The notes under the pieces are model-generated. The model was not told the origin of the DNA, made no database searches, and was given only the letters and a program-made list of their open reading frames with translations. Made by a program: the position numbers and the translations under genes. 64,000 nucleotides of DNA from Gammaproteobacteria bacterium (GTDB lineage: Bacteria; Pseudomonadota; Gammaproteobacteria; HyVt-429): the NCBI GenBank assembly GCA_013152415.1, contig JAADGI010000005.1, forward strand, positions 16,949-80,948, given 5' to 3'. Shown here piece after piece: positions 1 through 64,000 of this stretch. Position 1 is the stretch's first letter. Each line of letters begins with the position of its first letter.

Positions 1-381
1 GCCTTATCCAACAAGCGTTGCTGGGGACACTTTAACGTGCGATTAAACGGTAAAAATATTCTCTATCGAATTATTGAATTCACCATGAATCTGCGATCGA
101 GGATCAGCGGTATCGCCACGGGTGACCAATGTATTTTTGTCGAACGAAAAATATTCAACCGGCTGGGTGGCTATACCACTATTCCTATTATGGAAGATAT
201 CGAATTTAGCAAACGTCTGAAGACCTTGGGCAGGCCTGCAAGAATCAACGACACAGTTTTAACATCCACCCGGCGTTGGTCTAGCAGAGGTATTATTCGG
301 ACTATATTGACCATGTGGACCCTGCGTCTATTATTTTGGCTCAGGGTTAAACCCTCCATCCTCGCCCGATATTATCCGTAG
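1..381 (+). CDS. Family 2 glycosyltransferase, C-terminal part (TIGR04283-like)
   Basis: The reading frame is open from base 1, so the gene begins outside the window; the ATG at 37 in the ORF track is internal. Upstream of it the frame reads an in-frame WGHFNVRL stretch, which is typical of the rSAM/selenodomain-associated family 2 transferases. Further on, FNRLGGYTTIPIMEDIEF carries the ED pair expected near the catalytic base of GT-A enzymes, and a hydrophobic segment (TILTMWTLRLLFWL) lies near the end. The next gene is of the DUF2064 family, its usual partner, 14 bases downstream, so the two are likely co-transcribed. Substrate is unknown; members are often annotated in connection with arsenosugar biosynthesis, which I cannot test here. 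Confidence 0.75.
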   Translation, partial: ALSNKRCWGHFNVRLNGKNILYRIIEFTMNLRSRISGIATGDQCIFVERKIFNRLGGYTTIPIMEDIEFSKRLKTLGRPARINDTVLTSTRRWSSRGIIRTILTMWTLRLLFWLRVKPSILARYYP

Positions 382-395
382 CCACAACAACCAGG

Positions 396-1055
396 ATGTA
401 CCCCGATCTATTATTGTTCGCCAAGCGGCCTATCGCAGGACAAGTCAAGACTCGCCTGCAGCCTGAGTGTAGCCCCCAACAAGCGGCACACATCGCCAGC
501 TACCTTATGCGTGCCACTTGCGAATTGGCAGTGGAGTACTGGCCTGGGGACGTCTATCTTTACACTTGGCCAAACAGCAACCACCCTTTGTTTCGTGAGC
601 TTGCCAATCAATTTCCCGTAACACTCGCCGTACAATCCGATGGTGATCTTGGGGCCAAAATGAATGCCGCCCTTGAGGAAGGTATTGGCCGTAGTGGTGG
701 CGCGGTAATCATGGGCTGTGATGTTCCTCATTGCCCAGGGGAAACCCTTGTTCGGGCAAGTAAATATCTTTGTGCCGGACAGGAGATACTGGGACCCAGT
801 AACGATGGCGGGTACTATCTTATTGGGCTAAGAAAAAACAGTAGATTTCTTTTCGCAGACATGGACTGGGGGAGCAGTGAAATAGCAACCAAAACCCTTT
901 ACCGCGCCAAACAAGAAGACCGACACTTAAATCTATTACCCCGATTACGCGATATCGACACCTGGGAAGATTTGGTCCTCGTCGCCGAACACTACACACC
1001 TCTAAAACAATTTATGAGCCATGATATCGGCACCCCCATCTACCCGAGGGATTGA
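396..1055 (+). CDS. DUF2064 / TIGR04282 glycosyltransferase-like protein
   Basis: This 219-aa protein is full length for the family. It opens with LLLFAKRPIAGQVKTRL, the nucleotide-binding signature of the rSAM/selenodomain-associated transferase 1 group, which has a GT-A/nucleotidyltransferase-like fold. Further hallmarks are GDLGAKMNAAL, MGCDVPHCP (a DxD-like metal site) and GPSNDGGYYLIGL. The ATG at 396 follows a CCAGG sequence. It sits directly behind the family 2 glycosyltransferase, the conserved partner. The acceptor and donor are not known. I am confident of the family and not of the reaction. Confidence 0.85.
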   Translation: MYPDLLLFAKRPIAGQVKTRLQPECSPQQAAHIASYLMRATCELAVEYWPGDVYLYTWPNSNHPLFRELANQFPVTLAVQSDGDLGAKMNAALEEGIGRSGGAVIMGCDVPHCPGETLVRASKYLCAGQEILGPSNDGGYYLIGLRKNSRFLFADMDWGSSEIATKTLYRAKQEDRHLNLLPRLRDIDTWEDLVLVAEHYTPLKQFMSHDIGTPIYPRD

Positions 1056-1101
1056 TGGGGACTTGAATCCAAACTCAATCCCGGTTACATAGTTGGACCC
1101 C

Positions 1102-2061
1102 ATGAAAGCCACCAAAAATGTCGGCACACCCGAATCCCCAGACCCCGATCTGTCAGTCTTTAAGTGGTCTTTTGTCTCGCCACGTTACCTGCCCAGCTGG
1201 ATGCTCCTGGGGTCGATGCGACTCATCACCCTATGCCCACTCCCCGTCCTGTGGGCTCTGGGGTGGCTTATAGGCGAGACCCTATACCGCTTCGGCCATG
1301 ATCGACGCCATATCGCCAACCGCAATATCGAACGATGCCTTCCGGAATTGAGCACAGATGGGCGCCAAGGCCTGGTCCGTGAGCATTTTCATGCCGTGGG
1401 GCTGGGCCTGTTGGCCATGCCGCTTCCCTGGTGGGCGTCACGCCGTCGTCTAACACGCCTGGTACGCTACCAAGGTCGGCACCACTACGATCAGGCCCTG
1501 GCAGCGGGGAAAAATATCATCTTGCTCGCCCCCCATTTTATGGGCCTGGAGTCTGGCCTGATCATGTCCACAGAACGACCCATGATGTACATGTACCAAC
1601 GGCCAAAGAATATTCTAATTGATACCGTGATCCAACGGGGCCGAACACGCTTTGGCGCCGAACTGATTGAACGCAGCGGCAGCCTCAAAGGTATGTTCCG
1701 TAAACTCAAAGGTGGGGTACCCCTATGCTACCTCCCAGACCAAAATCCCGGTGCCAAACGTGGTATTTTTGTAAACTTTATGGGCGTGACAGCCGCCACC
1801 CACCAGGCCCTGGGTCGCTTTGCCAAGCTTGCCGATGCCGTGGTCATCCCCTGCATTTGTACCCAACGCCCCTTCGGCCGTGGTTATCTAATAACCTATA
1901 AACCTCCCCTGGAAAATTTCCCGAGTGGTGACCCCGAAAAAGACACAACCCACATGAATCAGGCCATCGAAAAGGCTGTGCGTGATGACCCAGCGCAATA
2001 TTTCTGGATACACAGGCGATTCAAGATTCAACCTGAGGGTGAACCCGATTTCTACAGTTAA
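1102..2061 (+). CDS. Lysophospholipid acyltransferase of the LpxL/LpxM (HtrB) type
   Basis: The protein is 319-322 aa, normal for lipid A late acyltransferases, which transfer an acyl chain from acyl-ACP to a glycolipid at the inner membrane. The catalytic HX4E motif is seen in APHFMGLESG, followed by LCYLPDQNPG, which matches the conserved D-x-N-x-G block of the family. An N-terminal hydrophobic stretch (SMRLITLCPLPVLWALGWLI) fits membrane anchoring. The ORF track starts at a TTG at 1093; an ATG three codons later (1102) is an equally good start and I use it. Its exact substrate (lipid A or an ornithine/other lipid) cannot be read from the sequence. Confidence 0.8.
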   Translation: MKATKNVGTPESPDPDLSVFKWSFVSPRYLPSWMLLGSMRLITLCPLPVLWALGWLIGETLYRFGHDRRHIANRNIERCLPELSTDGRQGLVREHFHAVGLGLLAMPLPWWASRRRLTRLVRYQGRHHYDQALAAGKNIILLAPHFMGLESGLIMSTERPMMYMYQRPKNILIDTVIQRGRTRFGAELIERSGSLKGMFRKLKGGVPLCYLPDQNPGAKRGIFVNFMGVTAATHQALGRFAKLADAVVIPCICTQRPFGRGYLITYKPPLENFPSGDPEKDTTHMNQAIEKAVRDDPAQYFWIHRRFKIQPEGEPDFYS

Positions 2062-2171
2062 TCTGTTATCCTAAAGTTGAGGAACCTCTGATTAATTCGT
2101 CATCGCAGCAAAACGGAGAGCTGGAATCTAGAACAATAAATTGATGCATTACTGGATTACTAAGCGCTTCC

Positions 2172-4649
2172 CTAGATCAATAACGGCCTTGCTTCCCTTT
2201 CCATATCAAAATTTGAAATCCAACTACCGGCCAACTTGGCGTTCATAGGCCGACCGATACAATAGCCTTGCACCTGATCACAACCGAAGTCACTGAGCAT
2301 ATCCAGGGTAATTTTATCCTCAACACCTTCGGCAAGGACCTTAAGCCCCAGGTTATGGGCCAGATTGATTATGGATTTCACAATAATGGCATCCTGATCG
2401 TTGTAGACCATATTGCGCACAAACGAAGCGTCAATCTTGATCATCTGTATAGGCAAACGCTTGAGGTAAGCCAGGGATGAGTAACCCGTACCAAAGTCAT
2501 CGATTGACAGCTGAATCCCCATTTCATGCACCCGCTTGAGCACCTCCAAGGCCCGTTCTGGATCGGCCATAATGGCGCTTTCAGTAATCTCTAATTCCAG
2601 GGCCGAGGGGTCAGCATTATGCTTTCGTAGCAACCTTTCCAAATGTGTCGGCAGCTCCCGATCCAGTAAATTGCGAGTAGAAATATTGACAGCGATCTGC
2701 ACGGGCAAATCCCTTGTATGCCAATTCCGCCATTGCCCCATGGAGGTATGAATCACCCAATGAGTCAACGGTGTAATAAGCTCACCAATCTCTGCCAAGG
2801 GGATAAACTGGTCAGGTCGAATCAATCCATGTTCTGGATGCTTCCATCGAACCAGGGCCTCCATTCCCACTACTCGGCCACTGAGCAGATCCTGCTTGGG
2901 TTGGTAGTGGAGCACCAATTGATTGCCTCGTATGGCGGCACCTAACTCTGTCATCAGGGCCAGGCGCCGGGGAGTATGGTTGTCATGCTCTGGCGAATAA
3001 ATAGAACAACCCTTCACATTACGCTTCGCCTCATACATGGCCACGTCAGCAAAACGCATCAAGGTACTGACATCTTCACCATGGTCTGGATACACCGCTA
3101 TGCCAATGCTGGCACTGACCTCTACATGCATACCATCCAGCAAAAAGGGTTGCTCCACTGCTTCAAGAAAAATTTGGGCAACAGAGATTGCCTTATCTGC
3201 TATTGAGCCACCGCCAAGTTCACGCACTATAATGGCAAACTCATCACCCCCTAAACGTGCGACGAATACAGTCCGGTCACCTGCCACATACTCCAGGCGA
3301 TCCGCCATTTGTTTTAACAACACATCACCACTTTGATGGCCCAGAGTATCGTTGATCTCCTTAAACCTGTTTAGATCCATCAACAACAATCCCAAGGCCT
3401 CACCGGCACACTTGCTGACCCTAATGGACTCATTGAGTTTGGTGTAGAGATACTGGCGGTTGGGAAGTCCGGTCAAAGAATCATGGGTCGCCTGAAACTC
3501 AAATGCGGCCAATTGTGTCTTGTACTCTGTTATGTCTCTTGTTATGGACAATACGCAGTCGTCTGCGTCTACTTTGATATGCTCTGCGGACACCATGCAA
3601 TGCTTGATCTCACCTGACTTGGCCCGAAACCGAACCCCCATATCCCTCACCCGGCCCGTCTCTTTCAGGGCATAAACCAATGCCTTGCGTTCCTTTGGAT
3701 CTTTCCACAAATCGATATCGAATACGGTTTTCCCTACAACGTGAGCCCTGTTATAACCTGTAATCCTTTCAAATCCTTCATTGACCTCCACAAACAGGCC
3801 ATCCTTTATACGTGTGATCAGCACCGCATCTGAACTGGAATGGAATGCCTTGAAGAATTTTTCCTCTGAAGAACGTAACTCATTTTGAACCTCAACATGT
3901 TGAGTAACATCACGGCCCATAGACTGACATTCGATAAAAATTCCATTGGCATCAAAAATTGCCCTGTCGGTCCAGCGCTGACAACGAACACCGCCATCGG
4001 CAGCAATCTCAATATGCTCACTGATCGCTACCGGATGATCTGCAGTCAGTGCCAAAAATTTTTCTTTTAGCCCATCACGAAAACCGGGTGTGGTGGGCAA
4101 AAAAACATTAGTACCTATAAGTTCTTCCCGGCTTACCCCTAAAGACTGGCTGTAACTGTGATTAACAAAGGTTCGGGCACCATTGGCCGCCCAACACACA
4201 ATCAACGTCTCATGGTCATCTGCCATGGAGTGGTATCGCGCCTCACTCCGGCGCAGTTCATCTAAACGCAATTTGGCAAATTTACTAATGTACCCCACAA
4301 AATACAGTACGCCGATCACCAGACCGGCTGTTGCGGAGATCAAGACAATTGTCCATACCGGTATATCATAATCCCATATCGGCATCGCACTATCGGCACT
4401 CATTTGTGCCGACTTTACATTATGGGGTGCAGTACCCGTAGGCGGATTGGCTTTGGTCACAGCCGGGTGTGTATCTAAAAGGGGTGCCGCCTGAGCGTAC
4501 TGAAAAACCATCACCACCAAAAGGGGCATGACAAAAAGAAATTTGGGCAATCGGACCTGGCGCTCCCTGGTGTCAGGCTGCACACCCCCTAGCCATTTTT
4601 GTTCAATCAAGTTCTTCCCCATATTGCCAATTTTCGCTGTGACTGACAT
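2172..4649 (-). CDS. Membrane PAS-PAS-GGDEF-EAL cyclic-di-GMP signalling protein
   Basis: This 825-aa protein has two predicted membrane segments, at about residues 35-55 and 95-117, with a short periplasmic loop. Two PAS domains follow (about 138-255 and 260-380; the second contains FVEVNEGFERITGYNR), then GGDEF (about 385-555) with an intact RLGGDEFAI active site, then EAL (about 565-815). The EAL domain shows EALVRWKHPEHG, ELEITESAI and DDFGTGYSSLAYLKRLP. Both cyclase and phosphodiesterase motifs look intact, so it could make or degrade c-di-GMP. It is a single gene with no close operon partner, and about 410 bases separate it from trkH. The start at 4649 is the longest; internal Met codons in the first 10 residues cannot be excluded. 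Confidence 0.9.
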   Translation of the reverse strand: MSVTAKIGNMGKNLIEQKWLGGVQPDTRERQVRLPKFLFVMPLLVVMVFQYAQAAPLLDTHPAVTKANPPTGTAPHNVKSAQMSADSAMPIWDYDIPVWTIVLISATAGLVIGVLYFVGYISKFAKLRLDELRRSEARYHSMADDHETLIVCWAANGARTFVNHSYSQSLGVSREELIGTNVFLPTTPGFRDGLKEKFLALTADHPVAISEHIEIAADGGVRCQRWTDRAIFDANGIFIECQSMGRDVTQHVEVQNELRSSEEKFFKAFHSSSDAVLITRIKDGLFVEVNEGFERITGYNRAHVVGKTVFDIDLWKDPKERKALVYALKETGRVRDMGVRFRAKSGEIKHCMVSAEHIKVDADDCVLSITRDITEYKTQLAAFEFQATHDSLTGLPNRQYLYTKLNESIRVSKCAGEALGLLLMDLNRFKEINDTLGHQSGDVLLKQMADRLEYVAGDRTVFVARLGGDEFAIIVRELGGGSIADKAISVAQIFLEAVEQPFLLDGMHVEVSASIGIAVYPDHGEDVSTLMRFADVAMYEAKRNVKGCSIYSPEHDNHTPRRLALMTELGAAIRGNQLVLHYQPKQDLLSGRVVGMEALVRWKHPEHGLIRPDQFIPLAEIGELITPLTHWVIHTSMGQWRNWHTRDLPVQIAVNISTRNLLDRELPTHLERLLRKHNADPSALELEITESAIMADPERALEVLKRVHEMGIQLSIDDFGTGYSSLAYLKRLPIQMIKIDASFVRNMVYNDQDAIIVKSIINLAHNLGLKVLAEGVEDKITLDMLSDFGCDQVQGYCIGRPMNAKLAGSWISNFDMEREARPLLI

Positions 4650-5059
4650 GCGTCCTTGCGAACGATCCTCGCTGTTTTTATTCTGTGGGTGCCGGAACTA
4701 AATGACGGGGGCCAACCTAACGGGTGATCACACTCTAGGGTGTTTGGACCATACCCACTCCGCACTGACTTTAAGCATAGCAGCAAATTTCCAACTGCCA
4801 ACCTGGTATCCTGGGGTATCAAAAACAGAGTGTCACAAACAATATCTGGGCGTACAAAATCACCCTCGACCACAAATTCCCATTACTTTTGTTAGCTAGG
4901 AGAAGTAACTATCACCGTCAACGGGTTGATAAATATGGAAAAAATTAATTCGCCGACATCCATAGATCGAATACATTCGTATCTGGCACAAAACATCAGC
5001 TATAAATTCATTCACGTCCCAAAAAAACTCACTGCGACAGACGCAGCAGGAACACTGCC
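4650..5059. other. Gene-free interval upstream of the GGDEF/EAL gene
   Basis: About 410 bases lie between the end of trkH and the start of the GGDEF/EAL gene, both on the minus strand. The ORF-track entries here (4607-4873, 4702-4899, 4896-5147) have no recognisable family content and overlap neighbouring coding sequence. The promoter for the GGDEF/EAL gene should lie in the upper half. I see no convincing terminator, RNA gene or repeat. Confidence 0.4.
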
Positions 5060-6511
5060 TTAGCCCCGCCAAAATGTAGGCGTGAGCAATACCAGCAGGG
5101 TAAACAACTCCAGACGCCCCATGAGCATGGCAAAGGATAAAATCCACTTACCGGCATCACTGACGGAACTGTAGTTGTTGGCTACATCCCCCAGACCGGG
5201 GCCCAGATTGTTTAAGTTGGCGGCCACTGCAGAGAATGCGGTTTCCAGATTGGCACCCGTGGCACTTAGCGCCAACAACAGCACCACAAAACACAACACA
5301 TAGAGCGCAAAGAACCCCCACACCGCATCAATGACATGATTGGATACCGGCTTACCGCCCAATTTAACCGGGAACAGGGCCATGGGATGAACCAAGCGCA
5401 TCATCTCCCGTTTCCCCTGCTTATATAGCAACATGGCGCGGACAACCTTAATCCCCCCTGAGGTGGAGCCCGCACAACCCCCGATACAACTCGCCATCAA
5501 CAGCATAATCGGCAAAAAAGAGGGCCACCAGTCAAATCCGGTAGTGGAAAACCCCGTGCTCGTAACCACAGAAATGACCTGAAATGCCCCATGGCGCAAG
5601 GTCTCGGCAGGCCCACCAAAACTTTCTGTCACTGTCAGATAGGCGATACTCAACCCACTTGTTACCAACAGTAGAGTGAAATAGCCTCTGACTTCAGGAT
5701 CTCGAAAATAGTGGAGGGGGTTGCGTGTGCGCCAGGACAAAAAATGCAGGGCAAAGTTAATCCCCGCCAACAACATAAAAACCATGGCGATAGTATCGAT
5801 CACGGCACTGTCAAAGTAGCCTATGCTTTTGTCGTGGGTAGAAAACCCGCCGGTGGCAACGGTAGAAAAACTATGCCCGATAGCATCGAATGCATCCATG
5901 CCACCGAGCCAGTAACTCAGTGCGCACAACACGGTAAGGCCCAAATAGATATACCACAGTGCCTTGGCGGTCTCCGAAATCCGTGGGGTAATCTTATTGT
6001 CTTTCATGGGTCCTGGGGTTTCGGCCCGATAGAGCTGCATGCCACCAATCCCTAACATCGGCATAATGGCCACCGCCAAAACGATAATGCCCATACCACC
6101 GAACCATTGCAGTTGTTGCCGGTAGTAGCGAATGGATTCCGGGAGATCATCAATACCTGTTAATACCGTACCCCCGGTAGTGGTCAGGCCTGACATCGAC
6201 TCAAAAAAGGCATCCACCGGCATCATGCTAGGATGATCGGACAGCACAAAGGGAATGGCACCAAACAGGGCAAGCACCGTCCAAAACAGCACCACCACCA
6301 CAAAACCATCCCGAACCCTAAGCTCCTTGCGCAACCGGCACACGGGCAACCAAAGCACCAAGCCGGTTACCAATGTGGCAAGAAAAGCGTGCAGAAAGGC
6401 CTGGTGTGCGCCGTCGCTATAGAGCAGTGAGACTAGAATGGGGGGCAGCAGAGACGTGCTGAAGAAGACCAGAAGAAGCCCAACAATCTGCTGAATGGCG
6501 AGAAATTGCAT
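5060..6511 (-). CDS. trkH: Trk potassium uptake channel subunit TrkH
   Basis: This 483-aa protein is the usual TrkH length and very hydrophobic. It shows the four pore-loop repeats of the KtrB/TrkH superfamily: SGLTTTGGTVL, HSFSTVATGGFSTH, SVVTSTGFSTTGFDWW, and a fourth near ANLNNLGPGLGD. It forms the K+ path in the inner membrane and is gated by the NAD-binding subunit TrkA, encoded immediately upstream with a 24-base gap on the same strand. It is the last gene of the def-fmt-rsmB-ntrYX-trkAH run. The start at the Met of MQFLAIQQIVG matches TrkH proteins. Confidence 0.95.
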   Translation of the reverse strand: MQFLAIQQIVGLLLVFFSTSLLPPILVSLLYSDGAHQAFLHAFLATLVTGLVLWLPVCRLRKELRVRDGFVVVVLFWTVLALFGAIPFVLSDHPSMMPVDAFFESMSGLTTTGGTVLTGIDDLPESIRYYRQQLQWFGGMGIIVLAVAIMPMLGIGGMQLYRAETPGPMKDNKITPRISETAKALWYIYLGLTVLCALSYWLGGMDAFDAIGHSFSTVATGGFSTHDKSIGYFDSAVIDTIAMVFMLLAGINFALHFLSWRTRNPLHYFRDPEVRGYFTLLLVTSGLSIAYLTVTESFGGPAETLRHGAFQVISVVTSTGFSTTGFDWWPSFLPIMLLMASCIGGCAGSTSGGIKVVRAMLLYKQGKREMMRLVHPMALFPVKLGGKPVSNHVIDAVWGFFALYVLCFVVLLLALSATGANLETAFSAVAANLNNLGPGLGDVANNYSSVSDAGKWILSFAMLMGRLELFTLLVLLTPTFWRG

Positions 6512-6535
6512 GATTCAAACAAATTCACTCATGGG

Positions 6536-7912
6536 CTAAACAAAAGTCACGCCCACCTGGAAAAGCTTCTCCACCTCGGAAATGTGCCGCTTGTCGACCA
6601 CAAACAGGATGACATGATCTTCAGGCTCAATCACCACATCGTGGTGGGCAATGAGCACATCGTTACCGCGCACCAAGGCACCAATATTGGTCCCCGGCGG
6701 CAGCTTAATCTCAGAAATACTTCGCCCTACCACCTGAGATGAAGATCGGTCACCATGGGCGATGGCCTCAATGGCCTCGGCGGCACCACGCCGCAGGGAG
6801 TGAACAGCGACCACATCACCACGTCGAATATGGGCCAACAGACTGCCGATAGTGGCCTGTTTGGGGGAAAAGGCCACATCCAGGACATCGCTCTGAATCA
6901 AATCTACATAGTCGACACGGTTCACCAGCGCCATCACCCGCCGCGCACCCATGCGCTTGGCCAGCATAGCGGACAGAATATTGGCCTCATCATCGTTGGT
7001 TAGCGCACAAAATACATCAATATCATCAATATTTTCGTTTTGGAGTAACTCCGAATCTGCAGCGTCACCATGCAACACAATGGTTTTGTGAAGCTCCTCT
7101 GACACACGCACTGCACGCTCTGCGTTGTGATCTATCAGCTTGACGGAATATTTTTTTTGTTCCAACTCGGTTGCGAGCCGCAAACCGATATTGCCCGCAC
7201 CCGCCAGCATGATGCGCTTGACGGGCTTGTCCAGTTTACGCAACTCGCTCATCACCGCACGAATGTGTTTGCTCGCCGCCACAAAAAATACCTCATCATC
7301 AGCCTCAATGACGGTATGTCCCTCGGGTGGAATGGCACGATCGCGCCGGTAGATAGCAGCTACCCGAGTATCGATACGCGGCATATGTTCACGCAATTCA
7401 CGTAACTCATGGCCTACCAACGGTCCACCGTAATAGGCACGAATACCCACCATCTGGATTCGACCATTGGCAAAATCCAGCACCTGCAGGGAGCCGGGAT
7501 GCTCAATAAGCCGCAAAATCTGATCGGTGATAATTTGTTCGGGACTAATAATGACATCAATGGGGATCGCCTCCTGCATAAAAATCTCAGGGTGATCCAA
7601 ATAATCAGAGGAACGGATACGAGCGATCTTGGTGGGAGTATGAAACAGGGTATAGGCAATCTGACAGGCCACCATATTGACTTCGTCATCAAGGGTCACT
7701 GCCAGAATCATGTCGGCATCTTCACCCCCTGCCTGTGCAAGCACCGAGGGATGTGAGGCGGACCCCACCACCGTACGAATGTCCAGGCGATCCTGTAGCC
7801 GCCTCAACACCACTGGATCGGTATCCACCATGGTGATGTCATTGGCCTCACCGGCAAGCGTCTCCGCAATAGAGCCTCCAACCTGCCCGGAACCGAGAAT
7901 GATAATCTTCAT
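6536..7912 (-). CDS. trkA: Trk system NAD-binding regulatory subunit TrkA
   Basis: This 458-aa protein has the duplicated RCK arrangement of TrkA: RCK_N Rossmann domain 1 ([17 protein letters not shown]), RCK_C 1, a second Rossmann domain ([18 protein letters not shown], about residue 234 on) and RCK_C 2 ending in [13 protein letters not shown]. It binds NAD(H)/nucleotides in the cytoplasm and controls TrkH. It lies 45 bases downstream of the ntrX-like gene and 24 bases upstream of trkH, so co-transcription with the two-component system is likely. Confidence 0.95.
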
Positions 7913-7957
7913 TTATTTTTCTTCTTACTCATGGGACAAGTAACCACCAAGACCAGT

Positions 7958-9334
7958 TTACTCCACCTTGCCCAATTTGGGACTAATTCCCAAGCTTTTT
8001 ATTTTTCTATATAAATGTGTGCGCTCCATACCCGACACCTGAGCCAGTTCACTTACATTACCACTGCTACGTAGCAGGTGGTATTCCAGATAGGCCTTCT
8101 CAAATTGATCACGGGCATCACGCAATGGCAGCTCAAAGGTATCTTCGTCAAAGACCCCGGTGGAGGTCTGCTTGCGGCTTCCCAGAGCCAATTCCACTTC
8201 ACTACGCGCCACTTCCTCACCACGATTGAGAATCAAGAGCCGCTGTACCAGATTTTTTAATTCGCGAACATTACCCGGCCAAACATGATTACGAAGCATG
8301 TTCAAGGCGGCTACCGAAAATTTGCGATAGGGCAAATGTTCCTTCTCAACCATCCAGTTGAGGTAAAAATTGACGATATCGGGAATATCCTCGCGATGAT
8401 CTCGCAAAGGGGGAACGTGCAATGGCACAACATTTAATCGATAGTATAGATCCTCTCGAAATCGACCTGATGCCACTGCTGCCTCTAAATCTTGATTTGT
8501 GGCGGCAATGATACGCACATCAATATCAACAGTCTTGGTTCCCCCGATCCTCAAAAACTTGCCTTCCTCCAATGCACCCAATAGTTTGGCCTGGATATCT
8601 AAATCCATATCACCGATCTCATCAAGAAATAAGGTGCCGCCAGCGGCCTGTTCAAATCGACCTGGGTTTACCTTGCCTGCTTCTTCGCTACCAAATAATT
8701 GAGTGGCAATGTTCGATGGTGGTATGGCCGCCAAACTGATGTCGACAAATTGTGCGTGTTTGCGTGGACTTTCATTGTGCAGACATCGAGCCACGACACC
8801 TTTACCACTACCCGGTTCCCCGGTAATGAGCACCCAGCTATCCGTATTCGCAGTACGCTTGGTTTGTTCTCGCAACTGTTCCAGAGACGCACTCTTACCG
8901 ACCAAGGTTGCCACTGGCTCCAGGCGCTGGCGTAATCTTAAATTTTCCTTGCGTAGATTGTCGGATTGTATGGCGCGTTCAACCGTCACCAGCAGCTTTG
9001 CCATGGATAAAGGTTTTTCAATAAAATCATAGGCCCCATAGCGTATGGCCTCGACCGCAGTCTCAACACTGCCATGACCCGACATCATCACCACCGGCAC
9101 ATCTTGTCCCTCAGGACCAGACCAACTCTTGAGCAAAGAGATACCATCGGTCTCCGGCATCCAAATATCCAATAACACCAAGTCGGGCCTTTGCTGTGAA
9201 CGCACACGATTGGCCGTGGTAGCATTCTCTGCGACCTCAACCTTATAGTTTTCGTCCTCAAGAATATCCTTGACCGTACGGCGGATATCCGGCTCATCAT
9301 CGACTACCAGGATCATGGGGGGCGTTTGGGTCAA
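7958..9334 (-). CDS. ntrX: NtrX-like AAA+ response regulator lacking the GAFTGA loop
   Basis: This 458-aa protein has a receiver domain (acidic pocket VDDEPD, phospho-acceptor D56 in LLDIWMP), an AAA+ domain with Walker A GEPGSGKG (about residue 172) and Walker B GGTLFLDEIGD, and a C-terminal Fis-type helix-turn-helix (NVSELAQVSGMERTHLYRKI). Where sigma-54 activators carry GAFTGA, this protein reads LFGSEEAGKVNPGRFEQ, so the sigma-54 contact loop is missing. That is known for NtrX proteins and suggests it does not remodel sigma-54 in the classical way. Its start codon overlaps the end of the ntrY-like gene by 4 bases, indicating translational coupling with its kinase. Confidence 0.88.
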   Translation of the reverse strand: MTQTPPMILVVDDEPDIRRTVKDILEDENYKVEVAENATTANRVRSQQRPDLVLLDIWMPETDGISLLKSWSGPEGQDVPVVMMSGHGSVETAVEAIRYGAYDFIEKPLSMAKLLVTVERAIQSDNLRKENLRLRQRLEPVATLVGKSASLEQLREQTKRTANTDSWVLITGEPGSGKGVVARCLHNESPRKHAQFVDISLAAIPPSNIATQLFGSEEAGKVNPGRFEQAAGGTLFLDEIGDMDLDIQAKLLGALEEGKFLRIGGTKTVDIDVRIIAATNQDLEAAVASGRFREDLYYRLNVVPLHVPPLRDHREDIPDIVNFYLNWMVEKEHLPYRKFSVAALNMLRNHVWPGNVRELKNLVQRLLILNRGEEVARSEVELALGSRKQTSTGVFDEDTFELPLRDARDQFEKAYLEYHLLRSSGNVSELAQVSGMERTHLYRKIKSLGISPKLGKVE

Positions 9335-11586
9335 GCGATTTTCTCCCTGGTCTGGACATCACCGGATGGCGATATTAAATCATCGTTATCACCACGATTT
9401 TGCTGAACACCCATGGGTAACCGAATGGTGAGACTGGCGCCCATACCCTTTCTGTTCTGCGCCCATACTGTACCACCGTGCTCTTCAACAATCTTTTTGA
9501 CAATGGCCAATCCCAAGCCATTGCCTTTCGCTTTCGTGGTCACATAGGGCTCGAATAACCGATCCAATAATTCTTCCCGAAACCCAGGCCCATTATCCAA
9601 CACCGTCAGCTCTACATAACTGCGATCCACCTCTTGGACAAAATGTGTGCTCAACTCAATTCGCTGATTCTTATTGTCTGCTAAAGCATCCCGGGCATTG
9701 GTTAATAAGTTATTAAGCACCTGCCGCAAACGACTTCGATCGGCCATAATCAAGGGCAGCCGATCATCCAGTCTCAAGTCTAACGCCATGGCGCTACCTT
9801 CGCCACGATACAACTCAACCACATCCTCGACCAATCGATTGAGATCCATCTGCTCGGGCTGCATTTGCTTGAGTTGTGCATAATTGGAAAAGGCATTAAC
9901 CATGGATTTCATGGACTCGACTTGCTCGGAAATCGTTCGGGTAGCGCGATCCAGGGTCTCCTGTTCACTCTTATCCAGCTTACTCATACATCTATGCCGA
10001 ATACGCTCTGCTGAAAGCTGTATAGGCGTCAAGGGATTTTTGATTTCGTGGGCCAACCTGCGCGCCACTTCACCCCAAGCCGCGTCCCGCTGAGCCTGGA
10101 TGAGTTTTGTCACGTCATCAAATACCACCACATAGCCACCACCCCGCCTCTTACTGGCCCCCATCTTTGTCCCCCGGCTGGTGATAACCTGTCGGCCACG
10201 GACACCCACTACGGTCACCTCCGTGCGCCATTCCAGCATTTCATTGTCGATGGCATTTTGAATCACATTAAAGAAAGGTTCGAGTTGTGAATAGGATGTG
10301 TTCAAATTTTTGAGCGTGCTACCAATATCCTGTTGCAGGTTCACCAAAAGAATATCGCTGGCCGCCGAATTCAGGGTGCGCAAATTACCTTTCGCATCAA
10401 AGGATAATACGCCAGATGACAGATGGGTTAATACCGTTTCAAGATAGGTGCGCTGATCTTCAGTCTCTCGCTGACTGCGCCTGGCCACAGTCTGGGCCTG
10501 TTTAATCTTACGGGTCATCTCATTAAAGGATTTGACCAATACCCCCAATTCGTCTCCACTGGACTCTGGCAGTTGCTTGTCATACTCACCCCGGGTAACC
10601 GCCCGAGTGCCTTCGGCAAGGTCCCGTAAAGGCGCGGTCAAGGCCCTTGCCGAAAAAATTGCGGCCCACACCGCGATGAGCAGAGTCATCAAAGTCACCA
10701 AAGTGAGGGTCAATACGAAGCTCAGCTTCAAGGGTCCGCGCAAATAGACTAATTTGTTAAATTCAGTAGAAGCCGTTTCAACGCTCTTACCCAGCTTGCT
10801 ATACCGCAATGGCAACGGTTCGCGCACTTGTAATACACGCACGGGTTGTTTGACATCCAAAGGATAGACCGGGATAACGATTTGCAACTCCAGGTTGTCA
10901 TCGCTGGTGGGTTCCAGGTTGGCATAGACATCCCCCTGGCGAAGCCTGGACAGCACTAAATTACTCGGGCGACTAGGGATCAAGGACTCAGTGTAGAGAT
11001 TGCTCGACGCAATAATACGGCCATCCTGACTTAGGAGCGTGATCTCGGTAAATCCCGCCTGCTCACGGAGATCATCGAGGGTCCTCACCATGGCTTGCTT
11101 GGAGTTGACCAGGTCCAGACCCGCAGCCAAATCCTGCACTCGTTTAACGCGCTCTTCCTTGACCGCCTCAAGCGAGGTACGGCCCAACAGCAAGGCATCA
11201 TCCAGGGCCTGCTCAATACGCACGTCAAACCAGCTATCAATCCCCCGGTGCAGGAACTGTACCGAGATATAATAAACCACTGCCAACGGTATCATCGCCA
11301 ACAGCACATAGATGCCAATCAATTTTAGCGTCAACCGGGACCCCAATATCCCTGCACGCATTTGCAATACCATGCGATAGACATGGGCAGCGATCAGCAC
11401 CATCAAGGCAATGATACCCAACACACTCACCCCGAGCAGGGCCGTGTAATAGACACCATAGACCTCGGAATGCAGTGCTGCGGCACTGAGCATGGCCAGC
11501 GTCACGATCAGCAGGATGCTGAGTACGACCGCCGGAACGGGCCCCATTAAGAAGCGGGTGAAGTCTCTACGCTCCATCGGGTCCAA
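9331..11586 (-). CDS. ntrY: NtrY-like membrane sensor histidine kinase
   Basis: This 751-aa protein has N-terminal membrane segments (about 17-39, 44-68 and 86-108), an extracytoplasmic region, another segment at about 290-312, then HAMP (to about 365), PAS (about 380-490), HisKA and HATPase. The phospho-acceptor is H513 in RRLAHEIKNPLTPIQ; the ATPase N and G boxes are NLLTNARDAL and DNGPGFREELLDRLFEP, with GNGLGLAIVKKI. This layout is that of NtrY. It probably phosphorylates the NtrX-like protein encoded next. The signal is unknown; NtrYX systems are tied to nitrogen, redox or envelope responses. The start may be the first Met or the fourth codon (MERRDF, 11577). Both overlap the upstream DUF4390 gene by 30-40 bases. 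Confidence 0.9.
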   Translation of the reverse strand: MDPMERRDFTRFLMGPVPAVVLSILLIVTLAMLSAAALHSEVYGVYYTALLGVSVLGIIALMVLIAAHVYRMVLQMRAGILGSRLTLKLIGIYVLLAMIPLAVVYYISVQFLHRGIDSWFDVRIEQALDDALLLGRTSLEAVKEERVKRVQDLAAGLDLVNSKQAMVRTLDDLREQAGFTEITLLSQDGRIIASSNLYTESLIPSRPSNLVLSRLRQGDVYANLEPTSDDNLELQIVIPVYPLDVKQPVRVLQVREPLPLRYSKLGKSVETASTEFNKLVYLRGPLKLSFVLTLTLVTLMTLLIAVWAAIFSARALTAPLRDLAEGTRAVTRGEYDKQLPESSGDELGVLVKSFNEMTRKIKQAQTVARRSQRETEDQRTYLETVLTHLSSGVLSFDAKGNLRTLNSAASDILLVNLQQDIGSTLKNLNTSYSQLEPFFNVIQNAIDNEMLEWRTEVTVVGVRGRQVITSRGTKMGASKRRGGGYVVVFDDVTKLIQAQRDAAWGEVARRLAHEIKNPLTPIQLSAERIRHRCMSKLDKSEQETLDRATRTISEQVESMKSMVNAFSNYAQLKQMQPEQMDLNRLVEDVVELYRGEGSAMALDLRLDDRLPLIMADRSRLRQVLNNLLTNARDALADNKNQRIELSTHFVQEVDRSYVELTVLDNGPGFREELLDRLFEPYVTTKAKGNGLGLAIVKKIVEEHGGTVWAQNRKGMGASLTIRLPMGVQQNRGDNDDLISPSGDVQTREKIA

Positions 11587-12128
11587 TCACTATTGAGATG
11601 CCAAGGGGCAGCCAGGTAGGCCAGGGGACGCAGCGGTACCGGCAGGGCTTCCACATCCATGAGCACCCGCATCTCCAACCAATAATGGTTGGAGTCCACT
11701 TTATTTTTAATCGCCACGGGCAAGGACACCCTGTCCAGAGTCCCTACGTACTTAAGTGCTCGATTTTGGGTTGCAAAACTTCGGGACTCCCCGGAATTTT
11801 GCAAGGTCACTATATATAGGCCAGACAAGGCGTGATACTTCACCTGGGTCCGCAATGTCCACTGGCCAAGTCGCTTATTCCATATCAACCAGCGGTCTCT
11901 ATACACCGCAAACTCCACCAATATGTCCAAGGGAATCCCGCTGGTCAGTGCGGCTTCCGCATCCTCGCTTAAAACCAGATCCATATCCGCCGTGACGATC
12001 ACCGCCTTACCCGCCAGCCAGGCTTGGGCATTCTTGACCTGGAACTCACCCGCTACAACACTCGTTGCCGCCAGCAAACTCATCAATACGATGGGCATAT
12101 AATATTTAAATTTTTTGTACAACGGCAT
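11547..12128 (-). CDS. DUF4390 secreted protein
   Basis: I place the start at the Met of MPLYKKFKYYMPIVLMSL (12128), which gives a 193-aa protein with a clean signal peptide ending near SVVAGEF. The longer 214-aa ORF start would put non-secretory residues in front and deepen the overlap with rsmB. The mature part (QAWLAGKAVIVTADMDLVLSEDAEAALTSGIPLDILVEF by family recognition) matches DUF4390 proteins, which are found between rsmB and ntrY in many gammaproteobacteria. Function is unknown. It still overlaps the rsmB stop by about 20 bases, so the genes are translationally linked. Confidence 0.82.
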   Translation of the reverse strand: MPLYKKFKYYMPIVLMSLLAATSVVAGEFQVKNAQAWLAGKAVIVTADMDLVLSEDAEAALTSGIPLDILVEFAVYRDRWLIWNKRLGQWTLRTQVKYHALSGLYIVTLQNSGESRSFATQNRALKYVGTLDRVSLPVAIKNKVDSNHYWLEMRVLMDVEALPVPLRPLAYLAAPWHLNSDWTRWSVETSPAS

Positions 12129-13410
12129 AATAAAAACCATCCATTCCAGCCTGTCCTGGAATACATTGTCTTCCGAACTTAAGCACCACACCCATTGTCA
12201 TCGTAGCCGTCAGTGCCCGGGCATCCGGATGCTTGTCCATAAACCACTCAAGCTGGTTTTCACCCTCATCCGGCAATATGGAACAAGTCGCATAGACGAG
12301 CTTACCGCCACTACGCAACAGGGGCCATAGGGAATCTAATAGATTTTTCTGCCGTGCAACCAAAGCCTCGACATCTTTAGGGGTACGCAACAATTTGATG
12401 TCCGGGTGGCGGCGGATGACGCCGGTGCCTGAGCAGGGGGCATCAAGCAGGATGCGATCAAAGACCTCACCATCCCACCAGGCTTGGGGCTCCAGTGCAT
12501 CGCCTTCGACAAGCTTGGCCTTTAGGCCCAGGCGTTTCAGGTTCTCCCGCACCTTTTGCAGGCGCTTGGCCGACACATCCAGGGCCACCAACTCCCGAAG
12601 GCCAGGCTCAGTCTCAAGGATATGGCAAGTCTTGCCACCCGGCGCGGCACAGGCATCCAATACCCGCTGGCCCGGCACCAGGTCCAGCAGGGGTGCTACT
12701 TGTTGGGAAGCCAGGTCCTGAACAGCGATCTGGCCCTGCTCAAAGCCAGGCAAGACCTTAACCCCCATGGGTTCATCAAGGGTAATGGCAACCGCTGAGT
12801 GAGGGCCCATCATGGCCCCGATATGCTTGGCCTTTAATGTCTCGAGATAGTCCTGGGGCTGACATCGAAGCCTATTCACTCGCAAGGTCATCGGCGGTTT
12901 TCGGTTATTGGCCTGTAAAATATCTTCCCAATAATTGGGCCAGGCCTGCTTGATCTCCTCCACCAGCCAACCGGGGTGGGCATTCAAAACCGCAGGATCT
13001 GACTTTAATCCTTGAACCAATTCTTCGCTCTGCCGTTGGTAACGACGTAACAGGGCATTGACCAAGCCCTTGGCCCAAGGCTTACCCAAGGGCGTCACTG
13101 CGGCCACGGTTTCGGCCACTGCGGCATGGGCGGGAATATGCATTTCACGAAGTTGGTAGAGCCCAACGAGAATCAAGGCATGAAGGTCGGCATCCTTGGC
13201 CTTCAAGGGTCGATCCAACAAGGCCCGGCTAAGCGCATCCAACAGGCTGTACCAACGCAGGGTGCCAAATACCATCTCCCGTAACCGCGAAAAAGGGTAG
13301 AGATCGGTCTTTATATGGCGGCCCACCGTCGCCATGGCTTTGTCCAGAGATTGACCTCTTTGGCTAACTTCAACTATGACCTGGGCCGCTGTACAACGCT
13401 CATTCACCAT
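12106..13410 (-). CDS. rsmB: 16S rRNA (cytosine-967-C5)-methyltransferase RsmB
   Basis: This 434-aa protein has an N-terminal NusB-like RNA-binding domain (about 1-135) followed by a Rossmann methyltransferase domain. The AdoMet site is DACAAPGGKTCHIL. The two family cysteines are in LDAPCSGTGVIRRHPDIK (motif IV, product release) and YATCSILPDEGENQ (motif VI, nucleophile). It methylates C967 of 16S rRNA in the cytoplasm. It follows fmt by 29 bases in the def-fmt-rsmB order seen across gammaproteobacteria. Confidence 0.95.
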   Translation of the reverse strand: MVNERCTAAQVIVEVSQRGQSLDKAMATVGRHIKTDLYPFSRLREMVFGTLRWYSLLDALSRALLDRPLKAKDADLHALILVGLYQLREMHIPAHAAVAETVAAVTPLGKPWAKGLVNALLRRYQRQSEELVQGLKSDPAVLNAHPGWLVEEIKQAWPNYWEDILQANNRKPPMTLRVNRLRCQPQDYLETLKAKHIGAMMGPHSAVAITLDEPMGVKVLPGFEQGQIAVQDLASQQVAPLLDLVPGQRVLDACAAPGGKTCHILETEPGLRELVALDVSAKRLQKVRENLKRLGLKAKLVEGDALEPQAWWDGEVFDRILLDAPCSGTGVIRRHPDIKLLRTPKDVEALVARQKNLLDSLWPLLRSGGKLVYATCSILPDEGENQLEWFMDKHPDARALTATMTMGVVLKFGRQCIPGQAGMDGFYYAVVQKI

Positions 13411-13439
13411 TCACCCCCTGCGACACCGAAAGCTAAAAC

Positions 13440-14381
13440 TCATGCCCCCAATACATCGCCTGGCTTTAGCTTATGACCATTTAAGAACGCCGGGACAGCC
13501 ATAGGGCGCCCCCCCGGCATCTGCAGACGCTCAATCAGCAAACCGCCTTCAGCTGTAGCGACACACAGGCCTCCGGCATCCACCCTCAGTACCGTTCCGG
13601 GTGCTCCATTTCGTGCCCCGCCGGCCAGGCCCGTCGCCTGGGCCTGCCAAATTCTCATCACCTGACCCGACCAACGGGTCCAGGCCACCGGCCAGGGATT
13701 CAACGCGCGCACTTGACGCGCCAATTCATCCGCTGGCCGGGACCAATCAAGTTGCGCTTCAGCCTTGGTCAATTTGGGCGCATAACAGGCTTCAGTGTCA
13801 TCCTGGACCCTGGCAACAATCCCGCCACTTTCAATCTGCCCCAGTGTGTCGATCAAGACCTGGGCACCCAGTTGGGCCAACTCATCGTGCAAGGTGGCAG
13901 CAGTATGGTCTTCACGAATATCTATCTTTTTCTGTGCCAGTATGGCTCCTGTATCCAGGCCTGGGTCCATCTGCATGATGCTGACACCCGTCGTGGTGTC
14001 GCCGGCAGCAATAGCCCGATGTATCGGGGCCGCCCCCCGCCAGCGGGGCAACAGGGACGCATGCACATTGATGCAGCCCCGTCGAGGAGTAGCCAGAATG
14101 GCTGTGGGTAAGATAAGCCCATAGGCGACCACAACCATGATGTCGGCATCCAGAGACGCCAAGCGCGGTGCCTCCGCAGCAAGTGTTAGGGGTTGAAAAC
14201 AACTTAAGTGGTGCCTCTGGGCGTAGTCCTTCACTGCACTGACACGTGGAGCGCGGCCACGACCGGCGGGTCGGTCGGGCTGGGTGTACACTGCACACAG
14301 TTCATGTTCGGATTCATGGATCGCGCTCAGGCTGACCAAGGCAAACTCCGGGGTCCCTGCAAAAACAATACGTAACGTCAT
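13440..14381 (-). CDS. fmt: Methionyl-tRNA formyltransferase
   Basis: This 313-aa protein is the family length. It has an N-terminal formyl-transferase domain with INVHASLLPRWRGAAPI (catalytic Asn/His and SLLPxxRG loop) and QMDPGLDTGAIL (catalytic Asp region), and a C-terminal OB-like tRNA-binding domain from about residue 205 (LARQVRALNPWPVAWT). It formylates Met-tRNAi using 10-formyl-THF. It lies 9 bases downstream of def, encoding the deformylase that removes the same group, as is usual. Confidence 0.96.
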   Translation of the reverse strand: MTLRIVFAGTPEFALVSLSAIHESEHELCAVYTQPDRPAGRGRAPRVSAVKDYAQRHHLSCFQPLTLAAEAPRLASLDADIMVVVAYGLILPTAILATPRRGCINVHASLLPRWRGAAPIHRAIAAGDTTTGVSIMQMDPGLDTGAILAQKKIDIREDHTAATLHDELAQLGAQVLIDTLGQIESGGIVARVQDDTEACYAPKLTKAEAQLDWSRPADELARQVRALNPWPVAWTRWSGQVMRIWQAQATGLAGGARNGAPGTVLRVDAGGLCVATAEGGLLIERLQMPGGRPMAVPAFLNGHKLKPGDVLGA

Positions 14382-14390
14382 AGGGACTCT

Positions 14391-14894
14391 TTAGGATACG
14401 TGCTGTAATTGCTTGAGCATTTTCTTGCGTATGCGCTCTCGCTTTAAGCGTGACAGATAGTCGACAAAAACCTTACCGTCCAGATGATCTATTTCATGCT
14501 GTATACATACTGACAACAAGTCCTCAGCCTCCAATACAAATGGCTCACCATCACGGTCTAGGGCTCGCACCTGTATCCGTTGGTAACGTTCTACAACATC
14601 ATAAATGCCGGGCACCGACAGGCACCCTTCTTCCGTCTTCTGTTTACCGTCCTGATCCACAAGTTCCGGATTGATCAATACCCTTAAGTCGTTACGTTCC
14701 TCAGAGGTATCAACAACGATGACCCGCTTCAGGGTATTCACCTGGGGTGCCGCCAAACCAACACCAGGCGCCCTGTACATGGTCTCGGCCATGTCATCCA
14801 CCAATTGCCGAACGAGGCTATCCACTTCATCCACGGCAGAGGCAACCAAATGCAGGCGCGGATCCGGATAGGTCAAAATATCAAGTGTGGCCAT
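14391..14894 (-). CDS. def: Peptide deformylase
   Basis: This 167-aa protein has all three metal-site motifs: GVGLAAPQV (motif 1), EEGCLSVPG (motif 2, metal-binding Cys) and QHEIDHLDG (motif 3, two His and catalytic Glu). It removes formyl groups from nascent proteins. It is the first gene of the minus-strand operon and diverges from the LysM gene, so the interval 14895-15097 should carry promoters in both directions. Confidence 0.96.
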
Positions 14895-15097
14895 AAACCC
14901 TCTTACATGATCAACATAGCTGTCGGGCTTTGGCCCGACATTATTTAAATGGGGGTGCCACAGGCCCTCAACAACAGGGGGGGAAGCTGCTGCTGGGCGT
15001 CCCCCGGCTGTTCAAACACCCGACTGCCGACCAACGACCGCCAATAGCGGACACCCCGACTTGTAGCGCGGCTAAAGTATCGGCTAGACTGGCCCCG

Positions 15098-16122
15098 ATG
15101 CGGATCACCCACCTAATCATTCTAACATTATTGGTGAGCACACCGACTTTAGCTGCGGTGGAGCTACAATCCAACCACCCCGAGCGCTATACCGTAGTCC
15201 CGGGCGATACCCTGTGGGGCATTGCTGGCAAATTCCTCAAGGACCCGTGGCGCTGGACCGAAGTATGGAAACAAAACGATCAAATCAAGAACCCCAATTT
15301 AATTTACCCTGGGGACGTGATGGTCTTGACCTTCGGCGCCAATGGTAAGACCCAAATCCGCGCCCTGCGCAGTAAGCGTCTCACAGTCAAACCAAACTAT
15401 CACCCGCCATATTTACGGAACCGCTCCAGGAGGCCATTACCACTATCCCGCCCAAGGCGATTCAGGCCTTCCTAAGCCAGCCGCTGGTGCTGGATGACGA
15501 CACCCTGAGTGAGGCGGGCTACGTCACCGTGGGTGTAGACGATGAAATTATCCTCGGTAAATATAGCCGTTTCTACGCCCGGGGCATCAAGGGCAAACCG
15601 GGGGATTTATTCAACATCTTTCGGCCTGGCAACAAATTTAAACACCCGGAAACCGGTGAATCCCTGGGGCTGGAAGCCGTCTACCTGGGCGAGGCACGAC
15701 TATTGGTCGCCGGTGACCCCGCCAAACTTGAGATCACCCGGGCTCGAGAAGAAATCACACCTACCGATCGAATGTTGCCCACACCCGAAGAAAGCCCTCT
15801 GCCTCGCTACCACCCCAAAGCACCGGGATTTAAAGTACACGGACATATTCTATCCGTTCTAGGTGGCGTCAGTGAGACCGGCTCGACCAATATAGTGGCC
15901 ATCAGCCTGGGCAAGCGTGATGGCCTCGAACAAGGTCATGTCCTGAATATCCAACGTCACGCAGGGTCACACAAAGATCCGGTAACCAAGGAAACATATC
16001 CACTGCCCGACGAGACCTCGGGACAACTACTGGTGTTTCGGGTTTTTGAGCGCGTCAGCTACGGGTTTATATTGCAGGCCAGCCGCCCAATCAAACTCAT
16101 GGACACCGTGCGCACACCCTAA
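15098..16122 (+). pseudogene. LysM-domain cell-wall protein, split by a frameshift
   Basis: Two ORFs make one protein. The first (best start ATG at 15098, signal peptide MRITHLIILTLLVSTPTLAA) carries a LysM domain (YTVVPGDTLWGIAGKFLKDP). Its frame ends in unrelated residues and stops at 15475. The second frame, read upstream of its first Met, gives KLSPAIFTEPLQEAITTIPP and joins smoothly to VLDDDTLSEAGYV. The shift therefore lies at about 15386-15402, in AAACCAAACT, where a 5-base near-duplication or a lost base would explain it. Intact homologues sit upstream of dprA and bind peptidoglycan in the periplasm. Everything outside the shift looks intact, so a sequencing error or a recent mutation are both possible. 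Confidence 0.8.
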
Positions 16123-16163
16123 GTTCTAATAGAAGCAAGGCCCCAACCCGGTAGTGACAAGGG

Positions 16164-17291
16164 ATGTCAAAAATGAAAATTAAGGATGCTCCTTACTGGC
16201 TTGGCCTGCATCGACTACAGGGTGTAGGCAACACCAAGCTTCTAAGCCTCATTGACCACTTTAAAAGTGCTGAGGCCGTATTTGGTGGCCACCGTACAGA
16301 CCTGGCTGCGGTCCTGGGAGACCACCCGGATGTAATAGCATCTATCCAAAAAGGTCCGGATCGATCGACGCTTGAAGCTGATCTGACCTGGCTACAGCAA
16401 GATGGCAACCATTTGCTGTGCATATTGGACCCAGGCTATCCGCCCTTATTACGAGAGATTCCCGATCCACCTGGCCTGCTGTACGTCAGGGGTCAGATTA
16501 AATTATTGACAGACCCCCAGCTGTCCATTGTCGGCAGTCGAAATCCCACTGCCTGCGGCGTTGAAACCAGCCAACAATTTGCCGCCCATCTGTGTCAGGC
16601 GGGATTAACCATCACCAGCGGCCTGGCCCTGGGCATCGATGCCGCCGCCCATGAGGGTGCGCTACAGTGCGGTGGCAGCACCATTGCAATCATGGGCACG
16701 GGTCTGGATCGGGTTTATCCTGCGAGTCACCATGCCTTAGCCCATCGCATCGCCGAACAGGGCGCCTTAGTCTCGGAATTTCCTTTGGGTACCCCCCCTC
16801 AACGGGGCAACTTTCCCCGTCGCAATAGAATCATCAGCGGTATCAGCCTGGGGACCCTGGTGACCGAAGCGGCCCTGCGCAGCGGATCCTTGATTACTGC
16901 CCGTTTGGCCGCAGATCAAGGGCGTGAGGTGTTTGCCATCCCCGGATCCATCCATTCACCCCTATCACGAGGATGTCATCACCTGATCCGTCAAGGGGCA
17001 AAATTGGTGGAAACCGCCACCGATGTACTCGAAGAACTGTCCCCTCTGGCAGCCACCTGGGTCCAGCCTGACAGCGTCAAAGCGGACCCAATCGGGGCTA
17101 CAGACATTGATCCTGAACTCGCCGCGCTACTGGCTTCCATAGGCCATGAACCGGTCGACCCGGACATGCTCATAAAACGCTCCGGATTGACGGCCGCCCG
17201 GGTTTCCTCCATGCTGTCGCAAATGGAGTTGCTGGGGCTGGTGTCCATATGCCCAGGCGGCTCCTATATGCGTCAAACCCAAAAGAGGTAA
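16164..17291 (+). CDS. dprA: DNA-processing protein DprA (Smf)
   Basis: This 375-aa protein has an N-terminal SAM/HhH-like region (YWLGLHRLQGVGNTKLLSLI), the Rossmann-like core with IVGSRNPTACG, SGLALGIDAAAHEGAL, GTGLDRVYPASH and FPRRNRIISG, and a C-terminal winged-helix DML1-like domain (MLIKRSGLTAARVSSMLSQM). DprA loads RecA on incoming single-stranded DNA during natural transformation, and also occurs in non-transformable bacteria. The type IV pilus genes further along could serve DNA uptake, which is an inference only. It is followed by smg after 15 bases. Confidence 0.95.
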   Translation: MSKMKIKDAPYWLGLHRLQGVGNTKLLSLIDHFKSAEAVFGGHRTDLAAVLGDHPDVIASIQKGPDRSTLEADLTWLQQDGNHLLCILDPGYPPLLREIPDPPGLLYVRGQIKLLTDPQLSIVGSRNPTACGVETSQQFAAHLCQAGLTITSGLALGIDAAAHEGALQCGGSTIAIMGTGLDRVYPASHHALAHRIAEQGALVSEFPLGTPPQRGNFPRRNRIISGISLGTLVTEAALRSGSLITARLAADQGREVFAIPGSIHSPLSRGCHHLIRQGAKLVETATDVLEELSPLAATWVQPDSVKADPIGATDIDPELAALLASIGHEPVDPDMLIKRSGLTAARVSSMLSQMELLGLVSICPGGSYMRQTQKR

Positions 17292-17306
17292 TAAGGTTTC
17301 CCTCAC

Positions 17307-17789
17307 ATGAAAGAAAATGTACTAGAAGTGTTGATGTACTTGTTCGAGAACTACATGGATGAGGACTCCGAACTCAACACCGACCAACAGGCTCTCGTCA
17401 GCAAACTTTCCCAAGCGGGATTCCAAAGCACAGAGATTACCAAGGCCTTTGCCTGGTTAGAAGATCTGTCCACCATGTGTGATGATGAGGCTAAAGGCTT
17501 GATCAGCAACACTCCCCAGTCGGTTCGTCACTTTTCTTTGGATGAAGAGAAAAAGCTTGATGCGATCACACGTGGCTTTTTGTTGAGACTGGAGCAATAC
17601 GGCATACTGGACGGCTTTAGCCGCGAACTGGTTGTCGACCGCATCATGGCCCTGGAAACCGAAGAGATTGACCTTGAACAACTGAAATGGGTCATCATGA
17701 TGGTGCTCTACAACAGACCGGATCGCGAGGAAACTTATGCATGGCTGGAAGACCTCGTGTTTGAAGATATCCAGGACGCCGTCCACTAG
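17307..17789 (+). CDS. smg: Smg family protein (DUF494)
   Basis: This 160-aa acidic protein matches the Smg family from its opening MKENVLEVLMYLFENYMDED to the closing AWLEDLVFEDI. It is always found near dprA and topA in gammaproteobacteria, as here. Its function is not established. No membrane segments or known catalytic motifs are present. Confidence 0.93.
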   Translation: MKENVLEVLMYLFENYMDEDSELNTDQQALVSKLSQAGFQSTEITKAFAWLEDLSTMCDDEAKGLISNTPQSVRHFSLDEEKKLDAITRGFLLRLEQYGILDGFSRELVVDRIMALETEEIDLEQLKWVIMMVLYNRPDREETYAWLEDLVFEDIQDAVH

Positions 17790-17897
17790 GCATTGCCACC
17801 GGGCAGCTTTTTCAGCCACAACCCAGAACATATTTAAGCTACGTCCACGCCGACGACCCACCGATCGAACCTGAACCAGATCCCCACACATAGCAAT

Positions 17898-20198
17898 ATG
17901 GCCAAGAACCTCATCATCGTCGAGTCACCTGCCAAGACCAAAACCATCAAGAAGTACCTCGGTAAAGATTTTAACGCCCTGGCCACCTATGGCCATGTCC
18001 GTGACCTCATCCCCAAAACCGGTGCTATCGACACTGAAAATGGGTTTGAAATGAAGTATGCCGCCATCGACAGAAACAAGAAACACGTCGATGCCATTGT
18101 CAAAGCGCTTAAAAAATCCGAGGCGCTGTATCTGGCAACGGACCCCGACCGGGAAGGCGAGGCCATATCATGGCACCTATACGAAATGTTAAAAGAAAAG
18201 GGCTTACTGGAAGGCAAGACTGTCCACCGAGTGGAATTCTTTGAGCTCACCAAATCTGCTATTCAAAAAGCGATAACACAACCACGAGAGTTATCACTCA
18301 AACTTATTGACGCCCAACAGGCACGTCGTGCATTAGACTATTTAGTGGGTTTTAACCTTTCGCCACTGTTGTGGAAAAAAATCAGGCGTGGCTTATCGGC
18401 CGGACGTGTGCAGAGCCCAGCCTTGAGAATGATCTGTGAACGTGAAGAAGAGATCAATAAGTTTGAACCCAGAGAATACTGGACCATTGAGGCTGACCTT
18501 AAGTCAAACAAAACCGAGCTCGGTGCCAAACTCACCCATTTCGATGGCGAAAAACTGGATCAATTTGCCATCGGCAACCAAAAACGAGCCGATAAAGTGG
18601 AGTCTGTATTAACGAAACAGGCCGCTGGAAAATTAACAGTCTCCAAGGTCGACAAGAAAAAACGCAAACGTAACCCTGCCCCGCCGTTTACCACATCAAC
18701 CCTGCAACAGGAAGCGGCACGTAAACTGGGTTACGCAGCACAACGCACCATGCGCATTGCCCAACAACTCTATGAAGGCATTGAAATTGAAGGTGAAGCA
18801 ACGGGTTTAATCACCTATATGCGTACTGACTCTGTCAATCTGGCCACAGAGGCGGTTAACGAGATTCGTGCATTTATCGAAGAACGCTACGGTAAAGAAA
18901 ATCTGCCGGATGAACCGCAGACCTATAAAAATAAATCCAAAAATGCCCAAGAAGCCCATGAGGCAGTACGGCCCACCTCGGTCACCCTGACCCCTGACCA
19001 ACTTAAAGAGGCCCTGAAACCAGAACAGCTCAAACTCTACGAACTAATCTGGAAGCGTGCAGTGGCCTGCCAGATGATTCATGCCACCATGGATACGGTA
19101 AGTATCGACCTGGTCCCTGGGGCGCACACTGATAATATTTTTCGTGCCACCGGTTCCACCGTAGTCAATCCGGGATTCATGGCGGTCTACCAGGAAGGCA
19201 GTGACGACAGCAAACCCGAATCTGATAGTCAAAAAATACTCCCCCCCATGGAAGAGGGTGATGAGATCAACTTACAGATTATCCGCAAGGAACAACACTT
19301 TACCGAACCCCCACCCCGATTTAGCGAAGCCAGTCTGGTGAAAACCCTTGAGGCCCACGGCATCGGCCGGCCCTCCACCTATGCGTCTATTATTTCTACC
19401 CTGCAAAACAGAGAGTACGTCACTACTGACAGACGCCGATTTACACCAACAGATGTAGGTATGGTCGTTAACAAGTTCTTGTCTGGCCATTTTACGAAAT
19501 ACGTGGATTATGATTTTACCGCAAAGCTTGAAGATGACCTGGATGCCATTTCACGTGGTGAACAGGAATGGAAACCTTTGCTGGAAAAATTCTGGACCGA
19601 ATTTAAAAAGGAAGTGGATCACAAGGAGGCCACTGTGGATAGAAAAGACGTCACCCAGGAAGAGATGGATGAAGACTGCCCAACTTGTGGCGCCAAACTC
19701 TCAACCCGTCTTGGCCGCCATGGAAAATTCGTGGGTTGTACCGCCTACCCGGAGTGTAAGTACACAAGAAATCTCGACGATGAGCCCGGCACTTCCAACG
19801 AACCCGAAGTGGTAGAGGGGCGTCAATGCCCCAAGTGTGAATCAAATCTGGTCATCAAACGAGGCCGTTACGGCAAATTTATTGGTTGCAGCAACTACCC
19901 GGAGTGCAAACACATGGAGCCCCTGGAAGCACCTGAAGACACGGGCGTCACCTGCCCCGAGTGCAAACAGGCCTCCATGCTCAAACGCAAATCCCGATAT
20001 GGCAAGGTCTTCTATTCCTGCGCCCGTTACCCGGACTGTAAATATGCGGTCTGGAATGAACCCTTGGATGAGCCCTGCCCTGAGTGTCAACACCCTATCC
20101 TGACTTTAAAGACCACCAAGCGCCGGGGAACGGAAAAAGTCTGCCCACAAAAAGAATGTAAACACGCCGAACAGGTCGAGGCACCGGAGGAGACCTAA
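17898..20198 (+). CDS. topA: DNA topoisomerase I (type IA)
   Basis: This 766-aa protein has the TOPRIM domain (IVESPAKTKTIKKYLG and the acidic triad DPDREGEAISWH) and the type IA core with the nucleophilic Tyr in GLITYMRTDSVN. Four C-terminal four-cysteine zinc ribbons begin at CPTCGAKLSTRLG, CPKCESNLVIKRG, CPECKQASMLKRK and CPECQHPILTLKT. It relaxes negative supercoils. It ends 11 bases from the stop codon of the convergent mrcA gene. Confidence 0.97.
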   Translation: MAKNLIIVESPAKTKTIKKYLGKDFNALATYGHVRDLIPKTGAIDTENGFEMKYAAIDRNKKHVDAIVKALKKSEALYLATDPDREGEAISWHLYEMLKEKGLLEGKTVHRVEFFELTKSAIQKAITQPRELSLKLIDAQQARRALDYLVGFNLSPLLWKKIRRGLSAGRVQSPALRMICEREEEINKFEPREYWTIEADLKSNKTELGAKLTHFDGEKLDQFAIGNQKRADKVESVLTKQAAGKLTVSKVDKKKRKRNPAPPFTTSTLQQEAARKLGYAAQRTMRIAQQLYEGIEIEGEATGLITYMRTDSVNLATEAVNEIRAFIEERYGKENLPDEPQTYKNKSKNAQEAHEAVRPTSVTLTPDQLKEALKPEQLKLYELIWKRAVACQMIHATMDTVSIDLVPGAHTDNIFRATGSTVVNPGFMAVYQEGSDDSKPESDSQKILPPMEEGDEINLQIIRKEQHFTEPPPRFSEASLVKTLEAHGIGRPSTYASIISTLQNREYVTTDRRRFTPTDVGMVVNKFLSGHFTKYVDYDFTAKLEDDLDAISRGEQEWKPLLEKFWTEFKKEVDHKEATVDRKDVTQEEMDEDCPTCGAKLSTRLGRHGKFVGCTAYPECKYTRNLDDEPGTSNEPEVVEGRQCPKCESNLVIKRGRYGKFIGCSNYPECKHMEPLEAPEDTGVTCPECKQASMLKRKSRYGKVFYSCARYPDCKYAVWNEPLDEPCPECQHPILTLKTTKRRGTEKVCPQKECKHAEQVEAPEET

Positions 20199-20209
20199 CT
20201 GCATCTGCT

Positions 20210-22735
20210 CTAAAACAGACCTTCTGGTATCGCCTTATCCGGCGCGACAACAACCGGGGCAGCAGTGGTTTCGTCTCCACTCTCTATATCTTCAACCCTG
20301 GCCATGCCAGCAATAAAATACTCTCGATAACCGATAGGATCATCATCTGTAGTAGGCTGGCCTGTATCCATATTGATTTGTGCGCTGGTAATGCCACGCG
20401 GTGGGATTTGCGGCTCTTCCGGCGTCCCTGCCAACGCCACACGCATATAATCTATCCAAATCGGCAGTGCTGCTCGACCACCGGCCTCACCACGCCCCAG
20501 GGACTTTGGCTGATCGAAACCCACCCACACAGTCGTTACCAAGCCACGATTAAAACCCGAGAACCAGGCATCACGAAAATCATTGGTGGTGCCCGTCTTG
20601 CCGGCCAGATCTTTGCGTTTTAACACCATGGCACGACGCCCGGTGCCCACCTTAATGACATCTTGCAATATACTGGTCATGATATAGGCGTTTTCAGCGC
20701 TGATGGCCCGCTTCGCGTATCGCGGTCTTTTCTGTTCAGAGGGTGCTATCAGCTTATCCTCAGGCGCTGCTTCTTGTGCCTTATTCTCAGCATTGGCATC
20801 AGGTGCTGACAGTTCATCAACTGTTTCAGCCTTAGCCGTAATTTCTGGCTGCTCGGTCTTTTCGGGCACACAGGTCGCACAAACAATGGTGGGATTGGCA
20901 CGCTCGACAATTTCACCGGCACCGTTTTCTACGCGCTGAACAACATAGGGTTCTATGAGAAACCCTCCATTGGCAAATACAGCGTAGCCGGAGACCACCT
21001 CCATAGGCGTAAGTGAGGCCGTGCCTAATGCTAAGGACAGATTCTTTGGCAGCCGCTCTTCATCAAAACCAAATCGCAGGAGATGCTTGACAGCAAACTT
21101 CGGCCCAAGTGATCGCAACAAACGGACGGATACCAGATTTAAAGATAGTGTTAACGCCCGCCGTAAGCGGGTTGGGCCAAAAAACTTTCCACTATAATTT
21201 TCTGGACGCCACACACCCTCTAACTGAACATCCGGCACGACAATAGGCGCACCACTGACACGGCTGGCAGCGGTAAAGCCCTTCTCCAGGGCTGCGGAGT
21301 AAATAAAGGGTTTGATATTCGACCCAGGTTGCCGTTGCGCCTGTATCACGCGGTTAAACTTGCTATCAAAAAAATCAAAGCCACCACTGAGGGCGACCAC
21401 CCGACCGTCCTGCGGTTCCAGTGACACAACTGCACCACTGACCTTGGGGATTTGAGCCAACCACCATTTATCCTGGCCCTCTTTATCGACTCGCTTTTCG
21501 ACATAAATGACATCACCCACACGTAAAATATCTGTAACCCGTTTTGGGCTGGGTCCCTTGCTGTTTTCACCGATGTAACGACGGGCCCATTTTAGCCCTT
21601 CCCACTCCAGGCTAATGGTTTGCCCCTGGCCAATATAGGCCTGTAACGTCTTGGTATCGGTAGTCATTACAATGGCGGGGGCCAAATGGGCAGAACTCGA
21701 CGTCTTGGCCAGAATCTTATCGAGTGAGGCTGGATCGGTTGCCCCATCAATTTGTGTCCGCTTTAGGGGTCCGCGATAACCGTGACGCCGCTCATAGGCC
21801 ATCAGTCCATCACGCAGCGCAACATCGGCAGCCTGCTGGCGAGTGGCATCAATAGTGGTATAGACTTTATAGCCCCCACCGTAGGCCATATCACCGTATT
21901 TTTGCACCATGTAGTGCCGTACCATCTCGGCCACATAGGGGGCCGAAACCTCGATCGCCGCCAAATGTTTGGTTGCAGTTAATGCAGACAACCGAGCCTG
22001 GCTATGTGTTTCATCGTCGATAAACCCCAGCTTGTACATTCTATCAAGGACATAGTTACGCCGTGCCTTGGCATTTTCCGGATTGCTCAGGGGGTTGTTC
22101 CTTGACGGCGCCTTGGGCAGGCCTGCCAACATCGCCATTTGCGGCAGAGTCAAATCCGCCAGGGATTGGCCATAGTACACATGGGCAGCGGCGGCAAAAC
22201 CATAGGAGCGGTGACCCAGGAATATTTTATTGAGATACAACTCAAGGATCTGGTTTTTCTCCAACTCCTGTTCTATCTTAAACGCTAACAAAATTTCCTT
22301 GATCTTTCGGGTGTAGGTCTTTTCCGGACTTAGAAAATAGTTTCGCGCCACTTGCATGGTGATGGTGCTGGCCCCCTGACCGTGCGCACCACTACGCAGA
22401 TTAGCGACAGCAGCACGTATGATGCCCAAAAAATCCACTCCCTGGTGGACATAAAAGGAGTCATCTTCGGCGGCCAGCACCGCCTTGATTAACAGGGTTG
22501 GCACCTCTTCGGTGCGGACGGGCACCCGTCGTTCATCACCAAATTCCGCCATCAATTTACCCCTGGCGGTATAGACCCGCAGGGGCACCTTGAGCTGTAT
22601 ATCCTTCAATGTTTCGACTTCAGGTAGCGTTGGGGAAACCACCAGGGCCACCACCGCCAAACCCAACAGCCCGGTGACCACCAAACCCAACACCCCGGTG
22701 AGCAGGCCGATAGGAGAAATACTTAATTTTTTCAT
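20210..22735 (-). CDS. mrcA: Penicillin-binding protein 1A (bifunctional)
   Basis: This 841-aa protein has an N-terminal membrane anchor (about 10-33), a GT51 glycosyltransferase domain with the catalytic Glu in AAEDDSFYVHQG and QGASTITMQVARN, an OB-like insertion (about 330-430), and a transpeptidase domain with SxxK as GSNIKPFI, SxN as SLN and KTGTTNDFRDAWF. A Glu/Ala-rich insertion (about 620-670, AKAETVDELSAPDANAENKA) is probably a disordered loop. It polymerises and cross-links peptidoglycan. It is divergent from pilM, the usual arrangement. Confidence 0.96.
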   Translation of the reverse strand: MKKLSISPIGLLTGVLGLVVTGLLGLAVVALVVSPTLPEVETLKDIQLKVPLRVYTARGKLMAEFGDERRVPVRTEEVPTLLIKAVLAAEDDSFYVHQGVDFLGIIRAAVANLRSGAHGQGASTITMQVARNYFLSPEKTYTRKIKEILLAFKIEQELEKNQILELYLNKIFLGHRSYGFAAAAHVYYGQSLADLTLPQMAMLAGLPKAPSRNNPLSNPENAKARRNYVLDRMYKLGFIDDETHSQARLSALTATKHLAAIEVSAPYVAEMVRHYMVQKYGDMAYGGGYKVYTTIDATRQQAADVALRDGLMAYERRHGYRGPLKRTQIDGATDPASLDKILAKTSSSAHLAPAIVMTTDTKTLQAYIGQGQTISLEWEGLKWARRYIGENSKGPSPKRVTDILRVGDVIYVEKRVDKEGQDKWWLAQIPKVSGAVVSLEPQDGRVVALSGGFDFFDSKFNRVIQAQRQPGSNIKPFIYSAALEKGFTAASRVSGAPIVVPDVQLEGVWRPENYSGKFFGPTRLRRALTLSLNLVSVRLLRSLGPKFAVKHLLRFGFDEERLPKNLSLALGTASLTPMEVVSGYAVFANGGFLIEPYVVQRVENGAGEIVERANPTIVCATCVPEKTEQPEITAKAETVDELSAPDANAENKAQEAAPEDKLIAPSEQKRPRYAKRAISAENAYIMTSILQDVIKVGTGRRAMVLKRKDLAGKTGTTNDFRDAWFSGFNRGLVTTVWVGFDQPKSLGRGEAGGRAALPIWIDYMRVALAGTPEEPQIPPRGITSAQINMDTGQPTTDDDPIGYREYFIAGMARVEDIESGDETTAAPVVVAPDKAIPEGLF

Positions 22736-22913
22736 ATGGTTATGGAGCCCTAAGATAAAATTGGATAGACCGCCGGTCGGATATTATAGGGATTTCACCC
22801 GCTACACCCAAAAAGTCTGTTGTGTTTTAGATTTGTTATCGACTATAGTTGTGACTGTATTTAATCCAAGTTGGGATATTATGCCTGTAACCATCAGAAA
22901 GTAGGCGACTTTT

Positions 22914-23978
22914 TTGGAAATTTTTGCCAAAAAACAACAGTCCATCATAGGTGTGGATATCAGCTCCTCTGCAGTCAAGGTCCTCGAGCTCAGCAAGAGC
23001 GGGGACCATTACCGGGTGGAACGCTACACTGTGGACCCGCTACCCCAGAATGCCGTGGTGGAAAACGCCATTACCGACGTCGACCAGGTGGGCCATGCCG
23101 TGGAACGCGCCATCAAACGGTCGGGGACCCGCTGCAAACACGCCGCCGTGGCGGTTGCTGCCTCCCATGTGATTACTAAAATGATCACCATGGGCTCGGG
23201 GCTGAATGAATCAGAACTTGAAACCCAGATTGAACTGGAAGCCGACCACTACATCCCCTACCCCCTGGATGAGGTGAATCTGGACTTTGAGGTCATTGGC
23301 CCCTCTGAGACTGATCCCAACCAGGATGAAGTGCTCATCTCCGCCTGCCGCAAGGAAATCGTAGACGATTATATTGCGGTGATAGAACAGGCGGGCCTCA
23401 CCCCCGCAGTGGTGGATGTGGAATCCTACGCCATGGAAAGTGCCTACAGCCTCATTGCCAAGCATATTCCTGGTGGCGGCATGGAAAAGACCATCGCTAT
23501 TCTCGATTTTGGCGCCACCACCATGCACATGAATGTGATGCACAACAATCGATCAGTTTACACCCGTGACCACGCATTTGGCGGCAAACAATTAACCGAA
23601 GAGATACAACGCCGCTACGGTCTGTCCTATGCCGAAGCGGGACTGGCCAAGAAGGTAGGCGGCCTACCCGACAACTACCAAACAGACATCCTGCACCCTT
23701 TTATGGAGGCCATGTGCCAGGAAACCACCCGGGCACTTCAATTCTTTTATTCATCGAGCCAATTTAGCAGCGTAGACCAAGTCTTGATAGCGGGTGGCTG
23801 CGCCCAGATATTGGGTGTGGATGAGTTGATCGCCAACCGGGCAGGCATTCACGCAGCAGTAGCCAATCCCTTTACCAGCATGTCGCTGGCATCGAGAATC
23901 AAACCCCAGTCCCTAAGCGGTGACGCACCGTCCTTGATGGTAGCGTGCGGCCTGGCGATGCGGAGCTTTGACCAATGA
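22914..23978 (+). CDS. pilM: Type IV pilus inner-membrane platform ATPase-like protein PilM
   Basis: This 354-aa actin-fold protein begins EIFAKKQQSIIGVDISSSAVKVLEL. The start is a TTG at 22914; an in-frame TAG lies four codons upstream and no ATG is near, and AGAAAGTAGG provides a weak ribosome site. It binds the N-terminal INLLPW motif of PilN at the cytoplasmic face. The gene overlaps pilN by 4 bases and opens the pilMNOPQ operon, whose promoter should lie in the 178-base gap with mrcA. Confidence 0.95.
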   Translation: MEIFAKKQQSIIGVDISSSAVKVLELSKSGDHYRVERYTVDPLPQNAVVENAITDVDQVGHAVERAIKRSGTRCKHAAVAVAASHVITKMITMGSGLNESELETQIELEADHYIPYPLDEVNLDFEVIGPSETDPNQDEVLISACRKEIVDDYIAVIEQAGLTPAVVDVESYAMESAYSLIAKHIPGGGMEKTIAILDFGATTMHMNVMHNNRSVYTRDHAFGGKQLTEEIQRRYGLSYAEAGLAKKVGGLPDNYQTDILHPFMEAMCQETTRALQFFYSSSQFSSVDQVLIAGGCAQILGVDELIANRAGIHAAVANPFTSMSLASRIKPQSLSGDAPSLMVACGLAMRSFDQ

Positions 23979-24547
23979 CGAGGATCAATCTCCTACCTTG
24001 GCGTGAAATGCGTCGCCGCCAACTGGACCTGCAGGTCCTACGGGGCAGTTTCTTCGCCTGGGCATTGATGGGACTCATATCCCTGTATGCCCATCTCCAT
24101 CTCAACGGGAAGATCAGCGCACAAAATAACAGGAACGCCTACATCCAGAAGGAAATTAAAAAGCTGGATGCTCAGATCAAGGAAATCAAGGAATTAAAAA
24201 AGAAACGCGCTGCACTCATATCACGTATGGACGTCATCCAAAGCCTGCAAGGTGATCGCACACGAATTGTCCACATCTTCGACGACCTTGTCAGAAAACT
24301 ACCTGAAGGAATATACCTTACCGGCCTGAAAAAACGAGGAAAATCTGTCACTCTGACGGGTATCGCTCAATCAAACGGCCGTATCTCCCTCTTTATGCGC
24401 CAACTTGATGCCTCGGAGTGGTACACCAACCCACGACTTCAAGTGATCAATATCGCTCAAGAGGGCGGTCTGCGCGTCAGCAAGTTCACACTTCAGGTTG
24501 CCCTGGCACAAAAGAAAACCATTGTGGCCGGTGGGGGCACGAACTAA
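23975..24547 (+). CDS. pilN: Type IV pilus alignment protein PilN
   Basis: This 190-aa protein starts MTRINLLPWREMRRRQ, the conserved cytoplasmic peptide that docks in PilM, followed by one membrane segment (about 26-46) and a coiled-coil/ferredoxin-like periplasmic part. Its ATGA start overlaps the pilM stop. It forms the inner-membrane ring with PilO. Confidence 0.95.
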   Translation: MTRINLLPWREMRRRQLDLQVLRGSFFAWALMGLISLYAHLHLNGKISAQNNRNAYIQKEIKKLDAQIKEIKELKKKRAALISRMDVIQSLQGDRTRIVHIFDDLVRKLPEGIYLTGLKKRGKSVTLTGIAQSNGRISLFMRQLDASEWYTNPRLQVINIAQEGGLRVSKFTLQVALAQKKTIVAGGGTN

Positions 24548-24553
24548 GCCGTT

Positions 24554-25186
24554 ATGTTAACCGACGACCTAAAAAATTTAGATATAAACGATATCGCATC
24601 GTGGCCCATACCTATAAAGGTAGTGGGCGCCATAATAGTATCGGCACTGATTCTTGCTCTGAGCTACTGGTTTTTTATTCAAGATCAACTAGACGCCCTT
24701 GATAAAGCCGGGCGCAAAGAACAAGAATTACGCGCCACCTTCTTGATGAAAAAATCCCTGGCAATCAATCTTCCGGCCTATAGACAGCAGATGACCGATA
24801 TGGAGGAAGACTTTGGAGTCATGCTGCGCCAGCTTCCCAACAAAACTGAAATCCCGGAACTGTTGATTGATATCACCCAAGCAGGTTTAAGCCGGGGCTT
24901 GAAATTTAAACTCGTCAAACCCGGCGTAAAGATATACTCAGATTTTTACGCAACGCTCCCAATCGACCTTAATGTGATGGGTACTTATCATGAACTAGGT
25001 CAGTTCATTAGTGATCTGGCCGCTTTGCCACGCATTGTTTCATTAGGCAATATCGATATTTCGCCGTTGGATAAAAAACTTTCCATGAAAACGATTGCTC
25101 TCACCTATCACTATCTGGATGAAGAGGAAATCGCGGCACAATCGGCTGCAAAAAATAAGAAAAAACGTAGGCGTGGCCGAAGATAG
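24554..25186 (+). CDS. pilO: Type IV pilus alignment protein PilO
   Basis: This 210-aa protein has a short cytoplasmic N-terminus, a membrane segment (about 25-45, VVGAIIVSALILALSYWFFI), a coiled coil and a periplasmic ferredoxin-like domain containing the conserved QLPNKTEIPELLIDI. It pairs with PilN. The end is very basic (KNKKKRRRGRR), which is more charged than usual for PilO. Confidence 0.95.
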   Translation: MLTDDLKNLDINDIASWPIPIKVVGAIIVSALILALSYWFFIQDQLDALDKAGRKEQELRATFLMKKSLAINLPAYRQQMTDMEEDFGVMLRQLPNKTEIPELLIDITQAGLSRGLKFKLVKPGVKIYSDFYATLPIDLNVMGTYHELGQFISDLAALPRIVSLGNIDISPLDKKLSMKTIALTYHYLDEEEIAAQSAAKNKKKRRRGRR

Positions 25187-25191
25187 TCATT

Positions 25192-25716
25192 ATGCCTCAC
25201 ATAAAAAAATATCTTGTGGTTATCGTCAGCGTGATTCTGGCCGGTTGCGGCAGTGCCAATGTTGATGATCTACGTGAATTCACCAAAAATGCACACAAGG
25301 GTAAAAAACCAAGGGTTGAGCCTTTGCCGCTCTTTCAACCCCATACGGGTTTTGCATACTCGGCATCAAGCCTGACAGACCCTTTTTCACCCACCAATCT
25401 ACGCCCGGTAAGGGCACCGCTGGGTGCCAGCCATGGCGACAAGTCCCCTGACCCCAATCGACGCAAAGAACCCCTGGAGTCTTATCCCTTGGACTCCCTG
25501 GCTATGGTCGGCACCTTGGGCCGTGCCAATCAGACCTGGGTTATCATTCGGGCACCGGATGGTAGCGTTCACCATGCCCACATGGGTAATTATGTTGGTG
25601 AAAACTATGGGCGAATTATAGAACTATCAGATTCTCGAATTAAAATTATGGAGCTAGTGCTGGACCAAAATGGTAGATGGGTGGAACGGGAGACAGGTCT
25701 AGCCGTCATTGACTAG
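25192..25716 (+). CDS. pilP: Type IV pilus lipoprotein PilP
   Basis: This 174-aa protein has a lipoprotein signal peptide with lipobox LAGC near residue 19, a Lys/Pro-rich linker and the PilP beta domain (LDSLAMVGTLGRANQTWVII). It links the PilN/PilO ring to the PilQ secretin in the periplasm. It starts 5 bases after pilO. Confidence 0.94.
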   Translation: MPHIKKYLVVIVSVILAGCGSANVDDLREFTKNAHKGKKPRVEPLPLFQPHTGFAYSASSLTDPFSPTNLRPVRAPLGASHGDKSPDPNRRKEPLESYPLDSLAMVGTLGRANQTWVIIRAPDGSVHHAHMGNYVGENYGRIIELSDSRIKIMELVLDQNGRWVERETGLAVID

Positions 25717-25732
25717 CGAGGGGCGAATTATC

Positions 25733-28339
25733 ATGAATACTCAACACAAAGGAACCCAGGTGATGAAAACATCCGGTAAAGCACTATTCGTTTTTACTGG
25801 ACTATTTTTTGTCTCCCTTAGCTCTTCGGCAGCGACATTAAAGACACTTTCGTGGCAAGAAGGGAGCGACCAACTGGCGCTGCGGGTGGTCGTAGATGAC
25901 AAAACCACATTCTCCACCAGTGAATTACAGGGTGGCCAACGGCTACGTGTAACACTCGAAAACACCCAACTCCCCAATAAGCCGTTAAATATCGGCAGCA
26001 ATGGAATTGTAAAGAGTGTCGCTCCCTTTGCTAGCGATGACGGTCGTTCGGTTAATATTGATATTATGGTCAGCGAACCGGGGACTTTAGAAGTCAATCG
26101 CCAGAAAAATGTTTACCTTCTGGTTATCAAGCCAGTAAATACACCATCGACCCCTGATACCTCCGGGGCACAGGATCAAACCACACCCAACCCGGTTTCT
26201 TCAGGCGACACACCAAAGGGTTCGGCACCAAACACCTTAAAGGGAATCAAGTTCGACACACTGTCCGGGGGGCGTGTTCAGATAAAACTCAACATGTCCC
26301 GTCAACCTGCAGAACCGGGTAGTTTCAGTATCAACAAACCCGCCCGCATAGCGCTGGACTTTTTTGATACCCGAAGCGGCTTTGGAAGTAAGACTATACC
26401 TGTAGAGCTAGGCGCCGTGGAAACAATCTCAGCAATTGAAAGCCAGGGACGTACACGCATCGTGCTGAATCTTCTGGCACCGGTGGGATACAAAACAAAA
26501 ATAGAACCCGATGGATTGACTATCGTTATTGATGGCTCCACAGGTCAGCCCAATCAAACGGCCCAAAAAACGGGGACGGTCAATTTCGCCAAGCCCACGT
26601 CTGATGGATCTCACACCCTGGAGGGCGTGGATTTTCGACGCGGACCTAAGGGGGAAGGCAAGGTTATCGTTAACCTTTCCGATGATGACGCTGGAATCGA
26701 CATTAAAGAACAAAGTGGCGAGATTATAATTGACCTATTGAATACCAACTTGCCCGATAAACTGGAACGCCGGCTGGATGTTGTCGATTTCGCCACACCG
26801 GTAAGAACCATTGATACCTTTCGCCACAAAAATAACACCCGCCTGATCATACAGGCCAGTGGACGGTTTGATCACCTGGCCTATCAGTCAGGAAACGTTC
26901 TCACCATCGAAGTCAAACCTTTTGGCAAGGAAGAAGAGGAAAAACGCAAAGCGGATGAATTTGGTTACTATGGCGAGACCCTGTCACTTAATTTTCAAAA
27001 CATCGAAGTGCGGGCCGCCCTGCGCGTGATTGCCGATTTTACCGGGCTCAATTTTGTCACCAGCGACACCGTTAAGGGTACGCTAACGTTACGACTCAAG
27101 GACGTCCCCTGGGATCAAGCGCTGGATATTATTTTGAGCGCAAAGGGCCTGGCCAAGCGCGCCAAAGGAAACGTCATCTGGGTAGCACCGGCAGAGGAAA
27201 TTGCCGAAAAAGAAAAGATTGCACTCAAGGCCAGCAAGGCGGTAGCGGACCTGGAACCCTTGGTCAGTGAGCTGATACGAATCAACTATGCCAAGGCGTC
27301 CGACATCGCTGATCTGCTCCAATCTGTTAAATCAATTTTACCCACTGATGCGGGTGGCAATAACCTTACCAGCATCTCAGTTGACAGTTTTGAAACTGTC
27401 TCAAACAGCCTGCTTTCACCCCGGGGTAATGTCACCGTTGATATCCGCACCAATTCCCTTTTGGTCCAGGATACCCGAGCACAGATAAGGGCAGTCAAAA
27501 AACTTATCGCTCAATTAGACAGGCCGGTGGAACAGGTGATGATTGAAACCCGCATTGTCGAGGCCAGTGATGATTTTAGCCGCTCCATAGGTGCCCGGTT
27601 TGGTATTACCAACCGCAATCGCTCACTCAATGTCCCCGGTTCTCCCGGGACAAATGCCGGTGATGCCGTACTCACGGGTCAACTAGAAAACACCGAGGCC
27701 ATCTATAACGACGACACCTATCTGGTTAATGGTGCAGGACTCAACTTCGACCTCCCTTCTCCAGGTGTCGATGGCGACCCGGCGGGATCGATAGCCTTTA
27801 CCCTATTTAAGATTGCATCCACCCATTTACTGGCCCTGGAGCTGAGTGCCCTGGAGTCTGAAGGCCGCGGCAAAATCATCGCCACACCACGCCTGGTCAC
27901 CGCCAACGACAAGGAAGCCGTCATTGAACAGGGGGAAGAGCGGATCGTTTCCATACCCAGCGCCACAGGGGGAGCTGATTTATTTACCACCCGAATCGTA
28001 GAGGCCAAACTCAGGCTTAAGGTGATCCCTCATATCACACCCGACCAAAGCGTTATTCTTGATGTAGACATTACCAAGGATAATTTTAACTCGCCAACAG
28101 GCCCGACCAAGGACACTAAAATGATCCAAACACAGGTCCTGCTCAATAATGGCGAGACCGTTGTCATTGGCGGCATCTATCAGCAAACTTTGCAAAAGAT
28201 AGAAAGAAAGATCCCCCTACTGGGCGACATCCCTATACTGGGCAACTTCTTCAAGAAGAGAGAAAAGCTTGACAATAAGGTGGAACTGTTAATATTCCTA
28301 ACGCCTCGAATCCTGGCGCAGGAATTAAAGACCCGCTAA
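25733..28339 (+). CDS. pilQ: Type IV pilus secretin PilQ
   Basis: The protein is about 868 aa from the ATG at 25733, which is preceded by GAGGGG; an alternative start at 25763 (MKTSGKALFVFTG) directly precedes the signal peptide. Two AMIN domains (about 45-135 and 170-270) bind peptidoglycan. STN/secretin N domains follow (LNFQNIEVRAALRVIADFTG), then the secretin barrel with MIETRIVEASDDFSRSIG, PRLVTANDKEAVIEQG and the closing KIPLLGDIPILGNFFKKR. It forms the outer-membrane pilus channel. It is last of the pil operon; aroK follows after 151 bases. Confidence 0.96.
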   Translation: MNTQHKGTQVMKTSGKALFVFTGLFFVSLSSSAATLKTLSWQEGSDQLALRVVVDDKTTFSTSELQGGQRLRVTLENTQLPNKPLNIGSNGIVKSVAPFASDDGRSVNIDIMVSEPGTLEVNRQKNVYLLVIKPVNTPSTPDTSGAQDQTTPNPVSSGDTPKGSAPNTLKGIKFDTLSGGRVQIKLNMSRQPAEPGSFSINKPARIALDFFDTRSGFGSKTIPVELGAVETISAIESQGRTRIVLNLLAPVGYKTKIEPDGLTIVIDGSTGQPNQTAQKTGTVNFAKPTSDGSHTLEGVDFRRGPKGEGKVIVNLSDDDAGIDIKEQSGEIIIDLLNTNLPDKLERRLDVVDFATPVRTIDTFRHKNNTRLIIQASGRFDHLAYQSGNVLTIEVKPFGKEEEEKRKADEFGYYGETLSLNFQNIEVRAALRVIADFTGLNFVTSDTVKGTLTLRLKDVPWDQALDIILSAKGLAKRAKGNVIWVAPAEEIAEKEKIALKASKAVADLEPLVSELIRINYAKASDIADLLQSVKSILPTDAGGNNLTSISVDSFETVSNSLLSPRGNVTVDIRTNSLLVQDTRAQIRAVKKLIAQLDRPVEQVMIETRIVEASDDFSRSIGARFGITNRNRSLNVPGSPGTNAGDAVLTGQLENTEAIYNDDTYLVNGAGLNFDLPSPGVDGDPAGSIAFTLFKIASTHLLALELSALESEGRGKIIATPRLVTANDKEAVIEQGEERIVSIPSATGGADLFTTRIVEAKLRLKVIPHITPDQSVILDVDITKDNFNSPTGPTKDTKMIQTQVLLNNGETVVIGGIYQQTLQKIERKIPLLGDIPILGNFFKKREKLDNKVELLIFLTPRILAQELKTR

Positions 28340-28490
28340 CAGGCACCCTGGAACAACATGGACCTCAGATCATTGCCGCCAAGGTCGGTACGCTAGTACT
28401 ATCTGCTATTATGGTTTTTTTAAACCCAGGTGATATGCAGTGTATAGACCCTGCTAAATATCCCGCTGACGTTACACTAAGACACCGGTA

Positions 28491-29003
28491 ATGCCCGAAA
28501 GTATCTTCCTCATCGGCCCCATGGGGGCCGGCAAAACCACCATCGGCCGGCAACTGGCCAAGATACTAAACATGCGTTTTGTTGACTGTGACCAAGCCAT
28601 TGAAGAGCGCACAGGCGTCAAGATTCCCGTCATTTTTGAGATTGAAGGTGAAGCTGGATTCCGTAAAAGGGAGTCCGCCATGTTGAGTGAACTCACCGCC
28701 CAACCCAATATCGTGCTCGCTACGGGGGGTGGCGTGATCCTTTCCGAAGATAATCGGCGGCTATTGCGCAGCCGGGGACATGTGGTATACCTGCAAACAT
28801 CAGTGGATACCCAACTGGAAAGAACCCGCAACAGCCGCAATCGCCCTCTACTGGATACCGAAGATCGCCGTGCCCGACTCGAGGAAATCATGCAACTACG
28901 AGCCCCCCTCTACCGTCTGGAGGCGGACCAGATTATCGACACAGAAGGCCGCTCCCCTACCAAGGCCGCCCAGGTAATAGCAGAAAAAATTGAGGCAAAG
29001 TGA
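28491..29003 (+). CDS. aroK: Shikimate kinase
   Basis: This 170-aa protein has the P-loop [11 protein letters not shown], the shikimate-binding [11 protein letters not shown] region, GGGVI and the lid [13 protein letters not shown]. It phosphorylates shikimate for chorismate synthesis. The next gene, aroB, overlaps it by 4 bases (GTGA). Confidence 0.96.
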
Positions 29004-30079
29004 ATACCCTGCACGTAGAGCTTCCCGAACGACGCTACCCGATATTCATTGGTGCCGGGCTATTAGACCAGCCCTCTCTGCTTGAACCCTACATCAAGGG
29101 AAAACAGGTGCTGGTGGTCAGTAACGAGACCGTTGCCCCCCTTTATAGCGAACGACTTCAGGCCCAAATTAGCCAATATGAAGTACACCACATCATTCTC
29201 GCCGATGGTGAACAGTACAAAAATCTCGATACACTCAATACCATTTTTGATGCCTTGCTCGAGATACCCTGTGACCGGGACGTGACCCTCATTGCTTTGG
29301 GTGGTGGCGTTGTGGGGGACATTACAGGATTTGCCGCCGCCAGTTATCAGCGTGGGGTGGCCTATATTCAGGTTCCGACCACCCTGCTGGCCCAGGTGGA
29401 CTCCTCGGTTGGGGGGAAAACAGCGGTCAATCACCGGCTGGGTAAGAATATGATCGGGGCCTTCTATCAACCCCGCTGTGTCATAGCCGATACCAAGACT
29501 TTGGATACCTTGGCCGATCGAGAACTCCGTTCCGGTCTTGCCGAAGTCATAAAATATGGCCTGATTCGTGATGCTGAATTCTTCGATTGGCTGGAAGAAC
29601 ACCTCGATCAAATCTTGCAACGGGACAACGATGCCCTGGTCTACACCATCGAGCGCTCATGCCAGAATAAGGCCGATATCGTGAGCCAGGATGAACATGA
29701 GGCGGGTATACGCGCCATCCTCAATCTTGGCCACACCTTTGGCCACGCCATAGAAACTGGCATGGGCTACGGTGCATGGTTACACGGTGAGGCTATTGCT
29801 GCGGGCATGGTCATGGCCGCTGATCTTTCACGACGTAGCGGCTGGCTGTCCGAATCAAAGTTTAAACGGATCGAGACACTCATCCATCGGGCCGGACTCC
29901 CGACTGTGGCCCCAGATGAAATAACCGAATCTCGTTTTCTGGATCTCATGGCCGTAGATAAAAAGGTCCACGCGGGCCAGCTACGGCTAATTCTATTACA
30001 AGACATCGGCCAGGCCATTATCAGTGATGACTTTGATCAAGCGCTGCTCAAGCAAACCCTAAACAGGGTGCCGGGCTGA
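29000..30079 (+). CDS. aroB: 3-dehydroquinate synthase
   Basis: This 359-aa protein has the NAD-binding [13 protein letters not shown], the active-site [13 protein letters not shown] and the metal-binding [12 protein letters not shown]. The start is a GTG overlapping the aroK stop. It makes dehydroquinate from DAHP. The SPOR/DamX gene often found after aroB in enteric relatives is absent; the dNTPase gene follows instead. Confidence 0.96.
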
Positions 30080-30086
30080 AGCCCGG
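30071..30086 (+). repeat. Stem-loop over the aroB stop codon
   Basis: CCGGGC (30071-30076), loop TGAA, GCCCGG (30081-30086) form a perfect 6-bp GC stem whose loop starts with the aroB TGA stop. No T-run follows, so it is not a standard intrinsic terminator. It might slow the ribosome, protect mRNA ends, or be chance. Confidence 0.4.
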
Positions 30087-30158
30087 TGATAAACCTGCAG
30101 CTATACCGACAAGCCCCCGTTTCCATCGTCCACCATCTGCGGTAGGGTAGGCGGCAAC

Positions 30159-31310
30159 ATGCCTGAACTTGCCCCCTATGCCGCCAGCGATGCCCACTCA
30201 CAAGGGCGCCGTCACCCGGAACCGGCCCCTTCTCACCGTGGAGAATTTCAACGGGACCGCGATCGTGTCATCCATTCCACCGCATTCCGTCGCCTGGAAT
30301 ACAAAACCCAGGTATTTGTTAATCACGAAGGTGATCTGTTTCGTACCCGCCTGACCCATTCCATCGAAGTGGCACAGATCGGTCGATCGGTGGCCCGCGC
30401 CCTGAGACTCAATGAAGACCTCACCGAGGCCATCAGTCTGGCCCATGATCTGGGGCACACACCCTTTGGCCATACGGGTCAAGATGCCTTGAATGCCTGC
30501 ATGAGTGAACAAGGGGGATTTGAACACAACCTGCAATCCCTACGGGTCGTTGACCAACTCGAAGAAAAATACGCAGAATTTCCAGGCTTAAATCTCACCT
30601 TTGAAACGCGTGAAGGTATCTTAAAACACTGTTCCATAAAGAATGCCACCACCTTAGGCGACATCGGTGATCGTTTCATCAACCATAAACAGGCCAGCCT
30701 GGAAGCACAACTTGCCAATGTGGCCGATGAGATTGCCTACAACAACCATGATGTGGACGATGGCCTGCGCTATGGACTCATCACTATCGAACAGCTACAG
30801 GAGGTAGCGCTGTTTGCTGAACAATACAAATGCGTGTCGCAAAAATATCCTGGCCTGGATGAGCGACGGCACATCCATGAAACCATACGCCGCATGATCA
30901 ACCATGTGGTAGTCAACCTCATCGACCACAGCCAAACCCTGCTCACCCAGTCTGCAGTGGCCCATATTGACGATGTCCGCGGTGCCGGACACGCGTTGAT
31001 CGACTACGATACCGAGGTCAGGGAAAAGACTCTGGAGCTCAAGCAATTTCTGCGCAAGCACCTATATAATCACTACCGGGTAAGGCGCATGAGTCACAAG
31101 GCCGCCCGAGTCATAGAACAACTCTTTGACGCCTTCATGGAAGACTATCGAATATTGCCCCCCCAATATCAAAAACGAATCCAGGCCTGTGATGACCCCG
31201 ATGGCAAAACCGGATGGGCTCGAATCGTGGCGGACTACATCGCCGGCATGACCGACCGCTACGCCATCGCCGAGCATTCCCGCCTGTTTGATCCACCGAG
31301 ACCTACTTGA
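30159..31310 (+). CDS. dgt: dGTP triphosphohydrolase-like HD-domain protein
   Basis: This 383-aa protein has the HD-domain metal ligands in [17 protein letters not shown] and [10 protein letters not shown], plus [13 protein letters not shown], and the opening [22 protein letters not shown] typical of the dGTPase-like family. It hydrolyses dNTPs to nucleoside and triphosphate. Shorter than E. coli Dgt (about 500 aa), it belongs to the type 2-like group, whose substrate choice varies. The position between aroB and gltB is common in gammaproteobacteria. Confidence 0.88.
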
Positions 31311-31484
31311 GATAAAACATAAGAAAGAAGATATAGGGGGAGGTCAATGCCATTCGGGTTGGAACTATTTAATAATTTAGGTATCCCCCGACACGCTATC
31401 CCAGAATCAACCCCACCATCAACAGTGGTGGGGAGAGGCAAAAGACAAGGCCCCGATATTCCGAAGATGCTGTATACAAGGTGA
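31311..31484. other. Gene-free interval with a possible bidirectional stem-loop
   Basis: This gap separates the convergent dgt and small secreted-protein genes. CCCCACCA (31411-31418) pairs with TGGTGGGG (31426-31433) around a 7-base loop. Without a clear T-run it is a weak terminator candidate for both directions. I see nothing else. Confidence 0.45.
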
Positions 31485-31754
31485 TCAGTTTGGTTGGATC
31501 GGGGTCGGGATTTGTGGACCGCCCTGGGGTGAACCACCCCCTGAAGATGACCCAGAACCGGAGTTCCTGTTGTCGTCCCAGTTTCTGTATTTTTTGCTTT
31601 CCTTTCTTGCCCAGTTGTTGTCCTTGTCATCATCGGTGGTGCTACAATAATCACAAACCACGTCTCCCGGTTGTGGTGCATTATTGCTACCGGCCATCAA
31701 TGCACCCGTGCTGAAAAACATTCCAAGAACCATTGCCCTCAACAAAATCTTCAT
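31485..31754 (-). CDS. Small secreted Gly/Ser/Pro-rich protein, unknown function
   Basis: I prefer the Met of MKILLRAMVLGMFFSTGALM as start (about 31754), giving 89 aa with a clear signal peptide cleaved after LMAG or nearby; the ORF track start adds 19 residues. The mature part carries a CDYC pair, an Asp/Lys/Asn-rich stretch (DDDKDNNWARKESKKYRNWD) and a low-complexity tail SGSGSSSGGGSPQGG. I recognise no family. It is a lone minus-strand gene between dgt and gltB, with purine-rich GGGGGAAAG just before the start. Exported, probably periplasmic or surface located. Confidence 0.55.
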   Translation of the reverse strand: MKILLRAMVLGMFFSTGALMAGSNNAPQPGDVVCDYCSTTDDDKDNNWARKESKKYRNWDDNRNSGSGSSSGGGSPQGGPQIPTPIQPN

Positions 31755-31811
31755 CTTTCCCCCCATAAATTCCAGGCCAGACAAACAAAGGCCGATGATA
31801 CAATTGCCCAT

Positions 31812-32147
31812 TACCTTGTCTGTGAATTGATTACAAAGGGGTTTACGGCCAACTTGTTGAAAACTTTAGCCTTGTTGTATACGAGTGTAAGACAAGTGCA
31901 ACCTGTCAAGCGATTGATTTTACACATAAAACAGTGATTTTAGCCCGCCTTGAGGACCCTGCTCCTCCACGGGCGGAAGGTATCGGGGCTTCCCCACATT
32001 TTACCTGGGTTTCATTGAACCCTACTCCCCCAAACCGGTATACTTTGCGCCCTTTGCCTGCACACCCAGGCGGGGTTCCCGCCTGCCCGGCCCGGCACTT
32101 GTGTGACGGGCAGGATTCGAACATTAACTTTTTGAAGTTGAACGCCC
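31812..32147. promoter_or_regulatory. gltB upstream region with two structured leader elements
   Basis: No gene is supported here. Two stem-loops lie close to the gltB GTG start. AGGCGGG/CCCGCCT (32068-32084, loop GTT) is perfect over 7 bp. ACGGGC (32106-32111) pairs with GCCCGT (32144-32149), which includes the first two bases of the start codon, and encloses a hairpin AACTT/AAGTT (32126-32139). This arrangement could hide the start and control translation, or act with the first hairpin as an attenuator. The promoter is not assigned. Confidence 0.4.
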
Positions 32148-35100
32148 GTGAGTAAGAACACCCCCATCTGCGGCGGCCTATACCGCCCGGAGTTTGAAAA
32201 AGACAGTTGCGGCTTTGGCCTGATCGCCCAGATGGACGGGAAGCCGAGCCATTGGCTGGTGCAAACCGCCATCGACTCCCTGGCCTGCCTCACCCACCGT
32301 GGTGCGGTGGCGGCAGACGGCAAGACCGGTGATGGTTGTGGACTATTGCTGCAGAAACCGGATGAGTTCCTGCGCACGGTAGCCGACGAGACCAATATTT
32401 CACTTGGCAAGCGCTATGCCGTAGGCATGGTATTTTTGAGTACCGATACCCAGTTAGCGGAGCAGGCCAAAAAACAACTTGAAACTGAATTGGCCCAAGC
32501 CGGTCTGTCTGTTGCCGGATGGCGCACCCCACCCATCGACCCCCAGGCCTGTGGCGAAGAAGCTCTGGCGTCGCGCCCCCATATTGAACAGCTCTTCGTC
32601 AACGCTCCGCAAGACATGGATACCAGCGACTTTGAGCGCAAACTGTTTGTTGCCCGTCGACGCACAGAAAAGGCTATCGCTGACAACGATGACACCTTTT
32701 ATATTCCCAGCCTGTCATCCAAGCTGCTCTCCTACAAAGGTTTGGTCATGCCTGGAAATCTGTCCCAGTTCTATGGCGACCTCAATGATCCCCGGCTGAA
32801 ATCAGCGCTGTGTGTATTTCATCAGCGCTTTTCAACCAACACCTGGCCCCAGTGGCGATTGGCACAACCCTTTCGTCTGCTTGCCCACAATGGTGAAATC
32901 AACACCATTCAGGGCAATCGCAACTGGTCCGTGGCCCGGGGCCACAAGTTTGAAACCCCGCTCATAAAAGATATGACCGACATCCGGCCCCTGGTCTCCA
33001 TGAGCGGTTCGGACTCCAGCAGTCTGGATAATATGTTGGAAGTCTTGCTTGCGGGCGACATGGACATCTTTCGCGCCATGCAACTTCTGATTCCACCGGC
33101 TTGGCAAAACGTACAAACCATGGACCCGGATCTGCGCGCCTTTCATGAATACAACTCTATGCACATGGAGCCCTGGGACGGTCCTGCCGGTATCGTACTC
33201 ACCGATGGCCGACATGCAGCCTGTGTCATGGACCGCAATGGCCTGCGCCCAGCCCGTTACGTCATCACCCAGGATCGCCATATCACCCTGGCTTCGGAGA
33301 TCGGTGTCTATGACTACCAACCCGAAGATGTGGTGGCCAAAGGCCGCCTCAAACCCGGCCAGATGATTGCTGTCGACACCGAAACCGGCAAGCTTCTTCT
33401 GCCCGAAGATATTGAACAATCGCTCAAGCAGCGCCACCCCTATCGACAGTGGCTCAACGACCATGTGGCCCGCATCAAATCAGTATTGGGCGAAGAAGTG
33501 AATTGCAACGTGGCCATGAACCCGGCCACCCTGGACATCTATCAAAAAATGTTCCAGGTCAGCTTTGAAGAACGAGATCAGGTATTACGAGTGCTGGCCG
33601 AGGCAGGTCAGGAGGCTATCGGCTCCATGGGGGACGACACCCCTTTGCCGGTGCTATCAAAACAGGTGCGCTCTCTGTATGACTACTTTCGCCAGCAATT
33701 TGCCCAAGTAACCAATCCTCCCATCGACCCACTACGGGAACAGATTGTCATGTCTTTGGAGACCTGCTTTGGTCGCGAAAAGAATTTATTCGAAGAAACG
33801 CCCGAACACGCCCATCGGTTGCTGGTCAATTCACCGGTATTGTCCACCAGCAAGTTTAATCAACTCCTGTCCTTCGATGACCCGGCCTATGCCCACGTCC
33901 GAATCGATCTGAACTACTTAGTTGACGAAACTCTGGAGACCGCCATTCATCGTGTCTGCGATGAAGCGGTTGAGGCAATCAATGGCAAGGCCACTATTGT
34001 GGTACTCAGTGATCGTGATATCAGCCGTGATAAGCTACCCATACACGCCCTGCTCGCCACCGGTGCCGTCCATCATCGACTTATCGCCGAGGGCCTGCGT
34101 TGTGATGCCAACATCGTGGTAGAAACGGCCACCGCACGAGACTCCCATCACTTTGCCACCCTGATCACCTATGGTGCAACAGCCGTTTATCCCTACATGG
34201 CCTACGACTGCCTATGCGATATGTTGCGTAGCAAAGAGATTACCGGTATCGACGCGGTCAAACTGACGCAAAACTATCGCAAGGGCATCAACAAGGGCCT
34301 GCATAAAATTATCTCCAAGATGGGTATCGCCACTATTGCCAGCTACAGGGGGTCCCAGTTGTGTGAGGCGGTGGGCCTCAGCCAGGAAATAGTCGATCTT
34401 TGTTTTAAAGGCACCACTTGCCGCATCCAGGGAACCCCGTTTTCAGAACTGGAAGCTGACCAGCGACAGTTGTCAAAACTTGCCTGGAATCCACGCAAGA
34501 GCATTGCCCAGGGTGGTTTATTAAAATATGTGCATGGTGGGGAATACCACGCCTACAACCCTGATGTTATAAAAACCATTCACGCTGCAGTGCAAAACAG
34601 TGACTATAAGAAATACAAGGTCTTTAGCCGATTGGTCGATGACCGCGCACCAGCGGTACTGCGGGACCTACTGCAACTCAAACCCACAGACAAACCCATC
34701 CCCCTGAAGGAAGTGGAACCCATCGAGGATATCCTGGTCAGGTTCGATTCGGCGGGGATGTCTCTGGGTGCCCTTTCACCCGATGCCCACGAAACCCTGG
34801 CCAAGGCTATGAACCGCCTCGGTGGACGATCGAACTCTGGTGAAGGGGGCGAAGACCCCGAGCGTTATGTTGACCGCGACCGCTACTCGAAAATCAAACA
34901 AGTGGCCTCGGGCCGCTTCGGTGTGACACCGGCCTATTTGGTCAATGCCGAAGTGTTGCAAATCAAAGTCGCCCAAGGCGCCAAACCGGGCGAAGGCGGC
35001 CAATTACCGGGTCATAAAGTCGACGAATTTATTGCTCGCTTGCGCTTCTCTCGTCCCGGGGTAGCATTGATCTCACCACCACCCCATCACGACATCTATT

Positions 35101-36620
35101 CTATAGAGGACCTGGCGCAACTGATCTTTGATCTCAAACAGGTCAACCCCGATGCCCTGGTGTCGGTAAAGTTGGTAGCAGAGGCCGGGGTCGGCACCAT
35201 CGCCGCCGGTGTGGCTAAGGCCTATGCAGATCTCATCACCATCTCCGGCTACGATGGCGGCACCGGTGCCAGCCCACTCACCAGCGTCAAGTACGCGGGC
35301 AGTCCCTGGGAATTGGGGCTTACCGAAACCCACCAAATTTTGCGTGCCAATAATCTACGCGATAAGGTGCGGGTACAAACCGACGGTGGACTCAAGACCG
35401 GCCTGGACGTGATCAAGGCCGCTATCCTCGGTGCCGAGAGTTTTGGCTTTGGCACCATGCCCATGGTGGCCCTGGGCTGTAAATATCTACGCATCTGTCA
35501 CCTCAACAACTGTGCTACCGGCATTGCCACCCAGAATGACACCCTGCGTAAGAATCATTTCATCGGTGACGTCGAAATGGTAATGAACTATTTTCGCTTT
35601 GTGGCCGAGGATACCCGTGAGCATATGGCGGCCCTGGGCATCCGCAAACTCACCGACCTCATTGGTCGCACCGACTTGCTGCAACAAGACGGCGCCCAAA
35701 CTCGTAAACAACACAAATTGGATCTAAGCCCCATACTCTCCGACGCGGGGGTGCCCAAAGACAAGCCGCAATTCTGCCAACAAGCCAGGAATGTCCCTTT
35801 CGATAAAGCAGAACTTGCTGAAACTATGGTTGCAGATACACTGTCTGCCATCGACTCTATGGGTGGTGGTGAATTTCACTACCCGATTCATAACGTTAGT
35901 CGTTCCATCGGTGCACGCCTGTCGGGTGAGATCGCCAAACGCCATGGCAATCAAGGTATGGCCGACTCCCCCATCAACATCTACTTGAAGGGTTCCGCAG
36001 GTCAAAGTCTCGGGGTGTGGAATGCCGGTGGCTTGAACATTCACCTTGAAGGCGATGCCAACGACTATGTGGGCAAGGGCATGGCCGGTGGCAAGATCGT
36101 TATCCGTCCCCCCAAAGGGTCCAGTTTTAAAAGCAATGAAACCACCATCATCGGCAATACCTGCCTGTATGGTGCCACCGGCGGAAAGCTGTTTGCCGCC
36201 GGTCTGGCAGGGGAACGTTTTGGAGTGCGCAACTCGGGTTGTCACGCGGTGGTAGAAGGGATCGGTGACCACGGCTGTGAATACATGACCGGTGGTGTGA
36301 TCACCGTGCTGGGCCCAACAGGTCTCAATTTCGGCGCCGGCATGACCGGTGGGTTTGCCTTTGTGCTCGACCTGGACAACAGCTTTGTGCGCCACTACAA
36401 CCACGAACTGGTGGACATCCACTGCATTACCCCGGAAAACATGGAGGCCCACCGCAACTATCTACGTGGCATGATTAAAGAGTTTGTAGATGAGACCGCA
36501 AGCCCTTGGGGGAAAACTCTATTGGATGATTTCGACAACAAGGCACGGCATTTTTGGTTAGTCAAACCTACGGCGGCAAACCTGGAGACCTTATTGGAAA
36601 CCCTACTCCAGGCAGCATGA
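32148..36620 (+). CDS. gltB: Glutamate synthase (NADPH) large subunit
   Basis: This 1490-aa protein starts at GTG 32148. The N-terminal glutaminase nucleophile is Cys21 in [15 protein letters not shown], exposed after propeptide removal. The central domain, the FMN-binding alpha/beta barrel ([34 protein letters not shown]), the 3Fe-4S motif ([12 protein letters not shown], spacing C-x5-C-x4-C) and the C-terminal beta-helix of repeated G-xx-G-x-x-x-G turns are all present. It makes glutamate from glutamine and 2-oxoglutarate with electrons from GltD, encoded just downstream. Confidence 0.97.
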
Positions 36621-36700
36621 ATAAAAGCAACGACACTGACGAGATAAAGGCTCAACACCAAACACGCCTCAAGCAAGTACGGGTGTTTGGGCACTCATAA
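36617..36700 (+). CDS. Possible 27-codon peptide between gltB and gltD
   Basis: An ATG at 36617 overlaps the gltB TGA (ATGA) and opens a 27-codon frame, [20 protein letters not shown]..., ending in TAA 3 bases before the gltD start. It is too short for the ORF track. The stop-start overlap suggests coupling of gltB to gltD translation through this mini-ORF. The peptide itself resembles nothing I know and may have no function. Confidence 0.3.
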
Positions 36701-38113
<1,413 letters not shown>

Positions 38114-38121
38114 TAGCTCTC

Positions 38122-38146
38122 GCCGCGAAGGCGCAGAGGCGCAAAG
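38122..38146 (+). repeat. 25-bp dispersed repeat, copy 1
   Basis: The copy begins GCCGCGAAGGCGCAGAGG and ends CGCAAAG. It differs at 2 of 25 bases from the reverse complement of copy 2 (38263-38287), and at 2 of 25 from copy 3 (47504-47528). It lies 8 bases after the gltD stop. Confidence 0.75.
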
Positions 38147-38262
38147 AAAAAAATAAAATTATAAAATGGGGAATCCATTGGTACCAAGATTTGTGACATA
38201 AATCCGAATATCCGGGTTCGTCATACGGTGGGTATAGGGAACAACAAAACACACATTATTAA

Positions 38263-38287
38263 CTTTGCGCCTTTGCGCCTTTGCGGC
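38263..38287 (-). repeat. 25-bp dispersed repeat, copy 2 (inverted)
   Basis: Reads CTTTGCGCCTTTGCGCC...GCGGC on the plus strand, the reverse complement of copy 1. With copy 1 it bounds 165 bases of gene-free DNA between gltD and hemE, so the unit resembles a small inverted-repeat element. It ends 13 bases before the hemE start codon and therefore forms the hemE 5' leader. Confidence 0.75.
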
Positions 38288-38300
38288 AAAAACCAATACC

Positions 38301-39365
38301 ATGACAAAATTAAAAAACGACAGATTCCTGCGTGCCTTGTTGCGCCAGCCGGTGGATGTGACCCCCATGTGGATGATGCGTCAGGCCGGGCGTTATCTGC
38401 CCGAATACCGCGAAGTCAGGGCCAAGGCCGGTGATTTTATGACCTTGTGCCAAACGCCCGAACTGGCCTGTGAAGTCACCTTGCAGCCCCTTGACCGCTT
38501 CGACCTGGATGCCGCCATTTTATTTTCCGATATCCTCACCATCCCGGATGCCATGGGCCTGGGGCTCTATTTTTCGGAGGGTGAAGGACCCAAATTTAAA
38601 AGGCCCGTACGTCACGCCGAGGACATTGCCGCCCTGGGGATCCCTGATCCCGAGGATGATCTGGGTTATGTGATGGATGCGGTGCGCCTGATCCGCAAGG
38701 AATTAGATGGCCGTGTCCCTCTTATTGGATTTGCCGGTAGCCCCTGGACCCTGGCCACCTATGTTGTTGAGGGCGGTAGCAGCCGTGACTTTGCCCACAC
38801 CAAACGGCTCATGTTTGATCGCCCCGAACTCATGCACCAACTGCTTGATATACTGGCAAGCTCAGTCACCCACTACCTCAATGCCCAGATTCTTGCCGGT
38901 GCCCAGGCAGTGATGGTCTTCGATACCTGGGGTGGCGCACTGACGCCCCGGGATTACCGCGAGTTCTCGCTACGCTACATGAGTGAGATCGTTAACAATC
39001 TCGAACGCGAACACGATGGCGCAAAGGTCCCGGTGATTTTATTTACAAAAAATGGTGGGCAATGGCTGGAGGCCATGGCCACCAGCGGTTGTGATGCCCT
39101 CGGTATAGACTGGACAACCGACCTGGCCGATGCCCGCCAGCGGGTGGGCGGACAAGTGGCACTGCAGGGCAACATGGACCCTTCTATACTCTATGCTTCA
39201 GCATCGCGCATCGAACAGGAAGTGGATACGATCTTGTCGAGTTATGGTGCCGGCAGCGGCCTGGTATTTAACCTTGGCCATGGCATCCATCAGCACATCG
39301 AGCCTGAAAAGGTTACGGTGCTGGTAGAGGCAGTACACCGCCTAAGCCCCCCTTACCATCAATAG
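38301..39365 (+). CDS. hemE: Uroporphyrinogen decarboxylase
   Basis: Starting at ATG 38301 gives 354 aa, the usual length. The ORF track start at 38265 reads through the dispersed repeat (MRLCAFAAK) and is rejected. Motifs are [20 protein letters not shown] (substrate-binding Arg and RQAGR), [17 protein letters not shown] and [16 protein letters not shown]. It decarboxylates uroporphyrinogen III to coproporphyrinogen III in haem synthesis. No strong ribosome site is visible because the repeat occupies the leader. Confidence 0.96.
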
Positions 39366-39433
39366 CAGCCTGCACTTGTGCCCTAGCCATTCTCGACTAT
39401 GCTTGGGACACCATTGATACAGGGGTCGCTTTA

Positions 39434-40462
39434 ATGACAACAAGGCGCGTTCGTCTACTACCCAGCGAAAAAGAATTTGATGTGCACGAGCATGAATCTG
39501 TGCTCGATGCAGCACTGCGTACTGGCCTGAGCCTCAGTTATAACTGCAGCAATGGGAGTTGTGGGGAATGTCGGGCCATACTCATTGAGGGTGAACTCAA
39601 GCGCTGTAGCCATTACGATTATGTCTTTAGTGAAGCCGAGAAAAACCAGGGCCACGTGCTGCTCTGTAGCTTTACCGCACAAACCGATGTCACCATTGAA
39701 GCCGCCACCAACCAGGGCGCTGAAGATATACCCATCCAGCAGATTCGCACTACCGTTTGCAAGATAGACCGGGTAGACAAACGTACCATCATCCTTCATC
39801 TTAAAACGCCCCGTTCCCAGAACTTACGCTTCTTTGCAGGCCAACACGTCACCCTCAACATGGGCGAGACCCGCATACGCAATAAGTCAGTAGCCAGTTG
39901 TCCTTGCAACGCAAGATTTCTCCAGTTCCATATTCACAATAACCCTGGAGATGAATTTGCAAACTACGTGTTTAATAAACTCAAAACATCAGATGAAGTC
40001 ATCATTGAAGGGCCATGGGGTGTATTTACACTGGATGATGACTCTACCCGACCGATTATTCTGCTGGCCTATGAGACCGGGTTTGCTCCTTTTCAGAGCA
40101 TGCTGGAACACGCCATTGCCCTGGAACTCGGTCAACCCATCCATCTGTATTGGTTGGTAGACAATCCCGGAGGACACTATCTAGGCAACTACATTCGTAG
40201 CTGGGTAGATGCCCTCGACAATTTCCGATACATACCCCTCACCGCCAATAAAAAACTGGAGGACGAGGGTTTGACAAAAGAAAAGCGGATTGCCGCCCTT
40301 AGCAAAGCAGGCCGTCAAATTGTTGAGGACCATCCCGACCTGTCTGGCCACGATATCTACATGTGTGGCCCCAACACCCTGACCCACGCCGCCGTAAAAC
40401 TCCTCCTGGATCATGGCCTACAGAAAGATCGCCTGTTTGTTGATGCAGTAAGGCGATTTTAA
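39434..40462 (+). CDS. 2Fe-2S ferredoxin/flavin reductase fusion protein
   Basis: This 342-aa protein has an N-terminal plant-type ferredoxin domain (cysteines C38-x4-C43-x2-C46-x31-C78), an FAD-binding barrel (about 105-200; RNKSVAS in place of the usual RxYS) and an NAD-binding domain (ILLAYETGFAPFQSM; the end MCGPNTLTHAAVKLLLDHGL). This is the layout of CDP-6-deoxy-glucoseen reductase-like and oxygenase reductase proteins. It moves electrons from NAD(P)H through flavin to 2Fe-2S. The partner is not encoded nearby. Downstream of hemE it may serve a haem, quinone or oxygenase pathway; this is inference. Confidence 0.85.
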   Translation: MTTRRVRLLPSEKEFDVHEHESVLDAALRTGLSLSYNCSNGSCGECRAILIEGELKRCSHYDYVFSEAEKNQGHVLLCSFTAQTDVTIEAATNQGAEDIPIQQIRTTVCKIDRVDKRTIILHLKTPRSQNLRFFAGQHVTLNMGETRIRNKSVASCPCNARFLQFHIHNNPGDEFANYVFNKLKTSDEVIIEGPWGVFTLDDDSTRPIILLAYETGFAPFQSMLEHAIALELGQPIHLYWLVDNPGGHYLGNYIRSWVDALDNFRYIPLTANKKLEDEGLTKEKRIAALSKAGRQIVEDHPDLSGHDIYMCGPNTLTHAAVKLLLDHGLQKDRLFVDAVRRF

Positions 40463-40521
40463 AAATAGCGCAAAGAAGATAAAAATATCAATGTGCAGAT
40501 GAATTTACCCCTGAACTCTCA

Positions 40522-41619
40522 TCACTGTTCCAACAAATTACGCAAATCAATGATCGCGGTATTGGCCCGGGAAATATATGACGCCATGATGAGCGAGTAA
40601 TTTGTCACCAACCCAAATCCCCTGCCATTGAGTACCATCGGGCTCCATACTGGACGCTGGGTGCTTTCGAGCTCACGGATGATCTGACGCAGACTGACCA
40701 GTGCATTTTTCTTGCGTAAGATGTCGTAAAAATCAACTTCGATGGCACGGAGAAAATGTATCAATGCCCACGTCATGCCTCGGGCCTCATAAAAAACATC
40801 ATCCACTTCCAACCATGGGGTTTTGACCACAACCATGGTGGGTGATCCGGTAGATTGTCGGGCGTAGACATCACCGGCCAGATCGGTGTTCACCCGGATC
40901 TGACCCACGCTGGCACTAAGACGCTGCGACATGCTTCCCAGACGTTTGGCCACAATAGCCAGCCAGTCACGCAGATTATCCGCCCGGGCATAGAATTGGG
41001 TGCCCTGTTTCCCCTGGTCCGCCAGATGGTTTATATAATCGGTTAAGGCATCGATACCTTTTTGATATTCACGCTCACTCGGGGGAAACAACCAGGAGTC
41101 ATTGTCAAAATTGAATTGAGGCTCAGCCCGTGACAAGGCCTCATTTTCTGTCGATTGGGTCTGTGACCGGCTCATATCATTTCTGAGTGCCCTCGACATA
41201 TCACGTACTTGTATCAATACGCCAAATTCCCAACTGGGAATGTTATCCATCATCAATCCCGGTGGGGTAACATCATTGCTGAGATAGCCACCAGGCTTAT
41301 CCAGCATGGACTCCACCACCTTCATTAAAGTAGCGGTAGTGACATAACCGACGACAAGCTTCTTGGAATCTCCTCCGGCCCGATCCAAGGCGGCACGCTG
41401 AACATCAAAACCAGCAGGCTCACCTCCCCACAGCACCAATAACACTAACCACAGCACCACCAAAGCAATCGAAATGGGATAACCAAACCACAGGTGGCTA
41501 CGCTCCCTTATCCTTTCGGGGTGAAACTGCTCAACCCAGGCCTGTATAAGCTGCGGAATCCGTCCTTGACCCAAACGCCCGTCTGCCATTAAAAACACCC
41601 CACTGGTTAATATCGCCAT
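40522..41619 (-). CDS. DUF2333 inner-membrane-anchored protein
   Basis: The protein is 365 aa with one membrane segment (about 48-70, PISIALVVLWLVLLVLWGG) and a mostly helical periplasmic part with the NDVTPPGLMMDNIPSWEFG block of DUF2333. Its function is unknown. The ORF starts at 41619; an alternative ATG at 41589 has a better ribosome site (GTGGGGTG, 6 bases before) and would give 355 aa. It is convergent with the reductase gene and divergent from the phosphatase gene. Confidence 0.8.
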   Translation of the reverse strand: MAILTSGVFLMADGRLGQGRIPQLIQAWVEQFHPERIRERSHLWFGYPISIALVVLWLVLLVLWGGEPAGFDVQRAALDRAGGDSKKLVVGYVTTATLMKVVESMLDKPGGYLSNDVTPPGLMMDNIPSWEFGVLIQVRDMSRALRNDMSRSQTQSTENEALSRAEPQFNFDNDSWLFPPSEREYQKGIDALTDYINHLADQGKQGTQFYARADNLRDWLAIVAKRLGSMSQRLSASVGQIRVNTDLAGDVYARQSTGSPTMVVVKTPWLEVDDVFYEARGMTWALIHFLRAIEVDFYDILRKKNALVSLRQIIRELESTQRPVWSPMVLNGRGFGLVTNYSLIMASYISRANTAIIDLRNLLEQ

Positions 41620-41720
41620 GACCTACAACGAGTATAACTCATCAGTAGTGGCAAGATAGGCGCGGACTCACTTGTGAAGAGTATGGCATTCCACCGGTCC
41701 GCGTGCTAAACAGTGCACCC

Positions 41721-42212
41721 ATGACACGCTATGACCCCATCCTGCCGGAACTGATTGTTGGCGCTCACCCCCGTGTGCGCTCAGAGATCCGGGAACTCAA
41801 GGAACAATTGGGCGTTACCGCAGTCCTTAACCTTCAATCCGATGCCGACATGGAACAACTGGGTATCAGTTGGGATGGATTATTGAATCTGTATCAAGAT
41901 GAAGATATCACCATCCGCCGCCTACCCATCATTGACTTTGATGCCACTGATTTACGTATCCACTTACCGGCCGGTGCCCAGGCCCTGGAAGAACTGATCC
42001 GCACTAATCATAAAGTATATCTGCACTGTACCCTGGGGATTGAACGCTCACCCTCGGTCGCGGTGGCCTTTCTCACATGGTATCGGGATTGGCCCCTGGA
42101 CAAGGCCTGGAAGCATGTAAAAGAGTGCCGTGAATGCCTTCCCAATTTTGAAGCCCTGTGGTTGTCCCACGAACAACGCAAGGAAAAACCCGACAAACTG
42201 GAATCAGGTTGA
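41721..42212 (+). CDS. Dual-specificity protein phosphatase-like protein
   Basis: From ATG 41721 the protein is 163 aa. The cysteine phosphatase loop is intact in VYLHCTLGIERSPSV (H-C-x5-R-S), and an upstream Asp in PIIDFDATD may be the general acid. The length and fold pattern fit the small dual-specificity group. Substrates are unknown; bacterial members act on phosphoproteins, phosphoinositides or phosphorylated sugars. It stands before the glycerol kinase-like gene on the same strand, with about 110 bases between. Confidence 0.8.
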   Translation: MTRYDPILPELIVGAHPRVRSEIRELKEQLGVTAVLNLQSDADMEQLGISWDGLLNLYQDEDITIRRLPIIDFDATDLRIHLPAGAQALEELIRTNHKVYLHCTLGIERSPSVAVAFLTWYRDWPLDKAWKHVKECRECLPNFEALWLSHEQRKEKPDKLESG

Positions 42213-42323
42213 TAAAAATTTATGGGTGCTCGCATTTATTAAGGTCTTCGTCACAAAGACACGGAGAATACAGACCTCTGTACCCCTGTGGCAAATACGC
42301 CTGGCTACCCAATCAATATAATC

Positions 42324-43775
42324 GTGCAATCTAAAAATCTATTTTTGACCATCGACCAGGGCGGCCACGCCAGCCGTACCCTGATTTGGGACTGCCAGGG
42401 ACGCGTAATCGCAAAGGCCGAAGTCGAAATCCAAACCCTACATCCAAAAACAGAATGGGTTGAGCACCTTCCCCAGGAAATGGTGACATCCATCAGCACC
42501 AGTATCAATGAGGCCTTGTCCCAGATCGGACAAGATGCCAAACACATCTCTGCTGCCGGTATGGCGACACAACGTTCCAGCATTGTGTGCTGGAACAAAC
42601 ACACCGGTGAGCCGCTCTCCAATATTATCAGTTGGCAGGATCGACGCGCCCACCGATGGTTGGGCCAGTTCTCCGACCACGCTGCCCTCGTCCACGAAAA
42701 AACCGGCCTCTTTCTCACCGCCTACTACGGGGCCAGCAAGCTGCGTTGGTGCATCGACCACCTCACCGAAGTCAGTGAGGCACTGGATGCCGGGAATCTT
42801 GCCTTCGGCCCCCTGGCCAGCTACCTGCTTCACCGCCTGTTGGTGGAACAACCCCACAGCATTGACCCCGCCAATGCCTCCCGTACCTTGCTATGGAATG
42901 TGAACAGTCAGGATTGGGACCCGGAGCTGCTTGCACTTTTTGATATACCCTTGGCTGCCTTACCCCGGTGCGTAGCTTCACGCCACAACTATGGCCATCT
43001 CCAGTGCGGTGATCATCAGGTGCCCCTCACCATACTCATGGGGGACCAACCCGCCGCCCTCTTCGCCCACGGCCAACCGTCAACAGACACGGCCTACGTG
43101 AACATCGGCACCGGTGCCTTTGTACAACGAATCCTGGACCGCAATCCCGGTTACTCGCCAACACTACTCACCGGTATCGCCTTTCAAGACGAGCAGACCA
43201 CGACCTATGTATTAGAGGGCACTGTTAATGGGGCCGGTAGTGCCCTGGAGGCCATAGAACAAGAACTCGGCATCAACGCCCAACAGGCGCAGGGGCTTGC
43301 ACCGCAGTGGTTGTCTCAATCGTCATGCCCGCCCCTGTTTCTAAACGGTATCTCCGGCCTGGGTTCACCTTATTGGACGCCTGATTTTGAGTCTCGGTTT
43401 ATTTACACAGACAACAGTGAGGCCGAGGACTGGGAAAAGATCGTCGCCGTGATCGAAAGTATTATTTTCCTGCTATATGTTAATCTTAAAAATATGGAGG
43501 CACTGTGTCCCGAACCGGAAAAAATTATGCTTAGCGGTGGTTTGGGAAACCTGGACGGACTTTGTCAGCGCCTGGCAGACCTCACCGGGATTATTGTTCA
43601 TCGCCCCCAGGAATCTGAGGCCACTGCACGGGGCACGGCCTTTGTGGTAGCACAACAAAAGGATTCATGGCAACACGAAGAACCCGCCAATCAGTTTTAT
43701 CCCACCAACAACCCGGCATTAAAGCTGCGCTATGATGCCTGGTCTACCGCCATGGAGGCTGCACTAAAACAGTGA
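42324..43775 (+). CDS. FGGY-family carbohydrate kinase, glycerol kinase-like
   Basis: The ORF track starts at GTG 42288, but the first 12 codons look like leader sequence and GTG 42324 (then QSKNLFLTIDQGGHASRTL) fits the family's N-terminal phosphate-binding loop, giving 483 aa. Other features are TQRSSIVCW and NIISWQDRRA in the first half, and GDQPAALFAHG plus LSGGLGNLDGLCQRLADL in the second. Glycerol is the best substrate guess because GDPD and glycerol-3-phosphate dehydrogenase genes follow. Its stop overlaps the GDPD start by 4 bases. Confidence 0.82.
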   Translation: MQSKNLFLTIDQGGHASRTLIWDCQGRVIAKAEVEIQTLHPKTEWVEHLPQEMVTSISTSINEALSQIGQDAKHISAAGMATQRSSIVCWNKHTGEPLSNIISWQDRRAHRWLGQFSDHAALVHEKTGLFLTAYYGASKLRWCIDHLTEVSEALDAGNLAFGPLASYLLHRLLVEQPHSIDPANASRTLLWNVNSQDWDPELLALFDIPLAALPRCVASRHNYGHLQCGDHQVPLTILMGDQPAALFAHGQPSTDTAYVNIGTGAFVQRILDRNPGYSPTLLTGIAFQDEQTTTYVLEGTVNGAGSALEAIEQELGINAQQAQGLAPQWLSQSSCPPLFLNGISGLGSPYWTPDFESRFIYTDNSEAEDWEKIVAVIESIIFLLYVNLKNMEALCPEPEKIMLSGGLGNLDGLCQRLADLTGIIVHRPQESEATARGTAFVVAQQKDSWQHEEPANQFYPTNNPALKLRYDAWSTAMEAALKQ

Positions 43776-44530
43776 ACATCCCCACACTTATCGCCCATCG
43801 TGGTTACAGGTTACGTTACCCGGAGAACACACTCCCAGCCATCGAGGCCGCTGCAAAGGCAGGGGCCTGTTACGTTGAATTCGACATACAGTTGACCCAG
43901 GACCAGGTCCCTATACTGTTTCATGATGTTGAGCTTAAACGCACCACAGGCAAAACAGGGAATGTATTTGACATGCCCTGGGAGGCATTGAAGAAAATTT
44001 CGGCTGATGAGGCATCCCGCCTTGGGGCAAGTAAGCACCCCATCCCGATTCCATCCCTGGCCCAGGTCACCGAACAACTCAAGGCCTGGCCGAAACTTTT
44101 TGCATTTGTAGAGATCAAGGAAGAAAGCATGGATCATTTTGGCATGGATTTGGTGCTCGATACCGTTATGGCCACGATCCAGCCGATTCTGAAACGCTGT
44201 AGTGTGATTTCATTTTCGGACAAAGTCATCCCTGCCGCCAAAGACCGGGGAGCCCACAGTACCGGGTGGGTGCTCCCACAGTGGAACGAGGGAACGCTGG
44301 CAATGGCCGATAAAATAAAACCCGATTTTTTATTCTGCAGCCATAAAAAGGTGCCCAAAAAGATCCGCACTCTACCTCAAGGCCCCTGGAAGTGGGCCCT
44401 GTATGAGATAGCCGACCCACAAACCGCCCTGGCCTGGGCCGAACGTGGTGCAGACCTCATTGAGACCTATACTATAGATAACATGTTACAACACCCCGTA
44501 TTACAGCAACGAGCCTGCAGCCATGACTGA
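43772..44530 (+). CDS. Glycerophosphodiester phosphodiesterase
   Basis: This 252-aa cytoplasmic-type protein begins at GTG 43772 overlapping the kinase stop. Catalytic motifs are LIAHRGYRLRYPENTL, VEFDIQLTQDQVPILFHD and FVEIKEE. No signal peptide is seen. It splits glycerophosphodiesters to glycerol-3-phosphate and an alcohol. With the kinase and the dehydrogenase it forms a set for using glycerol and phospholipid-derived glycerophosphodiesters. Confidence 0.9.
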   Translation: MNIPTLIAHRGYRLRYPENTLPAIEAAAKAGACYVEFDIQLTQDQVPILFHDVELKRTTGKTGNVFDMPWEALKKISADEASRLGASKHPIPIPSLAQVTEQLKAWPKLFAFVEIKEESMDHFGMDLVLDTVMATIQPILKRCSVISFSDKVIPAAKDRGAHSTGWVLPQWNEGTLAMADKIKPDFLFCSHKKVPKKIRTLPQGPWKWALYEIADPQTALAWAERGADLIETYTIDNMLQHPVLQQRACSHD

Positions 44531-44580
44531 AGTCGTACCCCATAATTTAAAACCCTTTTTTAATAACGGGCCTGACGATC

Positions 44581-45759
44581 ATGTCTGCTGATTACGACAT
44601 CATCGTCATCGGTGGCGGCATCCATGGCGTCGGTGTCGCCCAGGCAGCCGCAGCCCGAGGCCATTCGGTACTGGTACTGGAGCAAAACACCCTGGCCAGC
44701 GGCACCTCAAGTCGCTCATCGAAACTCATTCACGGTGGCCTGCGCTATCTGGAGAGTTTCCAGATTTCTCTGGTCTATGAGTGCCTGCGCGAACGGGAGT
44801 TGCTGTTAAAGATCGCGCCGGATTTGGTTCGCCTGGTGCCTTTCCACATTCCAGTGTTCAAAGAAACACGACGCCCCCCGTGGCAGATTCGCATTGGTCT
44901 TAGCCTGTACGCGGCATTAACCGGCTTTGATCCCCATGGACGATTTAAATGTGTCCCCAAAGACCAATGGCAAAACCTGGATGGCCTGACCACCCACAAC
45001 CTCAAGGCGGTCTACCAATATTTTGATGCCCAGACCGACGATGTGGCCCTTACCCAGGCGGTCATGAACTCGGCCCTGTCACTGGGTGCCGAGTTGAGCC
45101 TGCACAGTCAGTGCGTCAATGTGGAACTGGGTCAGGACGACTGTACCGTGGACTATGAGAAAGACGGTTCTGTGCATTCATGTCATGCCAGGGTAGTGGT
45201 CAACGCCAGTGGCCCCTGGGTCAACCACGTTTTAGATCGGTTTACGCCGGGCCTGCCCCAGCGCACAGTCGACCTGGTACAAGGGAGCCACATCATTGTC
45301 GACGGACACCTGGAGCGGGGGATTTACTATATGGAGGCCCCCCAGGACCATCGCGCCATCTTTGCGCTGCCCTGGAAGGATAAACTCATGGTGGGCACCA
45401 CAGAACACAGCTATCACGGTGATCCCGCAGCGGTTGTTCCTTTGCAAGAGGAAAAGGAATATTTATTGGCGGGGCTGGCCCACTACTTTCCAGCCTACGA
45501 GAACCTGACTACAAAAGACATTGTCGATGCCTTCGCCGGTTTGCGAGTTCTGCCCGTGGGTGATGGCAACGCCTTCTCGCGGCCACGGGGCACCGTATTG
45601 TTAACTGATCGGCCCCAAAAACCTCGTGTACTCTCCGTCTACGGTGGCAAACTCACCGCCTATCGCGCCGAAACTGATAAGGTCTTACATTGTCTGTCAT
45701 CCAGTCTGCCTGAACGTAAACCGGTGGCCGATACCCGTCGCTTGCCACTGCAACCATGA
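44581..45759 (+). CDS. glpD: FAD-dependent glycerol-3-phosphate dehydrogenase, short form
   Basis: This 392-aa protein has the FAD dinucleotide fold YDIIVIGGGIHGVGVAQAAA, GTSSRSSKLIHGGLRYLE and the closing SVYGGKLTAYRAETDKVL. Known GlpD proteins are about 500 aa; the C-terminal helical domain is missing here. The stop overlaps the next gene by 4 bases, so this is the real end rather than a frameshift. It oxidises glycerol-3-phosphate to dihydroxyacetone phosphate, feeding electrons to quinone in the full-length family. Whether the short form does so is not known. Confidence 0.85.
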   Translation: MSADYDIIVIGGGIHGVGVAQAAAARGHSVLVLEQNTLASGTSSRSSKLIHGGLRYLESFQISLVYECLRERELLLKIAPDLVRLVPFHIPVFKETRRPPWQIRIGLSLYAALTGFDPHGRFKCVPKDQWQNLDGLTTHNLKAVYQYFDAQTDDVALTQAVMNSALSLGAELSLHSQCVNVELGQDDCTVDYEKDGSVHSCHARVVVNASGPWVNHVLDRFTPGLPQRTVDLVQGSHIIVDGHLERGIYYMEAPQDHRAIFALPWKDKLMVGTTEHSYHGDPAAVVPLQEEKEYLLAGLAHYFPAYENLTTKDIVDAFAGLRVLPVGDGNAFSRPRGTVLLTDRPQKPRVLSVYGGKLTAYRAETDKVLHCLSSSLPERKPVADTRRLPLQP

Positions 45760-46670
45760 CCGAGACGGTGGTCGAGGCGCAGGGTCTGACTAAACGTTAT
45801 GGCGACACCACCGTAGTACGAGGCATCGACCTCAGCGTCCCCCAAGGTCAATGCTTTGGCCTGCTCGGCCCCAACGGGGCCGGCAAGACCACTACCTTGC
45901 GCATGATTCTCGGTGTCACCCCCCGAGACGGTGGGGCGCTACAGATCTTTGGTGTGGATGATCCCAAACAGGCGCACCGGATTCGGGCGCGCATCGGGGT
46001 GGTGCCGCAACTGGACAACCTGGACCCGGACTTTAGTGTCATCGAAAACCTGTCGGTCTATGCCTCCTTCTTTGGCCTGCATGGCACAAAGATAAAAAAA
46101 CGTATCCAACAGCTACTTGAATTCACCGAATTGAGTGATCGTGCCCACACCAAGATCGATGACCTTTCCGGCGGATTAAAACGACGCCTCACCATCGCCC
46201 GGGCACTGATCAACGACCCGGAATTGATCATCCTCGACGAACCCACCACCGGCCTGGACCCCCAGGCCCGGCACATGATCTGGGCACGGCTGCGACAGAT
46301 ACGCCAATCGGGAAAGACTTTGCTGTTGACGACGCACTACATGGAAGAGGCCGAACGCCTGTGTGATGACATCGTCATTATGGACAACGGCCACATCATC
46401 GCCCAGGGTTCACCGGCTGTACTGGTGCAACAGCATATCGAGACCCAGGTGATTGAAGTGCGCGGTATGACCGAATCGATTACGATCAACCTTGACACCT
46501 TCCCACCCTGTCGCCGCCAACAGGTAGGCGACACCCTGTATTGTTACGTGGACGATGTGCGCCCCTTATTGGCACACCTGGAAAGCCTGGACAACATCAC
46601 CACCCTACAACGCCCCGCCAATCTGGAAGACGTGTTCCTAAAACTCACCGGCCACGAACTTCGGGATTGA
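45756..46670 (+). CDS. ABC exporter ATP-binding protein, NodI-like
   Basis: This 304-aa protein has Walker A GPNGAGKTTT (about 38-47), signature DLSGGLKRRLTIARAL, Walker B LIILDEPTTGLD and the switch His in LLLTTHYMEEAERL. The NodI/DrrA group pairs with a single ABC-2 permease, which follows 2 bases after. Its ATGA start overlaps the glpD stop. The exported compound is not known; the link with glycerol genes may be positional only. Confidence 0.92.
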   Translation: MTETVVEAQGLTKRYGDTTVVRGIDLSVPQGQCFGLLGPNGAGKTTTLRMILGVTPRDGGALQIFGVDDPKQAHRIRARIGVVPQLDNLDPDFSVIENLSVYASFFGLHGTKIKKRIQQLLEFTELSDRAHTKIDDLSGGLKRRLTIARALINDPELIILDEPTTGLDPQARHMIWARLRQIRQSGKTLLLTTHYMEEAERLCDDIVIMDNGHIIAQGSPAVLVQQHIETQVIEVRGMTESITINLDTFPPCRRQQVGDTLYCYVDDVRPLLAHLESLDNITTLQRPANLEDVFLKLTGHELRD

Positions 46671-46672
46671 CC

Positions 46673-47449
46673 ATGGATTGGCAACTGCCTCATACCAATC
46701 TTAGGGCCTTGTCGGTGTGGCGACGCAATATACTGGTCTGGCGTAAATTGATGGGGCCAAGCCTGCTCATCAACTTTGGTGAGCCTCTGTTGTATCTGCT
46801 CGGCCTGGGTTATGGCCTGGGACTTTTTATTGGCGAGATGTCAGACATGCCCTACCTGACCTTTCTCGCCTCCGGCATCCTCGCCTCCTCGGCCATGAAC
46901 ACCGCCAGCTTTGAAGGCATGTTCTCGGTCTACACCCGCATGGTGCCGCAACGCACCTACGAAGCCATGCTGGCCACCCCCCTGTCGGTAGACGACATCA
47001 TCGCCGGTGAAATGTTGTGGTGCGCCACCAAGTGCCTCATCAGTGGCACCGCCATCCTGGCCGTCGCCGCCGCCTTAGGTGCCGTCCACGGTAGCCAAGC
47101 ACTTTTTGTACTGCCCATCCTCTTTTTAGTGGGCCTGTGCTTTGCCGGCCCCGCCATCATCATGAGCGCCTTCTCCCGTGGCTATGAATTTTTCAATTAC
47201 TACCTCACACTCTTTATCACCCCCATGTTCATCCTCAGTGGGGTGTTCTATCCCATCAGCGCCCTGCCCGCCGGGGTACAGGCCGTGGTGCAACTGTTGC
47301 CCCTGACCCATGCGGTGCAATTGGTACGACCTCTGGTATCGGGGCAAGCGCTAACCGATGTGGGTCTGCATGTGGCGGTTATTGTGGGCTATGCGTTGGT
47401 AGCTTATTACTTTGCGGTGGTGCTGGTAAGGAAGCGGTTGGTGGTTTAA
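46673..47449 (+). CDS. ABC-2 permease, NodJ-like
   Basis: The true start is ATG 46673 (MDWQLPHTNLRALSVWRRN), 2 bases after the ATPase stop; the ORF track start at 46541 lies inside that gene. The 258-aa product has about six membrane segments and the ABC-2 pattern including MVPQRTYEAMLATPLSV and FNYYLTLFITPMFILSGVF. It forms the membrane part of the exporter with the preceding ATPase. Confidence 0.92.
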   Translation: MDWQLPHTNLRALSVWRRNILVWRKLMGPSLLINFGEPLLYLLGLGYGLGLFIGEMSDMPYLTFLASGILASSAMNTASFEGMFSVYTRMVPQRTYEAMLATPLSVDDIIAGEMLWCATKCLISGTAILAVAAALGAVHGSQALFVLPILFLVGLCFAGPAIIMSAFSRGYEFFNYYLTLFITPMFILSGVFYPISALPAGVQAVVQLLPLTHAVQLVRPLVSGQALTDVGLHVAVIVGYALVAYYFAVVLVRKRLVV

Positions 47450-47457
47450 CGCTCGTC

Positions 47458-47477
47458 ATTCCGGCGGAGGCCGGAAT
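47458..47477. repeat. REP-like palindrome after the NodJ gene
   Basis: ATTCCGGC, loop GGAG, GCCGGAAT form a perfect 8-bp stem 8 bases after the permease stop. The surrounding GTCATTCCGGCGGAGG wording is a dispersed palindromic repeat found in many proteobacteria. It may stop transcription or protect mRNA, without a T-run. Confidence 0.65.
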
Positions 47478-47503
47478 CCAGAAGAAAATTATAATAATAA
47501 TTT

Positions 47504-47528
47504 GCCGCAAAGGCGCTGAGGCGCAAAG
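47504..47528 (+). repeat. 25-bp dispersed repeat, copy 3
   Basis: GCCGCAAAGGCGCTGAGG...CAAAG matches the two copies beside hemE at all but two positions each. It lies in the 206-base gap before the 653-aa PIN-like gene, next to the REP-like palindrome. Confidence 0.7.
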
Positions 47529-47655
47529 GGTTCGCAAAGAAAAACCCCTCAAAACTCACCAAGATCACTACCCAGCATTGCCCCTATCACTTGTGTGGGT
47601 TCATAATGTGGGCATATCGGAAGAATTTTGGACCAACACATAAGGAGATGCTGCT

Positions 47656-49617
47656 ATGAATAAGTTACCTCGGAATTTGGTTGCCTATGCCCTAGTTAGA
47701 GATGATTATGTTCAATCTGGCGATCTTCTTCAAGGCTTAATGCCACTGTTTGAACCAATATTAGCAGAGCAACGCGGAAGAATTTTTGATCCCACCGCAT
47801 TCGCACGGGAAGTCACATCACGCTATGACATCCCCATGGCACCACTTGTAGCCGAGGGTCTTGTCGCTGATATGACGCATGCGCGTCTATTGCAAATGGA
47901 AGGAGATCAGCACACTGCCGTTTATCGTGTCACGAAAAAACTAAAGCCACTCAAGGACTCGGCCTGTGCCGAACGCCTTCAATCTATAATTAGCGATTTT
48001 CTAGGGTTTTCTAAAAAACATCTAAAAGACGCGAACAGAGAGATCTCGCAAGAGAAATTAGAAACTGGGTTATTCGAGCGATTCAAGACTTCCGATTTTC
48101 TGGGAATAGTCGAACAAGGCGAGGGCGAAATCGAAGACACAGATAGGGAAATGGCTGATGAGAGAGCTATCGATATTCTGTGTGCCGAGTTTGTACTTAG
48201 TCTCTCTGAGCAAGATTTGGAATTATTAGTTTCGGTAATAAAGGGTGCTCTGATTGCCGAACTAGTTCTGTCTTTGCAGGCACGGCCTACTGATCTAGAG
48301 ATTCTATCAAATGTCTCTATTGTATGGGACGGGCCACTTCTGCTTGACCTTCTTAATCTGAATACGCCCGAACTTTTTCAATATGCGACTGACCTTTTGG
48401 AGCTGATAAAAAAGACTGAGATGCGCAGCGTGGCATTCAGGCATTATTACAGAGAAATGGTGAGCATCATAGAAATGGCGATCCAATCGGTAAATCAAAA
48501 CGCTGTTCAATCCCAGATGGTAGGACAGCGAATAAAGGCAGACCGCGACAGGTTCGTAGGGGCACAACATCTAATTGGCAATTTACAAACTGAAATTGAA
48601 CGCCGCGGGTTTAAGACTCTTCTTGCAAGCGATTATGTAAGTCAAAAATACTTACAGTACTGCTCCCGTGACTTGGAAGATAAGATTAGGAACAACTTGG
48701 GTTACTTACATGAAAAGCTAGAAGCGAGAGAAAGGGATGCTTTGACAGTCGCAACTACAATTCGGTTGCGCGGAAGACAAAGAAATCCAAAAACTCTTTC
48801 TAAGGCTGGCTGGGTCTTTGTAACCAGAAACCGTGTGCTGGCCGAAAGATCTCGAAAAACACTGCTCATGGAAAAAGAGTTTCAAGAGACGGACTTTCCT
48901 GTCGTTATTTCTGATCGACAGCTTGCGGGTCTGCTTTGGCTGGCGGTGGGTGGGAACCTTGGTTCGTTGTCTAAAAAACGGTTGATAGCAAATTGCATGA
49001 GAGTGCTGACCCCAGGTGCTCAGGTCGTACGAAAAATGATGGAAGTACTTAACGAGACTAGTACAGAGGACACCGAAACATTCAAGACTCTTGTAAATGA
49101 TGAGCGTGTGCGGAGACGCCTGACAGTTCAAACTATTGGTGGTCCACCAACCATTACGCCTCAAAATGCGCGACAGAATATGGACGAGTTGAAAGCCGTT
49201 GTGGCTCAGGAATATGAACAGAAGCTGGATACCGAACAGACAAAATCAAAAGCGCTTAAATCGGAGGTTTCGAATCTAGAAGGTGAGGTGAGTGAGCTTA
49301 AGTCTCTCTTTAAAAATCAAACTAAATCAATAGAGCGGCAAGTGAAGCGGTCTGGAGACCGCGCTGAGCGATTCTCTCGTTTCCTAATCGTAGGTACGTT
49401 CTTTGCCGTGCTAGTCTTAGGAGCATGGCTCGGACTTGATAAAACAATGGCCAAGTATGTAACTGGAATCTCTTTTTTTCTGTCGGCCATAACCTTTTGG
49501 AGGTTCCCAGATATATTGTTTGGAGGAATAGTCAAAAAATGCAGGGGTATGGCCGAACGTAGGAAACGCCTACAGATTGAAAAATCAATGGGGACAGACA
49601 GGATTGATAAGAATTAA
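47656..49617 (+). CDS. Large membrane protein with a PIN-like nuclease pattern, unknown function
   Basis: This 653-aa protein begins after AAGGAG and matches no family I can name with certainty. Residues about 218-400 follow the PIN order: a hydrophobic strand ending in D225 (VSIVWDGPLLLDLL), an acidic residue E267 in a helix after SVAFRHYYRE, D362 in RERDALTVATTI, then a strand WVFVTRNRVLA. Residues about 505-570 form a coiled coil, and two membrane segments follow (about 576-594 and 600-618) with a basic tail. The N-terminal 200 residues are helical. A membrane-anchored RNase of defence or toxin type is my inference. Codons are clearly AT-richer than in neighbours, and the gene is bounded by repeats, pointing to transfer. 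Confidence 0.6.
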   Translation: MNKLPRNLVAYALVRDDYVQSGDLLQGLMPLFEPILAEQRGRIFDPTAFAREVTSRYDIPMAPLVAEGLVADMTHARLLQMEGDQHTAVYRVTKKLKPLKDSACAERLQSIISDFLGFSKKHLKDANREISQEKLETGLFERFKTSDFLGIVEQGEGEIEDTDREMADERAIDILCAEFVLSLSEQDLELLVSVIKGALIAELVLSLQARPTDLEILSNVSIVWDGPLLLDLLNLNTPELFQYATDLLELIKKTEMRSVAFRHYYREMVSIIEMAIQSVNQNAVQSQMVGQRIKADRDRFVGAQHLIGNLQTEIERRGFKTLLASDYVSQKYLQYCSRDLEDKIRNNLGYLHEKLEARERDALTVATTIRLRGRQRNPKTLSKAGWVFVTRNRVLAERSRKTLLMEKEFQETDFPVVISDRQLAGLLWLAVGGNLGSLSKKRLIANCMRVLTPGAQVVRKMMEVLNETSTEDTETFKTLVNDERVRRRLTVQTIGGPPTITPQNARQNMDELKAVVAQEYEQKLDTEQTKSKALKSEVSNLEGEVSELKSLFKNQTKSIERQVKRSGDRAERFSRFLIVGTFFAVLVLGAWLGLDKTMAKYVTGISFFLSAITFWRFPDILFGGIVKKCRGMAERRKRLQIEKSMGTDRIDKN

Positions 49618-49691
49618 AGGGGTCAGCATGAACCTCCTTTAGTAATATCCTGCTTTCTGCCTCGAAAATCCTAATTATCAGTAGCAATTGT
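49611..49691 (+). repeat. About 80-bp direct repeat, copy A
   Basis: The block begins GAATTAAAGGGGTCAGC, includes the stop codon of the 653-aa gene, and continues through AATATCCTGCTTTCTGCC to GTAGCAATTGTAA. A second copy occurs at 49937-50018 with roughly 85-90% identity by eye. Confidence 0.75.
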
Positions 49692-49724
49692 AATAATTGA
49701 ATAATTGAATAATTGCAGAATAAT
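49688..49724. repeat. Short AT-rich tandem repeat
   Basis: Four near-copies of an AATAATTG unit with period about 9 lie between the two long direct repeats, just before GGGGTCAGAGC. They are simple-sequence DNA and not a CRISPR. Confidence 0.6.
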
Positions 49725-49746
49725 TGGGGTCAGAGCAAAAACTCTA

Positions 49747-49937
49747 ATGCTGCCAGACGCATCAAAATATAATCCAGACCCAGACTATCTGCGCGATCTT
49801 CTGAATAAGGCGGGATATTCACAGCGTGGCGCACGCTCGTCAGTATGCGCACCATACGGGATTATCTCAATGTAAATCATCCTAGCGAGGCACCGTATCC
49901 GGTACAGTTTTGTTTAGAAGCTTTGGCGTCCGACTAG
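49747..49937 (+). pseudogene. Frameshifted small helix-turn-helix protein
   Basis: An ATG at 49747 gives MLPDASKYNPDPDYLRDLLN, then KAGYSQRGAR, and the frame soon stops. A second frame, from about 49830, continues RTIRDYLNVNHPSEAPYPVQ and FCLEALASD to a TAG at 49935-49937. Joined, they make a roughly 65-aa protein of the small helix-turn-helix type with a SQRxAAR recognition helix and a C-terminal APYPVQFxLExLA block that I recognise from short regulators. The break lies at about 49805-49835. The gene is wholly enclosed by the two direct repeats. Confidence 0.5.
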
Positions 49938-50018
49938 AATTAAAGGGCTCGGAGTGAGCCTCCTTTTAGTAATATCCTGCTTTCTGCCCCGAAAACCCAA
50001 ATTATCAGTAGCAATTGT
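49937..50018 (+). repeat. About 80-bp direct repeat, copy B
   Basis: The block begins GAATTAAAGGGCTCGGAG, runs through AATATCCTGCTTTCTGCC, and ends near TAGCAATTGTC. It starts at the end of the broken helix-turn-helix gene, just as copy A starts at the end of the PIN-like gene. Confidence 0.75.
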
Positions 50019-50166
50019 CAATATATGGTTTATAGTGGCACTCTCGCAGAGAAGTCCTCGTAGTCAGCTCGGAAGTTCCCCTCCTGTTTTGGAAGCCACT
50101 ACCGTCACTTCGCTTTTAGGACATATCTGCGGTTTATCACAACTTAACATTTAGAGGTATATATTC

Positions 50167-50370
50167 ATGGCTTCAGGAACAGTTAAATGGTTTAACGATT
50201 CAAAAGGCTTCGGTTTCATTTCACCTTCAGATGGCAGCAAGGATGTATTCGTGCATCACAGCGCCATTCAAGGCGATGGTTTTAAGTCGCTGGCTGAAGG
50301 TCAACAAGTGTCATACGGCATCGAAGATGGCCCGAAGGGTCCGTCGGCGACGAATGTCCAACCGGAGTAA
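50167..50370 (+). CDS. Cold-shock domain protein
   Basis: This 67-aa single CSD protein has RNP1 (KGFGFI) and RNP2 (VFVHH) intact. It binds single-stranded nucleic acid and acts as an RNA chaperone. AGAGGT precedes the ATG, and a strong terminator follows. A 5' leader of unknown length may lie in the 150 bases upstream, but I cannot mark a cold box. Confidence 0.95.
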
Positions 50371-50402
50371 GCAGTTCTCACTGCACAAGCTGTTTTGAGT
50401 GA

Positions 50403-50431
50403 GGCCCCGCTTGCGCGGGGCCTTTTCTTTT
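50403..50431 (+). terminator. Rho-independent terminator of the cold-shock gene
   Basis: GGCCCCGC, loop TTGC, GCGGGGCC gives a perfect 8-bp GC-rich stem, directly followed by TTTTCTTTT. It sits 33 bases after the stop codon and is the clearest intrinsic terminator in the window. Confidence 0.92.
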
Positions 50432-50522
50432 GGGTCTGCCTCGGGTGATGCCCCAGCAGATTCATCTATCAGGGCTGATATTCAGCCTGCTTACACTACT
50501 ACCCGACTTAACCGAGGTGCCG

Positions 50523-50687
50523 ATGGCCAAAACTAATTATTCCTTTGACAAGCGACAACGAGAAATAGCCAAGAAAAAGAAGAAGGATGAAAAACGGTTG
50601 CGTAAACTCGAAAAGCCTCTCACGCTATCCGACGAAGAAACGATCGACAAAGCTGAAATCGAATCACGATCAGTAGGGCCCGTGTGA
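50523..50687 (+). CDS. Small basic, lysine-rich conserved protein
   Basis: From ATG 50523 the protein is 54 aa: MAKTNYSFDKRQREIAKKKK... then an acidic half (LSDEETIDKAEIES). The upstream part of the ORF track entry is not coding. Similar short Lys-rich proteins of unknown function occur near cold-shock and rsgA genes in gammaproteobacteria, from memory. Nucleic-acid or ribosome contact is possible but not shown. Confidence 0.65.
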   Translation: MAKTNYSFDKRQREIAKKKKKDEKRLRKLEKPLTLSDEETIDKAEIESRSVGPV

Positions 50688-50713
50688 ACTGGTTCTAAAT
50701 TCTTTTTGAAAGA

Positions 50714-51781
50714 ATGCAAACCTATATTAATCAACTAGGCTGGAACAACCATTTCCAATCTCAATTAACTCTGGACTCACTGGAGGCTGAGCTGCCTTTT
50801 CGAGTTACCTCAGTGCATCGCAACCGGATTGCATGCCTTGGACTCGATGCACATCAACAGCCAAAAGTACTCAGGCTCCCTACCTACACCTGGCGAAATG
50901 AACCACCGGAAGGGCATCCCACCGTTGGGGACTGGTTGATGCTAGACCACCAACTCACGCCACTTTATCTTCTGGAAAGAAAAACCCTGATAAAGCGACG
51001 CATTGCAGGCCGTGAATCACTCATACAGCTCATTGCGGCAAATATAGATGCCGTGTTCATTGTGACCTCATGTAATGATGAATTTAATCTAAACAGGATA
51101 GAGCGTTATCTGGCGTTGGCCGCTGAGTCACAGATCCAGCCTGTAATAGTGCTTACAAAAATCGATCTCTGCGCGGATGACTCAGCCTATGTCAATGCTA
51201 TTGACAAGGATTATCCCAACCTGCCAGTTGAACGGGTCAATGCCACTGACGCCAATGAAATTAAGACACTGGACAAGTGGATTGGCAGTGGCCAGACGGT
51301 TGCCTTACTCGGTTCCTCGGGCGTGGGGAAATCGACCATTATCAATCGCCTTATAGGCAATGATGAACAAGCCACTGGGGCAATTCGAGAATCAGACAGC
51401 AAAGGCAGACATACGACAACTGTCAGGAGTCTGCATCTACTTGATGGAGGCGGCGTACTACTGGATACCCCTGGCATAAGGGAATTGCAGTTGGTCGATT
51501 CAGAAGAAGGTATTCATGCCACCTTTTCAGACATCAATAAGCTGGCGGCCCAGTGTCGGTTTAGTGATTGTCGGCATAAAGGGGAGCCGGGCTGTGCGGT
51601 GATTAGGGAAATTAAAGAAGGAAGATTAGAGCAACGCCGCCTGGATAATTACCAAAAACTGATGGCCGAACAGACGCGTAGCAGCGAGTCTTTGGCGGAA
51701 AGACGGGTAAACGAACGGGCATTGGGGCGCTTTTATAAACATACCCTACAGTCTGCCCGTAGATTCAAGTCTCGAGATTAG
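50714..51781 (+). CDS. rsgA: Ribosome small subunit-dependent GTPase A
   Basis: This 355-aa protein has the circularly permuted GTPase order: G4 (VLTKIDL) before G1 (GSSGVGKST) and G3 (LLDTPGI), an N-terminal OB-like domain, and a C-terminal zinc site (CRFSDCRHKGEPGC). It checks 30S maturation. E. coli RsgA is similar in length. This is the paralogue type often annotated YloQ/EngC. It follows the small basic protein by 26 bases. Confidence 0.92.
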   Translation: MQTYINQLGWNNHFQSQLTLDSLEAELPFRVTSVHRNRIACLGLDAHQQPKVLRLPTYTWRNEPPEGHPTVGDWLMLDHQLTPLYLLERKTLIKRRIAGRESLIQLIAANIDAVFIVTSCNDEFNLNRIERYLALAAESQIQPVIVLTKIDLCADDSAYVNAIDKDYPNLPVERVNATDANEIKTLDKWIGSGQTVALLGSSGVGKSTIINRLIGNDEQATGAIRESDSKGRHTTTVRSLHLLDGGGVLLDTPGIRELQLVDSEEGIHATFSDINKLAAQCRFSDCRHKGEPGCAVIREIKEGRLEQRRLDNYQKLMAEQTRSSESLAERRVNERALGRFYKHTLQSARRFKSRD

Positions 51782-51922
51782 GGAATAACCGGGAGTTTCC
51801 CTTACTTAAATTAAAGCACAAGCGTAAAGGGGGGCACCTATTAGCCCGCCCCGGTCAATAGCTTAAATGCATCCCTGCCGAAAACAGAAAATCAATGGGG
51901 TCATTGGCTGGACCTGTTTAGG

Positions 51923-52300
51923 TTAGTGCATTTGAGGAACTGCAACTGCCACTTGCTTTTTATAGTCTTCGTCAAAAACAAGGTCGACAGAGAAATCATC
52001 ACCGTCCTCAACAATCTTGATCTGTTTAAGATCCGGCAAACGATTAGCCAAGTAGGTACACAGGGCACCGGCCATAGGTTCGTTATTTGTCTTTAGGGCA
52101 TGAACCAAATTGGCGGCAACAAACCGCGCCCGTTGGTCTTGATTGGGATGGCTAATGTACTCCCCACCCACCTCAATACCGTTGTCCATCTTTTGATCCA
52201 CCTTGTCCAGATGGAGGGCTTGATGATCGGGCAAAGGCCGGTCCCTGTAGTACTCGAGTTGAGCGACGCCGTTGAGTAAAACGGCCATTAGATTAGACAT
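51923..52300 (-). CDS. Conserved hypothetical protein, 125 aa
   Basis: A soluble acidic protein beginning MSNLMAVLLNGVAQLEYYRD with no signal peptide or membrane segment. It contains KVDQKMDNGIEVGG and RFVAANLVHALKTNNEP, and ends with an acidic FSVDLVFDEDY stretch. I do not recognise the family. It lies 57 bases downstream of the CBS protein on the same strand and may be co-transcribed. Confidence 0.6.
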   Translation of the reverse strand: MSNLMAVLLNGVAQLEYYRDRPLPDHQALHLDKVDQKMDNGIEVGGEYISHPNQDQRARFVAANLVHALKTNNEPMAGALCTYLANRLPDLKQIKIVEDGDDFSVDLVFDEDYKKQVAVAVPQMH

Positions 52301-52357
52301 GCTAAAACCGAAGTGGTGGATTTATTCGCTGTCTCTCCATGGCGCAGACGATAGCGG

Positions 52358-52840
52358 CTAGTCTCCATCATTAAACTCTTCTCCAAAATCGTCTTCGGGT
52401 CCTGCGGCAGGCTCAATGGCCTCGGTCTGCTCGAGTAAATTGACCGCAACATTGACAAAATCGGCATCGGTAACAATACCGTTCAACTCCCCGTTGCTGA
52501 CTACCGGTAGACATCCAAAATGGTGCTCCTGCAAATATATAGCGGCTTTTCGAACATCGGCATGCTCATCCACCGTATAGAGCTCTTCCTTCATCACCTC
52601 ATCCAATCTAACATTATTCTCAAACCGGCGTTTCTCGCTCTCATCAAAGCCCAACAACTCTGACATAGTTGCAGCAAGCACATCCCGCTGTGACACCAAG
52701 CCCACCAGTTGGCCAAGACCATCGACAATAGGGATATGGCGAATATGTTTTTCGGTCATCAACAAGTGTGCATCCTGAAGGGTGTCTTCGGGCCTCAAGG
52801 TATACAGCTCCGTAGTCATAATTTCTTTTACCGTTACCAT
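52358..52840 (-). CDS. CBS-domain pair protein
   Basis: From the Met of MVTVKEIMTTELYTL (52840) the protein is 160 aa. Two CBS motifs are present (about 8-65, HIRHIPIVDGLGQLVGLVS; and about 88-140, HHFGCLPVVSNGELNGIVT). CBS pairs bind adenosyl ligands and regulate partners, but none is fused here. The C-terminal tail is acidic (EPAAGPEDDFGEEFNDGD). Confidence 0.88.
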   Translation of the reverse strand: MVTVKEIMTTELYTLRPEDTLQDAHLLMTEKHIRHIPIVDGLGQLVGLVSQRDVLAATMSELLGFDESEKRRFENNVRLDEVMKEELYTVDEHADVRKAAIYLQEHHFGCLPVVSNGELNGIVTDADFVNVAVNLLEQTEAIEPAAGPEDDFGEEFNDGD

Positions 52841-53170
52841 CGCGTCACACCTCAATAGGTCAAATGAGTGAATGCAAGGGAAACCCTAATTGCCAGAGTT
52901 TCTGCGATGCCAATACCAACACCGTGTCGATCATAGCGTTCTTGTGCCAACAACTCCATCCTCATCCCGTCGAGCCAAATCCACCATGGCATTAAACAAC
53001 CACCCATGTTGTAACATAACTTGGCCCCAGTTTTGCTTAGCCGCCCCTTGACCCTCCGGGATAGGTGGTTTATTTTCCCCTAGCTCACCCCAATCGCACC
53101 AGTATAATTTTATCCCTGGAAAACAAGAACACACCAAAGCCTGACCTTTATTGAACTCAAGGAGAATTGG
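52841..53170. other. Intergenic region with a possible coding remnant on the minus strand
   Basis: No gene is firmly supported. The minus-strand ORF 52931-53224 contains LYWCDWGELGENKPP and NWGQVMLQHGWLFNAMVDLA, which look protein-like in composition. It overlaps the start of the CSLREA gene and has no good ribosome site. It may be the remains of an older gene. Confidence 0.25.
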
Positions 53171-54503
53171 ATGGATCGCCGCATAAAACTCATGCTCGTA
53201 ATATTTCTTTCTGTGTTTGCACAAAGCGGCTTCGCGAACACAATTACGGTCAATTCAGACATTGATGATGCAGCCAGCGTCGGCTCAGTTCCAAATCGCT
53301 GCACATTGAGAGAAGCCATTATTGCTGCGAATACTGACGCGGCAGTTGGAGGGTGTTCTGCTGGAAACGGTTCTGACAAGATCAGATTTCAATCCTCTGT
53401 TACCGGCGTGCATCTTAGCTATGAACTACCCGCCATTAGCAGTGAATTGATGATAGCAGGTCGCAGCCGTAATCTGCCCGTCATTCATGGTGGGGGGTCT
53501 TTTAGAATTTTTAGTGTTGTTTACCCTGCCAGATTTACTTTATCGAGAGTTCTATTGCAAAAAGGCGGGGGACTTGGCGCAAACCCGTTGACACAACATT
53601 CAGGGGGGGCGATGAGCATTGAGACCTCAACTGTAAAAATTAATGAGGTTCGGTTTTTGGCCAATACCGCCGAGCAACTGGGTGGGGCCATTTTCATCGG
53701 CAGGGGGAGCAATGTTGAAATCACAAACAGTAGTTTTGAAGGGAATGCTGTGATCGCTAGCGCCGGTATTTATGGAGGGGGTGCCATAGCGATGGTCGCA
53801 GATGATGGCAGTCTTTCTCTCACCAATACAACTTTCGAAGGGAATATAGCCTCCTTTCCTTCACCAAGTCCTTTGGTTGCCGGACCTCAAGGTGGTGCTT
53901 TATTTATTCGCTCCTTTGGCAACCAAACCGTCTCAGTTTCAATCAAGGGTTCAACCTTTAGTGGAAACAAGGCTGTACACTCTGGTGGCGCCATCAGATC
54001 AGAGTCTACAGGTGCCAGTTCTACACGACCGGAAATTACGATTACCGACTCAACTTTTGTCTACAACACTGCCAATACTGATAACAACCAAGGGGGTGTG
54101 CTAGGAGGAAATGGGGGCGGTATCTCTGGAGAGACTGTATCCATTAAAAATACACTCATTGCCCTGAATGAAGACCTCGACTCCAGCCACCCGGATCTGG
54201 ACAGTGCGGTCACCTCTTTAAGGGTTTAACAGGGTGGGCATCGCCGCTGCATTTGCGGGCCAACCCAGCGACAAGTGGGGGACCGCCACGAGCCCGTTTG
54301 TTCTGAGGGTATTTCCCCTGGCCAATAATGGCGGAATCGGCAAATCACATTTGAGTAATGACAGTGCCATACTGGATGCCGGAAATTGTGTAGCACAAAT
54401 AGATCAAAACGGGGTCAAACGCCCCATTGATGATCCGAATATTGGCAACCCGAGCGGTGGTAATGGTTGTGATATTGGTGCAACAGAGTTCAAGCGGCGC
54501 TGA
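53171..54503 (+). pseudogene. Secreted CSLREA-domain, beta-helix-type protein with a frameshift
   Basis: ATG 53171 follows AAGGAGA and gives the signal peptide MDRRIKLMLVIFLSVFAQSG. The CSLREA motif is RCTLREAIIAANTD. Then come repeated parallel beta-helix-like turns such as ITNSSFEGN, LTNTTFEGN and IKGSTFSGN. The frame stops at 54229, but the next frame reads GFNRVGIAAAFAG and continues to NGCDIGATEF, the family's usual end. One extra base in TTAAGGG (54218-54224) explains it. Such proteins are exported, often adhesin-like or of unknown role. A sequencing error cannot be excluded. Confidence 0.78.
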
Positions 54504-54702
54504 TCCATTTTAACTCTGCCTCAGTTTCGTTGACGGGTGTTTGCATCTCTGTGGCAAAGAACTAGAATGACCGCAGACAATCCACACTTTATCTGTTTCC
54601 ATACATACCTGGGTGGGTACGATCACCGGACCCAGTGACTTACATAACCATCAAGCGCCCATTGGTGTGGGCGCGATTGATTTAACGATTCTGGAGAACG
54701 TA

Positions 54703-55140
54703 ATGCGTGCAGGCACTCTATTAACAATATTGGTTCCTTTCCTCGTGATGGCCTGGCCTGTTTCGGCAGAGACCAATAAGCCCCCCGAAGCCAAGGCCGC
54801 TGCCCGGGGGGCCAAGTCTTACGAAAAATACTGCCTGAAGTGTCACGGTGAGCGAGGCGTGGGTGAGTCTGTGGCCCCCTGGGCCAAGAATTACAGCCCC
54901 GCACCGGCCCTGGATCACTCCATGCATAGCTGGCACCACACAGATGAGGCCTTGCTGAAAACGATACTGAAGGGGACAGGTCCAAAAGGCCGCATGCCGG
55001 GCTGGGAAAAGACCCTCACAACAGAACAGGCGCAGGATTTAGTGGCCTATATCAAGAGCCTGTGGGGTGCATGGGAACTATCTTGTCAGGGACCGCGCCA
55101 CATGGCGTGTATGCACGGCGGACAAAGACCAAAAAAGTAA
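54703..55140 (+). CDS. Periplasmic c-type cytochrome
   Basis: ATG 54703, preceded by CTGGAG, gives 145 aa with a signal peptide ending VSAETN. The haem site is YCLKCHGERGVG, and the distal Met ligand may be in GRMPGWEKTL. The small class I fold ends in AYIKSLW. A further tail, SCQGPRHMACM, has two cysteines outside the haem motif, which is uncommon. It probably carries electrons in the periplasm. No oxidase or enzyme partner is adjacent. Confidence 0.88.
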   Translation: MRAGTLLTILVPFLVMAWPVSAETNKPPEAKAAARGAKSYEKYCLKCHGERGVGESVAPWAKNYSPAPALDHSMHSWHHTDEALLKTILKGTGPKGRMPGWEKTLTTEQAQDLVAYIKSLWGAWELSCQGPRHMACMHGGQRPKK

Positions 55141-55426
55141 TGGCACATCTGCTATTTGGCACTATTGCCATGCCTTACCGTCTGCGAACCTTGTTTACAG
55201 ACAAACCCAACCCCGTCCAGGCCGACAAAACCGCCTATAGCCTAAGGTTACCGCTGTTCGTTTGGCTCGGATTGGCGCAGACGCGATAATTTGCCCGGCA
55301 TTACCCGACCGTATTAGTGGGTTATTAGTGCGCCTAAGTGGCAAAATCTTCCTGCCCCAAGGGTAATGTTATTGCTCGTCCCGCCGATAAATAATACACC
55401 AATGCGCATGCACAGGCGGTTATACC
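55141..55426. other. Gene-free interval
   Basis: The ORF 55062-55289 overlaps the cytochrome in another frame and has no family features, so I do not count it. The interval should hold the promoter of the MCP-tip-like gene. I see no repeat or hairpin of note. Confidence 0.4.
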
Positions 55427-56065
55427 ATGGCTCCAAACTCTCAAGCCAACACCGGCGAACACAAGGTCGTTGCTGTCGCCAGCATCGCGGCTGAACTGCA
55501 TGCCGTCATGAAAGTCGCCTGGGGGGTGTCATTGGCAGCAAAAAATGCCAAGGTCATGTCCGCCCAAGCCGGTGAAAAAGCACTCGGGTTTCAACCTATC
55601 ACGAATTTCATTGATGAAATTGCACACCAGGCCATCAGCGGTGTGGGTGAGATTAATGACGAGGCGCTCAAATTATCGCGTATCGCCGTCTACGAACAGC
55701 GGGCCGATGATGCCTACAGGCGATTCAAGTCCGTTATGGAAAAACACAATGGCACCCGTTATATCGGGTCACTGAAAGAAGGCATGCACCGCGCCGAAGA
55801 GAATATGATAGCCAGCCGCACAGAATTTAAAAAATGTGTTAATCGGCTTGTTGTGCTGCTTGATGCGATGGATGAATGTATGCTCTCGGCATGTTCCATC
55901 GCCTCAGTATCGCGCATCGTCACATCCAATACGGGTGAATACCGCACCAACCTGCAGGTAGTCGCCAATGGCCTGCAGGAAGCTGCTATGTACATCAAGA
56001 AGAAGGTATCCGATAGCTACGAACATCTGAGAAGTGCTAATCTCATACCCAACCAACACCGCTAA
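55427..56065 (+). CDS. Soluble protein with an MCP signalling-tip-like segment
   Basis: This 212-aa protein has no membrane segment. Residues about 33-62 (LAAKNAKVMSAQAGEKALGF, then QPITNFIDEIA) parallel the MCP hairpin consensus LNAAIEAARAGExGRGFAVVAxEVR, with several positions changed. The rest is predicted mostly helical. Short cytosolic proteins of this kind are annotated as chemotaxis-like. The ODP gene follows after 22 bases, so the two probably form one operon. Direct coupling to CheA/CheW is an inference, as neither is in the window. Confidence 0.6.
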   Translation: MAPNSQANTGEHKVVAVASIAAELHAVMKVAWGVSLAAKNAKVMSAQAGEKALGFQPITNFIDEIAHQAISGVGEINDEALKLSRIAVYEQRADDAYRRFKSVMEKHNGTRYIGSLKEGMHRAEENMIASRTEFKKCVNRLVVLLDAMDECMLSACSIASVSRIVTSNTGEYRTNLQVVANGLQEAAMYIKKKVSDSYEHLRSANLIPNQHR

Positions 56066-56087
56066 TTTCACTCTCTGGGAATAACAA

Positions 56088-56828
56088 ATGAAGGCAACCA
56101 CACTCTATGACCAGGGGCACCAATGGTATATGTACGGCCGTGACCCGGAGAAACCCGATAGCATCATTGATACCAATCAATATATGGTGGTAGCGGGTGA
56201 TCGTGCCATATTGATGGACCCGGGAGGCATTGAGGTATTCGCACCGATGCTGGGTGCCATCCTGCATCACGCCGGGGTGGACCAGATCACGGACCTGTTC
56301 GCCTCCCATCAGGACCCTGACATCATCTCGTCACTGGGCCTGTGGGACCAGGCCCTGCCACACGCCAGGTTACATGCGCCCTGGTTATGGGAAAGTTTCC
56401 TCGCCCACTTTGGTATGAATAACATCGAGTATGTGGGCATCCCCGATGAAGGCAACACCATCAACCTGGGATCCGTTGAACTCGTACTCGTACCCGCCCA
56501 TTACCTGCACGCCTCGGGCAATTTTAATGTCTACGACCCAAAAGCGAAGATACTCATGAGCGGTGATATCGGTGCGGCACTTGAGGCAACCGAGTCACCC
56601 ATTTTTGTCGATGACTTTAATGAGCATATCGACAAAATGAAAATGTTTCACCAACGCTGGATGCCCTCCAATAAAGCAAAAAATGATTGGGTTAGGCGGG
56701 TTCGCGAACTGGATGTAGAATACATGGCGCCCCAGCATGGTCGGATATTCAAGGGCGATGATGTTCAGCGATTCCTCGACTGGTTCGAAGCACTTGAGGT
56801 CGGTGTCGCTATTGAGCAAAAGGGATAG
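56088..56828 (+). CDS. Oxygen-binding di-iron protein (ODP), metallo-beta-lactamase fold
   Basis: This 246-aa protein follows the flavodiiron/ODP ligand plan without the flavodoxin domain: H74-x-D76-x-D78 (SHQDPD), H138 (PAHYLH), bridging D160 (SGDIGA) and H217 (PQHGRIF). In flavodiiron proteins the second position is Glu; here it is Asp. ODP from Treponema binds oxygen at a di-iron site and signals to chemotaxis proteins, which matches the MCP-tip-like neighbour. It is cytoplasmic with no signal peptide. Confidence 0.82.
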   Translation: MKATTLYDQGHQWYMYGRDPEKPDSIIDTNQYMVVAGDRAILMDPGGIEVFAPMLGAILHHAGVDQITDLFASHQDPDIISSLGLWDQALPHARLHAPWLWESFLAHFGMNNIEYVGIPDEGNTINLGSVELVLVPAHYLHASGNFNVYDPKAKILMSGDIGAALEATESPIFVDDFNEHIDKMKMFHQRWMPSNKAKNDWVRRVRELDVEYMAPQHGRIFKGDDVQRFLDWFEALEVGVAIEQKG

Positions 56829-56858
56829 AATAGATTAGAAATAACCAGGGAAAACCCT

Positions 56859-57266
56859 ATGCCCAACGATATCGCCCAACAGTGGCTACAATCCTCGGCC
56901 AGAACCGCCAAACATATGGACCTCGACGCCCATATGAACCTGATCTCTAAACGTGTCAGCCTCACCGGCGTGCCAGGGTTTGAAAGCATTGGCTACGACG
57001 ACTGGGCAGCCCAGTGTAGACATGAGTTTGAGAACGGGTTGATAAAGGATGTGCGTTATGACGGATTTAAGCCCCTGGGCAAAACCCCCAATCGAATCAT
57101 GTTCAAGACCTGTGAAACCGTGGAAGCCAAAGACGGCACAGTGACGGCCCAGGGTATTGAGGTCCTACTCGAACAGGAGGAAGACGGGGTATGGCGTCTG
57201 CTACAAGAACGGGTCTTGCCAGAAGATGAGGCCAGGCACGACAAACTCATCGCAAGTAAACTCTGA
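56859..57266 (+). CDS. NTF2-like small protein
   Basis: This 135-aa protein has the cone-fold pattern of the SnoaL/NTF2-like group: an N-terminal helix (QQWLQSSARTAKHMDLDAHM), then FESIGYDDWAAQCRHEF, strands and a closing VLLEQEEDGVWRLLQERVL. No catalytic residues can be named. It lies 30 bases after the ODP gene, on the same strand, and is probably part of that operon. Confidence 0.65.
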   Translation: MPNDIAQQWLQSSARTAKHMDLDAHMNLISKRVSLTGVPGFESIGYDDWAAQCRHEFENGLIKDVRYDGFKPLGKTPNRIMFKTCETVEAKDGTVTAQGIEVLLEQEEDGVWRLLQERVLPEDEARHDKLIASKL

Positions 57267-57582
57267 ATATTGAAGACAGCAAAATTAATATCCTATGTCC
57301 CAATAACAATATACACACTGGCAATCATCTCAAGATAGTGGTGATGGCACTTGATCTTTCCCGGCTGAAATAACCCCCCACTCTCTGGCCACATCTCCTG
57401 GGCACCAGAGACCCCGTTTGCTGCAAATCCAGCCCTGCTGTCTGGGGCCCTGGATCGTCCCTTTATTTATACCGTTGGCCCCATTCACACCTAATATTAC
57501 CCACCGGGCACTGGACAACAGCCAGGATTAAGGATTAAATGACCCCCTGGTCAGTTATTGTCAAGGATCCTGGACGCCCAAG
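57267..57582. other. Gene-free interval upstream of the efflux operon
   Basis: About 316 bases with no supported gene. The operator for the TetR-type regulator would be expected near its own promoter here, but I cannot mark a convincing palindrome. Confidence 0.35.
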
Positions 57583-58224
57583 ATGCACCCGTGCAAACAA
57601 CATTGCCGTTGGCGCCGACGCAAAGAGGCCCGCCCCGAGGAAATTGTGGAGGCGGCCCTGGGCCTGTTTGTGGACAAGGGCTTTAGCGCCACCCGCATAG
57701 CAGAGGTAGCCAAACGGGCCGGCGTCTCCAAAGGCACACTCTATCTCTACTTCGACAGCAAAGAGAAGATTTTTCAAGCGGTGATACAAAATATGATCAC
57801 CCCCATGATTGAAGAAGTTGAGGTCATGGTCAAAAGCTATGACGGCGACACCGAAACCCTGCTTAAAAAAATTGTGCGCGGCTGGTGGGATAGCGTCTGG
57901 GACACTCCCCTTTCCGGTATTTCAAAACTCATTGTATCTGAAGCTGGAAATTTTCCAGACATGGCACGCTTTTATATGGAAAACGTGGTTAAACGGGTAC
58001 GCTATCTGCTCGAACAAATCATTCAATCCGGGGTTCAGAACGGTGAATTTCGTGATGTGGATGTCCCGACCGTAACCCGCCTGCTCATGGCGCCGGTCAT
58101 ACAGGCCTATATTTGGGCCAATTCCCTGCGGCCCTATGATGACCCCCAGGATGGGGATACCTATATTAACCTGCACCTTGATTTATTTTTACAGGGCCTG
58201 AAAAAACACGGACAAGGTGCGTGA
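57583..58224 (+). CDS. TetR-family transcriptional regulator
   Basis: This 213-aa protein has the TetR helix-turn-helix at about residues 15-60: FSATRIAEVAKRAGVSKGTL followed by YLYFDSKEKIF. The first residues (MHPCKQHCRWRRRKEARPEE) are unusually basic and a later start is possible. It stands at the head of the efflux genes and overlaps the outer-membrane gene by 4 bases, so it very likely autoregulates the operon. Confidence 0.9.
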   Translation: MHPCKQHCRWRRRKEARPEEIVEAALGLFVDKGFSATRIAEVAKRAGVSKGTLYLYFDSKEKIFQAVIQNMITPMIEEVEVMVKSYDGDTETLLKKIVRGWWDSVWDTPLSGISKLIVSEAGNFPDMARFYMENVVKRVRYLLEQIIQSGVQNGEFRDVDVPTVTRLLMAPVIQAYIWANSLRPYDDPQDGDTYINLHLDLFLQGLKKHGQGA

Positions 58225-59681
58225 AAAAAATCACAACCCTCATACTGGCGACATCGCTGTGGGTTCAGTCTGGCCACGCAGACAACCTCACCGTTGAGCA
58301 GGTGTTGCAACAAGTCGTGGATTATTACCCATCTATCAAGGGCGCCACCCTGCAGGTAGAAAAGGCCAGGCAGGATAATCTTCGCGTGCAGAGCCAATTG
58401 GGTTGGCAATTGACCCTGCGGGGTGGGGCCACAAGAGAATATACCCTTTTGGGTACAACGGTAGACACACTCAGCACCGTAGGCAACCTGTCTAAACTCA
58501 CCCGCTCGGGCTCTACCCTGGGGGTACGGGCAGAACACCGACGTGATGAATCCGCGATTACGGTACTGCCCACACTCCCCAATCCCCTAAGCACCACCAA
58601 CGCGGATATCAGTTACCGCGTACCCCTGGGCAAAGGCAAAGGTAATCCTGCTTACGCAGAGGGCTTAACCGGTGCGGGTGTCAACCTGCGCCTGGCCCAG
58701 GCAGAAGAACAGCGCTTATATGATCTGTTGGCATCCCAGGTCATTGATCTCCATTTGGCGGCAAAGACAACCCTGGAGCGTATCCATAATACCAAGCAGT
58801 CACTGGAGCGCAGCCAACGCCTGCAAAAATACATCAAGACCCAGTCCAGGCTCGGCATCGCCGAAGACAAAGACCTGTTACAAGTTGCCGCACAACTGAA
58901 CAATCAACGCGCCCAACTCAAGGCCCTGGAAATGGCCTGGGCACAGCAAGAAATATCCCTCAACCGGCTCATGGGGCGACCCTGGAATTCCACATTTACA
59001 CCCATGCTGGCGACGAATACATCGCTTCCGGATAGGGACATTGATGACTTATTCAAAGAGGTGGCCCAACACAGTCCCTCCCTGGTATCGGCGCAGGCAC
59101 GCATTACACTTGCCGACAGCACCATCAAGACCCAACGGGATTCCCGTAAGGATAAACTTGATCTGGTCATGACATTGGGCAAACGCACCCGCGTGGGCGA
59201 CACCATAGATGGCGGCAGCTATGAGTCCGATAATGTCGGTAGCATTAATATTGAATTTACCCGTTCTCTGGACAAACAGGGATTAAACGCAGAGCTCTAT
59301 CAGGCCCGCCTGGACCGCAGCATTGCCATCCAGGACAGACAACAAGCCCTCAATGACCTGCGCTATGAGCTCGCCAGCTTGTTGGCCGAATTCAAAATCG
59401 GCCAAACTGCCCTGGGGGCCTACCGCATCAGCCTGAAAAGTGAACACGCCAAACTGAATGAGGCCCTGAACCGCTATAAACAGGGCCGCACCGATACTGA
59501 TCAACTGATTCAATTTGAAAATGAATTGTCGGCCACAGAACTGGCCCTGGCACTGCACCGCATCGAACTGCAACGCCGATACTACAGATTGGTGTTGATC
59601 CGAGGACAGCTATGGAAGGGTATCGCACGACCCACGATTACGCTTCCTGCAAAAGACATTGAAGGCAGACAAAAAGGATGA
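58221..59681 (+). CDS. TolC-type outer-membrane efflux protein
   Basis: This 486-aa protein starts at GTG 58221 and has a signal peptide (KKITTLILATSLWVQSGHA). It shows the duplicated helical-hairpin OEP pattern, for example LRLAQAEEQRLYDLLASQVI in the first half and YQARLDRSIAIQDRQQALND in the second. It provides the outer-membrane channel for the RND pump encoded next, whose start overlaps its stop by 4 bases. Confidence 0.85.
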   Translation: MKKITTLILATSLWVQSGHADNLTVEQVLQQVVDYYPSIKGATLQVEKARQDNLRVQSQLGWQLTLRGGATREYTLLGTTVDTLSTVGNLSKLTRSGSTLGVRAEHRRDESAITVLPTLPNPLSTTNADISYRVPLGKGKGNPAYAEGLTGAGVNLRLAQAEEQRLYDLLASQVIDLHLAAKTTLERIHNTKQSLERSQRLQKYIKTQSRLGIAEDKDLLQVAAQLNNQRAQLKALEMAWAQQEISLNRLMGRPWNSTFTPMLATNTSLPDRDIDDLFKEVAQHSPSLVSAQARITLADSTIKTQRDSRKDKLDLVMTLGKRTRVGDTIDGGSYESDNVGSINIEFTRSLDKQGLNAELYQARLDRSIAIQDRQQALNDLRYELASLLAEFKIGQTALGAYRISLKSEHAKLNEALNRYKQGRTDTDQLIQFENELSATELALALHRIELQRRYYRLVLIRGQLWKGIARPTITLPAKDIEGRQKG

Positions 59682-62600
59682 GGACCATCATCGGATTTTT
59701 GGTTGACCGTGGACTGGTCGTCAACCTGGTTTCTGTTTTTCTGATCATACTCGGCCTCTACGCCGCGTTGACCATCCACCGCGAGGCCTTCCCCAATGTA
59801 AACCTGGACATGATCCAGGTGAACGTAGTCTATCCCGGCACCTCACCCAAAGAGATCGAACAACTTATTATTACACCCATTGAGCAAGAACTGCGCTCGC
59901 TCAACGGCATCGACAAAATGATCTCCATGTCGTTTCCCAGTTCCGGGCGCATTATTCTTGAGGTCGATGCCGACGCTAACAACCGGGAACGCATTACCAA
60001 CGAGGTCAACCTGGCGATTAACCGTGCCGATCTGCCCAGCGACTTGCGTGAAGACCCCTTAGTAGTGGAAATAGATGGCTCAGTATTTCCTATTATACGT
60101 CTGGCCCTCTCCGCCCCCACCGGTGAACTGGGAGTCAAACGCCTTGGGGACGACATCAAAGACGACCTGCTCAATATTAAAGGTGTGGCCCAGGTCACGG
60201 TACTGGGTGACCGTAAGGCAGAAATCAGGGTAACCGTTGACCCCAAACGCATGGCCGCAGAACACATTTCAGTAGGTGAAATTGCCCGCAGCATCCAAAA
60301 CTGGAACCTCACTGTACCCGGTGGCGACATTGATACCGACGAAGGGCAAAAGGTAGTACGGGTGGTGGGAGAATTTAAGAATCCCAAAGATGCCGCCAAC
60401 CTGGTGTTACGGGCCAATCAGGCCGGTAACGTGCTGCGCCTTGCTGACGTGGCCACCGTCACCGAGACCTTGATCGAACCTACGGTCCACTATGACGTGA
60501 AAGGCGAGGCGGCATTGTCCATGCTGATACTGAAACAATCCGATGCCGACATCATCGACACGGTGGATCGAGTCAGGCAATACGTCACTACAGTGCCTGA
60601 TCGCTATGGCGCTAAGGTTGAAATTACGGCCTTCCAGGACTTCTCACGTTTAGTCCGCCTGCGCCTCGGTGTACTCACCAACAACGGCATGGTGGGGCTG
60701 GTCCTGGTCTTTGTTTCCCTATTACTCTTTTTACGATTCTCGGTGGCCATGACCACCACCTGGGGACTGCCCATCATTTTCATGTCGGGCATCTTCATAT
60801 TGTTCACCTTTGGTGTGAGCCTGAACATGATTTCCATGATGGGCTTCATCATGGTGCTGGGTATGCTGGTGGATGACGCCATTATCATCGGTGAAAATAT
60901 TACCTGGCATATGGAACAGGGCATGAAACCTCGCCAGGCTGCGATCACCGGTGCAGTGGAACTCATCGGCCCGGTGACCACCACCATTCTCACCACCATT
61001 GCCGCCTTCATCCCCATGATGTTTATGACCGGGCTCATCGGTAAATTTATTTTTGCCATCCCGGTGGTGGTCATTACATTATTGACACTGTCCTGGCTGG
61101 AATCTTTTTTGATCCTGCCCAGCCATGTCGCCCACGTTACCCACCCGGACAGGCACCCACCAGAGCGCCGCTGGATCGTGGCCCTGGAAGATCGCTATTC
61201 GGCCTTACTGGCACGGGCGATACGGTTTCGATGGATCACGGTGGCGATTTCCTTTGCGGCCTTGATCGCCACACTGGCCTTGGCCAAGACCATGCCGTTT
61301 CAATTATTCCCCCCCGCCGGGGTAGAGGAATTTGTTGTCCGTGTCACGGCTCCCCCAGGCACCAGTCTCGACACCATGCGCCAACACCTGCGGACAATCG
61401 ACAAAGAAATTCGCAGTCGCGTCGACCCCAAGTATCTGGAATCTACTCTGCAAAAAAGCGGTGATATTTCGGTGGACCTGGGTGACCCCCTGACTCAACG
61501 GGGCAGTCGCTATGGCCAGATTCGCGCCATCTACATCTCTTCGATCAGCCGACCCGAACACGACGCCCTGGAAGAGATGCATCAACTGGCGCAGATCATT
61601 CCCGGCAAATTCCCCAACCTGGATATTTCATTCACTGAAATTCGCCCCGGCCCACCCCTGGGCCGGGCGTTGGAAGCAGAAATATCCAGCTATGACCAAC
61701 AGGCCAGCGAACAAGCCGCACGCCGTTTAATAAAATATCTCAAAACTATCTCCGGGATCACCGCCATTGACAGCGGTCTAAAACGTGGTGACGATGAATT
61801 GCACTTAATTCTAGATCGGGAGTTGGCCACCTACGCCGATGTGGACCTGGCGACGGCGGCACAACACGTCAAGGCCGCCAGTGGTGGCCTGACCGTTTCG
61901 GTGGTTCGCCATGGCACCGAAGAGATTGATGTCACCATTCGCTATCCAGACGACACCAAACACGCACTCAAACAACTTATGGATTCACTGGTGCCCAATA
62001 AACGCGACGGCCTGGTCCCTCTGCACAAGATCGCCCGGCTGGTAGAAAAACCGGGCTACACCACCATCCGGCACAAGGAAGGCACTCGAGTGATTAACGT
62101 GGTCGCCGACACCAATGTGGCCCAACTCACCAGTGTTACGCTCAATGGCCTGGTGCGTGACAACCAGGACAAGTGGCTGGGTGACCTTACTGACAAGGTA
62201 AAAGTGGGCTATGGCGGTGAAGAGGAAAAAAACAGGGAGTCCTTTGTCAGCCTGGTAGTGGCCTTTGGTTTTGCCATGGTCGGTATCTTTTTTATCCTCG
62301 CCATTCAGTTTAACAATTTGAGTTATCCCTTCGTGGTCATGTTGGCCATCCCCTTCGGGGCCATTGGCATCATCGTCAGCTTTTATCTGCACGATCTTTT
62401 TTGGAAACCCATGCCCCTGTCCTTTATGACCAGCCTGGGCATGATTGCCCTGACCGGTGTGGTGGTCAACAGCTCTTTGGTGTTGTTGGTGTTTATTCAA
62501 CGAGCACGCCAGGCAGGCATGGAGGCCCACGAGGCCATCATCAAGGCAGGCCGTCGTCGTCTACGGGCGGTCATCCTTACCGCCATCACCACCATCGTCG

Positions 62601-62830
62601 GCCTGCTCCCCACCGCCTACGGCTGGGGTGGCCTGGACCCCTTCGTCTCCCCCATGGCCCTGGCCCTATCCTGGGGACTGGTGTTCGCCACATTGATTAC
62701 CCTCATCACCATACCCGCCACCCTGGCTGCAGGGTTGGATGTTAAAAACTGGATACGGGCTCATGTCTACCCCGCATGTACCCATGCAGTGGGGCATATA
62801 AAAACCTTGCTGCTTAAGAAACCAGACTAA
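59678..62830 (+). CDS. RND-family multidrug/solute efflux permease
   Basis: This 1050-aa protein has the HAE1-like RND layout: a first membrane helix (LVVNLVSVFLIILGLYAALT), a porter domain (about 35-330), a membrane bundle with GMLVDDAIIIGENI in TM4 (the conserved Asp pair), a second porter domain and a closing bundle containing FGAIGIIVSFYL and TGVVVNSSLVLLVF. It uses the proton motive force. The operon has no gene for the periplasmic adaptor (MFP). ATGA couples it to the outer-membrane gene. Confidence 0.93.
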   Translation: MRTIIGFLVDRGLVVNLVSVFLIILGLYAALTIHREAFPNVNLDMIQVNVVYPGTSPKEIEQLIITPIEQELRSLNGIDKMISMSFPSSGRIILEVDADANNRERITNEVNLAINRADLPSDLREDPLVVEIDGSVFPIIRLALSAPTGELGVKRLGDDIKDDLLNIKGVAQVTVLGDRKAEIRVTVDPKRMAAEHISVGEIARSIQNWNLTVPGGDIDTDEGQKVVRVVGEFKNPKDAANLVLRANQAGNVLRLADVATVTETLIEPTVHYDVKGEAALSMLILKQSDADIIDTVDRVRQYVTTVPDRYGAKVEITAFQDFSRLVRLRLGVLTNNGMVGLVLVFVSLLLFLRFSVAMTTTWGLPIIFMSGIFILFTFGVSLNMISMMGFIMVLGMLVDDAIIIGENITWHMEQGMKPRQAAITGAVELIGPVTTTILTTIAAFIPMMFMTGLIGKFIFAIPVVVITLLTLSWLESFLILPSHVAHVTHPDRHPPERRWIVALEDRYSALLARAIRFRWITVAISFAALIATLALAKTMPFQLFPPAGVEEFVVRVTAPPGTSLDTMRQHLRTIDKEIRSRVDPKYLESTLQKSGDISVDLGDPLTQRGSRYGQIRAIYISSISRPEHDALEEMHQLAQIIPGKFPNLDISFTEIRPGPPLGRALEAEISSYDQQASEQAARRLIKYLKTISGITAIDSGLKRGDDELHLILDRELATYADVDLATAAQHVKAASGGLTVSVVRHGTEEIDVTIRYPDDTKHALKQLMDSLVPNKRDGLVPLHKIARLVEKPGYTTIRHKEGTRVINVVADTNVAQLTSVTLNGLVRDNQDKWLGDLTDKVKVGYGGEEEKNRESFVSLVVAFGFAMVGIFFILAIQFNNLSYPFVVMLAIPFGAIGIIVSFYLHDLFWKPMPLSFMTSLGMIALTGVVVNSSLVLLVFIQRARQAGMEAHEAIIKAGRRRLRAVILTAITTIVGLLPTAYGWGGLDPFVSPMALALSWGLVFATLITLITIPATLAAGLDVKNWIRAHVYPACTHAVGHIKTLLLKKPD

Positions 62831-62872
62831 GATCAGGCGCTTCATTATGTTTTAAAAGAATGGAATGATATA

Positions 62873-62882
62873 GAGTACACCC
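62873..62882 (+). repeat. 10-bp direct repeat, left flank of the MITE-like element
   Basis: GAGTACACCC, repeated at 63069-63078. It could be a target-site duplication, though one and two extra bases separate the copies from the inverted termini. Confidence 0.6.
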
Positions 62883-62883
62883 G

Positions 62884-63066
62884 AATGGCACTTACTTAAG
62901 CCCCCTCTCCCTCCGGGAGAGGGTTGGGGTGAGGGGATAACAACAAAATCTGCTCTTTTTTAGCACTTCCTTCTCTCATCCTAAGCTTCTCCCTGAGGGA
63001 CCTCGGTGTCCCCTTGTGGGGTAGAAGGGACCAGAAAGCACTAAACCCGCTTAAATAAGTGCCATT
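62884..63066. mobile_element. MITE-like element of 183 bp
   Basis: The ends are inverted repeats: AATGGCACTTACTTAAG (62884-62900) and CTTAAATAAGTGCCATT (63050-63066), matching 16 of 17 bases. A 10-bp direct repeat flanks the pair. The inside has no ORF but holds a stem-forming CCCTCTCCCTCCGGGAGAGG block and other short palindromes. This is the layout of a non-autonomous transposable element. No transposase that could move it is in the window. Confidence 0.65.
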
Positions 63067-63068
63067 GA

Positions 63069-63078
63069 GAGTACACCC
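63069..63078 (+). repeat. 10-bp direct repeat, right flank of the MITE-like element
   Basis: GAGTACACCC, identical to the copy at 62873-62882. Confidence 0.6.
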
Positions 63079-63111
63079 CTAAAGGCATTTCTGAGGTAAA
63101 AGAAAAAGCCG

Positions 63112-63624
63112 ATGAAACTGAACAGCATCGAACAGATATTCCAAGCCCTGAATAGTGCCGATGTACAGTATCTCGTCGCTGGTGGACTGGCCGTAAATGC
63201 ACATGGTTACCTGCGCTTCACGAGTGATGTGGATCTCGTGGTCGCGCTCGAGCCGGATAACATCATCAAAGCGTTCAAAGCGCTAAGGACACTTGATTAT
63301 AAACCTCTGGTACCGATTACCGCAGAACAATTTGCCAACCCCAACATGAGACAGCAATGGATCGACGAAAAGGGCATGAAGGTGCTCAACTTTTTCAGCG
63401 ACCAACACCGCGAAACGGGATTAGACATATTTGTGTACGCGCCCTTCGATTTCGAAACCGAGTATTCGGCCGCCATGCGGGGTGAGTTGTTACCCGGTTT
63501 GTACGCACGCTTTGTTTCTATCCCGGCCCTGATCTGCATGAAGGAGACGGCCAATCGTCCACGTGATGTGGATGACATCCGGCACCTGCGTTGGATACTG
63601 GAGGACCAAAATAGCCATGAGTAG
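63112..63624 (+). CDS. Nucleotidyltransferase (AbiEii/MNT-like)
   Basis: This 170-aa protein has the pol-beta superfamily core: GG at 24-25 in VAGGLAVNAHG, the metal Asp pair D39-x-D41 in TSDVDLVV, and a third Asp D105 in GLDIFVYAP. Such stand-alone enzymes transfer AMP or other nucleotides to RNA or protein, often as toxins or antitoxins. The next small gene overlaps its end by 8 bases, so the two are linked. Which of them is the toxin, if either, is not shown by sequence. Confidence 0.8.
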   Translation: MKLNSIEQIFQALNSADVQYLVAGGLAVNAHGYLRFTSDVDLVVALEPDNIIKAFKALRTLDYKPLVPITAEQFANPNMRQQWIDEKGMKVLNFFSDQHRETGLDIFVYAPFDFETEYSAAMRGELLPGLYARFVSIPALICMKETANRPRDVDDIRHLRWILEDQNSHE

Positions 63625-63841
63625 CCAATATGATGAAATTGACTGGAGCCTGACCACCTGGGAGGGAAGTCGGCGCGCGCAGCTACGCCAGTGGTGCAAG
63701 CTTAGCTTGCGAGAACGGCTATGCGCCTTGGAAGAGATGGGTGAGCTGGCACAGCATTTTGCGGATATGCGCGAACAGGGGCGATTCCAGGACCTCAGCA
63801 AAGCCCCCAACGACGATACAAGCGGAGAGCCGGAGAAATAA
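63617..63841 (+). CDS. Small partner protein of the nucleotidyltransferase
   Basis: ATG 63617 lies inside the end of the nucleotidyltransferase gene, giving a 74-aa product (MSSQYDEIDWSLTTWEGSRR, then AQLRQWCKLSLRERLCALEE). I recognise this DWSLTTWEG plus LRERLxALEE wording as a recurrent partner of such nucleotidyltransferases. It is small, helical and charged, as antitoxins often are. The function is inferred from pairing only. Confidence 0.65.
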   Translation: MSSQYDEIDWSLTTWEGSRRAQLRQWCKLSLRERLCALEEMGELAQHFADMREQGRFQDLSKAPNDDTSGEPEK

Positions 63842-63892
63842 AAGTAACCAAGCCAGCGTATTCCTTACTCATAATAGGGCGCTTCTATTAAT

Positions 63893-63910
63893 CCCCTCTC
63901 CCTCCGGGAG
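63893..63910. repeat. Partial copy of the CCCTCTCCC hairpin repeat
   Basis: CCCCTCTCCCTCCGGGAG repeats the core found at 62902-62919 inside the MITE-like element. After it the sequence diverges. The remaining bases to the end of the window carry no supported gene. Confidence 0.6.
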
Positions 63911-64000
63911 CGGCGTTTTTCAAGAGAGTTGTCGCCTAAAGTTTAAAATTATGCCGCCTTGTTTTCCTCAATTTCTATCTTTTGCTTTCCCGGATTAAGG

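Follow-up and report, generated by a model that had tools for sequence, protein, structure and literature searches.

A membrane-anchored PIN-like protein from a gammaproteobacterial genome and its remote homologues: a candidate single-gene phage-defence family

The window, a 64,000-nucleotide stretch of a gammaproteobacterial contig, carries a gene for a PIN-like protein whose family was missed by the libraries searched here. Members occur on plasmids and in prophages, and they come from four phyla or more. The gene is mobile cargo that often occurs in defence contexts, and we consider it probable that its product is a single-gene, membrane-tethered, autoinhibited PIN ribonuclease that aborts phage infection.

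A 653-residue protein of no assigned family had been read from the letters alone in the first-pass annotation, and both points were confirmed. The reading frame is intact, from an ATG start codon and with no internal stops, and the gene is present in one copy in the 2.74-Mb genome (Table 1). Single-protein searches of Pfam, NCBIfam, PADLOC and the PDB with the window protein gave nothing usable. PADLOC-DB 2.0.0 returned no family for the window protein, and a seven-member alignment yielded weak, unrelated matches only.

Table 1. Positions of the features discussed, numbered along the window
Feature	Position	Strand	Basis
Conserved 51-bp block, 88% conserved before a different insert in congener G001	47575..47624	+	alignment
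Shine-Dalgarno-like AAGGAG	47643..47648	+	by sequence; ~8 nt 5' of start
Whole gene, 653 aa	47656..49617	+	intact ORF, single copy in genome
N-terminal helical region, ~aa 21-100 (putative)	47716..47955	+	alignment, low-confidence AF2 helices; inference
PIN domain region, aa 210-440	48283..48975	+	alignment, hhalign, Pfam; low-confidence AF2 topology
Codon of D225, PIN motif I	48328..48330	+	kept in 19/19
Codon of E267, PIN motif II	48454..48456	+	kept in 19/19
Codon of D361, PIN motif III	48736..48738	+	14/14 of core clade
Codons T390-R-N392, PIN motif IV	48823..48831	+	alignment, hhalign
Coiled-coil-like charged helix, ~aa 501-570	49156..49365	+	AF2 helix; coiled-coil similarity matches
Membrane hairpin, aa 576-594 and ~600-620, then basic tail	49381..49515	+	hydropathy
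Direct repeat copy 1, starting at the stop codon of the gene	49610..49691	+	sequence comparison
Direct repeat copy 2, with terminator-like hairpin	49936..50018	+	sequence comparison

We identified 18 remote homologues, mostly full-length, in Gammaproteobacteria, other Proteobacteria, Firmicutes, Actinobacteria and Bacteroidetes. As most matches span the protein from end to end at 12-21% identity to the window protein, the architecture is conserved. The first members, from Arthrobacter and Enterococcus faecium, were found by tblastn in plasmids, and further members come from Sporosarcina, Hymenobacter, Klebsiella, Pantoea and Listeria (a fragment), as well as Kluyvera, Salinibius, one P2-like contig of IMG/VR and four proteobacterial genomes. 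Many of the copies are plasmid-borne, and additional ones from Citrobacter, Pantoea and Duffyella make up a distant clade. The distribution is rare and patchy: the gene occurs in 2 of 5426 E. coli genomes, in none of 94 other relatives, in 2 of 368 other members of the class and in 2 of 398 other members of the phylum. No relatives were found in the first scan of genome contigs, in six of seven viral-contig scans, or by tblastn in annotated phages. The FastTree phylogeny of the family does not track species, and it places the window protein together with two copies whose genomes belong to other classes (support 0.95/0.99). Between two enterobacterial copies dN is 0.066 and dS 1.15, a ratio of 0.057 that indicates purifying selection.

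The identity of the central domain is carried by a small set of residues. D225, F261, E267, R372 and W428 are invariant in an alignment of 19 sequences, with T390 kept in 18 and N392 in 15. D225 and E267 had been singled out in the first-pass annotation as acids of a PIN nuclease site and are correctly placed, as is the FVTRNRVLA stretch (residues 388-396), but the third acid was wrong by one position: residue 362 is an alanine, and the acid is D361. This residue is present in 14 of 14 core-clade members and lost in five members of the distant clade (L011, L012, L015, L016 and L017), which keep D225 and E267 and have partly lost N392. As D361 is gone from these five, catalysis there may be lost; they may be inactive or may use another residue.

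We used hhalign to compare a 13-member alignment of the PIN region with ten genuine PIN_3 proteins gathered by Pfam search. Over the full region (P=0.0011), D225 falls on the motif I Asp and E267 on the motif II Glu of PIN_3, a register that puts both acids at PIN catalytic motifs and agrees with the earlier expectation that they belong to one site. The N-terminal half matched at P=1.6e-4, a score reached by 0 of 200 column shuffles, and the C-terminal half, with its VFVTxN strand and T390xN392, at P=0.0042 (0 of 100 column shuffles). D361 lies outside this C-terminal match, and its assignment to motif III comes from conserved position and spacing. The best Pfam values among the members are E=2.7e-4 for PIN_3 and E=0.02 for PIN_12, with two members matching each model; no PIN model is matched by the window protein. 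The family shares PIN catalytic motifs in register with VapC and Pfam PIN_3 (PF13470). VapC-like proteins, however, are soluble, about 130-150 aa long and accompanied by an antitoxin, whereas the window protein has about 650 aa, is predicted to be membrane-tethered, has no partner, and carries a helical insert of ~90 aa between motifs II and III that parts motifs I/II from III/IV.

Predicted structures agreed with the by-eye fold match in part: PIN topology and PIN-like structural neighbours were seen, but in models of low confidence. AF2 gave a mean pLDDT of 41 for the lone window sequence and, with a four-sequence alignment, a poor model of mean pLDDT 45 and pTM 0.33. In this weak model, strand 220-224 runs into D225, strand 257-261 precedes E267, D361 sits on helix 356-374, and strand 385-389 precedes TxN, a topology that fits the alternating alpha/beta PIN fold (pLDDT 45; Foldseek E>0.04). 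Foldseek returned no significant match for the model; its best BFVD entry, a viral protein, was a ‘PIN like domain’ (prob 0.89, not significant), and among the PDB matches, again non-significant, the PIN-like nucleases EXO1, FEN1, XPG and HARP RNase P appear repeatedly. Overall, the PIN fold is well supported by sequence, and the models are only consistent with it.

The N-terminal ~100 aa look winged-helix-like by eye. The coiled coil proposed earlier is upheld by coiled-coil similarity matches and by a single long AF2 helix at residues 502-592, predicted at low confidence. Two membrane helices had been proposed to follow. The first, at 576-594, is clear (Kyte-Doolittle 2.38); the second, at ~600-620, is under the threshold in the window protein, yet it is found in almost all homologues. 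By hydropathy, almost all family members have a C-terminal hairpin of two transmembrane (TM) helices with a long charged helix before it and a basic tail after it, which suggests that both ends of the protein are cytoplasmic.

A two-TM hairpin with a helical flank is also the layout of SLATT proteins, predicted pore-forming effectors in conflict systems (PMC7159879), and the protein could in principle be a two-headed effector in which such a hairpin kills by membrane disruption and the PIN domain acts as sensor or regulator. The C-terminus of one member matches NCBIfam SLATT_4 at E=8.9e-6, that of the window protein matches SLATT_1 at E=0.028, and one locus (L005) lies beside CBASS. Nevertheless, the match of the window protein, at 14.4 bits, is far short of the curated cut-off of 41. 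Of 15 members, 2 have SLATT matches, and two-TM and coiled-coil families with no relation to SLATT score alike. The family also has a nuclease domain whose PIN residues are conserved, whereas the alignment of the membrane segment has no invariant column. We regard this reading as very unlikely. We considered assigning the hairpin to SLATT and did not accept this.

The locus itself has the appearance of an exchange site. The congener G001 is collinear with the window (85.6%) up to the end of an ABC permease gene, and the conserved block that follows is likely to be the left edge of the exchanged segment, judging from the alignment. Where the window has the PIN-like gene, G001 carries a HicB-like ORF and HEC-01A/B (L033:3790-6133), the latter a candidate defence system recognised by PADLOC at E=1e-96 to 1e-201. 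Because this cargo sits behind the same ABC permease, we consider that the site exchanges defence cargo. In G003, a genome of the same taxonomic family, the corresponding position is taken by a GGDEF/EAL gene. As for the ABC permease ORF (46541-47449; cf. L025), its TTG start at 46541 is probably too early, since the alignment with G001 crosses two TGA codons upstream of the ATG of G001.

The PIN-like gene has a GC content of 44.6% and a GC3 of 0.417; the five upstream genes have 52-57% and 0.58-0.71. The first-pass annotation had called it AT-richer than its neighbours, which is clear against these five and less so against the rsgA-like gene downstream (GC 48.8%, GC3 0.478); as that gene is nearly as AT-rich, the composition argument is moderate. 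Dispersed repeats before the gene and a direct repeat after it, both reported earlier, are present. The leader (47450-47655) holds short repeats found at 22 places in the genome, and the two copies of the direct repeat match over 31+54 nt (84%/94% identical) at an offset of 326-327 bp and are unique within the genome to 49610-50018. This repeat pair resembles the 3' ends of two cassettes, and a broken HTH-like ORF remnant (49749-49940) precedes the second copy. A TTAAAGGGGTCAGAGTGAAC-like motif is found in both copies and in only three places in the genome. An attC-type cassette origin of the repeat was considered and set aside; inspection by eye showed no attC core. The second copy overlaps the first bases of an Rfam cspA thermoregulator at 50012-50429 (E=2.6e-27).

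The defence role guessed for this gene in the first-pass annotation finds support in the HEC-01 swap and in the surroundings of the homologues, P2 cargo loci included. Taken locus by locus, these neighbourhoods point to phage defence. In Sporosarcina (L005), a recombinase gene comes before a type II CBASS (cyclase, E1-E2, JAB, SAVED), which lies about 1.2 kb from the gene. One E. coli copy (strain FDAARGOS_1337, L014:14001-15977) is placed between FI and G of a P2-like prophage, which is the Z/Fun slot annotated for phage exclusion (PMC3091744), and neither PADLOC nor Pfam gives a match that would tie it to a known exclusion gene such as P2 old, tin or fun. Two further copies, identical to each other, lie between ogr and D of P2-like prophages (L013 and L020). 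The Hymenobacter member (L006) abuts, in divergent orientation, a type III restriction-modification (R-M) mod/res pair accompanied by McrBC, with a TIR-domain gene and CHAT genes also in the vicinity. At L040, the gene is followed in the same direction by a type II C5 DNA methyltransferase gene and a 343-aa gene. The 343-aa protein (L040:5452-6483) has no PADLOC match and is a candidate restriction enzyme, and a 137-aa ORF of no recognised family directly 3' of the Hymenobacter member (L006:10123-10536) is a possible partner. Roughly half of the independent loci lack a neighbour recognised as a defence gene; these are E. faecium, Klebsiella, Pantoea, Kluyvera, G374 and G597, at all of which the gene stands alone, and Arthrobacter.

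An association with type I restriction is found in Salinibius (L019), where the gene lies within the R-M operon. The order is hsdM, hsdS, [gene], hsdR, YgjP, and the surrounding island is flanked on one side by a tyrosine recombinase. It overlaps hsdS by 13 bp and is separated from hsdR by 1 bp, and is thus translationally packed between them. The prrC gene is likewise located within a type IC R-M operon (PMC3874165), which raises the idea that the family consists of PrrC-like latent RNases that are silenced by a resident R-M complex (or by the membrane) and freed once a phage disables restriction. Two further loci, at which the gene is paired with R-M genes of type II-like and of type III, would fit such a guard. 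However, the PrrC/EcoprrI likeness in operon position concerns this one member and not the window gene, and R-M genes are absent near most members, the window's included. The involvement of three R-M types also makes a general specific protein contact unlikely. Furthermore, PrrC belongs to another fold and nuclease family. No PrrC-type ATPase domain was found, nor any Pfam match to the ABC-ATPase and anticodon-nuclease domains of PrrC. We therefore consider a PrrC-like guard unlikely as a general account, although it keeps some weight. A requirement for R-M partners was dropped, as most members are solitary.

A role outside defence was also weighed, with the PIN protein resembling a toxin-antitoxin component or serving plasmid maintenance, or acting as a membrane stress regulator. 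In its favour, plasmid carriage is common in the family and some copies adjoin Hok-like genes. Nevertheless, no conserved small antitoxin partner recurs across the loci, and no VapB-like antitoxin ORF was found next to the window gene or at the annotated homologue loci. The large architecture of 630-710 aa and the recurrence of R-M, CBASS and P2 cargo contexts also argue against this role, which we consider improbable.

Under the preferred reading of a membrane-tethered abortive-infection ribonuclease, the C-terminal two-helix hairpin would fix the protein to the inner membrane, with the coiled coil probably mediating oligomerisation and the putative metal-dependent PIN ribonuclease domain facing the cytoplasm. 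The protein would be kept inactive by autoinhibition until infection is sensed, perhaps by the N-terminal region, the membrane-coiled-coil unit or both. The active site (D225/E267/D361, T390xN392) may then cut RNA of the cell or of the phage, so that translation would halt and phage multiplication would be blocked; the analogy with VapC makes tRNA the likeliest substrate. Stress, rather than phage, could conceivably be the trigger.

PIN-based single-gene defence is already known. DS-3, found with DefensePredictor, is a validated single-protein PIN defence of E. coli, which works with no antitoxin and depends on the catalytic residues (PMC13092281). Both are single proteins with a PIN nuclease, no antitoxin and a proposed autoinhibition. 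In DS-3, however, the PIN domain is split between the N- and C-terminus (PMC13092281), a description that sets it apart from the window family, whose motifs lie mid-protein (225-392) and are followed by a C-terminal coiled coil and two TM helices. The family could still coincide with DS-3 or another published system. As DS-3 has already been validated, the kind of system is known, and what is new here is the anchoring in the membrane and the placement among R-M genes.

Tentatively, and with considerable doubt, we propose that these proteins form a new, widespread family of membrane-tethered PIN RNases that sense infection on their own at the inner membrane and, in some genomes, guard the R-M operons into which they are built. 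They would then correspond to PrrC, with a PIN nuclease and a trigger at the membrane. If the defence role is true, a membrane-anchored architecture would be added to PIN-based immunity, and the hsdS-[gene]-hsdR order raises the testable question of whether unrelated RNases have converged on guarding restriction enzymes.
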